A stretch of DNA of 64,000 nt from Actinoallomurus sp. (GTDB taxonomy: Bacteria; Actinomycetota; Actinomycetes; Streptosporangiales; Streptosporangiaceae). Positions 1-64,000 of the stretch are shown in pieces. The stretch is from positions 1 through 64,000 of the forward strand of contig JAOPYL010000336.1 in the NCBI GenBank assembly GCA_025964625.1. Reading direction: 5' to 3'. The notes under the pieces were generated by a model that saw only the letters and a list, made by a program, of their open reading frames with translations, had not been told where the DNA came from and made no database searches. Positions within the stretch are counted from its first letter, which is position 1; every line of letters starts with the position of its first letter. The translations under genes were made by a program, and so were the position numbers.

Positions 1-572
1 GGGGCGGCGCGGGCTGGGGCGGCTGGGGCCCGGTCCCCGGCGCCGACCAGGAGTCCGAGATCGAGATCTCGGTCGAGGAGGCGTACCACGGCACCCAGCG
101 CAGCCTCACCGTGTCCGGACCGGACGGCACGCGCACCATCGACGTCACGATCCCGCCCGGGGTCACCGACGGCCAGCGCATCCGGCTCGCCGGGCAGGGC
201 GGCCGCGGCGGTGACGGCGGGACGGCGGGCGACCTCTACCTGATCGTCCGGATCCGGCCGGACTCCCGGTACCGGGTGGAGGGCCGCGACATCTACGTGC
301 AGTTGCCGCTCGCCCCCTGGGAGGCGGCGCTCGGCACGAGGGCTCCGATCGACACGCCCGGCGGTGAGGCCAAGGTCACGGTGCCGCCCGGCTCGTCGTG
401 CGGCCGCCGGCTGCGGCTGCGCGGCCGGGGCCTGCCGAACCCGCGCGGGAAGCCGGGTGACCTGTTCGCGGAGGTCCAGATCATGGTGCCGCCCACGTTG
501 AGTCCCGAAGAACGGCGGCTGTTCGAGGAGCTCGCGGCCACGTCGTCATTCGATCCGAGAGGACGGCGATGA
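1..572 (+). CDS. DnaJ-family (CbpA-like) chaperone, C-terminal part; 5' end lies outside the window
   Basis: Open frame from window start; 'EIEISVEEAYHGTQRSLTV...IDVTIPPGVTDGQRIRLAGQG...GDLYLIVRIRPDSRYRVEGRDIYVQLPLAPWEAALGT' is a typical DnaJ C-terminal substrate-binding domain. Confidence 0.9.
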   Translation, partial: GGAGWGGWGPVPGADQESEIEISVEEAYHGTQRSLTVSGPDGTRTIDVTIPPGVTDGQRIRLAGQGGRGGDGGTAGDLYLIVRIRPDSRYRVEGRDIYVQLPLAPWEAALGTRAPIDTPGGEAKVTVPPGSSCGRRLRLRGRGLPNPRGKPGDLFAEVQIMVPPTLSPEERRLFEELAATSSFDPRGRR

Positions 573-880
573 AATACGCACTGATGCGGCCCCTGCGGTT
601 CGACCTCGAGTCGTTCGCGCACGCGGCCGGCGCACATCCGGAGCTGATCCGCCGGCTGGTGGCCCTCGGGGTACTGGACGCCGAGCGGGACCAGTCCGGC
701 GCACTGTGGTTCACGCCCTCGCAGCTCGCCGCCGTCGGCCGGATCCAGCGGCTGCGTTCGGGATTCTCGGTCAACTACGCCTCGCTCGGGCTCGTCTGTG
801 ACCTGCTCGACCGCATCGCCGTACTCGAGTCGGCCATGCGCCATCGTTCTCGACGTTTCGGAGACCGACCATGGACATGA
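569..880 (+). CDS. Chaperone modulator CbpM / MerR-like regulator
   Basis: Overlaps the dnaJ stop; 103 aa MerR-type HTH '[22 protein letters not shown]...[36 protein letters not shown]'. Confidence 0.75.
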
Positions 881-3456
881 ACAAACTGACAGAGAAGTCG
901 CAGGAGGCCCTCCAGTCCGCGCAGTCCCACGCCGTGGAGAGAGGCCACAGCGACGTCGACGCCGAGCATCTGACCCTTGCCCTGCTCGACCAGCCCGAGG
1001 GGATCGCGCGGCGGCTCCTGGAACAGGCGAACGTGGAGCCGAGCCTGCTGCGCAGCGAAATGGAGTCCCAGCTCGACAGGCGTCCCCGGATCACGGGACC
1101 CGGGGCGACTCCTGACCAGGTGCACGTCACGCGGCGGCTCGGCCGCGTGCTGGAGAAGGCCTTCCAGGAGGCCCAGCGCCTCAAGGACGACTATGTCTCC
1201 GTCGAGCACCTGCTGATGGCGCTGGTCGACGAGGGAGTGATCACGGGAGTACCCCGGGAGAAGTTCCTTGAGGCGGTCAACGCCGTGCGGGGCAACCAGC
1301 GTGTCACCTCATCCAATCCGGAGGCGGCCTATGAGGCGTTGGAGAAGTACGGGCGCGACCTCGTCAAGGACGCCCGGGAGGGCAAGCTGGACCCGGTGAT
1401 CGGCCGTGATGCCGAGATCCGCCGTGTCATCCAGATCCTGTCGCGGAAGACGAAGAACAACCCGGTGCTCGTGGGCGATCCCGGAGTCGGCAAGACCGCG
1501 ATCGTCGAGGGGCTCGCGCAGCGCATCGAGCGCGGCGACGTACCCGAGGGCCTGCGCAACAAGACGGTGTTCCAGCTGGATTTGAGCTCCCTGGTGGCCG
1601 GCGCGAAGTATCGCGGCGAGTTCGAGGAACGGATGCAGGCGGTGCTGAAGGAGGTCAAGGCCGCCGCGGGGGAGATCCTGCTGTTCGTCGATGAGCTGCA
1701 CACCGTGGTCGGGGCGGGTGCGACCGAGGGCGCGATGGACGCCAGCAACATGCTCAAGCCGATGCTCGCCCGCGGTGAGCTGCACATGATCGGCGCCACG
1801 ACCGTCCAGGAGTACCGCAAGCACATCGAGAAGGACGCGGCGCTCGAACGCCGCTTCCAGCCGGTGGTCGTCGACGAGCCGTCGGTCGAGGACGCCATCT
1901 CGATCCTGCGTGGTCTGCGGGAGCGGCTCGAGGTGTTCCACGGCGTGAAGATCCAGGACTCCGCGATCATCGCGGCGGTCACGCTGAGCCACCGCTACAT
2001 CTCCGACCGGTTCCTGCCCGACAAGGCGATCGACCTGGTCGACGAGGCATGCGCGAAGCTGCGTACCGAGATCGACTCGATGCCCGCCGAGCTTGATGAG
2101 CTCACGCGCCGCGTCATGCGGCTGGAGATCGAGGAGGCGGCGCTGGCGAAGGAGACCGACCCGGCGAGCCGGGCGCGTCTGGAGGAGCTCCGGAACGAGC
2201 TCACCGAGCTGCGGTCCAGGGCGGAGTCCATGCGGGCCCAGTGGGAGGCCGAGCGGCACGCGTTGAAGCGGGTGCAGGACCTGCGCCAGGAGATCGAGCG
2301 GGTCCGCCGGGAGGCCGAGCAGGCCGAGCGGGAGTACGACCTCAACCGGGCCGCCGAACTGTGCCACGGCGTGCTGCCGGAGCTGGAACGCAGGCTGCAG
2401 GCGGAGGAGGAGCGGCTGACTTCCAAGCAGGGCGACCACCGGCTGCTCCGCGAGGTGGTCACCGAGGACGAGATCGCCGAGATCGTGGCTCGCTGGACCG
2501 GAATCCCGGTGAGCCGCCTGAAGGAGGGCGAGCGCGAGAAGCTGCTGAAGCTGGACCAGATCCTGCACCAGCGGGTCATCGGGCAGGACGAGGCGGTCCG
2601 GCTCGTCACCGACGCGATCATCCGCGCCCGGTCCGGGGTCAAGGACCCGCGCCGGCCGATCGGGTCGTTCGTCTTCCTCGGACCGACCGGTGTCGGCAAG
2701 ACGGAGCTGGCCAAGGCGCTCGCCGAGGCGCTCTTCGACACCGAGAACAACATGATCCGGCTGGACATGAGCGAGTACCAGGAACGGCACACGGTGAGCC
2801 GCCTGGTCGGCGCCCCGCCCGGCTACGTCGGCTACGAGGAGGGCGGCCAGCTCACCGAGGCGGTGCGGCGCAAGCCGTACTCCGTGGTGTTGTTCGACGA
2901 GATCGAGAAGGCCCACCACGACGTGTTCAACACGCTGCTCCAGGTCCTGGACGACGGCCGGCTGACCGACGCCCAGGGACGCACGGTCGACTTCCGCAAC
3001 ACCGTGCTCATCATGACCTCGAACATCGGCTCGGACCTGCTGCTCGACGGCGTCACCCCGGAGGGCGAGATCAAACCCGAGGCCCGCGAGGGCGTCATGC
3101 GCGCGCTGCAGGGGCACTTCCGCCCGGAATTCCTGAACCGCGTGGACGACATCGTGCTGTTCAGGCCGCTGACGATGCGGGAGATCGAGCAGATCGTCGA
3201 CCTGATGTTCAACGCCCTCCGCGACCGCCTCGCCGAGCGGCGGATGACACTGGAGGTCAGCCCGGAGGCGCGCGAGTTCATCGCCCGCCAGGGATTCGAC
3301 CCCGTCTACGGCGCCCGGCCACTGCGCCGCTTCATCGCCCGCGAGGTCGAGACCCGCATCGGCCGCGCGCTGCTGACCGGCGAGATCGAGGACGGTGCGG
3401 TGATCAGGGTAGAGCTGCAGAACGGGCAGCTCGCCGTCACGTACGAGAATCCCTAG
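871..3456 (+). CDS. clpB: ATP-dependent chaperone ClpB
   Basis: 861 aa, two AAA+ modules with Walker [14 protein letters not shown] and [13 protein letters not shown], Clp N-domain, coiled-coil middle domain. Confidence 0.95.
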
Positions 3457-3465
3457 GAGGTCGCG

Positions 3466-3906
3466 ATGGCCCAGCAGGACGCGACGGTCAGCTGTGAGCA
3501 CTGCGGAAAGCAGAACCGCGTGCCGGCCGCCGCCGAGGGCGTCCCGCGCTGCGGCAACTGTCATCAGCCGCTGCCGTGGATCGTCGACGCCGACGACAAC
3601 ACGTTCGAGGAGGTCGTCGAGCGCGCGTCCATCCCGGTGCTGGTCGACCTGTGGGCGACCTGGTGCGGTCCGTGCCGTCAGGTCAGCCCGGCGCTGGAAC
3701 AGGTCGCCCGCGAGATGGCCGGCCGGGTGAAGCTGGTGAAGGTGGACGTCGACCGGTCGCCCAAGATCCAGGCGCGGTTCGGCGTGCAGGCCGTGCCGAC
3801 GCTGCTCGTGATGCGTGACGGCAAGGTCATCGACCAGCAGGCAGGTGCCGCGCCCGCCTCCGTGCTGCGGGCTTGGGTGGAGAAGGCCGTTGCAAGAGAC
3901 GCCTGA
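3466..3906 (+). CDS. Thioredoxin (thioredoxin-2 type with N-terminal zinc ribbon)
   Basis: WCGPC active site; N-terminal CEHCGK...CGNCHQ cysteine pairs; RBS aggagg upstream. Confidence 0.92.
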   Translation: MAQQDATVSCEHCGKQNRVPAAAEGVPRCGNCHQPLPWIVDADDNTFEEVVERASIPVLVDLWATWCGPCRQVSPALEQVAREMAGRVKLVKVDVDRSPKIQARFGVQAVPTLLVMRDGKVIDQQAGAAPASVLRAWVEKAVARDA

Positions 3907-5494
3907 CCTGCACGGCGCCTACCCGCGTCTCGACCCGGAACAGATCGGCGTGCTCGCGGCGTACGGCGAACGGCATCCGACCCGGCGCGGTGAGACCCTC
4001 ATCCAGGAGGGCGACCGGGACTACGACTTCTACGCGATCACGAATGGGAGCGTCGGAGAGTTCGAGGACGGGGAGCTTCTCCGGGTGCACGGCCCTGGCC
4101 GGTTCCTCGGCGAGCTCGGCCAGCTGACCGGGCAGCCCGCCTTCTTCACGACGAAGGCCGAAGAGCCCGGTGAGGTCGTGGCCATACCGGTGGAACGCCT
4201 GCGCCAGTTGATCGTACGGGAGCCGTGGTTCGGCGACCTGGTCCTGCGCGCGTACCTGATCCGGCGTTCCCTGCTGATCGAGCTGGGTGCCGGGCTCCGG
4301 ATCGTCGGCTCCCGGTTCTCGCCGGACACGCGCCGCCTGCGCGACTTCGCGGCACGGAACCGGCTGCCGCACCGGTGGATCGACCTGGAGGAGGACCGCG
4401 AGGCCGAGTCGCTCGTGCGGCAACTGGGCATCCGGCCTGAGGACACCCCCGTGGTGATCCTTTACGGGCAGCAGGTGCTGCGCGATCCGAGCAATGCCGA
4501 GCTGGCCCGGATCATCGGCCTGCCCGCGCCCCCGCCCGTTCCGGTCGCCGAGGAGGAGCCTCACGACCTGGTCGTCGTCGGTGCCGGGCCCGGCGGGCTG
4601 GCCGCGGCGGTCTACGGCGCGTCGGAAGGCCTGGACACGGTCATCTTCGACGCCATCGCGACCGGGGGCCAGGCCGGCACCTCGTCCCGGATCGAGAACT
4701 ACCTCGGTTTCCCCGCCGGCGTCTCCGGCGGGGAGCTGGCCGAGCGGGCGGTCATCCAGGCCGAGAAGTTCGGCGCCCACCTCCGCATCCCGGCCGAGGC
4801 GGCCGGGCTCGAGACCGGGAACGGGGCGCATGTCATCCGGCTGGATGACGGCGCCGCGACCCGCGCCCGCTCGGTCGTGATCGCGACCGGTGCCCGTTAC
4901 CGCCGGCTGAACGTGCCGCGACTGGATGAGTTCGAGGGGTGCGGTGTCTACTACGCCGCGACCCTGGTGGAGGCCCAGGTGTGCCGGGACCAGCCGGTCG
5001 CGATCGTCGGCGGCGGCAACTCGGCCGGCCAGGCGGCGGTCTTCCTGTCCAGGCACGCGGTCCGGGTCCGCATGTTCGTGCGCGGGGGCGATCTGTCCGA
5101 GAGCATGTCGCGCTACCTGATCGACCGGATCGAGCGGAATCCGGCGGTGGAGCTGCACTTCCACAGCGAGGTGCGCGAGCTGCTCGGCAAGCGGAGGCTC
5201 GAGGGGATCGTCGTGGAGGACAACCGCACCGGCGAGCGGCACACCTTCGAGGTACGGGAACTCTTCGTCTTCATCGGGGCGGATCCCTGCGTCCGTTGGC
5301 TGGCCGGCAAGGTCGAGCTCGACGAGAAGGGCTACGTGCGCACCGGAGCCGGCGACGCGCTGCCGCTCGAGACCAACCTGCCCGGGGTGTTCGCGGTCGG
5401 CGACGTCCGCAGCGGATCGATCAAACGGGTCGCCTCCGCCGTGGGCGAGGGCTCGATGGCCGTGCGGCTGGTGCACGAACATCTGTCGCGCTGA
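3890..5494 (+). CDS. Cyclic nucleotide-binding domain / thioredoxin reductase-like FAD oxidoreductase fusion
   Basis: N-terminal cNMP-binding-like region (RGETLIQEGDRDYDFYAITNGSVGEFEDGE...GRFLGELGQLTGQ) followed by FAD (GAGPGGLAAAVYGASEG) and NADPH (GGGNSAGQAAVFLSRH) motifs; start TTG at 3890 is in frame, overlapping the thioredoxin gene. Confidence 0.85.
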   Translation: MQETPDLHGAYPRLDPEQIGVLAAYGERHPTRRGETLIQEGDRDYDFYAITNGSVGEFEDGELLRVHGPGRFLGELGQLTGQPAFFTTKAEEPGEVVAIPVERLRQLIVREPWFGDLVLRAYLIRRSLLIELGAGLRIVGSRFSPDTRRLRDFAARNRLPHRWIDLEEDREAESLVRQLGIRPEDTPVVILYGQQVLRDPSNAELARIIGLPAPPPVPVAEEEPHDLVVVGAGPGGLAAAVYGASEGLDTVIFDAIATGGQAGTSSRIENYLGFPAGVSGGELAERAVIQAEKFGAHLRIPAEAAGLETGNGAHVIRLDDGAATRARSVVIATGARYRRLNVPRLDEFEGCGVYYAATLVEAQVCRDQPVAIVGGGNSAGQAAVFLSRHAVRVRMFVRGGDLSESMSRYLIDRIERNPAVELHFHSEVRELLGKRRLEGIVVEDNRTGERHTFEVRELFVFIGADPCVRWLAGKVELDEKGYVRTGAGDALPLETNLPGVFAVGDVRSGSIKRVASAVGEGSMAVRLVHEHLSR

Positions 5495-5506
5495 CCGCCG
5501 GGGTGA

Positions 5507-8311
5507 TCACGGATCCTTCTGGAGCGCGAGGCGCGTCAGCTCGACGCGTGAGCCGACGTCCAGTTTGCGGAAGACGTGACGCAGGTGGAAGGCGACCGTG
5601 TGCACGCTCATGAACAGCTGGTCGGCCACCTGCCGGTTCGTCAACCCCTGGGCGACCAGGTCGGACACGCTGCGCTCGGTGTCGGTGAGGCTGGCCCATC
5701 CCGACACCGGCCGGTCGGCCTGGGTCCAGTGGCGGCGCCGTACGCCCAGCCGCCGCAGCCGCCGGCGGACCCGGGCCGCGTCACGTGCCGCCCCGATCGC
5801 GTTGTAACAGGACAGCGTCGCGTCCAGGGTGACGACGGCTCTTCGCAGCCCGTCGGCGGCCTGGTCCGCGGCGGTCAGCACCGACAGATCCTCCGAGGCG
5901 GAGGCCCGCGCCCACGGGTCGGTGTGGTTCGACGCGGCGCGTTCCAGGGCCCGCGGGTCGCCGTCGAGCAGGCCACGCGCGTGCGCCGCGGCGACGCGGA
6001 CCGTGGGGTAGGCGGGGTTGTCGCGGGCGAGCCGCTCCACCGCCGCCACCACGGTCCGGGCCCGCGGCCGGTCGTCCAGGACGAGCGCGGTGCGCACCAG
6101 CCAGGCCGCCGCGGCAGGATCGCTGATCAGCGCCCAGCAGTGCCGCAGCACCTCCTCGCACAGCCGGCCGAAGGTCTCCGCCACGGCTCCGGGGCCCTCG
6201 CGCGCCTCCGCGACCTGGGCCGCGACCAGCGCGAACCCGGCACGGGCGTACGGCGACCCACAGCACGGCGGCCGTGGCCGGTCGCGCGTGAGGTGCCGGT
6301 GGGCGGCGTTCACGTCCCCGGCTCGCAGCGTCGCGGCTGTGAGCACCGCCAGCGCGGACGAGGTGAGCACATGTGGCCCGAGCCCGCTGGTGGCCGAGAG
6401 GCCCGCCTCGGCCTCGGCGATGGCGTCCTGGAACCGGCCCGTGGCCAGGTGCAGGCGGGCGCGCAGGATGGCGGGCGCCGCCGCCCACGCGAGGTTCCCG
6501 AGGGTCTCGGCGTCGTCTCCGGCGCTCGCCATCACGGTCCGGGCCTCGTCGAGCCGCTGGACGTCGGTCAGCAGCATGGCCAGGATCATCCGTGGGTGGA
6601 TGCGCCGAGCGTCGGCGGAGGTCGCGCGGCGTACGGCCTCGCGGGCGAGACTCAGGCCGGCGGCGAGCCTGCCCGCGTCCCACTCGGCCAGCGCCAGTGC
6701 GGTGAAGGCCCCGGTGACCAGGGCGTCGCCGTGCTGGCCTGCCGCCGACACGATCGCCTCCGCGCGCTCCCGTGCCCGCCTGCCATCGCCCGCGCCCGCC
6801 TGCGCGTTGAGCAGGGCCAGCTCCGCGTCGTCGCGGAGGCTGCCGGGCAGGCACGGTTCGGCCAGCGCGGCGGCGGCCTCCGCCGCCGCCTCGGACGGCC
6901 GTCCCTTCATGTGCAGGATCTCCGACAGCAGGCAGCGCAGCCGGGCGCATGACACCGCGGGCATGGGCCGGGTGAACGCCAGCCGCGCCAGGTGGGCGGC
7001 CTCGTCCAGGCGCCCTGTCGCGGTGAGGGCGCGGACCGCCGTGAGCGTGCGGGCGGGCCGCTCCGGTTCGGCGGGCCCGGTGAGTTGCAGCGCGTGCATC
7101 GCGAGGTCGGCCGCGGTCTGCGGCGACGTCGGCAGGACCTCCGCGATCGCCCGGTCCAGTCCGGCCAGGGCACGGGCGTCGTCGGCCCGCACACCCTGCA
7201 CGAGGTGGGACGCCGCGGACGACGCCGACCCGCGCCGCCCGATGAGGAGCTCGCCGATCTGCCGGTGCAGGGCCTGCCGTACGGGCGCCGGCACCGCCTC
7301 GGTGACGACCTGCCACACCAGGTCGTGCCGGAAGCACAGGGCGTCCGGCGTGGCGGCCAGGAGACCGGCCGACAGCGCCTCGTCCAGCTCGGGCAGGATG
7401 GCGGCCGGAGTCGTGCCGAGGATCTCGGCCACGTCCTCGGGTGAGAACGAACGCCCCAGGACCGCGGTCACGGTCAGCAGGTGACGCGTCCGGGGACCCA
7501 GCCCGCCGAGCCGGCGCCGTACGACGGCCTGGACCCGTTCCGGCAGCCGCGCGGACGAGAGGCGCGCGCGGCCGCCGGAGATCCGGACCGTACCCTCGCC
7601 GCGCAGTCCGGCGAGGAGCTCGGTGAGCAGCAACGGGTTGCCGGCCGCCCCGGCCGCGACCGCCAGCAGATCGGGGTCGGGCATGGCTCCCAGCGTGTCG
7701 ATGACGATCTCGGTCAGCGCGTCGTCGCCGAGTGGGGCGAGCGTGCACCGCTCCGCGCCGTCGCGCTCCATGAGGTCGAACAACCGCCCGGCCGCGTTGC
7801 CGGACGGGGTGGTGCAACGGGCCAGCAGCCACACCACGGGATAGCAGCCGAGCTGCCACGACAGCACCTGCAGCGCCATGAGAGTGGCCGGATCGGCCCA
7901 CTGGAGATCGTCCAGGCTCACCAGCACCGGACCGGACCCCGCGCGTTTCTCCAGCCGCGTACGCAGCTCCTCGACCAGCCAGAGGCACGGGGACGGCCCC
8001 GGTGCGGCGCCTTCCCCGCCGGCGGCCACGGGCTCCCCGAGCGCGGACAGCAGTGGCTCGAGGGGCGCCATCTGGCCCAGTTCGCGTGCCCGGCCGACCA
8101 CCGACGACAGGCCGCGACCGGCGGCCGTACGCGCGGCCTCGCCGAGCAGGAGGCTCTTTCCCATGCCCGGCTCACCTTCGACGAGCAGGATGCCCGGGCG
8201 TCCCGCCTCGGCGGCCTTCAGCACGCCGAGCACGGCTCTCCACTCATGCTCGCGGCCACGCATCGTCTTCGCCGCGTGAGCCGGCTCACCGCGATGCGAC
8301 ACGATGGTCAT
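5507..8311 (-). CDS. LuxR-family transcriptional regulator with AAA ATPase domain
   Basis: Walker A GEPGMGKSLLLGEA; C-terminal LuxR HTH 'LTDTERSVSDLVAQGLTNRQVADQLFMSVHTVAFHLRHVFRKLDVGSRVEL'. Confidence 0.92.
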   Translation of the reverse strand: MTIVSHRGEPAHAAKTMRGREHEWRAVLGVLKAAEAGRPGILLVEGEPGMGKSLLLGEAARTAAGRGLSSVVGRARELGQMAPLEPLLSALGEPVAAGGEGAAPGPSPCLWLVEELRTRLEKRAGSGPVLVSLDDLQWADPATLMALQVLSWQLGCYPVVWLLARCTTPSGNAAGRLFDLMERDGAERCTLAPLGDDALTEIVIDTLGAMPDPDLLAVAAGAAGNPLLLTELLAGLRGEGTVRISGGRARLSSARLPERVQAVVRRRLGGLGPRTRHLLTVTAVLGRSFSPEDVAEILGTTPAAILPELDEALSAGLLAATPDALCFRHDLVWQVVTEAVPAPVRQALHRQIGELLIGRRGSASSAASHLVQGVRADDARALAGLDRAIAEVLPTSPQTAADLAMHALQLTGPAEPERPARTLTAVRALTATGRLDEAAHLARLAFTRPMPAVSCARLRCLLSEILHMKGRPSEAAAEAAAALAEPCLPGSLRDDAELALLNAQAGAGDGRRARERAEAIVSAAGQHGDALVTGAFTALALAEWDAGRLAAGLSLAREAVRRATSADARRIHPRMILAMLLTDVQRLDEARTVMASAGDDAETLGNLAWAAAPAILRARLHLATGRFQDAIAEAEAGLSATSGLGPHVLTSSALAVLTAATLRAGDVNAAHRHLTRDRPRPPCCGSPYARAGFALVAAQVAEAREGPGAVAETFGRLCEEVLRHCWALISDPAAAAWLVRTALVLDDRPRARTVVAAVERLARDNPAYPTVRVAAAHARGLLDGDPRALERAASNHTDPWARASASEDLSVLTAADQAADGLRRAVVTLDATLSCYNAIGAARDAARVRRRLRRLGVRRRHWTQADRPVSGWASLTDTERSVSDLVAQGLTNRQVADQLFMSVHTVAFHLRHVFRKLDVGSRVELTRLALQKDP

Positions 8312-8631
8312 GGCATCAGCGTCCGATGCGGGGCGCTCCGGTGCCAGGTCATCGCGGGGCGAAAACCGCGATCGTGGACCGTCCGGTTCTCGTGCGGATG
8401 ACAGCCGGAACAGGTGACGGGTGTCCGCCAGGCCGGGTTCGATCAGCCTGTGTGGTCCTACGGGTCTGGTCGGCCGCCCGCTGCCCTCGTATGCTGGCCA
8501 CAGGGGGAGAAATGGCTGGTCATCACGCGTCTGGTGTCTGCGGCCGTGGATCGCGGACCGGCGGTCGTACCCGTACGCCCCGCCCGTACGCCGACGGCCC
8601 CCGGGCGGAGAGAGACTGAGCCGGCGGCGCG

Positions 8632-10320
8632 ATGCCGATCCCGGAGCAGCCTCCCGACCTGACCCTGCGGGATCAGCTCTCCAGCATGCGGTCGCTGCTG
8701 GCCCTCTCGATGGTGATGAGCGAAAGCGACGACCAGGCCCACGTCCTCAGCCTGGCCGCCACGGCGATCCCCTCACTCGGACGCTGCAGGCTGGAGGGTG
8801 CCTACCTCGTCGGGAGCGGCTGGCAGGCGATTCAGGGGGCCCGCGCCGAGGCCGAGACGCGCGCCGACCTGGAGACGCAGTTCGCGGTGCTGAGCGTCGC
8901 CGGAGGGGCGGTCGCGGTGCTACGGCAGGGCTGGGCGTGGGCCTTTCCGCTGCGCAGCCTCGACGGCCACCTCGGCTACCTGGTGGTCGGCGCCCCCGAC
9001 GAGCCGCCTTCCTCGGAGCAGTTCCTGCTCAGGGTGCTGGCCCAGCAGGCCGGGATCGCGATCGCCAACACCCGCCAGCACGCCCGCCGGCGGGCCAACG
9101 CCGAACAGCTGCGCGCCGCCAACGCCGCCCTGGCCGAGACGGTCTCCGGCCTGGAGTACAGCACCAGCATCCACGAGCGGCTCATCCGCGCGGCGGTGGC
9201 GGGGGAGGGCCCCGAAGGCATCGCGTACGCCCTGCACGAGGTCACCGGCTACGCGGTCGCGGTGGAGGACCGGCACGGGAACCTCCGGGCGTGGGCCGGC
9301 CCCGGCCGGCCGGACCCCTATCCCAAAGAGGCGCGCGAGACGCGCGAGGAGATGCTTCGCGAGGCGGTGCGTGAGGCCGGGCCGATCCGGCGGCAGGGCC
9401 GCCTGGTCGTCCCGGCCGGCCCGCGCGAGGAGGTGCTCGGCGTCCTCGCCCTGGTCGACCCGGACGGCTCCGCGGGCCAGCGGGAGCAGGTCGCCCTCGA
9501 GCACGCCGCGACCGTGCTCGCGCTGGAGCTGGCCCATCTGCACAGCCTCGCCGAGGCGGAGCTGGGCCTCGGGCGGAACCTGGTCGAGGAGCTGCTCTCC
9601 GGCGCCGATGAGAAGACCGTCCTCGCCCGTGCCGACGCGCTCGGATATGACCTGCAGCGCCCGCACCGGATCGTCGTCGTGGTCGGAGCCGGGCCCCGGC
9701 CGAGCAACGACGAGTTCTTCCGCGCCGTGGGACGCGCGGCGCGCGAGACCGGCATCGGCTCGCTGCTCGCCGACCGTGGAGGGGAGGTCGTCGTGCTGTC
9801 CGACGCCGACCGGTCATGGACGCGGTTCCGGGCCGTCGTGCGGCGCGATCTCGGCGGCGGGCTCTGCCGGGTCGGTGTCGGCCGAGCGTACGCACGGCCA
9901 CTGGACCTGTCCCGCTCCTACCACGAGGCCCGGCTCGCGCTGAAGCTTCAGAGCACCGTCGCCGGCGATCACCCCGCCACCGAGTTCGACCAGCTGGGCG
10001 TCTACCGGCTGCTCGCCGACGTCGGGGAGCCCGGCAGCGTCGAGCGGTTCGTCCGGGACTGGCTGGGCGACCTGCTCGACTATGACACGGCGAAGGGGGC
10101 CGAGCTGGTCGGCACCCTGAGCCGCTACCTCGAATGCGGCCGGGGCTATGAGGCGACCACCGCCGCGCTGGCGATCCACCGCAGCACGCTGAAGTACCGG
10201 CTGCGGCGGATCAGGGAGATCTCCGGCCACGACCTCGGTGATCCGGACACCTACTTCAACCTGCAGCTGGCCGCCCGGGCCTGGAACACGCTCCTCGCCC
10301 TCCGCGCCGACCGGCCATGA
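8632..10320 (+). CDS. PucR/CdaR-type helix-turn-helix regulator with GAF-like N-terminus
   Basis: C-terminal 'RYLECGRGYEATTAALAIHRSTLKYRLRRIREISGHDL' PucR HTH. Confidence 0.85.
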   Translation: MPIPEQPPDLTLRDQLSSMRSLLALSMVMSESDDQAHVLSLAATAIPSLGRCRLEGAYLVGSGWQAIQGARAEAETRADLETQFAVLSVAGGAVAVLRQGWAWAFPLRSLDGHLGYLVVGAPDEPPSSEQFLLRVLAQQAGIAIANTRQHARRRANAEQLRAANAALAETVSGLEYSTSIHERLIRAAVAGEGPEGIAYALHEVTGYAVAVEDRHGNLRAWAGPGRPDPYPKEARETREEMLREAVREAGPIRRQGRLVVPAGPREEVLGVLALVDPDGSAGQREQVALEHAATVLALELAHLHSLAEAELGLGRNLVEELLSGADEKTVLARADALGYDLQRPHRIVVVVGAGPRPSNDEFFRAVGRAARETGIGSLLADRGGEVVVLSDADRSWTRFRAVVRRDLGGGLCRVGVGRAYARPLDLSRSYHEARLALKLQSTVAGDHPATEFDQLGVYRLLADVGEPGSVERFVRDWLGDLLDYDTAKGAELVGTLSRYLECGRGYEATTAALAIHRSTLKYRLRRIREISGHDLGDPDTYFNLQLAARAWNTLLALRADRP

Positions 10321-10556
10321 CGGCGTACCGGTGGGTCGAACAGGTAGTCATGCGGGGGATTCCCCCGGTCCCCCAGCGGCGTGCGCGGGGCAGGCTGGTG
10401 GCATCGGCACGTCATGTGCGCGGTCCGGTCAGGCGGAGCGCCGGCGAGGGAGGAGTCCCTATCGACAGCGGAACAGACTCACGCATTTGATGCCTCGTGC
10501 CGGCTCGGGAGCCGGAGGCGGCCTGCTCAGGACGACCGCTTTCCCTCCCGGGCCGT

Positions 10557-12950
10557 CTATGTGTCCCGCCCGTGGGGCCGCCGGTCCTCGGCGCGTGCCT
10601 GTTCATCGGCCGACTGCCCGGTGCCCTCGTTCTGCTCGGTGACCCAGGCGGCGATGTGTGCGCGAGAGTTGAAACCGAGCTTGTTCAGGATGTGCTCGAT
10701 GTGACCCTCGGCGGTGCGCTCGGCGATGACCAGCGCGGCCGCGATCTCCTTGTTGCTCATCCCCTGAGCCACGAGCTGGGCGATCTCCGCCTGGCGGCGT
10801 GTCAGCGCCGGTGGCCGGTCCGCCATCTCCTGCGGGTCCGGCGCCGGCCTGCCTTCGTGGAGGGCATAGGCGAGCGCCTCGTCGCGGAAGAGTTCGGCAC
10901 CGTGCTCGGCGGCCGTCTGGAAGGCGGCTTCGCCGAGGGCCTCGCGGGTGCCGGCCTCGCAGTCGCCGTGGTAGCCCGCGAGATACCGGTATCCGGACAG
11001 CGGGCCGTCCGCCGCCCGCCAGGCGGTCCGCAGGATCCCGAGCAGCCGGGCGGCCCGTGGATACTGCTCGTCGGCGGCGGCGATCCAGGCCAGCGCCTCG
11101 AGGTTCAGCACGGTCCCCCGCGGGTCGCCGAGGGCGCGGTTGAACCGCAGGCTCTCCTGCTCCAGTGCGGACGCGCGCCGGATGTCGCCCTCACGCCAGA
11201 GCTCGATGCCGAGCGCCATCCTGGCGTACGCCATGTGCCAGCCCTCGCCGCCGGCTTCGCACACGGCGAGGGCCCCCTCGGCGAGCCTGATGGCGTGCGG
11301 CGCGTCACCGAGCCATGAGTAGGTGAGGGAGAGCCGCGTGAGCGCCAGTGCCAGGCCCGCCGGTTCCCCCGTGGCGCGGTGGCGGGCCACCGCGTCCTCG
11401 CCGAGCCCGACCGCGGATGCCGTGTCGCCCCGGGCCATGGCGACCATCGCCGAGTGGAGGACGGCCCACGCGAGGACCCGCTCCAGCCCCAGCCGCTCTC
11501 CGATGAGCCTGCTCTCGTCGAGCATCGCCGTGGCGGCGTCGGGCTCGGCCTGGATGATCGCGAGCCAGCCGCAGGCGCACAGCGCCCGGGCCCGGGTCTC
11601 GGTCGCCGCCGTGTCGGCCGCCAGCCCACGGTCGAGCCAGTCCCGTCCCTCGCCGAGATGACTGCCGGTGATCCAGTGGTAGAGCAGGTCGGTGGCCATC
11701 GTCAGGCCCATCCTGGGTTCGGCGGGCTCGGAGAAGCAGCACTCGAGGGCGGCGCGAAGGTTGGCGTGCTCGAGCCTCAGCCGGGTGAGCCACACGGCGT
11801 GCGACCGGCCGGCCGGTTCGATGCTCGCCTCGGCCGACAGCCGCTGGTAGTAGTCGCGGTGCCGGCGCCGCAGCGCCGCCTCCTTCCCGGACGCGGCGAG
11901 CCGTTCGCGGCCGTACTGGCCGATCGTCTCCAGCAGGCGGTACCGCACTCCGGCCGGATGCTCCTCCCGTATCAGGACTGACTTGTCCACCAGCCCGATC
12001 ACCAGGTCGATGACCTCCTCGCGGGCGATGCCGTCGCCGGCACAGACCGCCTCGGCCGCCTCCAGGTCCAGGCCGCCGCTGAACACCGAGACGCGTGCCC
12101 ACAGGAGGCGCTCCGGGTCGGTGCACAGCGCGTCACTCCAGTCGATCAGCGCGCGCAGCGATCGATGCCGGGCCGGTACCGTCCTGGATCCGGCCGTGAG
12201 CAGCCGGAACCGGTCGTCCAGCCGCTCCAGCAACTGGTCCACCGACAGCGCCCGCAACCGTACGGCCGCCAGCTCGATCGCGAGCGGGATGCCGTCCAGC
12301 CGGCTGCAGATCCGCTGCACCGCCTCCCGGTTGGCCGCGGTGACGGCGAAGCCCGGCAGCACGGCCTCGGCCCGTTCGGCGAACAGCCGCACCGCGTCGG
12401 TGTACGCGGGCGAGCCGTCGGCGGTGCGTGTGCCGTCGGGCAGCGGCAGCGGGGGCACCGTGAACGTCTGTTCGCTGGCGACTCCCAGCGGCTGCCGGCT
12501 GGTCGCGAGGATCCGCAGGTCGGGGGCGGAACGCAGCAGTACCTCGGCGAGCACGGCGCAGGCGTGCAGGAGGTGCTCGCAGTTGTCCAGGACCACCAGC
12601 GCCCGCTTGTCGTGAAGGTGGCCGATGAGCACGTCCGTGGGCGGCCGGGACGAGCGCTCCCGGATCGGCATGGTCTCCGCCACGGTCTGCGGGACCAGCT
12701 CCGGGTCGTCCAGCTCGGCGAGCTGGACGAGCCGCACGCCGTCCGCGAAGGCCCGCCGCAGGTCGGCCGCGACCCGTGACGCCAGCCGGGACTTGCCGAC
12801 GCCGCCCACCCCCGTGAGGGTCACCAGGCGAGAGGCGGCCAGGAGCCGCTTGACCTCGGCCGCCTCATGCCGACGCCCCACGAAACTGCTCACCTCGGCC
12901 GGCAACCCGGAGGTCCGCCGCCGCTTCGAGGTGCTCGCTTTCACATCCAT
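10557..12950 (-). CDS. LuxR-family regulator with NB-ARC-like ATPase domain
   Basis: FVGRRHEAAEVKRLL...LTGVGGVGKSRLA; C-terminal LuxR HTH 'LTRRQAEIAQLVAQGMSNKEIAAALVIAERTAEGHIEHILNKLGFNSRAHIAAW'. Confidence 0.9.
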   Translation of the reverse strand: MDVKASTSKRRRTSGLPAEVSSFVGRRHEAAEVKRLLAASRLVTLTGVGGVGKSRLASRVAADLRRAFADGVRLVQLAELDDPELVPQTVAETMPIRERSSRPPTDVLIGHLHDKRALVVLDNCEHLLHACAVLAEVLLRSAPDLRILATSRQPLGVASEQTFTVPPLPLPDGTRTADGSPAYTDAVRLFAERAEAVLPGFAVTAANREAVQRICSRLDGIPLAIELAAVRLRALSVDQLLERLDDRFRLLTAGSRTVPARHRSLRALIDWSDALCTDPERLLWARVSVFSGGLDLEAAEAVCAGDGIAREEVIDLVIGLVDKSVLIREEHPAGVRYRLLETIGQYGRERLAASGKEAALRRRHRDYYQRLSAEASIEPAGRSHAVWLTRLRLEHANLRAALECCFSEPAEPRMGLTMATDLLYHWITGSHLGEGRDWLDRGLAADTAATETRARALCACGWLAIIQAEPDAATAMLDESRLIGERLGLERVLAWAVLHSAMVAMARGDTASAVGLGEDAVARHRATGEPAGLALALTRLSLTYSWLGDAPHAIRLAEGALAVCEAGGEGWHMAYARMALGIELWREGDIRRASALEQESLRFNRALGDPRGTVLNLEALAWIAAADEQYPRAARLLGILRTAWRAADGPLSGYRYLAGYHGDCEAGTREALGEAAFQTAAEHGAELFRDEALAYALHEGRPAPDPQEMADRPPALTRRQAEIAQLVAQGMSNKEIAAALVIAERTAEGHIEHILNKLGFNSRAHIAAWVTEQNEGTGQSADEQARAEDRRPHGRDT

Positions 12951-13134
12951 GAGATGCCTCACCCCGTGGTCCGGCCTGGCAGATCACCATTTGCCACTCC
13001 GAACCGGCACGTCCCACATTACGCGTGTCACCCCTGTCGAAGCTTGCCGAGGCCAACCGTCCTGATGTCGTGAGGGCCGCATCAGCTTTCGGCCCGTACG
13101 TCTTCGGGTCCTTGCCGGCGTGGAGGGACCCGGC

Positions 13135-14019
13135 TCAGGTGGTGGCCAGCAGGTCGGTGCCGGCCGCATCGAGGAGTTCCTGGAGGTGCAGGCCGCGCCG
13201 GACGTCCAGTTCGTGCGGGGTGCGGTTCTCCACCGCGTCCGCGAACTCCCCGAACATCGTCTGGATCGCGTCCGGCCCGGCGACCCCGGCGCAGTCGATC
13301 ATGGCGGAGCCGCCCGATCCGAAGATCTCGGTCTGGGCGCGGGGCGGCTCGTCCGCCGACGCCGTCGCGCACATGGAGGCCTCGCTGTACCGGCCGCCTT
13401 CGTGTTCGAGCATCAGCCCGACCCAGCCGGACCGTTCGCCGTGCGCGCGGATGACCAGCGTCCGGCCCAAGGCGGCGTCGAGCACGTCCAGCAGATCCGT
13501 GCCCATGTCCATCAGCACGCCGTATTCGACCCGCCACGGGGGTGCGGACGTGCCGGTCGCCAAGGCCGCCGAGATGAGCCGGCCACTGCCTCCGAGGGGG
13601 TGCGTCCGCTTGATCTCCCTGGACAGGAACTCGCGGACGGCGGTGGCGTAACGCCAGGTCAACGCGATCTGTGAGACGACATGGTGGGCGGTCACCACGT
13701 CGTTCAGGTCTTCGGCCCCGGCGAGGTCGCCGGCGATCGGCCTGCCCAGCAGCACCGCCTTGGAGCGTCCCGCCGCGATCACGGCGAGATCGGACTGCGC
13801 GGGGGGCGGCACGGCGAAGGCGACAGCGTCGCAGTGGTCGAGCATCTCGTCGTAGCGGCCGAACGCGGGCACCGAGTATCGCGCGGCGAGGTCCCGTGTG
13901 GACTGCGGCGAACGCGACCACACGCCCGCGAAATCGATCCCTGGGCACGATGCGAGCGACGGGGCGTAGGCCTCGCTGGCCCTGCGGCCCGCACCGGCGA
14001 GGCCGACGGTTACCGCCAT
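13135..14019 (-). CDS. Gfo/Idh/MocA-family oxidoreductase
   Basis: 294 aa, N-terminal [33 protein letters not shown] Rossmann region. Confidence 0.8.
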
Positions 14020-14181
14020 GAGTCCACTGTAGGACGGTGGTCCCCTCCCGGCTCGGCCTGGGGTGGCGGCGGCGAGGCCGGATGCGAGTCGACCGGCCTC
14101 ATCACTCTGAAACCACCGCTGACATGCCGCGAAGCGGACAAAGGTGATTATCTGGGATTAACGGCTCGAAGGAGGAGTGAG

Positions 14182-16191
14182 ATGTCGGAACGTCTTTTCC
14201 GTGACCGGCGGGAGGCCGGACGGACCCTGGCCGGCCAGCTCGATCGTTACCGGGATGACCCGGGCGTCGTGGTCCTCGGGCTGCCACGCGGCGGCGTGCC
14301 GGTCGCGTACGAGATCGCCTCGGCGCTGGGCGCCCAGCTCGACGCCTTCCTCGTTCGCAAACTCGGCGTTCCCGGCCAGGAGGACCTGGCGATGGGGGCG
14401 ATCGCCGCCGGCGGCATGATGGTCCTGAACGAGGACGTTCTCCGCGCCCTCGCCATCCCCCCACAGGTCGTCGAGCAGGTCGCCGAGCGCGAGGGCCGGG
14501 AGCTGACCCGGTGGGAGCAGGTCTACCGCGACGGCCTGCCGATGGCGGACGTCGCGGGGAAGATCGTCATCCTCGCCGACGACGGCCTCGGCACGGGTGT
14601 GAGCCTGCGCGCGGCCGCGCACGCGCTGCGCCTGCTCCGCCCGGTCCGGATCATCGTCGTGGAGCCGGCCGCGTCCGAGTCGACCTGCCGGGATCTCGCC
14701 CCCCTGGTCGACGAGGTGGTCTGCGCGACCACGCCGTCGCCCTTCATGGCGGCCGGCGACTCCTACTGGAACTTCACCCAGACGACCGACGAGGAGGTCA
14801 GGGACCTCCTCCGCGCCGCCGCGCCGCGGCGGCCGGCCGGAGCCGGTGCACGAGGCCCCACGGAGGCGGCCGTCGTCCGTTCCCAGGCGATGCCGGTGGA
14901 CGAGGGGGCGCCGGCGGACGATGCGCTGTTCGACCTCGTCGGCGACGCGCACTACGTGTTGATCGGTGAAGCCTCCCACGGCACCCACGAGTTCTACGAG
15001 GCACGCGCCGCGATGACGCGACGGCTGATCGAGGAGAAGGGCTTCTGCGCCGTCGCGGTCGAGGCGGACTGGCCGGACGCCTACCGGGTGAACCGGTACG
15101 TGCGCGGCCGCAGCGACGACGTGACCGCCGAGGAGGCGCTGCGTGACTTCGAACGCTTCCCGACCTGGATGTGGCGCAACACGGTGGTGCTGGAATTCGT
15201 CGGCTGGCTGCGCTCCCGCAATGACCGGGTGGACGACGAGCGGGCCAGAGCCGGCTTCTACGGGCTCGACCTCTACAGCCTTCGCCGGTCGATGGAGGGG
15301 GTCGTCTCCTATCTTGAGAACGTCGACCCGGGCGCCGCGGCCCGTGCCCGTGAGCGTTACGCCTGTTTCGACCACCACGACGGCGAGGACGGCCAGGCGT
15401 ACGGCTTCGCGGCCGCCTTCGGGGCAGGCGAGTCGTGCGAGCGGCAGGCGGTCGAACAGCTCGTCGAGCTGCAGCGCCACGCGCTGGAGTACGCGCGGCG
15501 CGACGGCCTGATGGCCGAGGACGAGCTCTTCTTCGCCGAGCAGAACGCGCGGACCGTCAAGGACGCCGAGCAGTACTACCGCATGATGTTCGGCGGGCGG
15601 GCCTCGTCCTGGAACCTGCGTGACCGGCACATGGTCGCCACTCTGAACACGCTCGCCGACCACCTCACCGGACAGCGCGGCGAACCGGCCAAGATCGTCG
15701 TGTGGGCGCACAACTCCCACCTCGGCGACGCCCGGGCCACGGAGATGGCCTCACGCGGGGAGCTCAACGTCGGCCAGCTCGTGCGCGAGCAGCACGACGG
15801 CGACTGCCGCCTCATCGGCTTCACCACCTACACCGGCACGGTGACCGCGGCCGACGACTGGGGAGGCCCCGCCGACCGCAAGTGGGCGCGCCCGGGACTC
15901 CCCGAGAGTGTCGAGGAGCTGTTCCACGAGGTGGGGGAGAAGGGATTCATGGTGGCGTTCGGCGCCGCGCCGCAGGCGGCCGAGGCGCTGCGCTCCGCCC
16001 GGCTCGAGCGGGCGATCGGCGTCATCTACCGCCCGGAGACCGAGCGGCAGAGCCACTACTTCCGCTCCCGCGTCGCCGATCAGTTCGACGCCGTCATCCA
16101 CATCGACGAGACACGAGCCCTCGAACCGCTGGAGCGGACCGCCCGCTGGGAGAAGGGCGAGGTGCCCGAGACCTATCCGTGGGCCGTGTAA
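14182..16191 (+). CDS. Phosphoribosyltransferase - erythromycin esterase family fusion
   Basis: ATG at 14182 after aggaggag RBS; PRTase motif [17 protein letters not shown] then '[52 protein letters not shown]' EreA-like domain. Confidence 0.88.
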
Positions 16192-16221
16192 GCAGCGACC
16201 GGCAAGCAGGACAGCCGGGCT

Positions 16222-17349
16222 CTAAGCCGGGAGGGCGAGCCCCGGCCGGGTCCGCTCGAGCACGATGACGGCGGCGTCGTCGTTCAGCTCCCCGCGGACA
16301 TGGGTGAGGAGGTCGTCGCGGATGTGCTGGACGAGCGACTCGGGGTCTCCGCCGCTCCAGGCCAGGATCCGGTCGGCGAGCGGAAAGAACGTGCCGGCCG
16401 GGTCGCGGGCCTCGATCACCCCGTCGGTGTAGAGCACGAGCAGGTCACCGGCGCCGAACGGGAACGTCTCGACCGGGTAGCCGCACTCGGAGAGCTCCCC
16501 AAGGCCCAGCGGGGGAGCGGGCCGGCGGGCCTGGAGCGTCGTGACGCGCCGTTCGCGCAGCAGCAGCGGCGGGGGATGCCCGCAGTCGATCAGACGGACC
16601 ACCGGCTCGTCATCGGGGATCTCGAGCAGCGCGGCCGTGACGAAGAACTCCCCGACGTCCTGGTCCGTCTCTGTGAGCTCGGCCAGGTTCCGGGAGACGC
16701 TCGCCTCCAGGTACGCCATGAGCGCGGGCAGGGCGGCATGCCGGTGGGCGGCCTCCCGGAAGGCGCACAGCAGCAGGGCGGCGTCGCTGATGGAGGTCAG
16801 TCCCTTGCCGCGCACATCACCGATGATCAGCCGCGTCCCGCGGGTGGTGCGGGCGGCCGCGTACAGGTCGCCGCCGATGCGGGCCTCGGCGTCGGCGGCA
16901 AGGTACACCGACGCGATCCGCAGCGGGCCGATCCGGCGCGGAAGAGGGCGGAGCACGACACGTTGCGCGGCGTCGGAGACCGACCGGACCTGTGCGAGCT
17001 CCCGCGCGCGCCGCTCGCGGAGGTAGGAGAAGACCACCACGAAGGCCGAGATCGTCAGCAGCGTGATGATCTGCACTTCGTAGTTGAGCGTGGTCACCCC
17101 GCCGCGCAGCCCGTTGATGAACAGCTGGGTGACCAGGGCGAGGAGTGCGATCGCCGCGGTCATGCGGGGGCCGGCGAAGGAGGCTGTGATGGCGGGTACC
17201 ACGACCAGCAGCGGGCCCAGCTGGACACCCCTGGGGACCAGGTTCTCGGCCACCGCGATCAGCAGAATCAGCACGAGCGGAATCCCCACCAGCGCATGAC
17301 CCGGTCGCCACGAATGGCGGAGCTCCATCAGGCGCTCCCCTAAGCGCAC
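16222..17349 (-). CDS. SpoIIE-family PP2C phosphatase, membrane-anchored
   Basis: N-terminal hydrophobic helices then 'GDLYAAARTTRGTRLIIGDVRGKGL...LLVLYTDGVIEARD'. Confidence 0.88.
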   Translation of the reverse strand: MRLGERLMELRHSWRPGHALVGIPLVLILLIAVAENLVPRGVQLGPLLVVVPAITASFAGPRMTAAIALLALVTQLFINGLRGGVTTLNYEVQIITLLTISAFVVVFSYLRERRARELAQVRSVSDAAQRVVLRPLPRRIGPLRIASVYLAADAEARIGGDLYAAARTTRGTRLIIGDVRGKGLTSISDAALLLCAFREAAHRHAALPALMAYLEASVSRNLAELTETDQDVGEFFVTAALLEIPDDEPVVRLIDCGHPPPLLLRERRVTTLQARRPAPPLGLGELSECGYPVETFPFGAGDLLVLYTDGVIEARDPAGTFFPLADRILAWSGGDPESLVQHIRDDLLTHVRGELNDDAAVIVLERTRPGLALPA

Positions 17350-17622
17350 GTCGTCAACCTACCCGCGGAACCGCCCCAGCCGTCGAGGACCGCGTCACGA
17401 GACCGGTTCCGTAGGCCGGAGGGGTCGTCTCCGCTCTCCGCTCTCGGCGCTCGCGGCTCCGCCGCCCGGCGTGGACGAACGGGACGTCATCGGCCGCAGC
17501 GAACTCGCCCGCCGGCTTCAGCCCAGCGTCTTTCCGGCCACCGTGCAGCAGCTCCTGGGCAGCGCGACGAAGATGTGGCATTTGGCGCCTTCGCTGATCA
17601 TTGTTGCTGGCAGACTCGCGGT

Positions 17623-18165
17623 ATGCCGGAGGTCTCCGTAGCGACGAGCGTGATCACTACGTTGGGTACGGTGCTGGCCGCGCTCGGCGGGATCGGCATG
17701 ACGCAGGGGATCGGTGCGCGCATCGAGCGGCAGAAGAGCGAGCGCCGGCGGGTGGAGGAGTCCGTCCGGCGGCGGGATCGGACCTGCGGCGATCTGATGG
17801 CCGCGGCCAGGAAGCTCAGGCTTCAGATCGCCGTCACCTCAAAGGGCGGTCGCTGGAAGGACATGGACGTACGGCTGGCGGCGATCCAGGAACAGGCGGC
17901 GGTCGTCAACCAGCACGTCTCCCACGTTGCCCTGCTGGCTGGCGAGGACGTCGTGGTGGCGGCCCGGGATCTCGGCCGGCACGCGGATGACCTGGCCGGT
18001 TTCGTCGCCGAGAAGACCGAGATGACGCCGGGAGCCGGATCGGAGGGCGTTCTGGGGGAGGAACCCGACTTCACGGCCTACGAAGCGTGCCTGAAGGAGT
18101 TCGAGGCCCTGGCGCGTGAGAGTCAGGCCGATGGGCCGTCGGGGCCGGGCCGCAGGATGCGCTGA
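17623..18165 (+). CDS. Hypothetical protein
   Basis: 180-aa ORF from ATG 17623 with N-terminal hydrophobic segment; convergent with and overlapping the 3' end of the next gene. Confidence 0.5.
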   Translation: MPEVSVATSVITTLGTVLAALGGIGMTQGIGARIERQKSERRRVEESVRRRDRTCGDLMAAARKLRLQIAVTSKGGRWKDMDVRLAAIQEQAAVVNQHVSHVALLAGEDVVVAARDLGRHADDLAGFVAEKTEMTPGAGSEGVLGEEPDFTAYEACLKEFEALARESQADGPSGPGRRMR

Positions 18166-20060
18166 GCCTCTGCGCGCTGCGGAGGCGACAGGGGCGGATC
18201 GGTGGCTTCGTCGGCCCGGCGTGCCAGGTCGGCGGCGGCGACGCGGTCGCCGCCGAGCGCCAGCGTGCGTGCGGCGTACAGCAGCACTGGACCACTACTG
18301 GGCGCGTCGGCGAGGGCGGCGTCGATCTCCGCGTGGGCGGCGGAGTGATCACGTAGCGTGGCGAGGGCCAGGCCACGGGCGGCGCGGGTCGCCGGACGCT
18401 GGTGAGGTCCCACGCGGTCGAGGTCACGGAGGGCCTCCGTGGCCTGGCCGAGGTCGGCGAGCAGCTCACCCCGGGCCTGGAGTGCCTCCGGAGTGTCGCC
18501 GTCGATGGCGAGCACGTCGCTCAGCACGGCCACCGCGGTCTGTCGCTGCCCCATACGTGACAGTGCCCGGCCGAGCTCGGTGTGGAACGCCAGGTCGTTC
18601 GGCAGCCGCTCCACCGCGGCGCGGAGCCCGCTCACCGCTTCGGCCTCGCGTCCCTGCGCCAGGAGGGCACGACCGATGGCGGCCAGCAGCCGCCCGACGG
18701 CCGCGCTGTCGCCGATCGTCTCCGAGAAGTAGGCGGCGGAGCGATAGTGCGTCTCGGCGACCGCCGGATCACCACGCAGGTAGGCGATGTCGCCGAGGAG
18801 CGACTCTGTCTCCGCGCGTGCTCGCAGGTCGTCGCCGTTGAGACGCAACGCCTCTTCGGCATGCCGTTGGGCCTCAGGGAAATCACCCTCATTGAGAGCG
18901 TGGCCGGCCAGCCTCAGCTTCTCGGCGCCGTCGGCGTCTTGTGGCGGCTTCAGATCGGCCACGTCGAGCCGCCGGAGGGGCCGGGCGAGGCGGTCGTGCT
19001 GCAGCCGATAGCCGCCAGGACCTGCCTTCAGGACGTGCCGGTCTTCGAGGGCGCGCAGTGCTCTGACGGGGATGTCCGAGTCGAGGGCCGATTGCCGGGT
19101 GAATCCCGGTTCGCCGTCGAGTGCACGCTGCAGCCATGAGGTGAGCCGCAGTGCGGACACGCCATGTTCCGCCGCGGCGTGGGCGACCGCCTGGCCACAG
19201 AAATCAGTCAGCCAGCGATCGAAGTCGGCGTGCTTGGCCACGTCGCCACGGCTGATCATCGGCGTCGCACGGGGGAGGGACGACCACAGCCCGGAGCAGC
19301 CCACCTGAAGAAGAACGGGTTCGATGGCCGTCACCGGGTCACCGCTGATTTCGGAGACGACCATTTCGGCGGCGTCCGGCTCGAACACGCGGCCGGCCGC
19401 CCGGGCGGGCCGTGTCATGGCCTCCGTCGCCGCCTCCCGGGTGAGGGCCGGCAGGCTGAAGGCGGCGGCATCATCCAGGCGGTAGCCGTCGGCGTGTTCG
19501 TCGCGGACCGCGATCAGCAACCGCAGACCGGGCAACTCGTGCAGCGCTTCGGCCAGCTCGGCCAGGAACGCGGCTCGCTGGGGCTCCTGGGCCGCCGGTC
19601 CGTCGAACAGCTGCTCGGCCTGGTCGATCACGGCCAGTGTGCGCCGGCCGTCGCGCCGCGCGGTCTGCGGGCGGCGGCGCCGCAGAAAATCGGCGAGCGT
19701 ACGGCCGGCCAGCACGCTCACGTATTCGGCCGGAAACCAGGAGGAGAGCAGTGCGAGCGAATACCGATTGTGGGCGGGGAGTGCGGCGATCGGGCCGGAC
19801 GGGGGCAGAACGAGACGTCCGGTGGGCAGGACGTCCCCGGCCGGCTCCATCCGGGGAAGCAGCCCGGCGGTGATCAACGAGGTCTTGCCGACCCCCGCCG
19901 CGCCCGACAGAAGGGTCAGCGGCGTGCGGTTCCACAGGGCCGCGACCTCGGCGGATTCTCGATCACGGCCGAAGAATTGGTCGGCCTCCTCCGAGCGAAA
20001 AGGACGAACGCCGACATAGGGAACTCGGTCCACGCCATTGGTGAGGGTGGTGACCGTCAT
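18123..20060 (-). CDS. STAND-type NTPase (nSTAND1-like) with C-terminal TPR region
   Basis: 'PYVGVRPFRSEEADQFFGRDRESAEVAALWNRTPLTLLSGAAGVGKTSLITAGLLPRM' P-loop with nSTAND1-like flank; TPR-like C-terminus. Confidence 0.75.
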   Translation of the reverse strand: MTVTTLTNGVDRVPYVGVRPFRSEEADQFFGRDRESAEVAALWNRTPLTLLSGAAGVGKTSLITAGLLPRMEPAGDVLPTGRLVLPPSGPIAALPAHNRYSLALLSSWFPAEYVSVLAGRTLADFLRRRRPQTARRDGRRTLAVIDQAEQLFDGPAAQEPQRAAFLAELAEALHELPGLRLLIAVRDEHADGYRLDDAAAFSLPALTREAATEAMTRPARAAGRVFEPDAAEMVVSEISGDPVTAIEPVLLQVGCSGLWSSLPRATPMISRGDVAKHADFDRWLTDFCGQAVAHAAAEHGVSALRLTSWLQRALDGEPGFTRQSALDSDIPVRALRALEDRHVLKAGPGGYRLQHDRLARPLRRLDVADLKPPQDADGAEKLRLAGHALNEGDFPEAQRHAEEALRLNGDDLRARAETESLLGDIAYLRGDPAVAETHYRSAAYFSETIGDSAAVGRLLAAIGRALLAQGREAEAVSGLRAAVERLPNDLAFHTELGRALSRMGQRQTAVAVLSDVLAIDGDTPEALQARGELLADLGQATEALRDLDRVGPHQRPATRAARGLALATLRDHSAAHAEIDAALADAPSSGPVLLYAARTLALGGDRVAAADLARRADEATDPPLSPPQRAEAQRILRPGPDGPSA

Positions 20061-20312
20061 ATGGGCGATCCCATCCGGGGTCGTGAGCGCGTGCGGGCAC
20101 GCGGGCCGAAACGCGAATGCCGGGTCGTCGGCAGGTCGTTCGCCGGCAAGGACCGCGCGCCGCACATGCCAGGACGGCGAACGGCGTGGCGCGTCCTGAG
20201 AATGATCCCGCGAAAGTGCACGTAAAACGTCCAGGCTCGGCGGTGGCGACCGGCGAATCTTAGCGGCCTATCGGTGGATCCCGCGAGCGCTGATGCCGAA
20301 TGAGACTGCTCC

Positions 20313-20480
20313 TCACACCCGGTTCGTGAACCCTGCCGACCCTTCGCCGGAGTCCCCTCGCTCGAGCAGGCGGGCCAGCTCGCGGTCGAGGACCGTACGG
20401 TCGACGCCGGCCAGATCGCGGAGCGACACGCCCGAGAGATCGATCGGTCCGCCGTCGAGCTCGCCGGTGTCCTCGCACAT
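20313..20480 (-). CDS. FxSxx-COOH-family RiPP precursor peptide (FxNxx variant)
   Basis: 55 aa: MCEDTGELDGGPIDLSGVSLRDLAGVDRTVLDRELARLLERGDSGEGSAGFTNRV; leader resembles FxsA leaders, Phe four residues from the C-terminus; adjacent to FxsT-, HExxH- and FxsB-like genes. Confidence 0.8.
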   Translation of the reverse strand: MCEDTGELDGGPIDLSGVSLRDLAGVDRTVLDRELARLLERGDSGEGSAGFTNRV

Positions 20481-20743
20481 GTGCTCCCCCTGCCCGTCCG
20501 CGGGTCGTCCATCCGGTTCCTTCCCATCTGTCCGTCGGAGGAATCTAGCCGGATCGGGCCGAGATCTCTGGCGGCTCATACAGACAGCATCACCCGTGGA
20601 CCGCGCCGACGCATACCTGTGCAGGTAAAAGTCCCGCTCGGGAGACGATGTTCGGGCCGGCTCCAGGGCCACGCCGTACCGCCAACATGGGCGTATTCGG
20701 GCTTTAACGGTTACAGATGCTGTTCAAGGGATCAACGTGACGT

Positions 20744-20810
20744 CTAGGGGTTTAGGTGGACGGCTTAATCGAAAGGTTTCGCTACGTCCACGCGAAGAAA
20801 GAACCCCTAG
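20744..20810. repeat. Nested, near-concentric inverted repeats upstream of fxsT
   Basis: Outer arms CTAGGGGTT 20744-20752 / AACCCCTAG 20802-20810; inner arms GTGGACG 20756-20762 / CGTCCAC 20785-20791; innermost CGAAA GG TTTCG 20770-20781. Confidence 0.85.
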
Positions 20811-20854
20811 GATGGCCGTATATTTTCGCGATCGGTGAAAGGACGCGGGCGCGC

Positions 20855-23419
20855 GTGGCTAGTTCACAAGGGCGGGGAGGTGTCCCTGCGGTCTGGGGTC
20901 GCAAGATGCCGGGACGCAACAAGAATTTCACCGGCCGTGACGGCCTTCTCGAGCAACTGCACGACAGCATCCAGAGCCGGGCGACCGCGGTCGTCCCGCA
21001 CTCCGGCCAGGCGGCGGTTCGGGACAGACCGGAGAACATGTCCCACGCGCTGCAGGGTATGGGCGGTGTGGGCAAGACCCAGCTGGTCACCGAGTACGCC
21101 CATCGCTACCGGTCTGAGTACGACCTCGTCTGGTGGGTACCGGCCGACCAGCCGATGCTGGTCCGCCCGTCTCTCGCGGGTCTCGCGCCCTACCTCGACC
21201 TCCCGCCCGCCACGGCGACCGGGATCCCCGAGGCCACCGAGGCGGTGCTCGAGGCCCTGCGTAAGGGCGAGCCGTACGACCGCTGGTTGCTGATCTTCGA
21301 CAACGTCGATCAGCCCGAGGATCTCGAAGGTCTGCTGCCGGAGGGCCCGGGGCACGTGCTGATCACCTCGCGGAACCACCGCTGGCAGGGCGTGGTCGAC
21401 ACGCTGCCGGTCGACGTGTTCCAGCGCGAAGAGAGCATCGAGTTCCTCAACCGGCGCGTTCCCGCCGCGATCAGTGACAGCGATGCCGAACGGCTCGCCG
21501 CCGAGTTGGGCGACCTCCCGCTGGCGCTCGAACAGGCAGGCGCCCTCCAGGCCGAGACCGGCATGCCGGTCGACGAATACCTCGATCTGCTGAAAAAGCG
21601 GACCACCGAGCTGCTGTCGGAGGGCAAGGGATCGGAGTACCCGCACTCGATGACCGCCGCGTGGTCGCTGTCGGTCTCCGCCTTGGACCGCAAGCTTCCC
21701 GAGGCCGTCGAGCTGCTGCGCTGCTGTGCGTTCTTCGGCCCGGAGCCGATTCCGCGCGACGTGTTCCGGCGCGCCGGCCGAGCCACCCGGCCACTGCTCG
21801 GCACCGTGCTGGCCGACCCGATCCTGCTCACCCGGGCGATCCGCGAACTCGGCCGGTTCGCGCTCGCTCGCGTCGACGTGGGCAGCCGTACCATTCAGGT
21901 GCACCGGCTGGTTCAGGCGCTCCTCCGCGACGAGTTGAGCGAGGAAGACCGGGATCTGTTCCGCCGCGAGGTGCCGGCTCTGCTCGCCAGCAACGCTCCC
22001 AAGGACCCGGACGACGACAGCCGGTGGCCGCGCTTCGCCGAGCTGGTCGCACACGTCATCCCGGCGCAGGTGGCCGACAGCAGCGACCCTGAGGTCCGTG
22101 ACTTCTCCCTCAACATGGTTCGCTACCTTTACCAGTCCGGCAACCGGCAGGCTGCGCGTACGTTCGTCGAGGAGTTCCTGCGGCGCTGGGAGCGCGAGCC
22201 CGGCGCCGAGAACGACCTCCGCGTCCTGCTGGCCCAGCGGTTCCTCGCCGACGTGCTTCGCGACCTCGGGGAGTATCAGCGAGCCGCCGACATCGACAGT
22301 GCTCTGCTCGACCGAGCCCGGCGGACATTCGGTGAGGACGACCCCAGCACGCTGCTGTTCCTGGGTGGACTCGGAGCGGATCACCGGGCCCTGGGCGAGT
22401 TCGCGGTCGCCAAGGAGCATGATGAGCTGGCCCGGCGCCAGCACGACGCCGTCTTCGGCCCCGACGACCCGCGGACCATGCGCATGGTGAACAACCTCGC
22501 CCTGGACTACGCCCTGGTCAGCCAGTACCAGACGGCCCGTGAGCTCCACCTGCTCGCCTTCACCCAGCAGAGCGAGGCCTTCACCGGCGTCAGCAAGACG
22601 AACGTGCTCGCCTCCTGGAACGGCCTCGCCCGGGTGCTCCGGCAGTGCGGCGAGTACGCCGCGGCCCGCGACTTCGGCGAGGAGGCGTTGGAGTTCGGCC
22701 GTCAGGAGCTCGGACCCGAACACCCATGGACCCTGCGCACCGGCAAGGACCTCGCCATCGCCCTGCGGCGCACGGGCGACTACGAGCAGGCACTGGAGCT
22801 GGCCCAGGACGTCTTCGATCGATGCGGCCGGCTGTTCGGCCGTGACAACCCCGACACCCTCGCCGCGGCGATGAGCCTCGCCAACGTGCACCGCGCGCTG
22901 GCCAACTTCGACGAGGCGCTCGGCCTTGCGGAGGACACCATGAACCGCTACCCCGAGGTGTACAGCGACCAGCACCCCTATTACCACGGCTGCATGGGCA
23001 ACCTCGCGCTGCTCCACCGAGTGACCGGAAACGTCGAGAAAGCACGCGAGCTCAACACGACCAGTCTCGCCGGCCTCGACGCCAAGCTCACCCGCGACCA
23101 CCACTATTCATTGACCGTGGCCACCAACCTCGCCAGTGACTTCGCCCTGCTGGGCGATTTCGCCGAGGCGCGAAGGCTCGGCGAGGACAATCTGACCCGT
23201 GCCCGTGTCGTCCTCGGCCACCGGCATCCGCTGACGCTGGGATGCGCCGCCAATCTGGTCGCAGACCTGCGAGCCGACGGTGCCGCGGAAAAGGCCGCGG
23301 AGCTCGCCGAGAAGACCTACGCGGACTACGACGACACACTCGGCCGCGACCACCCCGACACCAAGGTCGCCAAGGGAGGCCGGCACCTCGACTTCGATTT
23401 CGACCCGCCGCCGATCTGA
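20855..23419 (+). CDS. fxsT: FxSxx-COOH system tetratricopeptide repeat protein (FxsT-like; NB-ARC + TPR)
   Basis: 'PAVWGRKMPGRNKNFTGRDGLLEQLHD...GMGGVGKTQLVTEYAHRYRSEYDLVWWVPADQP' plus TPRs; GTG at 20855 is a likelier start than the ORF-track start at 20756. Confidence 0.85.
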   Translation: MASSQGRGGVPAVWGRKMPGRNKNFTGRDGLLEQLHDSIQSRATAVVPHSGQAAVRDRPENMSHALQGMGGVGKTQLVTEYAHRYRSEYDLVWWVPADQPMLVRPSLAGLAPYLDLPPATATGIPEATEAVLEALRKGEPYDRWLLIFDNVDQPEDLEGLLPEGPGHVLITSRNHRWQGVVDTLPVDVFQREESIEFLNRRVPAAISDSDAERLAAELGDLPLALEQAGALQAETGMPVDEYLDLLKKRTTELLSEGKGSEYPHSMTAAWSLSVSALDRKLPEAVELLRCCAFFGPEPIPRDVFRRAGRATRPLLGTVLADPILLTRAIRELGRFALARVDVGSRTIQVHRLVQALLRDELSEEDRDLFRREVPALLASNAPKDPDDDSRWPRFAELVAHVIPAQVADSSDPEVRDFSLNMVRYLYQSGNRQAARTFVEEFLRRWEREPGAENDLRVLLAQRFLADVLRDLGEYQRAADIDSALLDRARRTFGEDDPSTLLFLGGLGADHRALGEFAVAKEHDELARRQHDAVFGPDDPRTMRMVNNLALDYALVSQYQTARELHLLAFTQQSEAFTGVSKTNVLASWNGLARVLRQCGEYAAARDFGEEALEFGRQELGPEHPWTLRTGKDLAIALRRTGDYEQALELAQDVFDRCGRLFGRDNPDTLAAAMSLANVHRALANFDEALGLAEDTMNRYPEVYSDQHPYYHGCMGNLALLHRVTGNVEKARELNTTSLAGLDAKLTRDHHYSLTVATNLASDFALLGDFAEARRLGEDNLTRARVVLGHRHPLTLGCAANLVADLRADGAAEKAAELAEKTYADYDDTLGRDHPDTKVAKGGRHLDFDFDPPPI

Positions 23420-23428
23420 TCGCCCGGC

Positions 23429-24766
23429 TCAGGACAGCGGGGCCGCGGACGGCATGCGGATCTCGCCGTTACGGCGGCGCCAGCGCGCGCGGTGGCATTC
23501 GTCGTCCTGGCGGGCCAGGGCGGTCGCGGCGGCCGGCACGCGCTCGTCGTGCCAGCTCGCCTGGGTGTGGTGCATGCCGGAGACGAAGGTCGTGCCCTCG
23601 GGGGTCAGCCGCCCGCAGGTCAGCAGCGTGTGCACGACCAGACCGGCGGCGGCCCGCCATCGGGCGAACTCGGCGTTCGCGTGGACGGCCGCCCCACCGC
23701 GTTCATGCGCGCGCTGACGGCGCCAGAAGCCGGTGACTCCGAGGTAGGCGTAGGCGCCCTGGAGCAGGCCGTTGACCGGGCGGGGATCGTCTCGCCAGGG
23801 AGCGTAGTAGCGGCTGCCGTCGTCGGGCAGCGTCAGGTCGACCAGGCCGAGCAGCGCGGTGAGCTTGCCGTGCTGGATCTCGTGAGCGAGGGTCACCGCC
23901 AAAGATCGGGCGTTCGGCGGGGTGGACAGGGCGACGCAGCCGAACGTGTCGCGTGCCGTCGCGCTGACCTGGCCCTGTTCGGGCGGCGACAGCGGCGTGA
24001 GCACCCGCAGACCCGCGCCGATCTCCTGGGCGGCCATTCCGTGATGGCGGACGAGCGTCTCCCAGGCCGGCCCGAACGCCGCGACCCACAGCCGTACCTC
24101 GTCCTCGCTCAGGCGGTCCGAGACGTTGCCCACCAAGGGCATGCGGTACGGGTCGACGTCATCGATGAGCAGGTCGAGGGTCGTGCCGCCCGCCCGTGCG
24201 GTCAGCCGTCGCAGACCGCGCCATCCCGGCGCGTCCGCGTACGGCTCCCGGGCCACTCTCACCGTCGGGCCGGTGGAAGCAGTGATCTCGGCACCGGCGC
24301 CGGTCACGCGTACGAGCACCCGGCCGCGCGCGAGGGTCGCCGCACCGAGCGACGGCAGCGACAGGACACCGTCGGCGGTGCTCACCTCGATCGAGCAGCG
24401 GACACCGGCGCGGATCGCGGCCGCCGCGGCGAGCGCCCCGAGCCGGCCGGGCGCCGCGTCCGGAGAATCGGTCGCCAGGGCACAGAGCGTACGCTGCGCC
24501 CACGCGCCGGTGGACGGGTAGCGCAGCACGTAGTCGACCGCGGCCGGAGCCTGTTCCTGCAGGGTGCTGAGCAGCTCGAAGCCGCGTGCCGTGTCGGCGG
24601 CGGCCGGGTGACCGGTCGCCGAGGCCCTCTCCACGACGCCGCGCAGCAGCAGCATGCGTTTGCTGTACTCCACGTCGGCCAGTGCCCGGACCGCGTTCGC
24701 CCCGCCGCCGCCGGTGGCCAGGGCGGCGAACATCTCGCGGGGTAGCCGATGGGCGTGTAGGTTCAT
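23429..24766 (-). CDS. HExxH-motif domain protein (aKG-HExxH-type peptide beta-hydroxylase family)
   Basis: ATG at 24766, two nt after the fxsB stop; HEIQH in 'LAVTLAHEIQHGKLTALLGLVDL'; position directly downstream of FxsB. Confidence 0.8.
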   Translation of the reverse strand: MNLHAHRLPREMFAALATGGGGANAVRALADVEYSKRMLLLRGVVERASATGHPAAADTARGFELLSTLQEQAPAAVDYVLRYPSTGAWAQRTLCALATDSPDAAPGRLGALAAAAAIRAGVRCSIEVSTADGVLSLPSLGAATLARGRVLVRVTGAGAEITASTGPTVRVAREPYADAPGWRGLRRLTARAGGTTLDLLIDDVDPYRMPLVGNVSDRLSEDEVRLWVAAFGPAWETLVRHHGMAAQEIGAGLRVLTPLSPPEQGQVSATARDTFGCVALSTPPNARSLAVTLAHEIQHGKLTALLGLVDLTLPDDGSRYYAPWRDDPRPVNGLLQGAYAYLGVTGFWRRQRAHERGGAAVHANAEFARWRAAAGLVVHTLLTCGRLTPEGTTFVSGMHHTQASWHDERVPAAATALARQDDECHRARWRRRNGEIRMPSAAPLS

Positions 24767-24768
24767 CG

Positions 24769-26001
24769 CTATTTTTCCTGGAGCACGGTTTCGCGGCGGG
24801 CGTCGAGGTCCGCGGCGACCGTACGCCGGATATGGGTGATGAGGCGGAAGAGGTCGGGCCGGTAGACCGAGGGGTTGGCGAAGCCGCGGCCGGCCCGGTA
24901 ACGGTGGGCGTAGAGCCCGCCGCCGCAGACGCGATGCACGGGACAGGAGCGGCATTCGGCCGACAGGGCGAGTTCGCCGATCTGGCGGGCCGCGATCGAC
25001 GGCAGGGACAGCACGTCGTCGAAGGAGTCGCGGGAGACATGGAGGCCGGTCGCGGGGGCGCCGTCGTACGCGGACTTCAGCATGTCGGACTGTTCGATGC
25101 TGCCGTCGGTCTCGACGACGACCATGCCCACCGGGGACAGGCCGACCGCCTCGCTGGCCGACGCGCCGCCGAGCAGCAATTGGATGATCTCGCTGAACAA
25201 CCGGACCTCGGTCTCCTGGCGCGGCGCGCCGTACCAGCGGTCGAAGACGGCGATCAGCCAGTCCGCGTACGGGGTGGCGGGCGAGCCCGGGACACGGACC
25301 GGCGGCGGAGAGGTCCAGTTGCCATGCGGAAGCAGGAAGTCGATCCTTGGCGGGCCGTGTTCGAGAAGGGCTTCGTACGTCACCAATGGCGGATTCCGGA
25401 CATCGATCGTGCAGAGCAGCCCGCTGAACAGATGCCGGAAGCGAGCCGAGCCGAGCCGGCCGAGGGCGGCCGCGACCGCGGCGTGGCTGCCGTTGCCGTT
25501 CGAGTGCCGCCGGTGTCGGTCATGTGCCGCCGCGTCGCCATCGAGGCTCACGCCGACCTGCACGTCCAGCTCGTCGAAGAGGTCGAGGTAGGGCCCGAGT
25601 CGTACGCCGTTCGTCTGCACGGACGCCCGGACGTTGATCGACGGCCCGGCGGCCCGGCGCACCGAGGACACGGTGTGCGCGATGAGCTCCGGTCCGACGA
25701 GAAGCGGCTCGCCGCCGTGCAGGACCAGTTCGACCGCTGTCAGGCCGTGTGCGCGGGCGTGCTCGGCGATCCGGCCGGCGATCCGCTCCACCAGTGCGGG
25801 GGACATGCGGTGCGGCTGTTCCCGCCAGCTCTGGTCCGCCATCTCGTACATGTAGCAGTAGTCGCAGGCCAGGTCGCAACGACTGTTGATCTTGAGAACG
25901 AACTCGCGGAACGGCGTCGGCCGCCAGCCGGCTGCGATCAGTGCGCCGACGTCCAGCGTGCCCGGCCACTCCATCTCGGACGGCCCCCGATTGACTGCCA
26001 C
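24769..26001 (-). CDS. fxsB: FxsB-family radical SAM/SPASM peptide maturase
   Basis: CDLACDYCYMYE (CxxxCxxC) and SPASM-like 'CRSCPVHRVCGGGLYAHRY'; 'PFREFVLKINSRCDLACDYCYMYEMADQSW'. Confidence 0.9.
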   Translation of the reverse strand: MAVNRGPSEMEWPGTLDVGALIAAGWRPTPFREFVLKINSRCDLACDYCYMYEMADQSWREQPHRMSPALVERIAGRIAEHARAHGLTAVELVLHGGEPLLVGPELIAHTVSSVRRAAGPSINVRASVQTNGVRLGPYLDLFDELDVQVGVSLDGDAAAHDRHRRHSNGNGSHAAVAAALGRLGSARFRHLFSGLLCTIDVRNPPLVTYEALLEHGPPRIDFLLPHGNWTSPPPVRVPGSPATPYADWLIAVFDRWYGAPRQETEVRLFSEIIQLLLGGASASEAVGLSPVGMVVVETDGSIEQSDMLKSAYDGAPATGLHVSRDSFDDVLSLPSIAARQIGELALSAECRSCPVHRVCGGGLYAHRYRAGRGFANPSVYRPDLFRLITHIRRTVAADLDARRETVLQEK

Positions 26002-26345
26002 GCCTCACCCGCCCCGCAGGAGACTCGGCGCGTCATGCGCACTTGACCGGTTTCGCTAACTATGTGCGCCCTGACTGCGCTTCGTCAAACCCCGTATGGA
26101 TCGTGACAAACGCGCGGCCGGTTACTCGGCCGGCCGGCCGGCGTCTGGCACCATGCCATCGCCGGCTGGGACCGTGACCGGCTGATGGGGATGTCCTCGC
26201 AGGACAGAGCGGTACGTCTCCCTCGCCACTTCCGTGCAAAGTACGTGGCCGACTGCCGTAAGTATCCGCTACTCCTGGTAATCGGCGCACGGTACGCAGA
26301 TATGGGGCTTCGTCTGCCTCCTCGGCTGCGGGTCCGCCGAAAGGG

Positions 26346-26876
26346 GTGGGGAGATGCCGAGTACGGAACCTGCCGGTCCGTCCCGCGGGCCGTCCAGGGC
26401 GAGTTCGGCACAGCCGGGTTGACGTGGCGGCCGACAGGGTGGTGCTGGCGGGGGTGGACGGCACCGATTCGGGCCGGGCGGCGTTGCTGGCCGCGGCCGG
26501 CGAGGCGGCGGCAGATGGTTCGCGGCTCGTGGCATTGCATGTGCGGCGCAGCCCGCTGCCGATGGAGTACCTGGCGTGGGAGGCGCATGCGTTCGGTGCG
26601 CAGTGGCGGGACGAGCTGGAGCTGGAGGCGTGGCTGCAGTGCACGGTCATCCTCGGCGACCTCGCTGTGGACTGGGAGTACGCCGTCGCCGACGGGAGCC
26701 CCGTCGAGGCACTGTGCTCGTGCGCCCTCGCGCGTTCGGCGCGGACGGTGTACGTCGGGGCGCGGATCCGCTCCGGCTGGGGGGCGCGCCTGCATCGCTG
26801 CCCGGCGGATGAACTCCAGCGTCGCTGCCCGTGTACGGTGCGCGTGGTCCGGTTCCGGACCACCCCCCGCGATTGA
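26346..26876 (+). CDS. Universal stress protein-like
   Basis: 'ADRVVLAGVDGTDSGRAALLAAAGEAAADGSRLVALHVRR' USP-like start; the true start may be internal. Confidence 0.55.
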   Translation: MGRCRVRNLPVRPAGRPGRVRHSRVDVAADRVVLAGVDGTDSGRAALLAAAGEAAADGSRLVALHVRRSPLPMEYLAWEAHAFGAQWRDELELEAWLQCTVILGDLAVDWEYAVADGSPVEALCSCALARSARTVYVGARIRSGWGARLHRCPADELQRRCPCTVRVVRFRTTPRD

Positions 26877-26934
26877 GTGCCGTGCGGACCGCGCCGCCCA
26901 CGCCGGTGCCGGCCGGCACCGGCGTCGCCGCCGG

Positions 26935-27780
26935 TCAGCTCGCCGCGGCCGCGGTGTCGTAGAGGGCCTTGACACGGTCGCCGAAACAGGGGCTGTAAGA
27001 GACGCTCGGAGTGTCGCCGCCCGTCTGATACCCGCCGATCACGCCGATGACCTCGCCGGTCCGGGTGACCCAGGGCCCACCGCTGGTGCCGTCGGTGAAT
27101 CCTCCGCAGGAGAACCGCATCTGGGTGGCGCTGTGGCGTGAGGCGCGGCCGGTGCAGGCCACGGGCCGGTCGCCGTCGCCGGGATAGCCGGTCACGGTGA
27201 CGAGCTCGCCGAACCGCGTGCTGAGGCCGAGCGTGTTCGCGCCCGTGACGCCGGCGATGTTCCTGCCCGACAGGGGCTGGAGGATGATGAAGCCCACGTC
27301 GTCGTCGGGATCGGCGGTGCTCGCCCATTCCCGGTCGACGAACATCGCCCTCACCGTCCAGACCCCGTACGGGGCGCGGCCACCGGCATAGCCGGGCGCG
27401 AACACCAGCCCCTTCCGGTAGCCGCCACCACCACCCGCGCCGTAGATGCAGTGCGCGGCGGTCACCAGCATGTCGCCCCCCGGACTGGCCACCACGCTCG
27501 CCGTGCACGAGTGCCGCCCGCCGACCCCGGACCGGAGCAACGGGCCCACCGCCGCCAGACCGGGAACGGGGGTTCCCGGGGTGACGTCCGTACGCCTGCG
27601 AGCCCGCCGGAGCCGCCGGGCCTTACCCGTGGCGGGGTGGCGTGAGGACGGTGAGGCAGGCTGGGATCCGGCCACCGATGCCGCACGGCCCGTGGTCGTC
27701 AGTAATGACAGCAAGATTGCCAAATGTGCGGTTCGTCGGGAAAGGGGACCGGCGGAAACCCCTACCGCGTTCGTGCTCAT
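26935..27780 (-). CDS. Secreted trypsin-like serine protease
   Basis: 'LVTAAHCIYGAGG', 'DDDVGFIILQP', 'GGFTDGTSGGPW' catalytic triad context; N-terminal signal-like segment. Confidence 0.88.
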   Translation of the reverse strand: MSTNAVGVSAGPLSRRTAHLAILLSLLTTTGRAASVAGSQPASPSSRHPATGKARRLRRARRRTDVTPGTPVPGLAAVGPLLRSGVGGRHSCTASVVASPGGDMLVTAAHCIYGAGGGGGYRKGLVFAPGYAGGRAPYGVWTVRAMFVDREWASTADPDDDVGFIILQPLSGRNIAGVTGANTLGLSTRFGELVTVTGYPGDGDRPVACTGRASRHSATQMRFSCGGFTDGTSGGPWVTRTGEVIGVIGGYQTGGDTPSVSYSPCFGDRVKALYDTAAAAS

Positions 27781-27912
27781 GAGGATTCTCCTGAACAGCT
27801 GCTAGAGAGCTTGCTGCCTGCGGAATCACCCCTCGCCATGGGGATGGACATCGTCGACGCCAATGGTGAATGAATTGAGCAACCGGGTCAATACCCCCGG
27901 TCAAGATAAGCC

Positions 27913-27929
27913 TGTTACCAGGGGTAACA
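27913..27929. promoter_or_regulatory. Palindromic candidate operator TGTTACC-AGG-GGTAACA
   Basis: Perfect 7-bp arms with a 3-bp centre, in the AT-richer region upstream of the protease gene. Confidence 0.45.
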
Positions 27930-28078
27930 ACTGGATTCTGGGCGGTCGTCCGCCGTCGGAGTCTGGCGAACAAAGATGAAATACCCACTAAATAGATATA
28001 TCCAGTAAATGGAGATAATCCGGGGCCTCGGGCCTTCCGACACCGCGGCACGCGAGGCGCCCATCACGATGAAACGCC

Positions 28079-28125
28079 GATCGCGCCCCGGTCGTCCACA
28101 GGCTGTGGACGACCGGGGCGCGATC
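28079..28125. terminator. 47-bp palindrome, 23-bp perfect arms, 1-nt centre
   Basis: GATCGCGCCCCGGTCGTCCACAG-G-CTGTGGACGACCGGGGCGCGATC, about 100 bp beyond the amidohydrolase stop. Confidence 0.7.
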
Positions 28126-28226
28126 TGGGTCGCAGGCCTGGCGACCCGGAGACCGACCCGCGTTCGGGCCTCTCCGCCGGCGGCGGCTTCGGGTTCGTTC
28201 AACGGCCGTCTGCCGGGGAACGGTGA

Positions 28227-29543
28227 TCAGCTGGAGGTCGCGCCGATCAGAGTCGTGTCGGGAGCGCCGGGGTTGGGCGGCAGGTGTCCGGCGTCGCTGG
28301 GCTTCTCCTTGTGGACCTTGCCGCCCTTCATGATCACGTTGAGTTTGTCATGGTCCTGCAGCACGGTGATGTCGGCGAGTGGATCTCCGTCCACGAGGAT
28401 CAGGTCGGCGTAGTAGCCGGGCTGGACCTTGCCGAGTTCGCCCGGCTGGAGCATGATCTCGCCGCCCAGCGCGGTGGCGGCCAGGATCGTCTCCATCGGG
28501 GTGAAGCCGAAGCGTTCGACGAAGTGCTGGAGGTCGCGGGCGTAGGTGCCGTGCGGTGTCCAGGCGAACCCGTAGTCACCGCCGGGCAGGACCTTGATGC
28601 CGCGCCTGTGCATCTCGATGATGCCCTCGGTGGCGATCTCCAGTTCGCGTTTGTACCCGACCGCCTCGGCCGCCTCCTGCGGGAAACCGAAGTCCGCGGC
28701 TTCGTACAGCGTGGCGATGAGCCAGTTGATGCCCGGCGCGACGAAGATCCAGTCCTTCGCGCTCTCGAGCATGTCCATGCCCTCGTCGTCGGTGAAGGAC
28801 GCGTGGTAGACGATGTCGACGCCGTGCCGAACGCACATCTTGACGCTCTCGGCGCTGCGGGCGTGCGCGCAGACTCTCTTACCGCGGCGGTGGGCTTCGG
28901 TGACCGCGGCGGCGACCTCCTCGTCGGAGAAGTAGGTGTCCTCCGCGCGCTGGCTGCCGGTGATCTCCTCACCGGTCATGGACAGCTTGATCTGGTCGAC
29001 ACCGATCTCGACGAGTTTGCGTACGGCCTTACGCATCTCGTCGGGCCCGTCGGCGAACCAGGTGATGCCCTTGACGAGCTCGCCGCCGGTGACCGCGATC
29101 TCCGGACCGTTGGCCAGGTAGCGGGGACCGGGGAAGCGGCCCTCGTTGATGACGTTTCGGCAGACGACGTCGAGGCGGGCCTTCGCCGAGGCCGCGCCCA
29201 GGCACATGGTGTAGCCGGAGTCGATGTAGGACCGTGCGGACTCGATGGCGAAGAGCAGGTGCTCCTCGACGGGCATGGTGCCGAGTCCGTCGAGGTCGGC
29301 GCTGTTGTTCCAGGTGAAGTGGGTGTGGGCGTCGCAGAGACCGGACATCAGCGTGCGTCCGCGGCCCTCGATGACTCGGGCGTCGCCTACCTGGTCCGCG
29401 CCGGCCGCGCCGACCGCGGCGATGCGGTCTCCGTCGACCAGGACGTCGCCCGTGTACGGCTGCGCACCCGTCGAGTCCAGGATGGAGACATTGCGGAACA
29501 GGGTCTTGTCGGTGGGAACTGGCATTTCTTCACTCCTCGACAT
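28227..29543 (-). CDS. Amidohydrolase-family metal-dependent hydrolase
   Basis: 'GLCDAHTHFTWN' and 'GVDIVYHASFTDDEG' motifs, 438 aa. Confidence 0.85.
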   Translation of the reverse strand: MSRSEEMPVPTDKTLFRNVSILDSTGAQPYTGDVLVDGDRIAAVGAAGADQVGDARVIEGRGRTLMSGLCDAHTHFTWNNSADLDGLGTMPVEEHLLFAIESARSYIDSGYTMCLGAASAKARLDVVCRNVINEGRFPGPRYLANGPEIAVTGGELVKGITWFADGPDEMRKAVRKLVEIGVDQIKLSMTGEEITGSQRAEDTYFSDEEVAAAVTEAHRRGKRVCAHARSAESVKMCVRHGVDIVYHASFTDDEGMDMLESAKDWIFVAPGINWLIATLYEAADFGFPQEAAEAVGYKRELEIATEGIIEMHRRGIKVLPGGDYGFAWTPHGTYARDLQHFVERFGFTPMETILAATALGGEIMLQPGELGKVQPGYYADLILVDGDPLADITVLQDHDKLNVIMKGGKVHKEKPSDAGHLPPNPGAPDTTLIGATSS

Positions 29544-29576
29544 CGAGGTGCCACCGGCCCGGTTTTCCGGGTCTTG

Positions 29577-30347
29577 CTAGAGGAACTTCTGCAGGTCCTG
29601 AGTGACCTGGCGGGGTGCTTCGACAGCGGTCCAGTGACCGACCTGGTCATAGACGCGGACGACGGCGTTCTGGGCGACGCGCTCGGCGAGTTCCTCCGAG
29701 GTCGCGGGCGTGCCGACTTTGTCCTCCTCACCGGTGAGCAGCAGGAGCGGAGCGGTGATCTTCGCGGTGTGCGGCTCGACCGCGGAGCCGAGCGCCTCGC
29801 AGCTCTGCGCGTACCCCTCGGCCGGCTGACGGGTCAGCAGTTCACGGACGAACGCCGCCCGCTCGGGATGGTCGCGGCGGGTGGTCTCCGAGGTGGCCGC
29901 CGCCACGATGCCGGGCGCTACGGCGATCATCCCCTCGGCGCGCACCTTGCCGGCGCGTTCCCTCTGGGCCTTGCGTCCCGGCTCGCCGGGCGCCTTGACC
30001 GCGCCCAGCAGGGCGAGCGCGGCGACACGGTCTCCGAGCCGGATGGCGAGCTCCTGGGCGACGAGGGTGCCCATGGAGTGACCGACGATGCGCAGCTCGC
30101 GCAACCGCAGCTGCTCCACCAGGGCAAGCAGGTCATCGACCCAGCCGGTGATGGACAGCTTCGCCTGCCCGGACAGCGGGGTACGGCCCGCGCCCTCCAG
30201 GTCGGGCCGGATGACCTGGAAGTCACCGGCGAGCGCCTCGGCCTGCGGCTGGTAGAAGTTGGCCGTGCCGCCGAGGCCGTGGATGAACAGAACCGGCGGC
30301 CCCGCGCCGTCGATCTCGACCGCGTAGTCCTTGCCGTTGATCCTCAC
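29577..30347 (-). CDS. Alpha/beta hydrolase
   Basis: GTG at 30347; 'PVLFIHGLGGTANFY', nucleophile elbow 'GHSMGTLV'. Confidence 0.88.
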   Translation of the reverse strand: MRINGKDYAVEIDGAGPPVLFIHGLGGTANFYQPQAEALAGDFQVIRPDLEGAGRTPLSGQAKLSITGWVDDLLALVEQLRLRELRIVGHSMGTLVAQELAIRLGDRVAALALLGAVKAPGEPGRKAQRERAGKVRAEGMIAVAPGIVAAATSETTRRDHPERAAFVRELLTRQPAEGYAQSCEALGSAVEPHTAKITAPLLLLTGEEDKVGTPATSEELAERVAQNAVVRVYDQVGHWTAVEAPRQVTQDLQKFL

Positions 30348-30364
30348 GTGCGAACAGCTCCTTT

Positions 30365-31252
30365 TCAGCGGAATTCGTTGCGAATGGCGCCCAGGCGGCT
30401 GATGGTCACCTCGACGACGTCCCCGGCTGCGAGGAACCGAGGCGGGCTGAAGCCGATACCGACCCCGGCCGGTGTGCCGGTGGCGATGATGTCGCCGGGT
30501 TGCAGGGTGATGCCCGCGGAGATCGTCTCGATCAGCGTGGGGACGTCGAAGATCAGGTCCGCGACCGGCGCCTTCTGTCGCAGCTCGCCGTTGACCCGGC
30601 ACTCGACTTCCAGCCCCGGCACGTCGGCCGGTGTGATCTCGTCGGAGGTGACAATGGCGGGCCCGCACGGGCAGAACGTGTCCAGTGACTTGCCGAGGAA
30701 CCACTGCTTGTGGTCGCGTTGCAGGTCGCGGGCGGTCACGTCGTTGACGATGGTGTAGCCCCACACGTGGTCGTAGGCGTGAGCCCGGTCGATCCCGCGT
30801 CCGCCCGTGCCGATGACGACGCCGAGCTCGGCCTCGTAGTCCAGCTCCGAAGTGAGGCCCTGATGCGTCTCCACCACGTCGAACGGGCCGGTCACCGAGC
30901 TCGGCGCCTTGGTGAACACGATCGGCCGGGTGGGCAGGTCGACACCCTCGCCGCTCGCGTCGTACCCGCTTCGGGAGAACTCCAAGGAGTGCTCGGCGTA
31001 GTTCTTGCCGACGCAGAACACGTTGCGCCGCGGTACCGGGATCGGGGCGAGCAGCCGCACCGAGTCGACCTCGATCTCCCGGCCCCTGAGTTCCGCCAGG
31101 CGGCCGCGCACCGCATCCCACTGCTCGACGACCTCCAGCACGCCCGCACCGGCGGGCAGCAGCTCGGAGGCGTCACGCACGCGCGTCGCGTCGTCGTTGA
31201 GAACACCTGTACGCGGTCCGGCGCCCGCGTCGAACGTCACGAGTCTCACCAT
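30365..31252 (-). CDS. Fumarylacetoacetate hydrolase family protein
   Basis: 'NVFCVGKNYAEHSLEF', 'LDYEAELGVVIGTGGRGI', 'GDIIATGTPAGVG'. Confidence 0.9.
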   Translation of the reverse strand: MVRLVTFDAGAGPRTGVLNDDATRVRDASELLPAGAGVLEVVEQWDAVRGRLAELRGREIEVDSVRLLAPIPVPRRNVFCVGKNYAEHSLEFSRSGYDASGEGVDLPTRPIVFTKAPSSVTGPFDVVETHQGLTSELDYEAELGVVIGTGGRGIDRAHAYDHVWGYTIVNDVTARDLQRDHKQWFLGKSLDTFCPCGPAIVTSDEITPADVPGLEVECRVNGELRQKAPVADLIFDVPTLIETISAGITLQPGDIIATGTPAGVGIGFSPPRFLAAGDVVEVTISRLGAIRNEFR

Positions 31253-31254
31253 AG

Positions 31255-31280
31255 AACCAATCAGAACCAATAGAACCGAT
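31255..31280. promoter_or_regulatory. Tandem AACCAAT array (left arm of a probable GntR operator)
   Basis: AACCAAT 31255-31261, AACCAAT 31265-31271, AACCGAT 31274-31280. Confidence 0.6.
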
Positions 31281-31356
31281 CGGGTTACGCGGCCACCGTA
31301 ACACCGGGGACTCGGACTGTCAGTACGCTGAGGTACCCGGCATCGACTGCCGTACT

Positions 31357-31373
31357 ATTGGTTGTGATTGGTT
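31357..31373. promoter_or_regulatory. Inverted ATTGGTT pair (right arm of a probable GntR operator)
   Basis: ATTGGTT 31357-31363 and 31367-31373, reverse complement of AACCAAT, 10-bp period. Confidence 0.6.
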
Positions 31374-31398
31374 AGCCGAGTCGTCAGGAGGTCGGCCG

Positions 31399-32127
31399 AT
31401 GTCCACTGCGCCAGTGGAGCGGAGGCTGCGTGAGCTGCTGACCACCGGAGTGGATGGGGGATCTTTCGGGCCGGGCGTGAAGCTGCCGACCGAGCGTGAG
31501 CTCGTGGAGCTGCTCCAGGCCCCTCGCAGTGCGATTCGGCGCGCCCTGGCCGCTCTCGAACGCGACGAACTGATCGTGCGGCACGTCGGCCGGGGCACGT
31601 TCGTCGCCGAGGGCGCCACCGGCACTCGGCTGCGCGTTCCCGCCGACACCAGTCCTGCCGAGATCATGCAGGTACGCATGGTGCTGGAGCCTCAGATCGC
31701 CCAGCTCGCGGCCCGCGCCGCACGGCAGGCGGACCTCGACCACGTCCAGCACTGTCTACGCCGCGGCGGTGCCGCGACCGATCACGCCGGCTTCGAGGCG
31801 TGGGACGCCGAACTGCACCGCGCCATCGCCAAGGCCGCGCACAACGCCCTGCTGCTCAACCTGTTCGACACGATGAACGCCGCCCGGGACCTGCCGGTCT
31901 GGGGAAGTCTCAAGAAACGCAGTTTCAGCCCCGGCCGCCGCTGCGCGTATCACCAGGACCACACGGCCATCGTCGACGCTCTGCACGATCGCGATCCCGA
32001 GGCGGCCGCCGCGGCGATGATCGCCCACCTGCGCAACGTCACCGACAACCTGCTCGGACGTCACCCGGTCGCCATGCCGGTGCAGGAACCCCCGGGGCCG
32101 GCCCCCGACGGCCCGCACCTCGGCTGA
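31399..32127 (+). CDS. GntR-family (FadR/FCD subfamily) transcriptional regulator
   Basis: wHTH 'KLPTERELVELLQAPRSAIRRALAALERDELIVRHVGRGTFVAEG' plus FCD-like C-terminus. Confidence 0.9.
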   Translation: MSTAPVERRLRELLTTGVDGGSFGPGVKLPTERELVELLQAPRSAIRRALAALERDELIVRHVGRGTFVAEGATGTRLRVPADTSPAEIMQVRMVLEPQIAQLAARAARQADLDHVQHCLRRGGAATDHAGFEAWDAELHRAIAKAAHNALLLNLFDTMNAARDLPVWGSLKKRSFSPGRRCAYHQDHTAIVDALHDRDPEAAAAAMIAHLRNVTDNLLGRHPVAMPVQEPPGPAPDGPHLG

Positions 32128-32139
32128 CAGCCACAGGAG

Positions 32140-32179
32140 CACACGGTGCGGGCCGAGTCGCCTCGGTCCGCACCGTGTG
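32140..32179. terminator. Strong bidirectional hairpin between convergent genes
   Basis: CACACGGTGCGG-G-CCGAG-TCGC-CTCGG-T-CCGCACCGTGTG. Confidence 0.85.
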
Positions 32180-32187
32180 GGTTCCGC

Positions 32188-33306
32188 CTATCGCAGGCTG
32201 CTCAGCATCTCGGTCTGGAATCCGACCACCTCGCCGGCGCGCCCCTCGCGGATCTTGGCCGCCCACTCGGGGTCCGCGAGCAGCGAGCGCCCGACGGCGA
32301 CCAGGTCGAACTCGTCGCGCTGCAGCCGCTCCAGCAGGCGGTCGATGCCGGTGACGGCGGCACTCTCGCCCTTGAAGCTGTTCATGAACTCGTTGTCGAG
32401 CCCGACCGAGCCGACCGTCACCGTCGGGAGGCCGGTGAGCTTCTTCACCCAGCCCGCGAGATTGAGGGTCGAGCCCTCGAACTCCGGTAGCCAGTAGCGG
32501 CGGGTGGACGCGTGCAGGATGTCGGCGCCCGCCTCGACCAGCGGGGTCAGCAGACGCTCCAGCTCCTGCGGGTCGTCGGCGAGCCGGGCCTGGTAGGAGT
32601 CCGCCTTCCACTGGGAGAACCGGAAGATGACCGGGAAGTCCGGCGACACGGACTTGCGGACCGCGGCGACGATGTCCGCGGCGAAGCGCGTGCGGGAGAG
32701 GAGGTCCCCGCCGTACTCGTCCTCGCGGCGGTTGGTGCCGCTCCACAGGAACTGGTCGATCAGGTAGCCGTGCGCGCCGTGCAGCTCCACCGCGTCGAAG
32801 CCCAGGCGCTCGGCGGCGGCGGCCCCCTCGGCGAAGGCGTTCACCACGTCATCGACGTCGCCCGAGGTCATGGCCTCGCCGAACGGCGTGCCGTCCAGAG
32901 CCAGCCCGGAGGGGCCGACCGGCGGCGCGTCCGGGAAAGGCGGAGCGCCGAGCGTACGGGTCGCGCCGACGTGCCAGAGCTGCGGGGCGATCCGGCCGCC
33001 CGCCGCGTGGACGGCCTCGACCACCCGGCCCCAGCCGGCGAGCGCCTCCTCACCGTGGAAGAACGGGACCCGGGCGCTGGTGCCCGCCGACGGGTGGTCG
33101 ACGTAGGTGCCCTCGGTGATGATCAGGCCGACACCGCCCGCCGCACGGCGGGCGTAGTACTCCGCCACGTCGGGTCCGGGGACGCCGTCCGGGGAAAACT
33201 CTCGCGTCATGGGGGCCATGACCACGCGGTTCGGGACGGTGAGGCCGCCCACGCTGAAGGGCCGGAAGAGGGGCTCCGCAGCCGATGCGGAGGGAAGGTT
33301 CGACAC
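32188..33306 (-). CDS. NADH:flavin oxidoreductase / old yellow enzyme family
   Basis: 'FRPFSVGGLTVPNRVVMAPMTREFS', 'ELHGAHGYLIDQFLWSGTNRREDEYGGDLLSRTRF'. Confidence 0.93.
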   Translation of the reverse strand: MSNLPSASAAEPLFRPFSVGGLTVPNRVVMAPMTREFSPDGVPGPDVAEYYARRAAGGVGLIITEGTYVDHPSAGTSARVPFFHGEEALAGWGRVVEAVHAAGGRIAPQLWHVGATRTLGAPPFPDAPPVGPSGLALDGTPFGEAMTSGDVDDVVNAFAEGAAAAERLGFDAVELHGAHGYLIDQFLWSGTNRREDEYGGDLLSRTRFAADIVAAVRKSVSPDFPVIFRFSQWKADSYQARLADDPQELERLLTPLVEAGADILHASTRRYWLPEFEGSTLNLAGWVKKLTGLPTVTVGSVGLDNEFMNSFKGESAAVTGIDRLLERLQRDEFDLVAVGRSLLADPEWAAKIREGRAGEVVGFQTEMLSSLR

Positions 33307-33494
33307 GCGCGTACTCCTAGGGGATTCGCCCGAAAAGAGGCCCGACCAGCATGTCAGCCTGGCAACAGCGCGCTTTCATACCCCCGGCATCGTGATCGCG
33401 GACGGCGTGCCGTTAGCCTGGAACGTTCCATGACCTCCGGGCCGGACCGGCCGGTGGCAGCCATGGTCAGGCCACGAACCCGCCGGACCTCGGC

Positions 33495-34061
33495 TTACCC
33501 GATGAACTGCGGCGTCACAGGAGTCGGCGCCATCAGCATGAATCCGAGCGGGCCCAGGTAGAGGAAGGGACTCGTGCCCGGGGTCGGCCCGGTGACCTTT
33601 TCGGGGACAGGTTCCGGGGCGGGCGGGTCGACATTTTCCGGAGCGGGAGTCGTGGCCTCTTCCGGCGCAGGCTCGTCGACCTTTTGCGGAGCAAGGGTAT
33701 CGGCCTTTTTCGGAGTGGCGGCTTTGGGCTTCTTGGGGGGGACCACGATGACCTTCTGGTACACGTTGCATACCGGGGCATTCCTGCAGAGCGCGTTCTG
33801 AACGCTGGTCATTCCGCCTGCGGTGGTCGTGGACGTGTGCTGATAGCCATGGTTATGCGTAGGGCTCCTCAGGGAGATGATGTTATGGTTGCGCCTGCCA
33901 TTTCCGTCATAGCTGTGATCAGTGACAAGGTTTCTCGGCGTGAGTCCCGTTTGGACCTGCGCCGCGTTTGCGCTTGCCGTGAGCAGTGCGATGCCCCAAA
34001 TGAACGCCGTAGAAGCGGAAGCGCCGGCAATAACGTGCGCGGTAAGGCTCTGACAAACCAT
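33495..34061 (-). CDS. Hypothetical secreted protein with Pro/Ala-rich C-terminus
   Basis: 188 aa, N-terminal signal-like segment, 'ALCRNAPVCNVYQKV' and PAPE-type low-complexity tail; paralogue of 34393-34731. Confidence 0.6.
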   Translation of the reverse strand: MVCQSLTAHVIAGASASTAFIWGIALLTASANAAQVQTGLTPRNLVTDHSYDGNGRRNHNIISLRSPTHNHGYQHTSTTTAGGMTSVQNALCRNAPVCNVYQKVIVVPPKKPKAATPKKADTLAPQKVDEPAPEEATTPAPENVDPPAPEPVPEKVTGPTPGTSPFLYLGPLGFMLMAPTPVTPQFIG

Positions 34062-34392
34062 CGTTGTGCCCCCTGCTAGATCGGGCTGGTCCGGGAAGCA
34101 GCCCGTTGATCCGGACCCCAGGGAGTGTCGGCGTACCCCTGTGTCAGCGCGTTGATCGGGTTCCCGGTGACCCGGGCGCAGGTATTACCCCGTCGTTGCC
34201 ATGGGTAGCGACGAAAGCCGTCGATCGCTCGACAAAACCGGGAAATGTGAGTCTGTCTGCTCTGGCCACGTTGCTGCGGGCGTGGCAGTGCGGTGACGTG
34301 GCGACCACTGCACGCTCGTCGGGGTCACCGCCGGCGTTCCCTAATCCCCGAGCACGCGTCCAGCAGCTTACGGCCCAGCGACAGGTGGACCG

Positions 34393-34731
34393 TCACCAGT
34401 CGTCTACCCAGAGCTTCTGGGAGATCCTGCAGATGTGAGTCTTCTTCTTGCAGAAAGCGGCCTGAGTATTGGTGCTCCCGCTGACGTTCGTGTTCGAGAT
34501 CTGCTGAAGACCGTGGTTGACGGTGGGGCTGAGCAAAGTGGATGAGGCTCTGTTGTTCTTGCCGTTTCCGAGGTGCAGGATTATGTGACTCTTGTTATGG
34601 CTGTTATCGCCGCCGGGGGCAAGGGTCGCCCAGGAGCCTCGTCGAATCGCCGTCGCACTCGCCTGCGGCAGCGCGCTGGTCCCCGAGATCACAATCACAA
34701 GCGTCGTCAGCGCCAGCCGCCGCGCGTTCAT
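34393..34731 (-). CDS. Hypothetical small secreted protein, paralogue of 33495-34061
   Basis: 112 aa from internal ATG 'MNARRLALTTLVIVISGTSALPQASATA' signal; 'AFCKKKTHICRISQKLWV' matches the neighbour. Confidence 0.6.
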   Translation of the reverse strand: MNARRLALTTLVIVISGTSALPQASATAIRRGSWATLAPGGDNSHNKSHIILHLGNGKNNRASSTLLSPTVNHGLQQISNTNVSGSTNTQAAFCKKKTHICRISQKLWVDDW

Positions 34732-35227
34732 GACTGCACTGAAAAGCGGTTTCCCTCTACACTGACCGATCATTCCGTTGCACACCGGCCCCTTCGGGTG
34801 ACTCAGCGGCGGACACTTCCGTTTGGTCGGGACATCAGGGACGTCAGCTTCCATACCCTGCGACCTTGCCCCGATCCCGCTCCGAGTGATCCGGGCACAG
34901 ATGGTTACTCGCTCTTTGCCATCACAGCGACAGGAGCCGTCCATGTCATGTGAAATCCACTCGATTAACCCTGGGGGGACCGTGTTGAGCAGTGGCCGGC
35001 CGTCCCGCCCCACCGTGACGTCCCTGCTGGGCGCGTACGGCTGACCTTCGCGCCGACGGCCGTCCGGATGTGCCGCGTTCGGCCGGATTCAGGTTCTGAT
35101 CTTGACACGACTGCCGGTGGCGAGTATCTCTACTGCAACATCCTCAGCCTCTACCTCTCCCGCAACATTCTCAGCGGTGGCGCAGAGGTGGGTCGTGGAG
35201 ACCACTGTGTCCGGGAGAGGGGTTGCG

Positions 35228-36166
35228 ATGCGCCGACTGCGGATCGCTCTTGTCGTAGCGGTCGGCCTGGTCGTTGGCGGATCGTTCGCCGCGCCGGCCT
35301 CCGCCGATACGCCGGCCATGCGCCCTCCGGTGGTGTACTCGGGCGTGGCCGCGCTGGCCACTGCGACGGCGCATCCGGACACCGCGCCGGTGGGCTCCAA
35401 CGACTGGTCCTGCGTGCCGAGTGCGGCTCATCCACGACCGGTCGTCCTGGTGCACGGCACGGTCGAGAACATGACCTACAACTGGTTCTCACTGTCGCCG
35501 CTGCTGGCCGACGAGGGCTACTGCGTATTCGCTTTCAACTACGGTCAGGAGCCGGGCATCCACGTCGGTCTACCTGGCGCGACGCAGACCGGAGGCGTCG
35601 CACCGGTGGCGGATTCGGCGCACGAACTGGCGCGTTTCGTCGATCGGGTACGTGCCGCAACCGGATCGTCCAAAGTGGACATCGTGGGCCATTCGCAGGG
35701 CGGCATGATGCCGCGCTATTTCCTGAAGTTCCTCGGTGGCGCGGCCAAGGTGCACACGCTGGTAGGACTGGCGCCGTCCAACCACGGCACCACTGTGGAC
35801 GGGTTGGCCCTACTGCCCGGAGTTCCGCAACTGCTCACCCTCGGGCTCGGTCCGTCTGTGCACGATCAGATCGCGGGTTCGGCGTTCATGGATGAACTCA
35901 ATGCCGGTGGGGACACCGTGCCGGCTGTTCGTTACACGGTGATCGAGAGCTCGCTGGACGAGGTCGTCACTCCCTACTCCTCAGCGTTCCTGACCGGCCC
36001 CAACGTCACCAACATCCTGCTGCAGCAGCAGTGCCCCGGTGATCTGTCCGACCATCTCGCCATTTCCTTCGACGCCACCGCGCTACGCGACGTGCTCAAC
36101 GCCCTGGACCCGGCACACGCCGTGGCACCGCGGTGCGACGTCACCCTGCCGGTCAACGGCGGCTGA
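35228..36166 (+). CDS. Secreted lipase/esterase (alpha/beta hydrolase)
   Basis: Signal peptide 'MRRLRIALVVAVGLVVGGSFAAPASA'; 'PVVLVHGTVENMTYNWF', 'DIVGHSQGGMMPRYFLKFLGG'. Confidence 0.9.
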   Translation: MRRLRIALVVAVGLVVGGSFAAPASADTPAMRPPVVYSGVAALATATAHPDTAPVGSNDWSCVPSAAHPRPVVLVHGTVENMTYNWFSLSPLLADEGYCVFAFNYGQEPGIHVGLPGATQTGGVAPVADSAHELARFVDRVRAATGSSKVDIVGHSQGGMMPRYFLKFLGGAAKVHTLVGLAPSNHGTTVDGLALLPGVPQLLTLGLGPSVHDQIAGSAFMDELNAGGDTVPAVRYTVIESSLDEVVTPYSSAFLTGPNVTNILLQQQCPGDLSDHLAISFDATALRDVLNALDPAHAVAPRCDVTLPVNGG

Positions 36167-36400
36167 AGCACACCACCCGGTACGGCTCGAACGCGGTCAC
36201 CGTCGCCCGTCTCCTCGTCGGCGGACTGCCGCTCAAGGCTCTGCCCGACCCGGGCTGACCGGCAGGACTCGGCAACTCGTCCTGCCGGCTTCGCGACAGC
36301 TCTGGAAACGCAAGACGTCCTTTTGGTTGTGCTCGGAGACGCCATGGCGGGCTATATCGGCGTCCGGCGCGTCTGACCGGTGGCGAGGCGTATCAGGTTC

Positions 36401-38587
36401 TCAGCCGCAGCGGTAGAGCACCTGACCGTTCTGCGTGGAGGACGACCCGCCGTACTCCGAGGGCTTGACCGTCGCGCAGTTCTTCATGACCCAGGAGCTC
36501 ACTCCGGAGTCGCCGCCGTTGCCTCCGCCCCAGCCGCCCCGGTCCCCGCCGAGCATGATGTAGTGGAGCTTTCCGTCCCGCACGTACCCCTGGAGCTTCT
36601 GGGCGGTCATGGCCGGGTCGCTGCCGGAGAAGCCACCCATGGCCATCGCGGGTTTGCCGGTCTGGAGGATTATCGGCGCGGCGCTCCGTGCGTTGCTGAC
36701 CGCGACGAGCCAGGTCGCACCGGCCTGGTTCTTTTCCAGGTAGGAAACGAGCTGGGGGCTGACCTGGCCCATGTCCCAGCCGCCTCCGCCGTGGCCACCG
36801 GAGAACCGTCCGCCCTGGCCGCCGGCCGCCCGGCCGTTGCCGCCGTGGGATCGGCCGCCCTGCGTCGGCATTCCGCCACCGTGCATCCAGGGCGCGCCCA
36901 TTCCGGAGCGAGGTGTGGACGGGCCGGCCATGGGGTTGTTGCCGTTCGTCGTGCTGCCCGCGGCGGACGCCGCGTACGCCGCCGGTCCGGCGAGGCCGGC
37001 CAGCAACCCCACGACCGCGGTGGGAATCGCCAGCCTGGCGAGTGCGCCGCCACCGAGCCGCGCGGCCGGCAGACCGATCACGGCGACGACGGTCAGTGCC
37101 ACGATGATCCAGGCGAGCGGCGGGTTCCAGGTCGGCGTGCGCCGCAGGAGGGCGAACGCCCAGGCTCCGGTGATCGCGATGCCCAGGGGCAGTACCCAGG
37201 TCCAGGCCCCGGACCGCCGGTAGGCGCCGAACAACGTCACCACACCGATGCCGGTCAGTGCCGCGATGGCAGGCGCCATGGCGGTGGTGTAGTACGGGTG
37301 CATACCGCCGTTGGAGAAGCTGAACACCACGAAGTGCACGGCGAGCCAGACGCCCCACAACACCAGGGTCGCGCGGGCCAGATCGGTCCGCGGCCGTCTC
37401 CAGTGGAGGATCAGGCCGGCCACCAGCGCCAGGACGGCGAACGGAAGCAGCCATGAGATCTGGCCGCCGAGCACGCTGCCGAACAGCCGCCCGGGTCCGG
37501 AAGCGCCGGCCATGCCACCGAAGCCGTGACCGCCGAGGCCCTTGGCGCCCAAGCCGTGGCCGCCGAGGGCGTTGGCGCCGGCCCCGTGGCCCGTGAAGCG
37601 CTGTCCGCCGAGGCCCTGTGTGCCTGCCCCCTGCCCGGCACCGGGCAGGTGAGCGCCGCCGTGCGTGGGACCACGGCCGCCGCCGGTGATGCGGCCGATG
37701 CCGTTGTAACCGATGACGAGGTCCAAGACGGTGTTCTTCGTGCTGCTGCCGACAAAGGGCCGGCTGCCCGCGGGGATCAGGTCGACCACGATCATCCACC
37801 AGAAGCTGGACACCGCGAGGACGGCTCCCGCCGCGAGCAGATGCCCCACGCGGCGCAGCCAGCCGCCCGATGCCTCTGACCCGTCGCCGGCCGTACCCGA
37901 TCCGGCCCTTCCCGGCGCGGACAGCAGGTAGGCGATCGCGAGCGCGGGCAGTGCGATGTAGGCCTGCAGCATCTTGGTGTTGAACGCACAGCCGAGGATG
38001 AGGCCCGCGGCCAGCAGCCAGCGCAGCCTGCCGGACTCGACCGCCCGCAGGCAGGCCCAGGCGGCGAGCACCAGGAACAGGGTGAGGAGCGTGTCGGGGT
38101 TGTCGTCCCGGTTGATCGCCACGGTGATCGGCGTCAGCGTCAGCACCAGTGCCGCGATCAGACCGGCTGCGGGGCCGAAGGCGCGCCGTACGCCGGAGAA
38201 CAGAAGGGCGACCGCGGCGACGCCCTCGATGACCTGAGGGAGCAGGAGTGTCCATGTGCTGAAGCCGAAGATCCGCCCGAACAGCTCCATGACCCACAGC
38301 GCCATGGGCGGCTTGTCCACGGTGATGTACGACGCCGGGTCGAGGGACCCGAAGAAGAACGCCTTCCAGCTCTCGGTCCCGCTCTTGACCGCCGCGGCGT
38401 AGTAACTGTTGGCGTAACCGTTCTTCGACAGCCCCCAGGCGTACAGGACGGCGGCCAGCGCGAGGATCGCCCACAGTGCGGGACGCGCCCATCGCGGCTC
38501 CTCGGGGCGGCCGAGTACGAGATGTCTCATGCGATTCGCGGGCCGGGCCTTTGGTGCTGTGGCCGGGTCGGACAGTCCGGTGATCAT
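36401..38587 (-). CDS. Glycosyltransferase family 39-like membrane protein
   Basis: Multi-TM; 'YYAAAVKSGTESWKAFFFGSLDPASYITVDKPPMALWVMELFGRIFGFSTW'; ATG overlaps the upstream GT2 stop (ATGA). Confidence 0.85.
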   Translation of the reverse strand: MITGLSDPATAPKARPANRMRHLVLGRPEEPRWARPALWAILALAAVLYAWGLSKNGYANSYYAAAVKSGTESWKAFFFGSLDPASYITVDKPPMALWVMELFGRIFGFSTWTLLLPQVIEGVAAVALLFSGVRRAFGPAAGLIAALVLTLTPITVAINRDDNPDTLLTLFLVLAAWACLRAVESGRLRWLLAAGLILGCAFNTKMLQAYIALPALAIAYLLSAPGRAGSGTAGDGSEASGGWLRRVGHLLAAGAVLAVSSFWWMIVVDLIPAGSRPFVGSSTKNTVLDLVIGYNGIGRITGGGRGPTHGGAHLPGAGQGAGTQGLGGQRFTGHGAGANALGGHGLGAKGLGGHGFGGMAGASGPGRLFGSVLGGQISWLLPFAVLALVAGLILHWRRPRTDLARATLVLWGVWLAVHFVVFSFSNGGMHPYYTTAMAPAIAALTGIGVVTLFGAYRRSGAWTWVLPLGIAITGAWAFALLRRTPTWNPPLAWIIVALTVVAVIGLPAARLGGGALARLAIPTAVVGLLAGLAGPAAYAASAAGSTTNGNNPMAGPSTPRSGMGAPWMHGGGMPTQGGRSHGGNGRAAGGQGGRFSGGHGGGGWDMGQVSPQLVSYLEKNQAGATWLVAVSNARSAAPIILQTGKPAMAMGGFSGSDPAMTAQKLQGYVRDGKLHYIMLGGDRGGWGGGNGGDSGVSSWVMKNCATVKPSEYGGSSSTQNGQVLYRCG

Positions 38588-39903
38588 CGGGGCGGTTCCT
38601 GGAGGCTGGGTTCCTGCCGGGTGCGGCGGGGGTGGAAGACCCACGCACGGAGCAGGACGAATCGGATAAGGGCGGCGAAAAGGTTCAAGCCGAACAGTGC
38701 GGCGAGCTCGGTCAGCCGGGAGGCGTGCGGCGAGACGGCATGGACGACGGCCAGGCCGCCCGTGCTGACCGCCAGGCCGACGGCGAAGGCGATGCTGCCT
38801 TCGAGCTGGTGCCGCACCGCACGCCGTGAGCCGGTCACGCCGAAGGTGAACCGGCGGTTGGCGGCGGTGTTGGCGATGGCGGCGAGGAAGTAGGAGACCA
38901 CGTTCGCGGTGATCACTGGCATGAAAGGACGCAACAGCACGTACAGCGCGAGCTGGGCAACGGTGCTGATGACGCCAATGATCGCGAAGCTGGGGAGCTG
39001 CCTGCGCATGCCGGTGGGCAGTCGTGCTTCCTGTGATCGGGCGAGCATCGGGACGTGGAACGCCCCCGAGAGCACCCGGCGGGCGACGCGAACCATGCCA
39101 CGCAGGTCATCGAGTGCGGTGCGGAGGACGTCGACGCGGCTGTCCGGGTCGTCGATCCAGTCGACCGGCACTTCGTGGATGCGCAACCCGTTGCGCTCGG
39201 CGAGCAGCAGCAACTCGGTGTCGAAGAACCAGGCGTCGTCTTCGACCGCCGGCAGCAGGGCGCGCACGATGTCGGCCCGGCCTGCTTTGAAACCGCACTG
39301 GGCGTCGGAGAACCGGGCGGCGAGCGTCGTACGCAGCAGCAGGTTGTAGGCACGAGAGATGAACTCGCGCTTCGAGCCGCGGACGACGGCGGAGCCGCGG
39401 GACAGACGGCTGCCGATGGCCAGGTCACTGTGGCCGGACACCAGAGGTGCGATCAGGGGAAGGAAGGCGTCCAGGTCGGTGGACAGGTCGACGTCCATGT
39501 AGGCGACCACGTCCGCCGTACTGGTGCCCCACACGTGCCGAAGCGCCCGCCCGCGTCCCTTCCGGTCCAGGTGCACGCCCTGGACCTCGGGGATCTCAAG
39601 CGCCAGCCGCTGGGCCACCTCCCATGTCCGGTCGGTGCTCGCGTTGTCGGCGATGCTGATCACGAACCGGTAGGGGAACGTCTCGGTGAGATAGGCGTGC
39701 AGGCGCCGAACACTGGCCGCCAGCACCTGTTCCTCGTTGTAGACGGGGACGGCGACCTCGATGAGGGGGCCGCGTGTGTCGATGGGCCCGGGCGGTCCGT
39801 CGGTCAGGCCGAGGCGGGAAAGCGCAATGTTGCCCGCCGCTTGCCTTGCCCTTGGTGACTCCCGGGCGGTGGTCAGCTCACGCACAGCGAGAATGCTGGC
39901 CAT
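38584..39903 (-). CDS. Glycosyltransferase family 2 fused to GtrA-like membrane domain
   Basis: 'EVAVPVYNEEQVLAASVRRLHAYL...DNASTDRTWEVA', C-terminal GtrA-like helices. Confidence 0.88.
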   Translation of the reverse strand: MASILAVRELTTARESPRARQAAGNIALSRLGLTDGPPGPIDTRGPLIEVAVPVYNEEQVLAASVRRLHAYLTETFPYRFVISIADNASTDRTWEVAQRLALEIPEVQGVHLDRKGRGRALRHVWGTSTADVVAYMDVDLSTDLDAFLPLIAPLVSGHSDLAIGSRLSRGSAVVRGSKREFISRAYNLLLRTTLAARFSDAQCGFKAGRADIVRALLPAVEDDAWFFDTELLLLAERNGLRIHEVPVDWIDDPDSRVDVLRTALDDLRGMVRVARRVLSGAFHVPMLARSQEARLPTGMRRQLPSFAIIGVISTVAQLALYVLLRPFMPVITANVVSYFLAAIANTAANRRFTFGVTGSRRAVRHQLEGSIAFAVGLAVSTGGLAVVHAVSPHASRLTELAALFGLNLFAALIRFVLLRAWVFHPRRTRQEPSLQEPPR

Positions 39904-39998
39904 CCAGCCTGGGGGAAACCTGAGGCGTTTGGCAACTAGTGGTAAAAAACTGGCTGTCACCTGCAACTAAAACCAAAGCGTTGACCACGGTGCGCCCC

Positions 39999-40031
39999 GT
40001 GGGACCCCCACAGATGCTGTGGGGGTCCCAC
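39999..40031. terminator. Hairpin with 15-bp perfect arms
   Basis: GTGGGACCCCCACAG-ATG-CTGTGGGGGTCCCAC between same-strand genes. Confidence 0.8.
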
Positions 40032-40064
40032 ACGGCTTCCACCCGCCGGCGCATCCACCGGCTG

Positions 40065-40631
40065 TCAACCGTGTGAGGAGGGGGAGGGAGTGCCGTGCGA
40101 TGACGTGCCGTGAGGTGAGGGCGAGGAGGTACCGCCGGCCGAGGCCGAGGGAGTGGCACTGGTGGAGGGACAGGCGAATGGCCGATGGCCACTGAACGCG
40201 GGCCCGCCGTTTCCTGGCCGGTGGTTTCCTGGCTGGCCGCTGCCGGGTTGACCGCCTCCGAACGCGGGGCGACCGCCGCCTGGCCGGCCGGTTCCTCCCG
40301 GCGCACCGCCGCCCCATGTACCGGGGAACTTTCCCCCGCACATGCCGCGCCAGTGGCCGAAATTCCGCCCGCCGTGCTGTCCCACGCCGTGCGCGCTCAT
40401 GTTGTCGGAGAGGTCACTCCAGGTCGCGATCAGACCGCCATAGGCGATGTTGATCGAGACCAGCACCGCGACGGCGGACACCGCGTAACCGGAGAGCAGC
40501 AGTCCGATGCGGCTGAGGACACGGACGACGCGCGGCCCACGAACCCGGTTCCACAGAAGGACCGCACCGACCGTCGCGAGGATCGCGGCCGCGATGGTCA
40601 GTATCTGGAAAGGGGTGCCGGTGAGACTCAT
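40065..40631 (-). CDS. Small membrane protein with Gly/Pro/Ser-rich tail
   Basis: ATG overlaps the upstream esterase stop (ATGA); N-terminus matches the esterase N-terminal TM module. Confidence 0.6.
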   Translation of the reverse strand: MSLTGTPFQILTIAAAILATVGAVLLWNRVRGPRVVRVLSRIGLLLSGYAVSAVAVLVSINIAYGGLIATWSDLSDNMSAHGVGQHGGRNFGHWRGMCGGKFPGTWGGGAPGGTGRPGGGRPAFGGGQPGSGQPGNHRPGNGGPAFSGHRPFACPSTSATPSASAGGTSSPSPHGTSSHGTPSPSSHG

Positions 40632-41803
40632 TGCCGGACTCCTTGCTGGGCGCTCTGCTGCGACACCGGTGCGCTCAGCCGGTCGGACAGCCAGGCGAAG
40701 GTCGTGGGGAGCATTTTCTCCCACGCGGTCTGGTTATGGCCGCCCCCGTAAGGGGCGATGAACTGCTGGACCTCGGTCGCACGCGAGAGCGGCGCGGACT
40801 TGGCCGCGTTGATCATCTGCTGGCACTCCGAAGGCGGGTCGATCGGATCCTGGGCACTGGCCGTCATCAGCAGCGAAACCGCGGGCGTCCGCCGGTGCGT
40901 GATCAGCCACTGCGGGCTGTTCTCGTCGGCGAGCGCCGTGTCCTGGGTCAGCGAAGGCGACTCGGGCGTGTAGTAGCCCGATATCGAGACCGCCGCGCGG
41001 TACCGGTCGGGATGCTGGAGTACGAGCTTGGCCGCGCAGAAGCCGCCGGTGGAGTACCCCATCAGCCCCCAGCCGGCGGCGGAGTCGATCGCCCGGAAGT
41101 TGTCCAGCACCATCTGCCGTACGTCCTGGGTGAGCCAGGTGTCGAGTTTGGCGTCGCCGGGAATGTCGCTGCACTCCTCGTTGTCATCCGGCGCGGTGTG
41201 ATTCGCGATGGGGGTGACCTCAGGAACGACGAGGATGGCCGGGTTGGTGGTGCCGCTGGATATCGCGGCCTTCATGTGGGCGGCCAGGTTCATCGGGCCC
41301 ATCCAGGCCCCCGGTGAGTCGGGCACGCCGTGCAGCAACTCCAGCACCGGGAACTGCTGGTGCGGATTCTTCGTGTACTGCGACGGCAGCCAGACGTACA
41401 CCTGGGACGTGATCCCGGATTTCACCCCGGTCAGCGTGGTCTTGATGAACCCTCCGTAGCCGGCGGGGGTGAACCGCTGATGGCCGCTGAGTCGCTGCGT
41501 CGTCGCCACGGCCACCGGATGCAGTGTCACCTGGCCGACCTGGCCGGAGAGGTGCGCGCCCTTGGTGCTCTGAGCTCCGATCAGATCCTTCCAGGAGACG
41601 ACCAGCCCCCCGTAGGAGATGTTCAGGGACACCAGCAGGGCGAGGGTCGCCAGTGCCTCACCGAGGATCAGGAAACCGACACGCACCGGAATCCGGACCG
41701 CGCGCGGACCGGGGATGCGATTCCACAGCAACAGGGTCGCAACCGCGATGACCACCATCAACGCGATGGTCACGTCCCGGAACGTCATGCTGACCAGGCT
41801 CAT
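40628..41803 (-). CDS. Antigen 85/esterase D-type alpha/beta hydrolase with N-terminal TM module
   Basis: 'SQVYVWLPSQYTKNPHQQFPVLELLHGVPDSPGAW', 'WGLMGYSTGGFCAAKLVLQHPDRYRAAVSISGYY'. Confidence 0.88.
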   Translation of the reverse strand: MSLVSMTFRDVTIALMVVIAVATLLLWNRIPGPRAVRIPVRVGFLILGEALATLALLVSLNISYGGLVVSWKDLIGAQSTKGAHLSGQVGQVTLHPVAVATTQRLSGHQRFTPAGYGGFIKTTLTGVKSGITSQVYVWLPSQYTKNPHQQFPVLELLHGVPDSPGAWMGPMNLAAHMKAAISSGTTNPAILVVPEVTPIANHTAPDDNEECSDIPGDAKLDTWLTQDVRQMVLDNFRAIDSAAGWGLMGYSTGGFCAAKLVLQHPDRYRAAVSISGYYTPESPSLTQDTALADENSPQWLITHRRTPAVSLLMTASAQDPIDPPSECQQMINAAKSAPLSRATEVQQFIAPYGGGHNQTAWEKMLPTTFAWLSDRLSAPVSQQSAQQGVRQ

Positions 41804-41995
41804 CCGTGTTCCTCCGGCGGGGCGGCCGCGCTCCAACGGTGGAATTGCTGTATTCGACCGGGCCGACCGATGCGTAGCGGTCCGGATGTTGTCGGTGCCA
41901 TGAGGGTAAGGTTCGGCTTCCACCTGACAGGAGCTTGTGAGCTTCCTGAAGATCGCGTTAAAAGCCGCCCTCAACGGCGTCGATGTGCCGGCGGC

Positions 41996-42859
41996 TCATC
42001 GGATCAACCGGCTCGACGCGCAGGGTGTGGGCCCAGTGGCACGCCCTGACCCGCTTCGGTGTCGCGCGGCCAGGGCACGCCATGTGGCGGTGGCGGCGAG
42101 GGAGAACGCGAATGCGGTTCCGCTGACGACGGTGATGGCGCCGCCGGCGGCGACGTTGTAGCTGTTGGAGATGAGTACGCCCGTGAGGCCGCTGCCCGCG
42201 CCGGCGGCGATGGCGATGGCGGTCATGGTGGGGATGTGGTGGGTCCACAGGCGGGCGATGGCGGCGGGGGCCACGAGGACGGCCACGGCGAGGATGGCGC
42301 CGACGGCGGGCACGGCGACCACGATGACGGCCTCGACGGCGAGCAGTAGCGCTACGTCGATGGCGGCGGCCCGGTATCCGGCGGCGGCGTAGCCGCCGGG
42401 GTCGAAGGCGCGGTAGGTGAGTTCCTTGCCCGCGATGGCGAGCAGGGCGATGACGATGACGCCGACCACGGCGACGGCGGCGAGGTCGCCGTCGCCGACG
42501 GTGAGGATCTGGCCGACGGTGTAGGCGGTGAGGTCCTTGGTGAAGCCGTCGCGGGCCGACAGCAGTACGACTCCGAGCGCGAACCCGGCGGACAGCATGA
42601 CGCCGATCGCGGTGGTGGTGTCCTGTTCCCGGCGGCGGGACAGGGCGAGGACGCCCAGCACGATGAGCACGCCGAACAGGCCGCCGCCGGCGTACAGGTT
42701 GATTCCGGCGATGGCTGCCAGGACCACGCCGGGGAAGGTGGCGTGCGTCATGGCGAGGGTGAAGAACGGCAGCCGGCGCAGCACGATCTGCACGCTGATG
42801 AGCCCGCCGACCGTTCCGAGGAGTACGGCTTCGAGGATCGCGCGATCGACGGCGGTCAT
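41996..42859 (-). CDS. Metal (Mn/Zn) ABC transporter permease
   Basis: ABC-3-type multi-TM 'LPFFTLAMTHATFPGVVLAAIAGIN'; ATGA overlap with the upstream permease. Confidence 0.88.
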   Translation of the reverse strand: MTAVDRAILEAVLLGTVGGLISVQIVLRRLPFFTLAMTHATFPGVVLAAIAGINLYAGGGLFGVLIVLGVLALSRRREQDTTTAIGVMLSAGFALGVVLLSARDGFTKDLTAYTVGQILTVGDGDLAAVAVVGVIVIALLAIAGKELTYRAFDPGGYAAAGYRAAAIDVALLLAVEAVIVVAVPAVGAILAVAVLVAPAAIARLWTHHIPTMTAIAIAAGAGSGLTGVLISNSYNVAAGGAITVVSGTAFAFSLAATATWRALAARHRSGSGRATGPTPCASSRLIR

Positions 42860-43722
42860 GCCGTCCTCCGTACCGTACGCAGTCGCCGCCCGGCTGCGGC
42901 GGCGGCGAGCGCGCCCAGGTAGAGGCCGACGAGGACGAGAACGACGGTACCGCCGGAGGCGAGTCGGAGTCCGTGGTGGAGGGAGGCGTCGTAGCTGATG
43001 GCGAGTCCGGCCCAGCCGCCCAGCGCACCGAGAAGAGCGGCGACCGGCACGATGACGGTGAGCCGGTCGGAGACGGCCCTGGCCGCCGCGGCGGGGACGA
43101 TGAGCAGTGCGATCACCAGTACGGTGCCGACGGCCCGAACCGAGGCGACCACGACGAGGGCGACGATGGCGTTGGTGATCAGGTCGAGCAGACCGATCCG
43201 GTAACCGGCCGCCTGGGCGCCTTGCGGGTCGAAGGCGCGGGCCGTCAGCGGGCGCCGGAGGATCACGAGTGCGGCGACGACCAGGAGGGTCACGACCAGT
43301 GTCTGGGTGAGCTGCTGGGCGGTGACGGTGAGGATCCGGCCGAACAAGAAGGCCGTCAGGTCCGTGGTGTAGCCCGATTCGCGGGAGACCAGCACGACGC
43401 CGATGGCGAAGAACGTGGTGAGCAGGACCGCGAGCGCGGTGTCCTCGGTGACGGCGCGGTTCCGGGTGAGCAGGGTGAGCAGCACCGCGGTGAGGCCGCC
43501 GGCGGCCAGCGCGCCCCAGAAGATGCCGCCTTCGCCGGTGAGCAGGTAGCCGATGACGACGCCGGGGAAGACGGTGTGGGTCAGGGCGTCGGTCATGAAC
43601 GCCAGGCGACGCAGCAGGATGAGTACCCCGACGGTGCCGGCCAGCGCGCCGAGCATGATCAGCTCGGCCAGCGCGCGGGCCATGAACGGGAACGTGAACG
43701 GTTCGATGAAGGTCTGGTACAT
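42856..43722 (-). CDS. Metal (Mn/Zn) ABC transporter permease
   Basis: 'FMARALAELIMLGALAGTVGVLILLRRLAFMTDALTHTVFPGVVIGYLL'. Confidence 0.88.
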   Translation of the reverse strand: MYQTFIEPFTFPFMARALAELIMLGALAGTVGVLILLRRLAFMTDALTHTVFPGVVIGYLLTGEGGIFWGALAAGGLTAVLLTLLTRNRAVTEDTALAVLLTTFFAIGVVLVSRESGYTTDLTAFLFGRILTVTAQQLTQTLVVTLLVVAALVILRRPLTARAFDPQGAQAAGYRIGLLDLITNAIVALVVVASVRAVGTVLVIALLIVPAAAARAVSDRLTVIVPVAALLGALGGWAGLAISYDASLHHGLRLASGGTVVLVLVGLYLGALAAAAAGRRLRTVRRTA

Positions 43723-43726
43723 GGCC

Positions 43727-44518
43727 TCAGGAGTGGGCGACGATGACGCGGTCGCCGCGCAGTTCGAGGGCGTGCCCGCCGTAGGTGGCACGCAGCCGTT
43801 CGGGGGTGAGCGTCGTCTGTGTGGGGCCGAAGCCGTACTGGCGCCGGTTGAGCAGGCAGACCTCTTCGCAGGCCAGGTGGGCCAGGGCGAGGTCGTGGGT
43901 GGAGACGACCACCGCCGCGCCCCCCTCTTTCAGGGCGGCGATGGCGGCGAGGAGGGCCTGTTCGCTGACGGCGTCGACGCCGTTGAACGGTTCGTCGAGC
44001 AGTAGCAGGCGGGGTTCGGCGGCGATGGCGCGGGCGAGCAGTACGCGCTGGCGCTGCCCGCCGGACAGGGTGCCGAACCGATGCCGGGCACGGTCGGCCA
44101 GTCCGACTTGCTCCAGGGCCTGCCGGGCGGCCTGCCGGTCGGCGGCGCCGGGCCGGCGGAGCCAGCCGATCCGCCGGTACCGGCCCATCAGCACGACCTG
44201 GCCGACCGAGATCGGGAACTCCGGATCGAGCGTGTCGGCCTGCGGGACGTACGCGACGTGACGCCGGGCCCCCGCGGGCGCGCTTCCGAGCACGGTGATC
44301 CGGCCCGAGGCCAGGGGCACGAGCCCGAGTATCGCCTTGATGAGGGTGGACTTGCCGGCGCCGTTCGGGCCGATCAGCGCGACGGCCTCGCCCGGGGCGA
44401 CCGTGCCGTCGATGTTCTCCAACGCGGGCGCGGCGCCGTACGCGACGCCGACCTCGTCGAGATCCAGTGCCGGGGTCATGCCCATGGCTTCAAGCTCCTG
44501 CGCGGAGGTGGTGTCCAT
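43727..44518 (-). CDS. Metal ABC transporter ATP-binding protein
   Basis: Walker A GPNGAGKSTLIKA, signature LSGGQRQRVLLARAIA. Confidence 0.93.
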   Translation of the reverse strand: MDTTSAQELEAMGMTPALDLDEVGVAYGAAPALENIDGTVAPGEAVALIGPNGAGKSTLIKAILGLVPLASGRITVLGSAPAGARRHVAYVPQADTLDPEFPISVGQVVLMGRYRRIGWLRRPGAADRQAARQALEQVGLADRARHRFGTLSGGQRQRVLLARAIAAEPRLLLLDEPFNGVDAVSEQALLAAIAALKEGGAAVVVSTHDLALAHLACEEVCLLNRRQYGFGPTQTTLTPERLRATYGGHALELRGDRVIVAHS

Positions 44519-44520
44519 GG

Positions 44521-45471
44521 TCAGCCCTTCAGCGCGGTCACGATGGTGGTGGTGTTGTGCCGCTCCATGTCGAGGTACGTGGCGCCGGCCGAGCCCGCGG
44601 GGCCGAGCGTGTCGCCGTACAGGGAGCTCTCCCCGGCCTCGACCTTGACGCCCGCCTGCTTGCCGATGGCCTCGGCGGTCTTGGGCGGCAGCGAGGATTC
44701 GGAGAAGATCGCCTTCACGCCGGTCGACTTGATCTTCGCGACGAGGGTGGAGAGCTGCTTGCCGGACAGCTCGGCGGAGGTGTCGAAGCTCGGGATGATC
44801 GAGCCGACGAACGTCAGGTGGTACCGGTCGACGTAGTAGCCGAACGCGTCATGGTTGGTGACCAGCTTCCGCTGGTCCGCGGGCAGCGTATTGATCTGCT
44901 GGGTGATCCAGCCGTCGAGCTGGTCGAGCTTGCCGGTGTAGGCGGTCAGGTTCGCATCGAAGGTCGCCGTGTCCTTGGTGTCCTTGGCGGTGAACGCCGA
45001 CGCGATGTCGCGGCTCATGATCTCGGCGTTCTTCGGGTCCTGCCAGATGTGCGGGTCGCCGGCGGCCTGTTCGTCCGTGCCGTTGCCCCTGCGTACGGCG
45101 ACGCCCTTGCTGGTGTCCACCAGCGTGCCGTGGAAGCCGGCGGAACTGATCGTCTGGTCGAGCCACCTCTCCAGATGCACACCGTTTTCCACCACCACGT
45201 CGGCCTCGGCGATGGCCTGTACGTCGGCGGGGGAGGGCTCGTAGTCGTGCGGGTCGACGTTGGGCTTGAGGATCTGGGTGACCTTCACCTTGTCACCGCC
45301 GATGTTGCGGGCGAAGTCGGCCACCTGCGTCGTGGTCGCGACCACCTTCAGCTTCTCGCCGCTCGTGCCGCCGGTGTCGCTCGCCGAGCTGGGACCGCCA
45401 CAAGCCGTCGCGGTGGCCAGCAGACCCGCGAAGGCAGGTGCGGCCAGCCGCACGGTTCGGTTGCGCAACAT
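44521..45471 (-). CDS. Metal ABC transporter substrate-binding lipoprotein
   Basis: Lipobox-like 'LLATATACGG'; 'VVATTTQVADFARNIGGDKVKVTQILKPNVDPHDYEPSPADV' cluster A-I SBP. Confidence 0.92.
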   Translation of the reverse strand: MLRNRTVRLAAPAFAGLLATATACGGPSSASDTGGTSGEKLKVVATTTQVADFARNIGGDKVKVTQILKPNVDPHDYEPSPADVQAIAEADVVVENGVHLERWLDQTISSAGFHGTLVDTSKGVAVRRGNGTDEQAAGDPHIWQDPKNAEIMSRDIASAFTAKDTKDTATFDANLTAYTGKLDQLDGWITQQINTLPADQRKLVTNHDAFGYYVDRYHLTFVGSIIPSFDTSAELSGKQLSTLVAKIKSTGVKAIFSESSLPPKTAEAIGKQAGVKVEAGESSLYGDTLGPAGSAGATYLDMERHNTTTIVTALKG

Positions 45472-45514
45472 ATCTCCTAGATCACCGCAAGGCTCGATAA
45501 TGAAAACCGGTCCC

Positions 45515-45543
45515 ATAGTCGCCTTATCGGTAATGGTTGTCAA
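45515..45543 (-). promoter_or_regulatory. Candidate promoter for the metal ABC operon
   Basis: Minus-strand TTGACA (45538-45543), 17-nt spacer, GACTAT (45515-45520). Confidence 0.4.
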
Positions 45544-45695
45544 TATCGCTTGCTGTTCGCGCCGTCGCCACCTGGGATCGCACTCCGCCACAGCACCCCG
45601 GAAGCCCAGGGAACCGAGCAGCCCACGTCACTGAACCGGCGCTCCGAGCCGGTCGGCCAACTGAGGTTCAGCCGGTCGTACGTCCGGCTGCGGCG

Positions 45696-46046
45696 TTATG
45701 CCGCCATACGCCGATAGGCCACGGCGCGCCAGCCGAACATGACCAGCCCGAGGAAGACGAGTGCGACAAGGACGAAGGTGACCGCGGTTCCCTGACCGGA
45801 AACGACACGCAACGCCATACCGGCGGCGACGGTCACCAGCCAGACGCCGACACCGGTGCGCACGAGCGCCGCGGGCCGCCGCCAGCCACGGGTCGCCGCC
45901 CAACCGATCAGCAGTCCCGACAGGAACGGCCAAGCCGTCTTCGCTATCCCGGCAATGGTCTCGCCCTCGCTGTGACCGGCCCGCCCGATCATCACGAACG
46001 CCAGCACACAGCACAGGTCAAGGACCACCGCGGTTACCAAACGCAT
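45696..46046 (-). CDS. DUF3054-like membrane protein
   Basis: 116 aa, four hydrophobic segments, 'DLCCVLAFVMIGRAGHSEG...AWPFLSGLLIGWAATRGW'. Confidence 0.75.
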   Translation of the reverse strand: MRLVTAVVLDLCCVLAFVMIGRAGHSEGETIAGIAKTAWPFLSGLLIGWAATRGWRRPAALVRTGVGVWLVTVAAGMALRVVSGQGTAVTFVLVALVFLGLVMFGWRAVAYRRMAA

Positions 46047-46069
46047 GCGTCCCAGCGTAGCGACGGCTG

Positions 46070-46516
46070 ATGGTCAGGCTGGCGCACGGCCTGGAGGTTC
46101 ACGCGAAGCGCGCCTCGACCGCAGAGACCTGTTTCGACGTGGGTGCCGACGTCGACCTTCGTTTGTGGGACGTTCCGCTGCTGAACAGGCGTCCCGACCT
46201 GGTTCTGCACACCTGTGTTCCCGACGATGAGACTCTTCGTTCGAGGGACGCCCTGCTGGTCATCGAGATCGTCTCCGCCGGCTCAGAGAAGCGGGACTCG
46301 GTGGACAAGATGGCCGAGTACGCCAACGCCGCGATCCCTCACTACTGGATCGTGCGGATGGACTCCGTCGGAATCGCATCCGTCGAGTGGTACAGCCTGG
46401 ATCGGGGCACGATGGTCTACGCCCATATGAGAACGTTCATGCGCGATGTCGGCGACCATCTCGAGTTCGAGGTCCCGGTCAAGATCAGCATGACCTGGGA
46501 GGACCTACTCCCCTGA
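46070..46516 (+). CDS. Uma2-like (DUF820) endonuclease-fold protein, possibly N-terminally truncated
   Basis: 'RRPDLVLHT...RDALLVIEIVSAGSEKRDSVDKMAEYANAAIPHYWIVRMD'. Confidence 0.7.
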   Translation: MVRLAHGLEVHAKRASTAETCFDVGADVDLRLWDVPLLNRRPDLVLHTCVPDDETLRSRDALLVIEIVSAGSEKRDSVDKMAEYANAAIPHYWIVRMDSVGIASVEWYSLDRGTMVYAHMRTFMRDVGDHLEFEVPVKISMTWEDLLP

Positions 46517-46659
46517 GCCGGTCACTGTCCGCGCAGCCGCGCCAGGAACGGCTTCCCCAGCACCGCCCATTCCGCGTAGTCGGCCAGCTCACATGGGACG
46601 GGATCGTCGGTGCCGGGCAGCGACTCCAGCGATGATGAGGCGACGAGCTCAGAGAGGCT

Positions 46660-47919
46660 TCAGCCGGACGGAGGCTTCGGCGGCTGAGCCTCCAGGTCGT
46701 TCAGGAGGTTGGTGAGGACGAGTTCCTCCTCCACGCGTACGGCTCGTTCGGTCATCGTGGCCGTCAGTCCGGAATCCCAGGGAGTAGGACAGGGGCGGCC
46801 GGTCAGGGGTGCTGCCGAGGTGGCCGCCAGGTACGCGGCGGTGTCGTAGCGCCAGGGACGCCAGCCGATTCGCTGATAGATGGCGGCGGCAATCCCGATA
46901 CCGCCCCAGTCGAAGTCGCCGTGGTAGGCGAATTCCGCTCCGCCTTCGGCGAGGATTTCCAGTAGCCGCCATACGGCGGCCGATGGTCGGCCACCTGTGC
47001 AGACGAGGGGCGGGCAGCGGTCGCCGAGCGCGTCGGCCGCCGCGGCGACCACGACCGGGTTCTCGCAGATCCGCACCAGCCCTGGAACGGTCATGGAGCC
47101 GGCGTGGCGGCGGAGTTGCCGAAGGGTGAGGGTGACCGGCTCGCCCGATTCGCGGGCGGCCGCCAGCAGCCGGCCCAGCGGGGTGCCGTTGGCGGGAAGA
47201 CCCAGGCAGAGGACGACGGAGGACAGTTCATCGAGGTGCACTCCCACTGCCGCCCAGGTCGTCCGCCGTGTTTCCGCGGCTCCCTCCGCGCGGTACGGGA
47301 GTCCGTTCAGGGCACGGGCCGCGGACAGGGCCAGTGTGGCCAGTGGTGATCCTTCGTCGAGGGCGTGCGCGTCCGCGCAGGTTTCGGCGGCGAGTTGTCC
47401 GAGGGGGATTCCGGGCGAGGGCAGCCGGTCGAGGACGGCGGCGAGCCGGTCGAGGAGGATCTTGGCGTCGCCGGGGCCGTTGGTGAGCCGGCGGACCAGT
47501 CCGGTGGTGTCCAGCCAGGTGCGCCAGCCGGTCAGCTCGTCCCGGCCGGAGACGGCGGCGTCGAGTCGTGCGTGGGCGGTTCGCCAGGCTTCGGTGGTCT
47601 CGGCGTTTTCGCGTCTGAGGTCGCGGATGGGACCGTCCAGCAGTGTCACGGCGGTGGCGAGACCGCTGGGACAGGTACCGCTGCCGCGGAGTACCCGGTC
47701 GACCTCATCGAGTGAAACGGTCAGGGAGGTTCCGCTACCGGCCCGGCGCCCCAGCAGCACCTCGATCGCGCGTCGTTGGCTCGATGTGGAGTTGGTCAGC
47801 GTGACCGTTCCGGTCAGGGGCGTGCCACGTTCGAGGCGGCGGCGGGCCCGGACGCGCAGCCAGGTGGTGTCCGGGCTGCCGAGCAGCCGCCGGAGCCGGT
47901 CCGATGCGCCTGCGGTCAC
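46660..47919 (-). CDS. jetD: Wadjet JetD-like (TIGR02679 / DUF2399; Toprim-type nuclease)
   Basis: 'EFAYHGDFDWGGIGIAAAIYQRIGWRPWRYDTAAY' Toprim-like DxD; GTG 47919 overlaps the jetC stop (GTGA). Confidence 0.82.
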   Translation of the reverse strand: MTAGASDRLRRLLGSPDTTWLRVRARRRLERGTPLTGTVTLTNSTSSQRRAIEVLLGRRAGSGTSLTVSLDEVDRVLRGSGTCPSGLATAVTLLDGPIRDLRRENAETTEAWRTAHARLDAAVSGRDELTGWRTWLDTTGLVRRLTNGPGDAKILLDRLAAVLDRLPSPGIPLGQLAAETCADAHALDEGSPLATLALSAARALNGLPYRAEGAAETRRTTWAAVGVHLDELSSVVLCLGLPANGTPLGRLLAAARESGEPVTLTLRQLRRHAGSMTVPGLVRICENPVVVAAAADALGDRCPPLVCTGGRPSAAVWRLLEILAEGGAEFAYHGDFDWGGIGIAAAIYQRIGWRPWRYDTAAYLAATSAAPLTGRPCPTPWDSGLTATMTERAVRVEEELVLTNLLNDLEAQPPKPPSG

Positions 47920-50900
47920 GTGAACAACCCGTCCTGCCCGGGTACGGTTGCCTGCCGCGGTTCGGGCCGCTCGGCGCGAGTGCGTTCGTGGCCGTCCCAG
48001 CGCCAGGGGGTGACCAGGACGGCGTCGATGCCGTCGCGCCGGGAGAGCTGACAAATGGCCAGCCCCGGCACCTGCGGGTAGCAGCCCCACTCACGCTCGC
48101 TGGTCATGACCACGTCCATGTCGAACGTCGCGAGCAGACCGAGGCATTTCGCGCGGGAGTCGTCATCGACGCCGGCGAACGCCTCGTCCAGCGCCACGAG
48201 CCGAGGCGCGTGCGGGTTGGCGGCCGACTTGTAGTGGGCCGACGCGGCCGCGAACAAGGGGATGGACGCGGCGAGTACCCGCTCACCACCGGATGCGGGC
48301 CCGGTCGCGCTCCGCCACTGCGCGTCCTGCTGCCGCTGGATGGCGAACTCGTGCCAGGCGCGGTAGTCCAGCGCCTGGGTGAGCTGCTCGGTCCAGCTCG
48401 CGGCGGGGTTGTCGGAGTGTTCCCGGGCGATCTGTTCTTGGAGGAAACCGCCCACGGCCGCGCGGTCCTCGACCGACCAGGCGTCGATGGTCTGCCGCAG
48501 TTTCTGCCGTACGCGCTGGAGCCCGTCAGGGGCGTCGCGGGCGGGCTTCCAGACCAGCCGCAGCCGCATGCCCGTCGAGGTCGGGCGGGACATCAGCTCG
48601 GTGTTCATGGCCTCCACCTCCTGCTCGGCCGCGGCGATCAGCTCGTGCAGCGTGCCTGCGACCTCGTTGAGCAGGTGGTTCTCCAGGATCTCGCGCTCTT
48701 TGGCCGACAGCAGTTCGGAGCGTTGCGCGGTCTCGGCGACCAGCGCGTGCGCCAGGCCCGGCAGGTCGTGGGTACGGCCCTGGAACACCACATCGACGAC
48801 CATGACCCCTTCCCGCAGCGTCAATCCGACCGAGTGCCCGTGCCGGGACATGGCATCGGAGAGCAGCTTGTGCTCCTCGGTCATCTTCTTCTGGATGCGG
48901 TCCCACGGCCCGTCGCCGTCATCGACCGAGTCGAGCTCGGCGTTGACGGTACGGGCGAGTTGCACGGCCGGGGTGGCGGCCCATTCGCCCGCCGGATCGG
49001 GCATCCGCAGCTCGGGCAGCGCCACGGCGAGCAGCCCGGTGGCCGCGAACGTACGGAACTCGGCGACCGCCGCGTCGCGAGCCCGCACCGCCTCCTCGAT
49101 GGCGTCGCGAAGCTGCTCACAGGTGGTCCGGGCCGCGGCGCGCTCTTCTCTGGCGTCCCGCTCCCGCTGAGTGGCGCCGGCTCTGGCGGCGGCCTCGGCG
49201 GTCAGCGCCTGCCGTACCTCCTCCAGTTGCCGGTACAGCTCCTCGACCGCGGCGCCCGCCGTCTCGACCAGCGCCCGGTGCGTCTCCTCGGCCGAATCGG
49301 CCTGCTCGCGCGCCTGCGCGGCGCGCTCCGCCACCTCGGCCATGCGGGTGCCGACATGTTCGAGCTCGTCGGAGGCGTCCCGTGCCGCCTGGCGTGCCGC
49401 CAGCAGAGACTCGGCGGCGGGCCAGAGCCCGGCCAGGGCCAGCCGGTAGTCGGAGATCGCGGTACGGACCGCAGACAGCTCGGCCTCGGCCATCGGCAGG
49501 TCGACGTCTCCGGCGAACTCGGCGGCGCGTTCCCCGGCCCTGTCGGCCTCCTCCTGCCGCGCGGCCACGACACCACGCGCTTCGCGGTGGACCTCGTCCA
49601 GTTCACGCCGCCGCTGGTGCTCTCCGGCGAGCCGGACATGGACCTCTCGCAGCTCGGTCTCGGTCTCGCGGGGAAGCGCCCGGTGCTCGGCGGCCAGCGT
49701 CTCCTGCCGGGCGGCCAGGCTCTCCAGGTCCGCGGTCAGCTCGGCGATCCGGGACCGGGCCTCGGCGAGGCCGTCGCGCAGGCGGGCGATCCGCGCCCGC
49801 CTGGCGGCCTCCCGCGCCCCTTCCCCGATGTAGTCGGCGCTGTCCTTGTGCCACGACCCGCCGATGACGCCGTTGGCCCACCGGCCGTCCACCGTCACCC
49901 AGGTCCGGGCGCCCGGACCGAGCCCGATCCCCGCCAGGACCGCTCGTACGGCGTCGTCGTCGAGCACCGCCGCGAGCGGGTCGGCCCGGTCGACGGCGGG
50001 GTGCAGCAACGTGACGCACGAGGGACCGGGGACGCGGTCGCCGGTGAGGAGGACAGTGTCACCTTCGGTGATCAGCGTGCCGTGCGGCGTCACCCAGGCG
50101 TCGAGGATCCCCGCGGCCTCCAGCGCGGCCTCGATCCCGGCCCGATGCTCGGGGGAGACCGTCTCGTCGAAGTCGACGACCTTCCACAGCGGGGCACCTG
50201 GACGGTCCGCGCGAGCATGGGGCGCACGCGTGTACGGCACGGGCGGGACATCGTGCGCGCCCTCCGCCAAGCGGGTGATCTCCTGGACGAGGGCCGCCTC
50301 GGCATCGCGCTCGGCCCGCAGCCGGGCGTCGAGGTCCGCCTCCCGGCGTCCGAGGGCCGCGGTCCCCGCGCGGGCCGCGTCGTCCACGGCGGCCACCGCC
50401 GGGTTGGCGCCCTCCGCGGTCTGCGCCCAGGATTCCAGCTCCGCCAGCAGCAGGTCCGGGTCGCCGATCCTGATCTCGGCGAGGCCGGCCAGGTAGGCGA
50501 CGTACGCGCCGTGCAGCCGCGCCGCGCACGATCGTGTCTCGGTCTCGGCGGCCGAGATCCGCCCGGCGGCGGCCTGCAACTCGCCCATCAGGCGTTCGGC
50601 CTCCGCCCGCGCGGCGTCGAGCCGGTCCCGTGCCCGCGCCAGCGCCGAGAGCAGGCGGTCGAGTTCGGCGATGGCCTGCGATCTGCGCTCGGCCAGCGCG
50701 CCTGCCTCCCGGCGCGCCCGCGCCACGTCGGTCTCCCACCGGCCGGTAATCTCCAGATGCTCCGGCTCACACCGGGCGAGACGGGCCGCCGCGTCCGACT
50801 GCTCCCGTACGGCCTCCAGCGCCCGCAGCGCGTGCTCCTCCTGGGCGCGGGCGACCTCGACGCGTGACCGGCGCCGCCGGATCTCACTGGCGAGCTCGTC

Positions 50901-52025
50901 GCGGTCACGCTCGAGGCTGCGGGCGTGCTCGGACCGGCGTGCGGCCTCCTGGCCCATCTGCTCGATGCGTTCGGCGTCCCGCATCTCCGGGCTCGCCTGC
51001 AACGCCTCCCGGCGGGCCTCCAGGCGGGACTTTTCGGCCGCCAGCTCCTCCAGTAGCCGCTCCGCCTCCTCCAGCTCGCCCTCGGCCCTCGTACGGCGGC
51101 CCTCGGCCTCGATCAGCTCACGGCCCAAGTGTTCGTACCTGCTGTGGGTCAGGCGCGGACCCGCGGCCCTGCGTTTGGTGGCGATGGCGGCGTACCGGCG
51201 GTAGTGGCCGAGGAAACCGGCGGCGGCCTCGCGCGCTTCCTCCAGGGCTCGCAGGGCCTCGCGTTCTTCGTCCAGGCCACGGAACGCCTCGGCCACCGTG
51301 GTGATGAGGGCAGGACTGAGCGGCGGCAGCGCCTCGGTGAGGGCACGCGACAACAGACGTTCGTCGGGCCGTTTGGACAGTTGTGGCTGGCGGAGCTGGA
51401 TGAGCAGGTTGACCAGTGCCTCATAGCGGTGTTCGCCCAGGCCGAAAAGCGTCTCGTCCACGGCGCGGCGGTAGTCCGACGCCCGCTCGTAGACCATGCC
51501 GTGGCCGTCGATCGCCTCACGGAGCTTCTCGCGGGTGAGGGCGACTCCCGTGGCCGAGACCAGATCAAGGTCCGTGCCGACCCGCTGTGGCGTGACGAAG
51601 AACCAGTGCCGGACGATGCCGCGGCCGGCCACCGCCTTCAGCCCACAGCCCAGCGTCCGGAACTCGTGAGTGCCGTCGGCGGCGCGGCGGCCGAACTCCA
51701 GCCACGTATAGCCGAGGCGTTCGGGATGGGGGTGTTTACCGCCGAGCAGCAGATTCCATTCCATGCGTTTCTGGCGGTCCCCGTCGGGCTCGACCCGGTG
51801 CGGGGACAATTCCCCGTCGAGCAGGAAGGGCAGGATGAGGGCCAGAACCTTCGACTTGCCGGTGCCGTTGTTGCCGCGGAGCAGGAGCCGCCCATCGTGG
51901 AACCAGAACTCCTCGACGTCGTAGTAGAACATGTCCACCAAGCCGGCGCGCAACGGCTTCCAGCGCTCGGAGACCGGGTCGGGCAGCGCCGCGCGCGGCG
52001 AGGTCGATGGCGCAGCGATCGTCAC
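47916..52025 (-). CDS. jetC: Wadjet JetC-like SMC-family ATPase (TIGR02680)
   Basis: 1369 aa; N-terminal 'FHDGRLLLRGNNGTGKSKVLALILPFLLDGELSPHRV', long coiled coils, C-terminal 'SGGERVLAASIPLFAAASAHY...PRLVALDEAFAGVDDDSRAKCLGLL'. Confidence 0.92.
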   Translation of the reverse strand: MTIAAPSTSPRAALPDPVSERWKPLRAGLVDMFYYDVEEFWFHDGRLLLRGNNGTGKSKVLALILPFLLDGELSPHRVEPDGDRQKRMEWNLLLGGKHPHPERLGYTWLEFGRRAADGTHEFRTLGCGLKAVAGRGIVRHWFFVTPQRVGTDLDLVSATGVALTREKLREAIDGHGMVYERASDYRRAVDETLFGLGEHRYEALVNLLIQLRQPQLSKRPDERLLSRALTEALPPLSPALITTVAEAFRGLDEEREALRALEEAREAAAGFLGHYRRYAAIATKRRAAGPRLTHSRYEHLGRELIEAEGRRTRAEGELEEAERLLEELAAEKSRLEARREALQASPEMRDAERIEQMGQEAARRSEHARSLERDRDELASEIRRRRSRVEVARAQEEHALRALEAVREQSDAAARLARCEPEHLEITGRWETDVARARREAGALAERRSQAIAELDRLLSALARARDRLDAARAEAERLMGELQAAAGRISAAETETRSCAARLHGAYVAYLAGLAEIRIGDPDLLLAELESWAQTAEGANPAVAAVDDAARAGTAALGRREADLDARLRAERDAEAALVQEITRLAEGAHDVPPVPYTRAPHARADRPGAPLWKVVDFDETVSPEHRAGIEAALEAAGILDAWVTPHGTLITEGDTVLLTGDRVPGPSCVTLLHPAVDRADPLAAVLDDDAVRAVLAGIGLGPGARTWVTVDGRWANGVIGGSWHKDSADYIGEGAREAARRARIARLRDGLAEARSRIAELTADLESLAARQETLAAEHRALPRETETELREVHVRLAGEHQRRRELDEVHREARGVVAARQEEADRAGERAAEFAGDVDLPMAEAELSAVRTAISDYRLALAGLWPAAESLLAARQAARDASDELEHVGTRMAEVAERAAQAREQADSAEETHRALVETAGAAVEELYRQLEEVRQALTAEAAARAGATQRERDAREERAAARTTCEQLRDAIEEAVRARDAAVAEFRTFAATGLLAVALPELRMPDPAGEWAATPAVQLARTVNAELDSVDDGDGPWDRIQKKMTEEHKLLSDAMSRHGHSVGLTLREGVMVVDVVFQGRTHDLPGLAHALVAETAQRSELLSAKEREILENHLLNEVAGTLHELIAAAEQEVEAMNTELMSRPTSTGMRLRLVWKPARDAPDGLQRVRQKLRQTIDAWSVEDRAAVGGFLQEQIAREHSDNPAASWTEQLTQALDYRAWHEFAIQRQQDAQWRSATGPASGGERVLAASIPLFAAASAHYKSAANPHAPRLVALDEAFAGVDDDSRAKCLGLLATFDMDVVMTSEREWGCYPQVPGLAICQLSRRDGIDAVLVTPWRWDGHERTRAERPEPRQATVPGQDGLFT

Positions 52026-53212
52026 GATTCGGCCTTTCGAGGTTCCCGGATTGTGGGCTGGTCCAGGGCATAGCGGGCGATCGCGGGCAGTGGGCGTACG
52101 GCGCCGGGAAGCAGCTCGACCAGCCGCAGCGCCACCAGCTTCTCCAGCGCGACGTCGAGCAGCTCGGCCTCGGCCCCGGGCTCGGTGACACCTTTGCGCC
52201 AGAAGGACGCGTGCCGGGAAGCGGACTGCCGGATGAAGGCGAGCAACTCGTCGCGGGTGGCGCCGCCCCGGCCCGTGCCGTCGGCGTGCACGCGTGCGGC
52301 CAGGAACTCGGCGACCAGGAGCGTCACATGTCCGTCGGTGCGCTGCTCGGGCATGCGAACGTCGGTCAGCTGGTCCTCGGGGTCGACCATCGCCACGCCC
52401 TCCGCCCTGACCTCGGGCAGCAGTCCGGTCGCCTCCTCGATGCGGCGGGTGATCGCGGGACGCTGGGACATCAGGTACGCGCGTTCGGCCTCGTCGAGGT
52501 CGTCGTAGTAGACGACCGGGTCTTCCAGGAGCACGCGCGTCAGACGCCGGCGCAGCGCCTGGTTGCGCAGGTCGTCGGTGTCGGGGACCGGTTCGTCGGT
52601 GAGTTCGGCCAGCCGCTCGGCGAACGAGCCCGCGGTGACCGTGGACGGGCCGCGTACGCCGGTGAGAAGGACGGACAACACGGTGCGGCGTACGTCGTAC
52701 AGGACGTCGCCGGTGGCCGACAGGTAGGCATCTTCGTCACCGGCGACCCGCCGCAGCACCCCCCAGCCGAGCAGCAGCCGCACGACCGCCACCAAGTCGG
52801 CCCGCTCGGCCCGGGTGTCCAGGGTGAACGCGAACTCCAGGCCGGGTTCGGCGGCGGCGTTCAACACCTCCTCGGCGAGTCTTCCCAGTGTGGTCTGGGC
52901 GTCGGCGCGCTCCAGCACGGCCAGCGCCAGGCACAGCACGACGTAGCGGCGCCTGCCGAACGGTTCCTTGGCCTTTCCCCGTGCCGGGTGAGTGCCATCG
53001 TGCAGAGACGGTGCGGTCTTGAACAGCCGTGCTGTCTCGCTGTCCACGTGCAGCCGCCAGCCCGTCTCCCGGCTCAGCCAGGGACGCAGCTCCGCCTGAT
53101 GGCGGCGGACCGCGACCAGATCCTCGGGATCGGATTCGGCGGTCAGCAGGGGTTTGCGTAGCAGCGCACGCAGCGCCGCGCGCCGCCTGGCCACCTCCTC
53201 GTCGGCGATCAC
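52022..53212 (-). CDS. jetB: Wadjet JetB-like (TIGR02678 / DUF2398)
   Basis: 396 aa, 'RRYVVLCLALAVLERADAQTTLGRLAEEV', position between JetA and JetC, 4-nt overlaps both sides. Confidence 0.85.
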   Translation of the reverse strand: MIADEEVARRRAALRALLRKPLLTAESDPEDLVAVRRHQAELRPWLSRETGWRLHVDSETARLFKTAPSLHDGTHPARGKAKEPFGRRRYVVLCLALAVLERADAQTTLGRLAEEVLNAAAEPGLEFAFTLDTRAERADLVAVVRLLLGWGVLRRVAGDEDAYLSATGDVLYDVRRTVLSVLLTGVRGPSTVTAGSFAERLAELTDEPVPDTDDLRNQALRRRLTRVLLEDPVVYYDDLDEAERAYLMSQRPAITRRIEEATGLLPEVRAEGVAMVDPEDQLTDVRMPEQRTDGHVTLLVAEFLAARVHADGTGRGGATRDELLAFIRQSASRHASFWRKGVTEPGAEAELLDVALEKLVALRLVELLPGAVRPLPAIARYALDQPTIREPRKAES

Positions 53213-54753
53213 GGCGCCCCCATCAGGTCGGTGATCTCGATGACATGCTCCGGGCCGGTGAGGACCCCGTCCACCGTACGGATCCGTACGTCGCCGGCGT
53301 CCGGCACCAAGGACAACCGCACCTCCATCGACCCGTCGGCGGTGACGGTCTTCACCTCGGTCTCACCCGGCCGGCGGGCCGCCAGCGCGTCCCCCAGCAG
53401 GCCCAGGAAGAGCCGGAACGTACGAGGGTCGAGCACGTCCAGTTCCGACAGCAGCGTCGGCCCACCGGTGCACAGCCGCGCCCGCACCGCCGCCGTCTCG
53501 CCGGCCTCGCGCTCGGCCTGCTCGGCCAGCATCCGACGGGCCCCCGAACGGTCCTGCACCCGGTTGGGCCTGCCTCGCCGCTCATAGGAGCCGGTCCGGC
53601 GCAGCTGCGGAGAGATATGCACCGGTGGGGCGTCCGCCCACGCCATGCCGGGCGTCGCGTGTTCCTCCCAGGCCGTCGCCGTCTCGGGCGTGACAGTGAG
53701 GTGCCGGGCGGAGGTGAGCCCGAACGCGGCCCGCCACAGCCGATGCGCCGCCTCATCGTCGGGCGCCTCGGCGAACCAGCGCGCCAGCGTGCGGAAGTCG
53801 GCGGAACGATCCGAACGGCCCGAGCGCCGCTCGTTCAACAGGCCCACCGTGTCGATCAGTTGCTTGATCGCCGTCACCGCGGCCTGCCGCAACAGCCGCG
53901 CCTGCGAGGGATGCCCCGCACCTGACGAGACGAACCAGTCACGCAGCCCGCGCCAGCGATTACGCCACACGCCCAGCGCCGCCGCCTCGGCACGCGACAG
54001 TGCCTCGGCGGCGTCAGCGCCATCCGGGACCGCGTCGGACGCCTCCCGCCGAGCCGCCAGCGTCAACAGCCGCTCGTGGTCCAGACGCTCCAGGCCATCG
54101 AGGAGGGTGGCGATCCGGGCCCCGGAGTTGGCGAGGTCGGCGATGAACCGATCGATGTAGTCGATGAGGCGCTCTTTGTAGGTGATGAACCCCTCCACGT
54201 CACCGTCGGAGAAGTCGATCGCCCGGCGCAGTGAGGTCATGAACGCCTGGGCGTTGTCGGCCAGCGAGGCGAACCGTTCGGCGAGACCGAGCAGCAGCAG
54301 GTGGACCTTGACGGGATCGGGGTCGGTCTCGGCGGCCAGCGCCGACAGGGCTTTCAACTGGTCCGCGATGTCGGCCAGCGCCACCGACTGCAACGAGCCG
54401 CGTCGCAGGATCGCCTCCTCGTAGAAGGCGATCGCCTGCTGGGCCGCCTGCCCCTCCGCCGTCAGCTGGAACAGGAACCGCTTGCGGTGGAAGTCCTCGA
54501 CAGTGGTGACCCGGCCGGTGTCCGCGTCAGCCCGGAGATTCCCCCACTGGACCAACTTCTCCAACGCCTGCGCGAGATGCTCGTCGGTCTCCCGGTCCAA
54601 CTCGCCGGCCACGTCCTCCGGCCGCAGATGGACGATGAAACGCTCCTTCGCACGCGCGAAGACGCGGAGTACTTCACGGTAGAGGGCCGCGTTGGGTGCG
54701 TTCAGATGCGCGAATGGCTGCGGCCCTTGCTCGGCGGTGGACTGATCCGTCAT
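53209..54753 (-). CDS. jetA: Wadjet JetA-like (TIGR02677 / DUF2397)
   Basis: 514 aa, 'PFAHLNAPNAALYREVLRVFARAKERFIVHLRPEDVA...LRADADTGRVTTVEDFHRKRFLFQLTAEGQAAQQAI'. Confidence 0.87.
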   Translation of the reverse strand: MTDQSTAEQGPQPFAHLNAPNAALYREVLRVFARAKERFIVHLRPEDVAGELDRETDEHLAQALEKLVQWGNLRADADTGRVTTVEDFHRKRFLFQLTAEGQAAQQAIAFYEEAILRRGSLQSVALADIADQLKALSALAAETDPDPVKVHLLLLGLAERFASLADNAQAFMTSLRRAIDFSDGDVEGFITYKERLIDYIDRFIADLANSGARIATLLDGLERLDHERLLTLAARREASDAVPDGADAAEALSRAEAAALGVWRNRWRGLRDWFVSSGAGHPSQARLLRQAAVTAIKQLIDTVGLLNERRSGRSDRSADFRTLARWFAEAPDDEAAHRLWRAAFGLTSARHLTVTPETATAWEEHATPGMAWADAPPVHISPQLRRTGSYERRGRPNRVQDRSGARRMLAEQAEREAGETAAVRARLCTGGPTLLSELDVLDPRTFRLFLGLLGDALAARRPGETEVKTVTADGSMEVRLSLVPDAGDVRIRTVDGVLTGPEHVIEITDLMGAP

Positions 54754-54763
54754 CGCGACGCCC

Positions 54764-55009
54764 TCATCGGTTCCACGAAGCGTCATCGAACGCCGAGCGC
54801 ATCTGCTCGATCAGGAAATGGGCACGCGAGGCTGCGTTGTCCTCCTGCACGCCACGACGGATCAGCTTGTCGGCTTCGTGGTATTCCAGTTCCGCAAGGA
54901 TCGCTGGGCTCCAGACCGGCCGATACATGCCCTCGGCTGCGAGGGAGAGCAGAAAGTCGCGCTGCGGGCTGGGCCACAGGACGCAGGTATCCAGGAGCGC
55001 GGTGAACAC
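54764..55009 (-). pseudogene. PIN-domain toxin, C-terminally truncated
   Basis: 'MFTALLDTCVLWPSPQRDFLLSLAAEGMYRPVWSPAILAELEYHEADKLIRRG'; only 81 aa, ends at the edge of jetA. Confidence 0.65.
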
Positions 55010-55021
55010 GCCCCCATTTTG

Positions 55022-55402
55022 TCAGGGCGCTGAGCTCCGACGACGGCGTTTCGCGACAGCGTGGCGCGTTTCACGCAGCTGCTCCAGCACCGTGTCGAGA
55101 TCTTCGTCGTCGTCGATGTCGACAGCGGTGGCCTCAAGTGCGGCGTACCGGGCAGCACGTCGCTGCTCTCTGTATGTGAGCAGGTCGCGGAGGAGGATCC
55201 GACGAGCCGACATCGGGGTGATGCCCGCCAACGCCGCGAGCTCCGAACGCCGCAACCTGGCGTACGGCGACGCGCACCAGCAGGCAGGATGTCGCCGACC
55301 AGCCGCGTGCCGTGCCGGGGACGCCGCCGATCCCGATCCGGGCCGGGTCGAAGCCAAGTCCTCGCTGCCCGGCACAGGCTCAACGCTCCTGTGTTCGCTC
55401 AC
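55022..55402 (-). CDS. Putative antitoxin/HTH DNA-binding protein, N-terminus uncertain
   Basis: 'RRSELAALAGITPMSARRILLRDLLTYREQRRAARYAALEA...LDTVLEQLRETRHAVAKRRRR'; 12 nt upstream of the PIN ORF. Confidence 0.5.
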   Translation of the reverse strand: MSEHRSVEPVPGSEDLASTRPGSGSAASPARHAAGRRHPACWCASPYARLRRSELAALAGITPMSARRILLRDLLTYREQRRAARYAALEATAVDIDDDEDLDTVLEQLRETRHAVAKRRRRSSAP

Positions 55403-55499
55403 TGGAGCGACAGAGACCTTCTCGAGCTCGAACGGTTGATGCGCAGGTACGTCGACGATCTACTTGCCTTGTCCACAGCTGCGAAGGAATCAGACACCT

Positions 55500-55800
55500 A
55501 GGTCGACGGTCGCGTCATACAAGAAGAACGTCCGCCTTCACCCCAAGCCGTACATCGGTGCCGTGCCCTTGGCTTCCCTGACCGCAGCGAAGATCGACAA
55601 GCTGTACCGGGATCTGGAGAAGAGCGGTCGGCGCAACGGCAAGGCGAGCGAACCGGAGAGCCGCTGTCGGCGTGGACCGTGCGTTACATCCACACGATCC
55701 TGCACGCGGCCTTGAAAGCGGCCGTCAAGCGCGGCCAGCTCGGCAAGAACCCGGCAGACGGCGCGGAGCCGCCTACCGCGAAGCAAAGGACCGCGGTGAG
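55500..55800 (+). pseudogene. Tyrosine recombinase (phage integrase) N-terminal remnant, frameshifted
   Basis: 'VASYKKNVRLHPKPYIGAVPLASLTAAKIDKLYRDLEKSGRRNGK' in one frame then 'VRYIHTILHAALKAAVKRGQLGKNPADGAEPP' in another. Confidence 0.75.
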
Positions 55801-55854
55801 CGCGCTTCTGCGGTTACCGGCTCGTCGGGGCATGCCGCTTCGTCGGTGCTTGGG

Positions 55855-56964
55855 TCAGTTCACCGAGGGCATCGATCGGCTCGGAGCGAGGAGATCGAGG
55901 TCGGTGCGGGTGACCCCGGCTCTGTCGGCTAGCTGGTCGCGGCCGGTGTCCGAGTCGGCTAGGAGCTCTACGGCTTTGGTGAGCATGGTGGGCCGTTCGA
56001 GCGGTTTTGAAGGTCCGGGTTCGTGGCGTCGCCAGCCGCGGGTGCTCATGGTGCTCATGGCGTTGCGGTAGGTGCTTTCCCGCATGATCTTGAGTGTTCG
56101 GGCGCGGTAGAGCAGCGCGGCCATGCTGACTCCCCAGGTGGATTTCAGCTCGGCGAGGTGGGCCCAGTCCGCTGTGTGGGGAAGCTGGTCGGCGATGGCT
56201 GTTTCCGGCATAAGGAACTCGGCTGCGAAGCGGTGGGCCTGGTCTTCGATGATTTTGCTGCCGGGCTCGGCGTCGGCGTGCATGACCAGGTGACCAAGCT
56301 CGTGGGCGCCGTCGAAGCGGTTGCGCCAGTAGTCGCCCTTGGCCGGGTTGAACAACACCATTGGGCGCGGATGGGCGCCGATGCTGAACGCGTCGACGCG
56401 TTCGGTTGATGGGGGCATGATCAAGACGATCACGCCGTGTTTCTCGAGCAACCGCACCATGTGCGGGATCGGGCCCGGCTGACCGGCCATGAAGGCTCGA
56501 GCCAGGCGGGCGGCCTCCACCGGCCCGGGGCCTGCGATCTCCTCCGGCGACACGGGCCGCTCGGGCAGCTCGGCCGCGGGGAACTCGACGATCTCCTCGA
56601 GGGCGGCGACGATGTCGGCCGCGATCCGGCCGTACGCCAGGGCCTGGTCGCGTTCGATCTGGGTCGTCGACCGCAGCGACCGGAAATGGGCGGTGTCCAG
56701 CGATATCGGGGTGCGGCCGGCCCCGAAGAACTCCACCGGCACCCCGAGCGCGATGGCCAGCCGCGATAGCGTCCTCTCCGACGGGCGGTGCACGCCGGCC
56801 TCGTACTGGCCGATCGCCGTCGGGGTGGTCTCCACTGCCTGGGCGAGCTGGTTCTTGCGCATGCCGCGCAGCCGCCGGGCCAACGTCAGCCGACCCGCGT
56901 CGAACAGCAGCCGTGCCTCGGCGAGCCGCCTGGTGGTGCGCTCGTCGGTGGTGCGTTCGTTCAC
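55855..56964 (-). CDS. XRE HTH + ImmA/IrrE metallopeptidase-domain protein
   Basis: 'LARRLRGMRKNQLAQAVETTPTAIGQYEAGVHRPSERTLSRLAIALGVPVEFF' plus 'DGAHELGHLVMHADAEPGSKIIEDQAHRFAAEFLMP'; GTG 56964 overlaps the upstream stop. Confidence 0.88.
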   Translation of the reverse strand: MNERTTDERTTRRLAEARLLFDAGRLTLARRLRGMRKNQLAQAVETTPTAIGQYEAGVHRPSERTLSRLAIALGVPVEFFGAGRTPISLDTAHFRSLRSTTQIERDQALAYGRIAADIVAALEEIVEFPAAELPERPVSPEEIAGPGPVEAARLARAFMAGQPGPIPHMVRLLEKHGVIVLIMPPSTERVDAFSIGAHPRPMVLFNPAKGDYWRNRFDGAHELGHLVMHADAEPGSKIIEDQAHRFAAEFLMPETAIADQLPHTADWAHLAELKSTWGVSMAALLYRARTLKIMRESTYRNAMSTMSTRGWRRHEPGPSKPLERPTMLTKAVELLADSDTGRDQLADRAGVTRTDLDLLAPSRSMPSVN

Positions 56965-57665
56965 TGGGCCGTTTCGATGCTCGTGTCCGCGACCCGCCGC
57001 GCGTGCAGGCGCATGGGCACATCGGCCTCGTCGTCGTTCCACAGCGGCAGCGTGGACTGCACGGGCGTACGGCGGGGATCGGCGCCGAGCGTGTCGTCGG
57101 TCAGCGGCCGCACCCAGTGCCAGGCCGGCCCGCCGTCGGCGTTGAGTCGCGGACGGCCGAGGAACAGCTCCATCTCCAGCGGCTCCTCACTCGCGCTGTG
57201 CGCGAGGACCAGCGTCACCACGTCGCCTGTGACACGCTGCTCGTCGAGCCCAAGATCCAGCGTGAGCTGCGGGTCGTCGGCGAACGCCTGGCGCGCGACC
57301 CCCTGCTTGGTCGGACTGTCACGGTCCCAGCGGATGGCCCGCACCGCGCCGAACTCGTGCCGCTTTAGCAGCACGCGGTAGGGCCCGTACCGCCAGCCCG
57401 GCGAGCCGTTCAGGTCATCGCGGACGACCGCGCGGGCCAGCGGGTCATCGTGGCCGCTCGGCTCCGCGTCGTCCACCTCGAAGATCCGGTCGAGCTGAGA
57501 CTCCAGCACGTCGAATGCGGAGACGCCGAACGACCGCTCCTTGAACCCGGCCGTACGGCTCAGCGCTCCGAAGACGGCGATCGTCGCCTCGGTGTGCGCC
57601 TCCCGCAGCGCGTGCAGAAACCCGCCCACCAGGAGGCCGTCCCACACTTCACGATCTTCCGACAT
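56961..57665 (-). CDS. Hypothetical protein, partner of the XRE-ImmA/IrrE gene
   Basis: 234 aa from internal ATG; stop overlaps the next start (GTGA). Confidence 0.65.
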   Translation of the reverse strand: MSEDREVWDGLLVGGFLHALREAHTEATIAVFGALSRTAGFKERSFGVSAFDVLESQLDRIFEVDDAEPSGHDDPLARAVVRDDLNGSPGWRYGPYRVLLKRHEFGAVRAIRWDRDSPTKQGVARQAFADDPQLTLDLGLDEQRVTGDVVTLVLAHSASEEPLEMELFLGRPRLNADGGPAWHWVRPLTDDTLGADPRRTPVQSTLPLWNDDEADVPMRLHARRVADTSIETAQ

Positions 57666-57783
57666 GCACTGGACTATAGACGTTCCCAGCGATACATGTT
57701 CGAAAATGAAGTCACTGCCGCGTGTTGGCACTGTAACCTCGCGTTAGATCTCTCCATCGGCATCGTGAGTTGGAGTCTGGACC

Positions 57784-57890
57784 TCGACCGAACGCCGCGC
57801 CGTCTTGCCGGACCGGGTGTACAACAACCACCGCCGACCCCACCGCAGCCGGTCGGCTGCACCCCATGTTTCAAGGGCCGGCCTTCAGCC
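57784..57890 (+). pseudogene. Possible transposase C-terminal remnant
   Basis: 'RRAVLPDRVYNNHRRPHRSRSAAPHV' resembles the C-terminal end of DDE integrase-type transposases. Confidence 0.35.
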
Positions 57891-58386
57891 GCCCAGCGTT
57901 ACGGGCGGCGAGGAACGCTGCCCGCTGGGCAGCTTCCACGCCCTCGATGAGGGTGCGTGCGTCGGGGGCATCGATCGCGGTCGCGGTGGGAGTGCACATC
58001 CCGATCGCGGTGAATCGCCTTCGTTAGCACCCCCAGAACACGTACCAGCCCGTCAGGCGGCGGTTGAGGAATTCGGCGGTTACACGGGCTTGGTCGTCAC
58101 GCATCGCCCGGCTCCTCGCTGTGGAGCCGCACGATGTTGGCGATGCGGTCTGCTGCGTAGCGAATATTGGTGGCCGGGCAGATCGGTTCTATCTCGGAAG
58201 GCGGCGTGGGCACGCCACGCCCGGCTGGCCGCAGTCCAGGCCAGATCCAGCACCAACTGAGTCCGCAGTGCTCGACGTGCCGGATCTCGACCTTTTGTGA
58301 GAGACCCCGGAATAGCCCTGCGCCCTGTGGATGGCCGCGTAGGGCTGGATTGGTCGCGGTCAGCGCAGGTGCGCAGACGTCGACCT

Positions 58387-58530
58387 TCAGGCCCCTCTCT
58401 CCTGGAGGGCTTCTTTGAGGCGGTCCAGGTACGTCTGGGCGAGGCTCGCGTCGGCGACGTGCTGGGCATCTGCCGCGGCGGCACGAAGTTGTGCCGAGAT
58501 CTTGCCACCCGGTTCGCTTTTCGTGGTCAT
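58387..58530 (-). CDS. Small hypothetical protein
   Basis: 47 aa 'MTTKSEPGGKISAQLRAAAADAQHVADASLAQTYLDRLKEALQERGA'. Confidence 0.4.
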   Translation of the reverse strand: MTTKSEPGGKISAQLRAAAADAQHVADASLAQTYLDRLKEALQERGA

Positions 58531-58872
58531 GCACGCAGACAACACCTGCACGTCGTGCTTCCGTGAGGCTCGGGGGCGGGGCGGGTGCGTGCATAAGGGG
58601 GCGTGCAGCCAGCGAAATCCTGGAGAGCCCCGCCACAATGCACGATCAACGCAAGTGACCCGTCAGGCACCTACATGGGCGTGGACGTCGGACCTTGAAA
58701 GGAAGCGTTGCCGCCGGGAAACGACCACGTTCGTCGACAACCTCACCATCACCAAGCAAGGCGCCCAGTACGTCACCGACGTGAAGGTCACCTGCTCCTG
58801 AACGGTCATTGCTGCCCGGAGTTGTCCGGCGCGACCCACCGGACGCCGCTCGCTGTGACCTGTACGACAGAG

Positions 58873-58900
58873 ACGCCCCGCCGGTCGACCGGCGGGGCGT
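58873..58900. terminator. 28-bp perfect palindrome
   Basis: ACGCCCCGCCGGTC/GACCGGCGGGGCGT followed by TCTCGTGTTC. Confidence 0.75.
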
Positions 58901-58976
58901 TCTCGTGTTCCCCGATCGGCCTTGCGCACGCGCGTAGCCTGGTCGGTAGCTGATGGAACAACTCAAAGGGTAGGCG

Positions 58977-60194
58977 ATGGACCTTCGCCCTGACATGTCT
59001 GTAGGCGATCGGCTCAAGGTCGCGCGCCGGCGCGCCGCGCTGACGCAAGAGCAGCTCGCCGAGCAGTCCGGCGTGAACGTCGACACGATCCGCAAGCTTG
59101 AGCAGAACCAACGGCAATCAGCGCGCGTGTCCACCGCGAACGCGCTCGCGACCGCCCTCGGCATCGACACGACCGCACTCTTGTTCGGCGTCGCCGACGA
59201 GGAGACCGTCCGAGAAGACCCCGGCATCGCCCGTATCCGCCGGGCGCTCGCCCCGGCGTACGACTTCGCCCCGGCCGTCGACCGCGTCGAGGAGGACACC
59301 GCACCGGACGTGCCGGCGCTGCGCCACGGCGTCGAAGACGCGTGGGCGAGCTACCACGCCGGAGACTTCGCCGCGCTCGGCAACCTCGTGCCCGACCTCA
59401 TCGCCGAGGCGCGCGTGGCCGCCCGGGAACACACCAACGGCACGGCCGCCGAGGCGAACGGCGTACTCGCCAAGGCGCTGCAGCTCGGCGCGCACACCAT
59501 GGTCCAGAGCAGGCACGAGGATCTCGGCCTGCTCGGCCTCGATCGCGCCCAGGCCGCCGCGCAACGCTCCGACAACCCGCTGATGGCCGCCATGCTGGCC
59601 AACAGCGTCGCGTGGATCTTCCTCCGTACCGGCCGGCTCGCCGACTCCGAGCACGTCGCGACCGCGACCGCGGACGGCATCGAACCGAGCTTCCGCAGCT
59701 CCCGACCGGCTCACGTCGCGGTGTACGGCGGGCTCCTGCTGTCCGGCCTCACGGCCGCCGCACGGCATGAGCGCTACGACGACGCCCGGGAGCTGCTGAA
59801 GGTGGCGCGTGCGGCGGCCGAGAGGATCGGCGACGACTCCACCGACCGGTGGACGACCGTGTTCGGGCCGACGTCGGTTGCCATGCAAGCCGTGTCGCTC
59901 GAAGCCGCGGCCGGCGAATGGGGCAATGTCCTCACGCTCGCCGAGCGTGTCCCGCTGTCGGGCAAGACGCCCGTCTCATGGAAGGTCCGCTTCCTCCTGG
60001 ACGTCGCACACGCCCGCGCGGAGACCTACCGCGACGCGGACGCCGTCGAGACGCTGCGCACCATCCGCCGGCTTGCTCCCGGGTGGATGCGCCGTCACGG
60101 CCTGGCGGTCGCGATCGTCCGGGAACTGCTCGGCCGACCCGTCCGGCCGCGCGGCATCACTGGATTCGCCGACTTCCTCGGCATCGCGCATTAG
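58977..60194 (+). CDS. XRE-family helix-turn-helix regulator
   Basis: 'VGDRLKVARRRAALTQEQLAEQSGVNVDTIRKLEQNQRQSARVSTANALATALGI'. Confidence 0.9.
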   Translation: MDLRPDMSVGDRLKVARRRAALTQEQLAEQSGVNVDTIRKLEQNQRQSARVSTANALATALGIDTTALLFGVADEETVREDPGIARIRRALAPAYDFAPAVDRVEEDTAPDVPALRHGVEDAWASYHAGDFAALGNLVPDLIAEARVAAREHTNGTAAEANGVLAKALQLGAHTMVQSRHEDLGLLGLDRAQAAAQRSDNPLMAAMLANSVAWIFLRTGRLADSEHVATATADGIEPSFRSSRPAHVAVYGGLLLSGLTAAARHERYDDARELLKVARAAAERIGDDSTDRWTTVFGPTSVAMQAVSLEAAAGEWGNVLTLAERVPLSGKTPVSWKVRFLLDVAHARAETYRDADAVETLRTIRRLAPGWMRRHGLAVAIVRELLGRPVRPRGITGFADFLGIAH

Positions 60195-60323
60195 GGCAAA
60201 GTCCCCCAGTCGCGCCGGAACGCCGCGCCGCGACTAGTGGGTTTCGTCCCTGTCGCCCCCGGGCGTGCGTCTTTAGCGTGCAGGTCAAGCTGATGGACGC
60301 TGAATGACCGCCGGGAGGCGACA

Positions 60324-60680
60324 GTGCAGGCACCGGACACGAGCACCGCCAATGCCAATGAGGTCGCCAAGGGCTTAATCGTCCGCCTCGCGCCGATGCT
60401 CATGCGGCAGGGCTTGCAGGTCGTCGCCCAGCGGAACGGCTTCGTCGAAGTGCGCAACCCGAGCGGCAACAGGACCACCGACCCCCTCGGCCGGGCGCTG
60501 AACCCGGGCATGAAGCAGAGCATCGCGCTCGGCGACCGCGACGGCGTCTTGTGGTGGCACTGGGTGTGGTCCGGGGTGACCCGCGACGCGCCCCCCGAGT
60601 ACGAGCCGATGTGCGCCGCGGATGACCTCGACGAGGTGGCGCGGCGGCTCGCCGTCGTCCTGGCGGTCGCGGGCTCATGA
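60324..60680 (+). CDS. Hypothetical protein
   Basis: 118-aa ORF overlapping the next ORF by ATGA. Confidence 0.6.
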   Translation: MQAPDTSTANANEVAKGLIVRLAPMLMRQGLQVVAQRNGFVEVRNPSGNRTTDPLGRALNPGMKQSIALGDRDGVLWWHWVWSGVTRDAPPEYEPMCAADDLDEVARRLAVVLAVAGS

Positions 60681-60865
60681 GCGGGAACAGTGGCACGGCC
60701 GGCGGCTTCGACCCGGACCTGTACGCGCGGGAACTAGAGGAGACCCGCCGCGTGCTGGACACGCCAACGCTCGGCGCCGGCCGTGACGCCGAGCTGGCCG
60801 AGCTGCGGCGCCTCCTCGACCGTTATCCCGACGAGGCGCGGCCCATCCTCGACGAGAACCCATGA
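60677..60865 (+). CDS. Hypothetical small protein
   Basis: 62 aa, translationally coupled to the upstream ORF. Confidence 0.55.
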   Translation: MSGNSGTAGGFDPDLYARELEETRRVLDTPTLGAGRDAELAELRRLLDRYPDEARPILDENP

Positions 60866-61007
60866 GACGTGGGCGTGCGCTGACGGACGATGAAGCTCGC
60901 ACCTCCATCTCGGCCCGGCGCACGCCCGCCAGACCCGCGGCCCCGGGCCGTCTAAGCAGCACACCCCGGGGCCGCGGTCACGAAGAGGGAATCGACAGGA
61001 GGAACCG

Positions 61008-61118
61008 ATGACGAACCCAGACCTTTACCCCGCCACGTGGCGGAAGCGCAGCCGCAGCGGCAACGGCGGCAACTGCGTCGAGTTCGCCGTGGTGTACCGG
61101 CCGGTCGCCGCCGCCTGA
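61008..61118 (+). CDS. DUF397-like short protein
   Basis: 36 aa MTNPDLYPATWRKRSRSGNGGNCVEFAVVYRPVAAA; RBS caggagg; below the ORF-track length cutoff. Confidence 0.65.
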   Translation: MTNPDLYPATWRKRSRSGNGGNCVEFAVVYRPVAAA

Positions 61119-61133
61119 CCACCAAGACAGCGA

Positions 61134-61166
61134 CCGCCCGCCTTCCCGAGATGGGAGAGCGGGCGG
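61134..61166. terminator. Hairpin copy 1 (arms CCGCCCGC/GCGGGCGG, 17-nt loop)
   Basis: Loop CTTCCCGAGATGGGAGA. Confidence 0.75.
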
Positions 61167-61311
61167 CCGTCGCTATCACAGCGGCTAACACCTGTCCCAA
61201 TGGCCTACCTCGGCCACATGGCAACCACAGCGGCTGTTGGCGCGTCTCAGTACCAGCGCCCTGCGTGAGCCATGTCACTGCGGGACGGGCGCCCCCTCCG
61301 AAAGGACCAGA

Positions 61312-62013
61312 GTGAAGAAGCTCGCCATCTCTGCGGCCGTACTGGCTGCATCCGCGGCGGTTCTCGCCGTGCCGGCCACCGCGAACGCGCGCACCGGCAG
61401 CACCCTGTGCACCGTCGTGCATGACCACATCACCAAGACCGACAGCGGCCACGGCACGCCGGCCGAGTGGGCGGACCTGTCCCTCGCCCGGCTCACCTCG
61501 GTGTGTCCCAACCCGGCGGGCGGCTACACGGTCCATCTCGTCGACATCGGGGCGCTCTGGACTCGCACCGGCGCGGGCACCCCGAACGGCACGGGCGGGC
61601 AGATCACCCGTCGCGTGAGGGGCCTGGTCCATGGCGTCTACGACCTGACTGCCACGGGCGCGCTGAAGAGCGCGTCTCCTCACGGGGACGTCACCGCGAG
61701 CTCCACGGACTACGTGAAGTCGCTGTTCACGCCCGAGTCGGTTGTGACCGGCGGCGCGTACAACTGGACGTACGTGAGGCCCTGCGAGCAGTGGGTCGAC
61801 AGCTCGGCGAACAGCGACGGCCAGGGCGCGGCGGCCGGGAACATCACCGGGAAGGTCTGCCCGGGGAAGCCGACCCAGCCTCCGACCTCGACGCCTACGC
61901 CGGCCCCGAGCACGACCACGGGCTCTCCGGCGCCGTCTCCGTCCGGCAGCACGCCGCCCGGTGTGGCTCCCGCGCCGACTCCGGTGACGGGCGACCTGCC
62001 GGTCACCGGCTGA
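61312..62013 (+). CDS. Secreted protein with Pro/Thr/Ser-rich tail ending in LPVTG
   Basis: GTG start, signal 'VKKLAISAAVLAASAAVLAVPATANA', C-terminus ...GDLPVTG*. Confidence 0.75.
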   Translation: MKKLAISAAVLAASAAVLAVPATANARTGSTLCTVVHDHITKTDSGHGTPAEWADLSLARLTSVCPNPAGGYTVHLVDIGALWTRTGAGTPNGTGGQITRRVRGLVHGVYDLTATGALKSASPHGDVTASSTDYVKSLFTPESVVTGGAYNWTYVRPCEQWVDSSANSDGQGAAAGNITGKVCPGKPTQPPTSTPTPAPSTTTGSPAPSPSGSTPPGVAPAPTPVTGDLPVTG

Positions 62014-62030
62014 CCCTCAGACGCAACGAG

Positions 62031-62061
62031 GCCCCCGCACTCCGACGATGGAGGCGGGGGC
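62031..62061 (+). terminator. Hairpin terminator with T-rich tail
   Basis: GCCCCCGC ... GCGGGGGC followed by TTTCTGCTTT. Confidence 0.8.
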
Positions 62062-62099
62062 TTTCTGCTTTGCCGGCGCAACCGTTCAACGTGATCGCG

Positions 62100-62649
62100 A
62101 GTCATACCTATATGCGTCCCTAGCCCTCACTGGCATCGCCGCGCTCGCCGTGACCACTGCCTGCGGTTCGACCACCGCCCACTCGGCCCCCGCCTCGCCG
62201 GCACCCCCTCACGCGATCGCGGCCGCCAGCCCACCGGCGCCGAGCCCCCTCGGCGAGGGGGATGTGCACAACGACGACACGACCTTCCACCTGCATGTCG
62301 CGAGCGTCCGCACGCAGCACAGCTACAGCAGCGGAGGGGTTTAGCCGGAGGTCGCCAAGCCGGGAACCGTCCTGGTCGTCGTGACGCTGGCCGAGAAGAA
62401 CACCGGCAGCAGCCGAGCAACATCGGGTTCGGCACCCCTAACCCGGTCACCCTGGTCGCCGCGGACGGCAGCACCTATCAGCGGGGCGTCGACTGGGCGA
62501 GCTCCGACGACATCAACCCCGGCCTCACCCGGAACGATGACGTGTACACGTTCGACGTGCCGACCGGTACGAAGCCGGCGTCGGTCATAGTGACGCTCTT
62601 GCCACAGTCTGGCGGCACGTCGTCCGTGAACCTGGCGTTGCCGCAGTGA
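62100..62649 (+). pseudogene. Decayed lipoprotein gene
   Basis: 'TGIAALAVTTACGS' lipobox-like; in-frame TAG after 'SYSSGGV' and a later frameshift; readable homology resumes 'PEVAKPGTVLVVVTLAEKNTGSS' and 'PNPVTLVAADGSTYQRGVDWASSDDINPGLTRNDDVYTFDVPTGTKPASVIVTLLPQSGGTSSVNLALPQ*'. Confidence 0.7.
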
Positions 62650-62733
62650 GCTGCCTCCGCTATGGCTTGAGCCTCACGAAGCGTTCCACGTTCCACGGCG
62701 AGCATGGCCTGAACGACGCGGAGGGCCTGACGG

Positions 62734-62804
62734 TGGCGTAAGAGCAGCGGCAACGGCGGAAGTGCGTGCAGGTCTGCCTGACGTACAAAGCGACCGCCGC
62801 CTGA
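62734..62804 (+). pseudogene. DUF397-like remnant with frameshift
   Basis: 'WRKSSGNGG' then +2 nt then 'CVQVCLTYKATAA*'; same downstream hairpin as 61008-61118. Confidence 0.65.
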
Positions 62805-62818
62805 CCACAGTACGACAA

Positions 62819-62851
62819 CCGCCCGCTCTCCCACCTCGGGAAGGCGGGCGG
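62819..62851. terminator. Hairpin copy 2 (same arms, loop inverted relative to copy 1)
   Basis: Loop TCTCCCACCTCGGGAAG, 16/17 identical to the reverse complement of the copy 1 loop. Confidence 0.75.
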
Positions 62852-62938
62852 TTCGCTGAGATGTCTGCATCCGACCAGACGGTAAACCCTGGGGCGTCCT
62901 GCACCGTCCAATGTCACAGACCTCGCAAAGGACCCCTG

Positions 62939-63631
62939 ATGCAGCAGAACCCGCCATTGCAGCCCTCTGCCGGCCCACCGTCCAAGCCGAACCGTAGTTC
63001 GCTCAGGGATTTCGGGATTGGATGTGGCTGCCTGGTAGCAGTATTGATCGGCCTCGGGATAGTAGGACGGGCAATCTTCCAGGCGACTGGCCTCACCAAG
63101 CCCGGGGCTACCCACACGGCAGCCGGGGCAGCCGCGACTCCGAAGAAGCCAACCCGACCTCCGATCGTCGAAAACCTGAAGTTCACCGGGCAGGTCAAGG
63201 GGACCCTCACGGAGGGCCTCAACCCGCGTGGCATCTCCAAGACGGACACCAACCCGTCTGAGGGCTTCGGCCCGTTCGACGCCACGCAATGCACGAACGG
63301 TCCAAGTGGGTTCGAGGCCGACTTGTACGGCCAAGTCGGCGGCAAATTGATCTCCCTGCGCATCACCTACGGTTCGGACGACACAGTCATCGTCAAGACG
63401 ACGCTGTACACCAAGGTGACGCCCCAGATCTCGCTCTGGGGCGCGGACGCCACCGTCGACAAGGGCTACACGATCCACGGGCTTTACCTTGAATACCCGT
63501 CAGCGGCGGCGGACTCGACGGTGACCGTTGCCCCGGACAGACGTACGGGCAGCATGGTCCTGCATATAACGGACATGCCGTACGGCGACACGATCCTCGA
63601 AACGATTCGCGGTTCGTGGCGCTGCGCATAG
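62939..63631 (+). CDS. Hypothetical membrane-anchored/lipoprotein-like protein
   Basis: 230 aa, N-terminal TM 'GIGCGCLVAVLIGLGIVGRAIF'. Confidence 0.65.
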   Translation: MQQNPPLQPSAGPPSKPNRSSLRDFGIGCGCLVAVLIGLGIVGRAIFQATGLTKPGATHTAAGAAATPKKPTRPPIVENLKFTGQVKGTLTEGLNPRGISKTDTNPSEGFGPFDATQCTNGPSGFEADLYGQVGGKLISLRITYGSDDTVIVKTTLYTKVTPQISLWGADATVDKGYTIHGLYLEYPSAAADSTVTVAPDRRTGSMVLHITDMPYGDTILETIRGSWRCA

Positions 63632-63649
63632 CCATCTGAAATGACCAGA

Positions 63650-63680
63650 CCGCCCGCCATCCCCTCTCGGGGGCGGGCGG
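63650..63680. terminator. Hairpin copy 3 (same arms, 15-nt loop)
   Basis: CCGCCCGC-CATCCCCTCTCGGGG-GCGGGCGG. Confidence 0.75.
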
Positions 63681-63689
63681 TCGTTCGTT

Positions 63690-63967
63690 GGCTCAGGGCC
63701 GCCGGCGAGCTGGTCTTCCACGTCTTTGCCTCGCTGGCCCAGTTCGAGCGGCGCCTGATCCAGGAGCGCACACAGGCCGGACTCCAGGCGGCGCGAGCAC
63801 GCGGCCGCAAGGGTGGCCGGCCGTCGAAGATGACGCCGGAGAAGCTGACGGTCGCTCGGGAGATGTACGCCTCGAAGCGGTACACCGTCGAGCAGATCGT
63901 CAAGACCGTAGGCGTCGGCCGGACGACGCTGTATCGGCATCTAGAGCCGAGCGCAGCGACCGAGTAG
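63690..63967 (+). pseudogene. Serine recombinase (resolvase) C-terminal remnant
   Basis: 'GELVFHVFASLAQFERRLIQERTQAGLQAARARGRKGGRPSKMTPEKLTVAREMYASKRYTVEQIVKTVGVGRTTLYRHL'; no catalytic N-terminal half in this frame. Confidence 0.75.
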
Positions 63968-64000
63968 TGGCCTCTAGTGACCGGTGGATCTGGGTCAGGC

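Follow-up and report, generated by a model that had tools for sequence, protein, structure and literature searches.

The FxSxx-COOH RiPP system, with FxsA, FxsB, FxsC, FxsT and a HExxH protein as its components, is said to have been described by Haft and Basu in 2011. FxSxx loci are common in actinobacteria, and the function of their peptide is not established in the literature searched. FxSxx processing has been tied to an AP-ATPase-TPR protein in the VMAP ternary conflict systems, a toxin or signal role being proposed for the peptide (Kaur et al. 2020, PMC7159879); a term search of that text finds mention of neither nSTAND nor SIR2. Coupling of FxSxx to an NB-ARC/TPR protein is thus already known. 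Enzymes of the ChlB/ChlH type form the cyclophane and carry out an aKG-dependent beta-hydroxylation that needs the cyclophane to be preinstalled (PMC12636437), and Phe-Asn and Phe-Ser cyclophanes are known products of related maturases (PMC11002830). We found no account of an nSTAND1 module with exchangeable partners in the literature searched, subscription journals being outside our reach. The locus described here belongs to such a module.

The cassette in the window

The window, by which we mean the whole 64,000-nucleotide stretch analysed, holds at 17623-26001 a complete FxSxx-COOH (three-residue-cyclophane) RiPP cassette, comprising fxsA, FxsB, an aKG-HExxH homologue, FxsT, an nSTAND1-TPR protein and a further gene, U:

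17623..18165, plus strand: gene U, 180 aa, N-terminal hydrophobic helix and helical domain; convergent with nSTAND1, 43-bp overlap
18123..20060 (open frame to 20165), minus strand: nSTAND1-TPR protein, 645 aa; PF20703 115.5 bits, cut-off 27.1, E 5.6e-33; TPR models
20313..20480, minus strand: fxsA precursor, 55 aa; TIGR04268 28.6 bits, cut-off 28; same position in relatives
20795..20815, plus strand: AACCCCTAGGATGG, likely core of the fxsT promoter, ~90 bp ahead of the gene; YTAGGATG motif in relatives
20906..23419, plus strand: fxsT, NB-ARC (AP-ATPase) and kinesin-light-chain-like TPR protein, 837 aa; NF040586 1023 bits, cut-off 300
23429..24733 (frame from 24766), minus strand: aKG-HExxH-type peptide beta-hydroxylase homologue, 434 aa, HEIQH motif; TIGR04267 175 bits, cut-off 40
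24769..25974 (open frame to 26001), minus strand: fxsB, radical SAM/SPASM three-residue-cyclophane maturase, 401 aa; TIGR04269 479 bits, cut-off 370

The initial annotation had named five of these genes as an FxSxx-type locus with two STAND NTPases, and profile searches of NCBIfam and Pfam find the genes real and the names right in essence: precursor, FxsB, HExxH and FxsT exceed their NCBIfam cut-offs, and nSTAND1 that of Pfam. The five lie inside the block first assigned, 18123-26001, whose left end moves to 17623 to admit U. We place the edge at U because the window and its nearest relative, a locus of the same genus (L035), share U and the genes inward of it (nSTAND1, fxsA, fxsT, HExxH and fxsB), and only these, while the other flanking genes differ. 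Between the two loci dN/dS is 0.23-0.35 for the five larger genes, with U at 0.35, and 0.58 for fxsA; all cassette genes are therefore under purifying selection. The window's genome has one copy of fxsB. The trypsin-like and Usp neighbours (26424-27471) were rejected as cassette members, having no homologues in nine related loci compared. Carriage by a plasmid or phage was also rejected: there were no phage matches, and the sole match in the plasmid database is a chromosome-sized record of 11.9 Mb. The nSTAND1-type cassettes look chromosomal, without support for a mobile element; for an empty-site comparison within the genus, the flanking genes proved too scattered. Elsewhere in the window, at 10557-12950, lies an NB-ARC/TPR/LuxR-type regulator with a weak nSTAND1 match that is unrelated to the cassette.

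The precursor carries the conserved leader motif IDLSGVSLRDL and ends in SAGFTNRV. That the 55-aa frame might have no FxsB-linked homologues, the first way in which the original proposal could have failed, is answered by its TIGR04268 score, which exceeds the cut-off marginally. Its FTNRV tail has Asn in place of Ser; among 78 relatives with a readable last aromatic residue, the position two beyond it (a tally of C-terminal F-x-[SNAQ]) is Ser in 42 and Asn in 15. From this tail, and from the Phe-Asn cyclophanes reported for related maturases, FxsA is predicted to carry a Phe-x-Asn cyclophane. The precursors of L039, L043 and L191 end in GHDSSI, GHQSSV and RHDSMI, with His for the Phe of the FxS motif, and so a His-type cyclophane is predicted there. 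The precursor diverges faster than its partners, being 41% identical between the window and L035, against 67-78% for the other cassette proteins. FxsB has the cluster motif CDLACDYC and is homologous to ChlB, whose radical SAM domain has a solved structure (9gm3, E 1.4e-77). Homologues of known structure also exist for the HExxH protein, namely the HExxH-type 22nu (E 6e-49) and ChlH (8s5f); a role as leader peptidase was rejected, since homology and the NCBIfam family name indicate a beta-hydroxylase.

FxsT most likely starts at 20906 rather than 20756, as the NF040586 family model begins there. Its TPRs match kinesin-light-chain TPR structures (E 5e-16); repeats of this type bind peptides. 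Of 111 regions upstream of fxsT, 24 have YTAGGATG between -145 and -70, and none has it in a control interval. Many relatives (L047, L130, L146, L148, L200 and others) have, about 80-140 bp upstream of fxsT, a conserved block approximating GATTCTGTGA-N16-AATCAACCTYTAGGATG, of which the window retains only the AACCCCTAGGATG part; the block suggests a shared regulator. The window's likely promoter core is embedded in an inverted repeat, CTAGGGGTT at 20744 and AACCCCTAG at 20802. We discarded this repeat as a conserved element, as it is missing even in L035, and likewise the palindrome ACCTGTGCAGGT in the fxsA-fxsT gap, found in only 2 of the 111 upstream regions.

nSTAND1 starts at 20060, with the MTVTTLTNGVDRVPYVG start that L035 also has. 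With its P-loop (GAAGVGKTS), Walker B motif (AVIDQAE) and C-terminal TPRs as sensor it has the features of a STAND NTPase; the P-loop and DQAE columns are invariant in the nSTAND1 alignment (A1), and the predicted model matches the STAND-TPR protein 6mfv. The window's nSTAND1 has no fused effector domain.

Neighbours and partners of nSTAND1 in relatives

The original proposal would also have fallen had nSTAND1 not been syntenic with the fxs genes in relatives, but it is. A protein search of 151 genomes of the family, at least 90 of which have an FxsB, found nSTAND1 in 66, with 104 homologues tabulated; at least 79 homologues lie within 12 kb of an FxsB. The pooled non-redundant loci with enough flank number 103, a minority of which entered the set because they carry FxsB: beside nSTAND1, FxsT is present in 103 of 103, FxsB in 95 and HExxH in 89, while FxsA could be detected in 67. 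An independent sample, drawn by searching named genomes with the nSTAND1 alignment alone, gave 79 loci, 77 of them at least 9 kb long; FxsT is present in 75 of the 77, the exceptions, L133 and L202, being cut by contig ends. The 103 loci span Streptosporangiaceae, Thermomonosporaceae and Pseudonocardiales, and Frankiaceae-type genomes have the same neighbours. Order and strands are mostly kept, the usual layout being fxsA-(SIR2)-nSTAND1 on one strand, a divergent fxsT, then HExxH and FxsB. This synteny makes the window locus a recurrent FxSxx subtype and no odd assembly; the "non-standard architecture" first suspected is not upheld, FxsT being a defining FxSxx component and the nSTAND1 form recurring in dozens of genera.

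Some cassettes have company. In L044, L048, L050, L054, L129 and L137 the complete fxs-nSTAND1-SIR2 cassette is present twice; the pair mirror each other about head-to-head FxsB genes and encode different precursors. In L159, L170, L172 and L182-L186 (Herbidospora, Acrocarpospora) an nSTAND1-SIR2 fxs cassette adjoins a canonical FxsC-FxsBH one, and in some genomes nSTAND1 cassettes adjoin VMAP-MoxR or FxsC-type modules.

The partner encoded next to nSTAND1 is exchanged among relatives. Directly ahead of nSTAND1, and after fxsA, 54 of the 103 loci carry a gene for a protein of ~290 aa that resembles SIR2 NADases, and 59 of the 63 SIR2 homologues in the 151 genomes are within 500 bp of an nSTAND1. 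The protein is a SIR2_2 (PF13289, E 1e-29), closest to ThsA in PADLOC and to ThsA and the NADase KomC in the PDB; the Asn motif (TTNYD) and the His motif ([H/F/Y]LHG) are both intact in 58 of the 64 distinct copies, and a further four combine TTNFD with HLHG. SIR2-STAND Avs proteins are among the SIR2/TIR NADase defence effectors. Between HExxH and FxsT, the Nonomuraea cassettes L138, L141, L143 and L152 have one more SIR2-like gene, a divergent one. In Frankiaceae, L213-L217 and L219-L222 are missing SIR2 and have FxsC, a TIR protein, in its place; L218 gives a weak FxsC-like match only. SIR2 of this family is absent from the window's own genome. The initial annotation had recognised no FxsC nearby, and this extends to the entire assembly (95% complete), searched by HMM (NF040588/TIGR04276) and by protein. 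The protein query was a genuine FxsC: it is the TIR protein found in canonical loci, and the two FxsC models give it 197 and 137 bits. FxsC is not universal, being absent from most of the separate-FxsB loci examined. The window's branch has neither SIR2 nor FxsC, and its genome lacks the NADase effector of SIR2/TIR-STAND defence.

The window's cassette ends in U. The 151 genomes contain 12 U homologues, 11 of them convergent with, and no more than 706 bp from, an nSTAND1. U never accompanies SIR2 in the 103 loci (Fisher p 1e-5). This value gives no support for numerous independent swaps, because the nSTAND1 tree has mostly one deep split; independent SIR2/U effector swaps were rejected on this ground (3 changes for U, 9 for SIR2). 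U may represent one acquisition, the U-type loci grouping on that tree with few changes. Its AF2 model (pLDDT 85.6) is a confident helical bundle with the N-terminal hydrophobic helix modelled unsurely. U has no match in Pfam or PADLOC; the likeness to SLATT is slight (NCBIfam E 0.057), and the best hit of a PDB fold search (E 0.078) is uninformative. It is a candidate for a membrane-anchored effector acting in trans, or for a membrane partner. In L044, L060, L061, L064, L093, L147, L165 and L168, mostly SIR2-type loci, another membrane protein (~270 aa, no Pfam match) occupies the position of U, convergent with nSTAND1.

Possible functions of the cassette

The NADase-type partners in relatives make a peptide-gated STAND switch the likeliest reading of this triceptide cassette, though we hold it tentatively, as falling just short of an even chance: an intracellular peptide would gate a STAND switch that fires a trans effector, leading to immunity or cell death. 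In FxsA, FxsB would cross-link Phe with the Asn two positions further along, giving a strained cyclophane, and the HExxH enzyme would beta-hydroxylate the product. The mature peptide would stay in the cell, where the TPR sensor domains of FxsT, nSTAND1 or both would bind it as a ligand or guard it as a decoy; disturbance of the peptide or its maturation, by infection for example, would let nSTAND1 oligomerise, driven by NTP, and fire the effector encoded in trans. Relatives would use a SIR2 NADase or the TIR-type FxsC for this, and in the window U is the best candidate; abortive infection or regulated cell death would follow. The data themselves show gene content, homology, conserved synteny, exchange of partners and purifying selection, from which we infer the chemistry in this organism, the binding of peptide to STAND protein, the activation and the outcome. 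The conflict or immune role suggested at the outset gains real support from the SIR2 and TIR partners of relatives; the fast-diverging precursor, the VMAP-MoxR and FxsC-type modules next to some cassettes and the earlier conflict-system proposal for FxSxx processing also speak for it. The window itself has neither partner, and U may be no effector. Also counting against an immune role, the literature searched holds no experiment linking any FxSxx locus to defence, PADLOC gave no good system match to nSTAND1 and only weak, superfamily-level matches to the window proteins, and the chromosomal look of the cassettes gives no mobile-element support.

The peptide could instead be a secreted triceptide, a bacteriocin or signal exported by an MFS protein and regulated through, or sensed by, the two STAND/TPR proteins in RRNPP-like fashion. 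We think this unlikely, even though 51 of the 103 loci have an MFS gene no more than 2.5 kb from nSTAND1, the conserved fxsT promoter element speaks for common regulation, and RiPPs typically have short precursors whose core lies at the C-terminus. Neither FxsT nor nSTAND1 has a DNA-binding domain by Pfam profile search, the cassettes of the window and L035 lack a leader peptidase and an exporter, and secretion leaves no place for NADase-type partners such as SIR2 and FxsC. In 28 loci that lack both SIR2 and U, a gene for an MFS transporter lies near nSTAND1; these proteins could export the peptide, which would better fit a secreted product and counts against the peptide-gated reading. Less probable again is that the system releases the peptide as its toxin or amplifier, the STAND proteins being triggers of the peptide rather than receptors for it; a role of this kind for the peptide has been proposed for FxSxx loci (Kaur et al. 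2020, PMC7159879). Rapid divergence of the precursor agrees with this, but the proposal needed cleavage by the HExxH protein, whose characterised relatives are aKG-dependent beta-hydroxylases (PMC12636437), as NCBIfam names the family, and SIR2 and FxsC loci already hold separate effector genes.

It is similarly improbable that U is a mere conserved neighbour and that the window cassette has decayed, losing a former SIR2 effector. The absence of SIR2 from the genome fits such a loss, as does the exclusivity of SIR2 and U, which largely reflects one deep split in the nSTAND1 tree and not many independent events. Against it, purifying selection extends to every gene, U included; U sits at the exact edge of what the window shares with L035, where all other flanks differ; and nearly all U homologues adjoin nSTAND1.

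Relation to known systems

A broader form of the peptide-gated reading is that a cross-linked RiPP serves inside the cell as ligand or guarded decoy for paired NLR-like switches (FxsT and nSTAND1-TPR) driving exchangeable trans effectors (SIR2, TIR/FxsC, U), an undescribed immune architecture of multicellular actinobacteria; we rate this as rather doubtful. The strict tie to nSTAND1, together with the SIR2 and TIR enzymes of relatives, gives the loose idea of a conflict system a form that experiments can address, namely whether a cyclophane peptide gates an NLR-like switch; if it does, RiPP chemistry would be joined to bacterial innate immunity.

Set beside the FxSxx-COOH system, the window has precursor, FxsB, HExxH and FxsT all above curated cut-offs, but it lacks FxsC, encodes FxsB and HExxH separately instead of as an FxsBH fusion, and adds nSTAND1-TPR and U. 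With the VMAP ternary systems it shares FxSxx precursor, HExxH, radical SAM-SPASM and AP-ATPase-TPR proteins, and some nSTAND1 loci adjoin VMAP-C/EAD2 and MoxR; VMAP, MoxR and vWA are not adjacent in the window gene calls, although they stand beside some relatives. Compared with triceptide biosynthesis (MscB, ChlB-ChlH), FxsB is homologous to ChlB (E 1e-77) and HExxH to ChlH and 22nu, and Phe-x-Asn and Phe-x-Ser are known sites (PMC11002830), whereas the STAND genes fall outside the chemistry described and the window cassette is known from its genes. The combination of STAND switch and NADase-type effector found in SIR2/TIR NADase defence (Thoeris ThsA, KomC, Avs) recurs in the window's relatives, with the difference that the effector is a separate gene and a RiPP precursor and its maturases are attached; the window has the switch, precursor and maturases without SIR2 or TIR.
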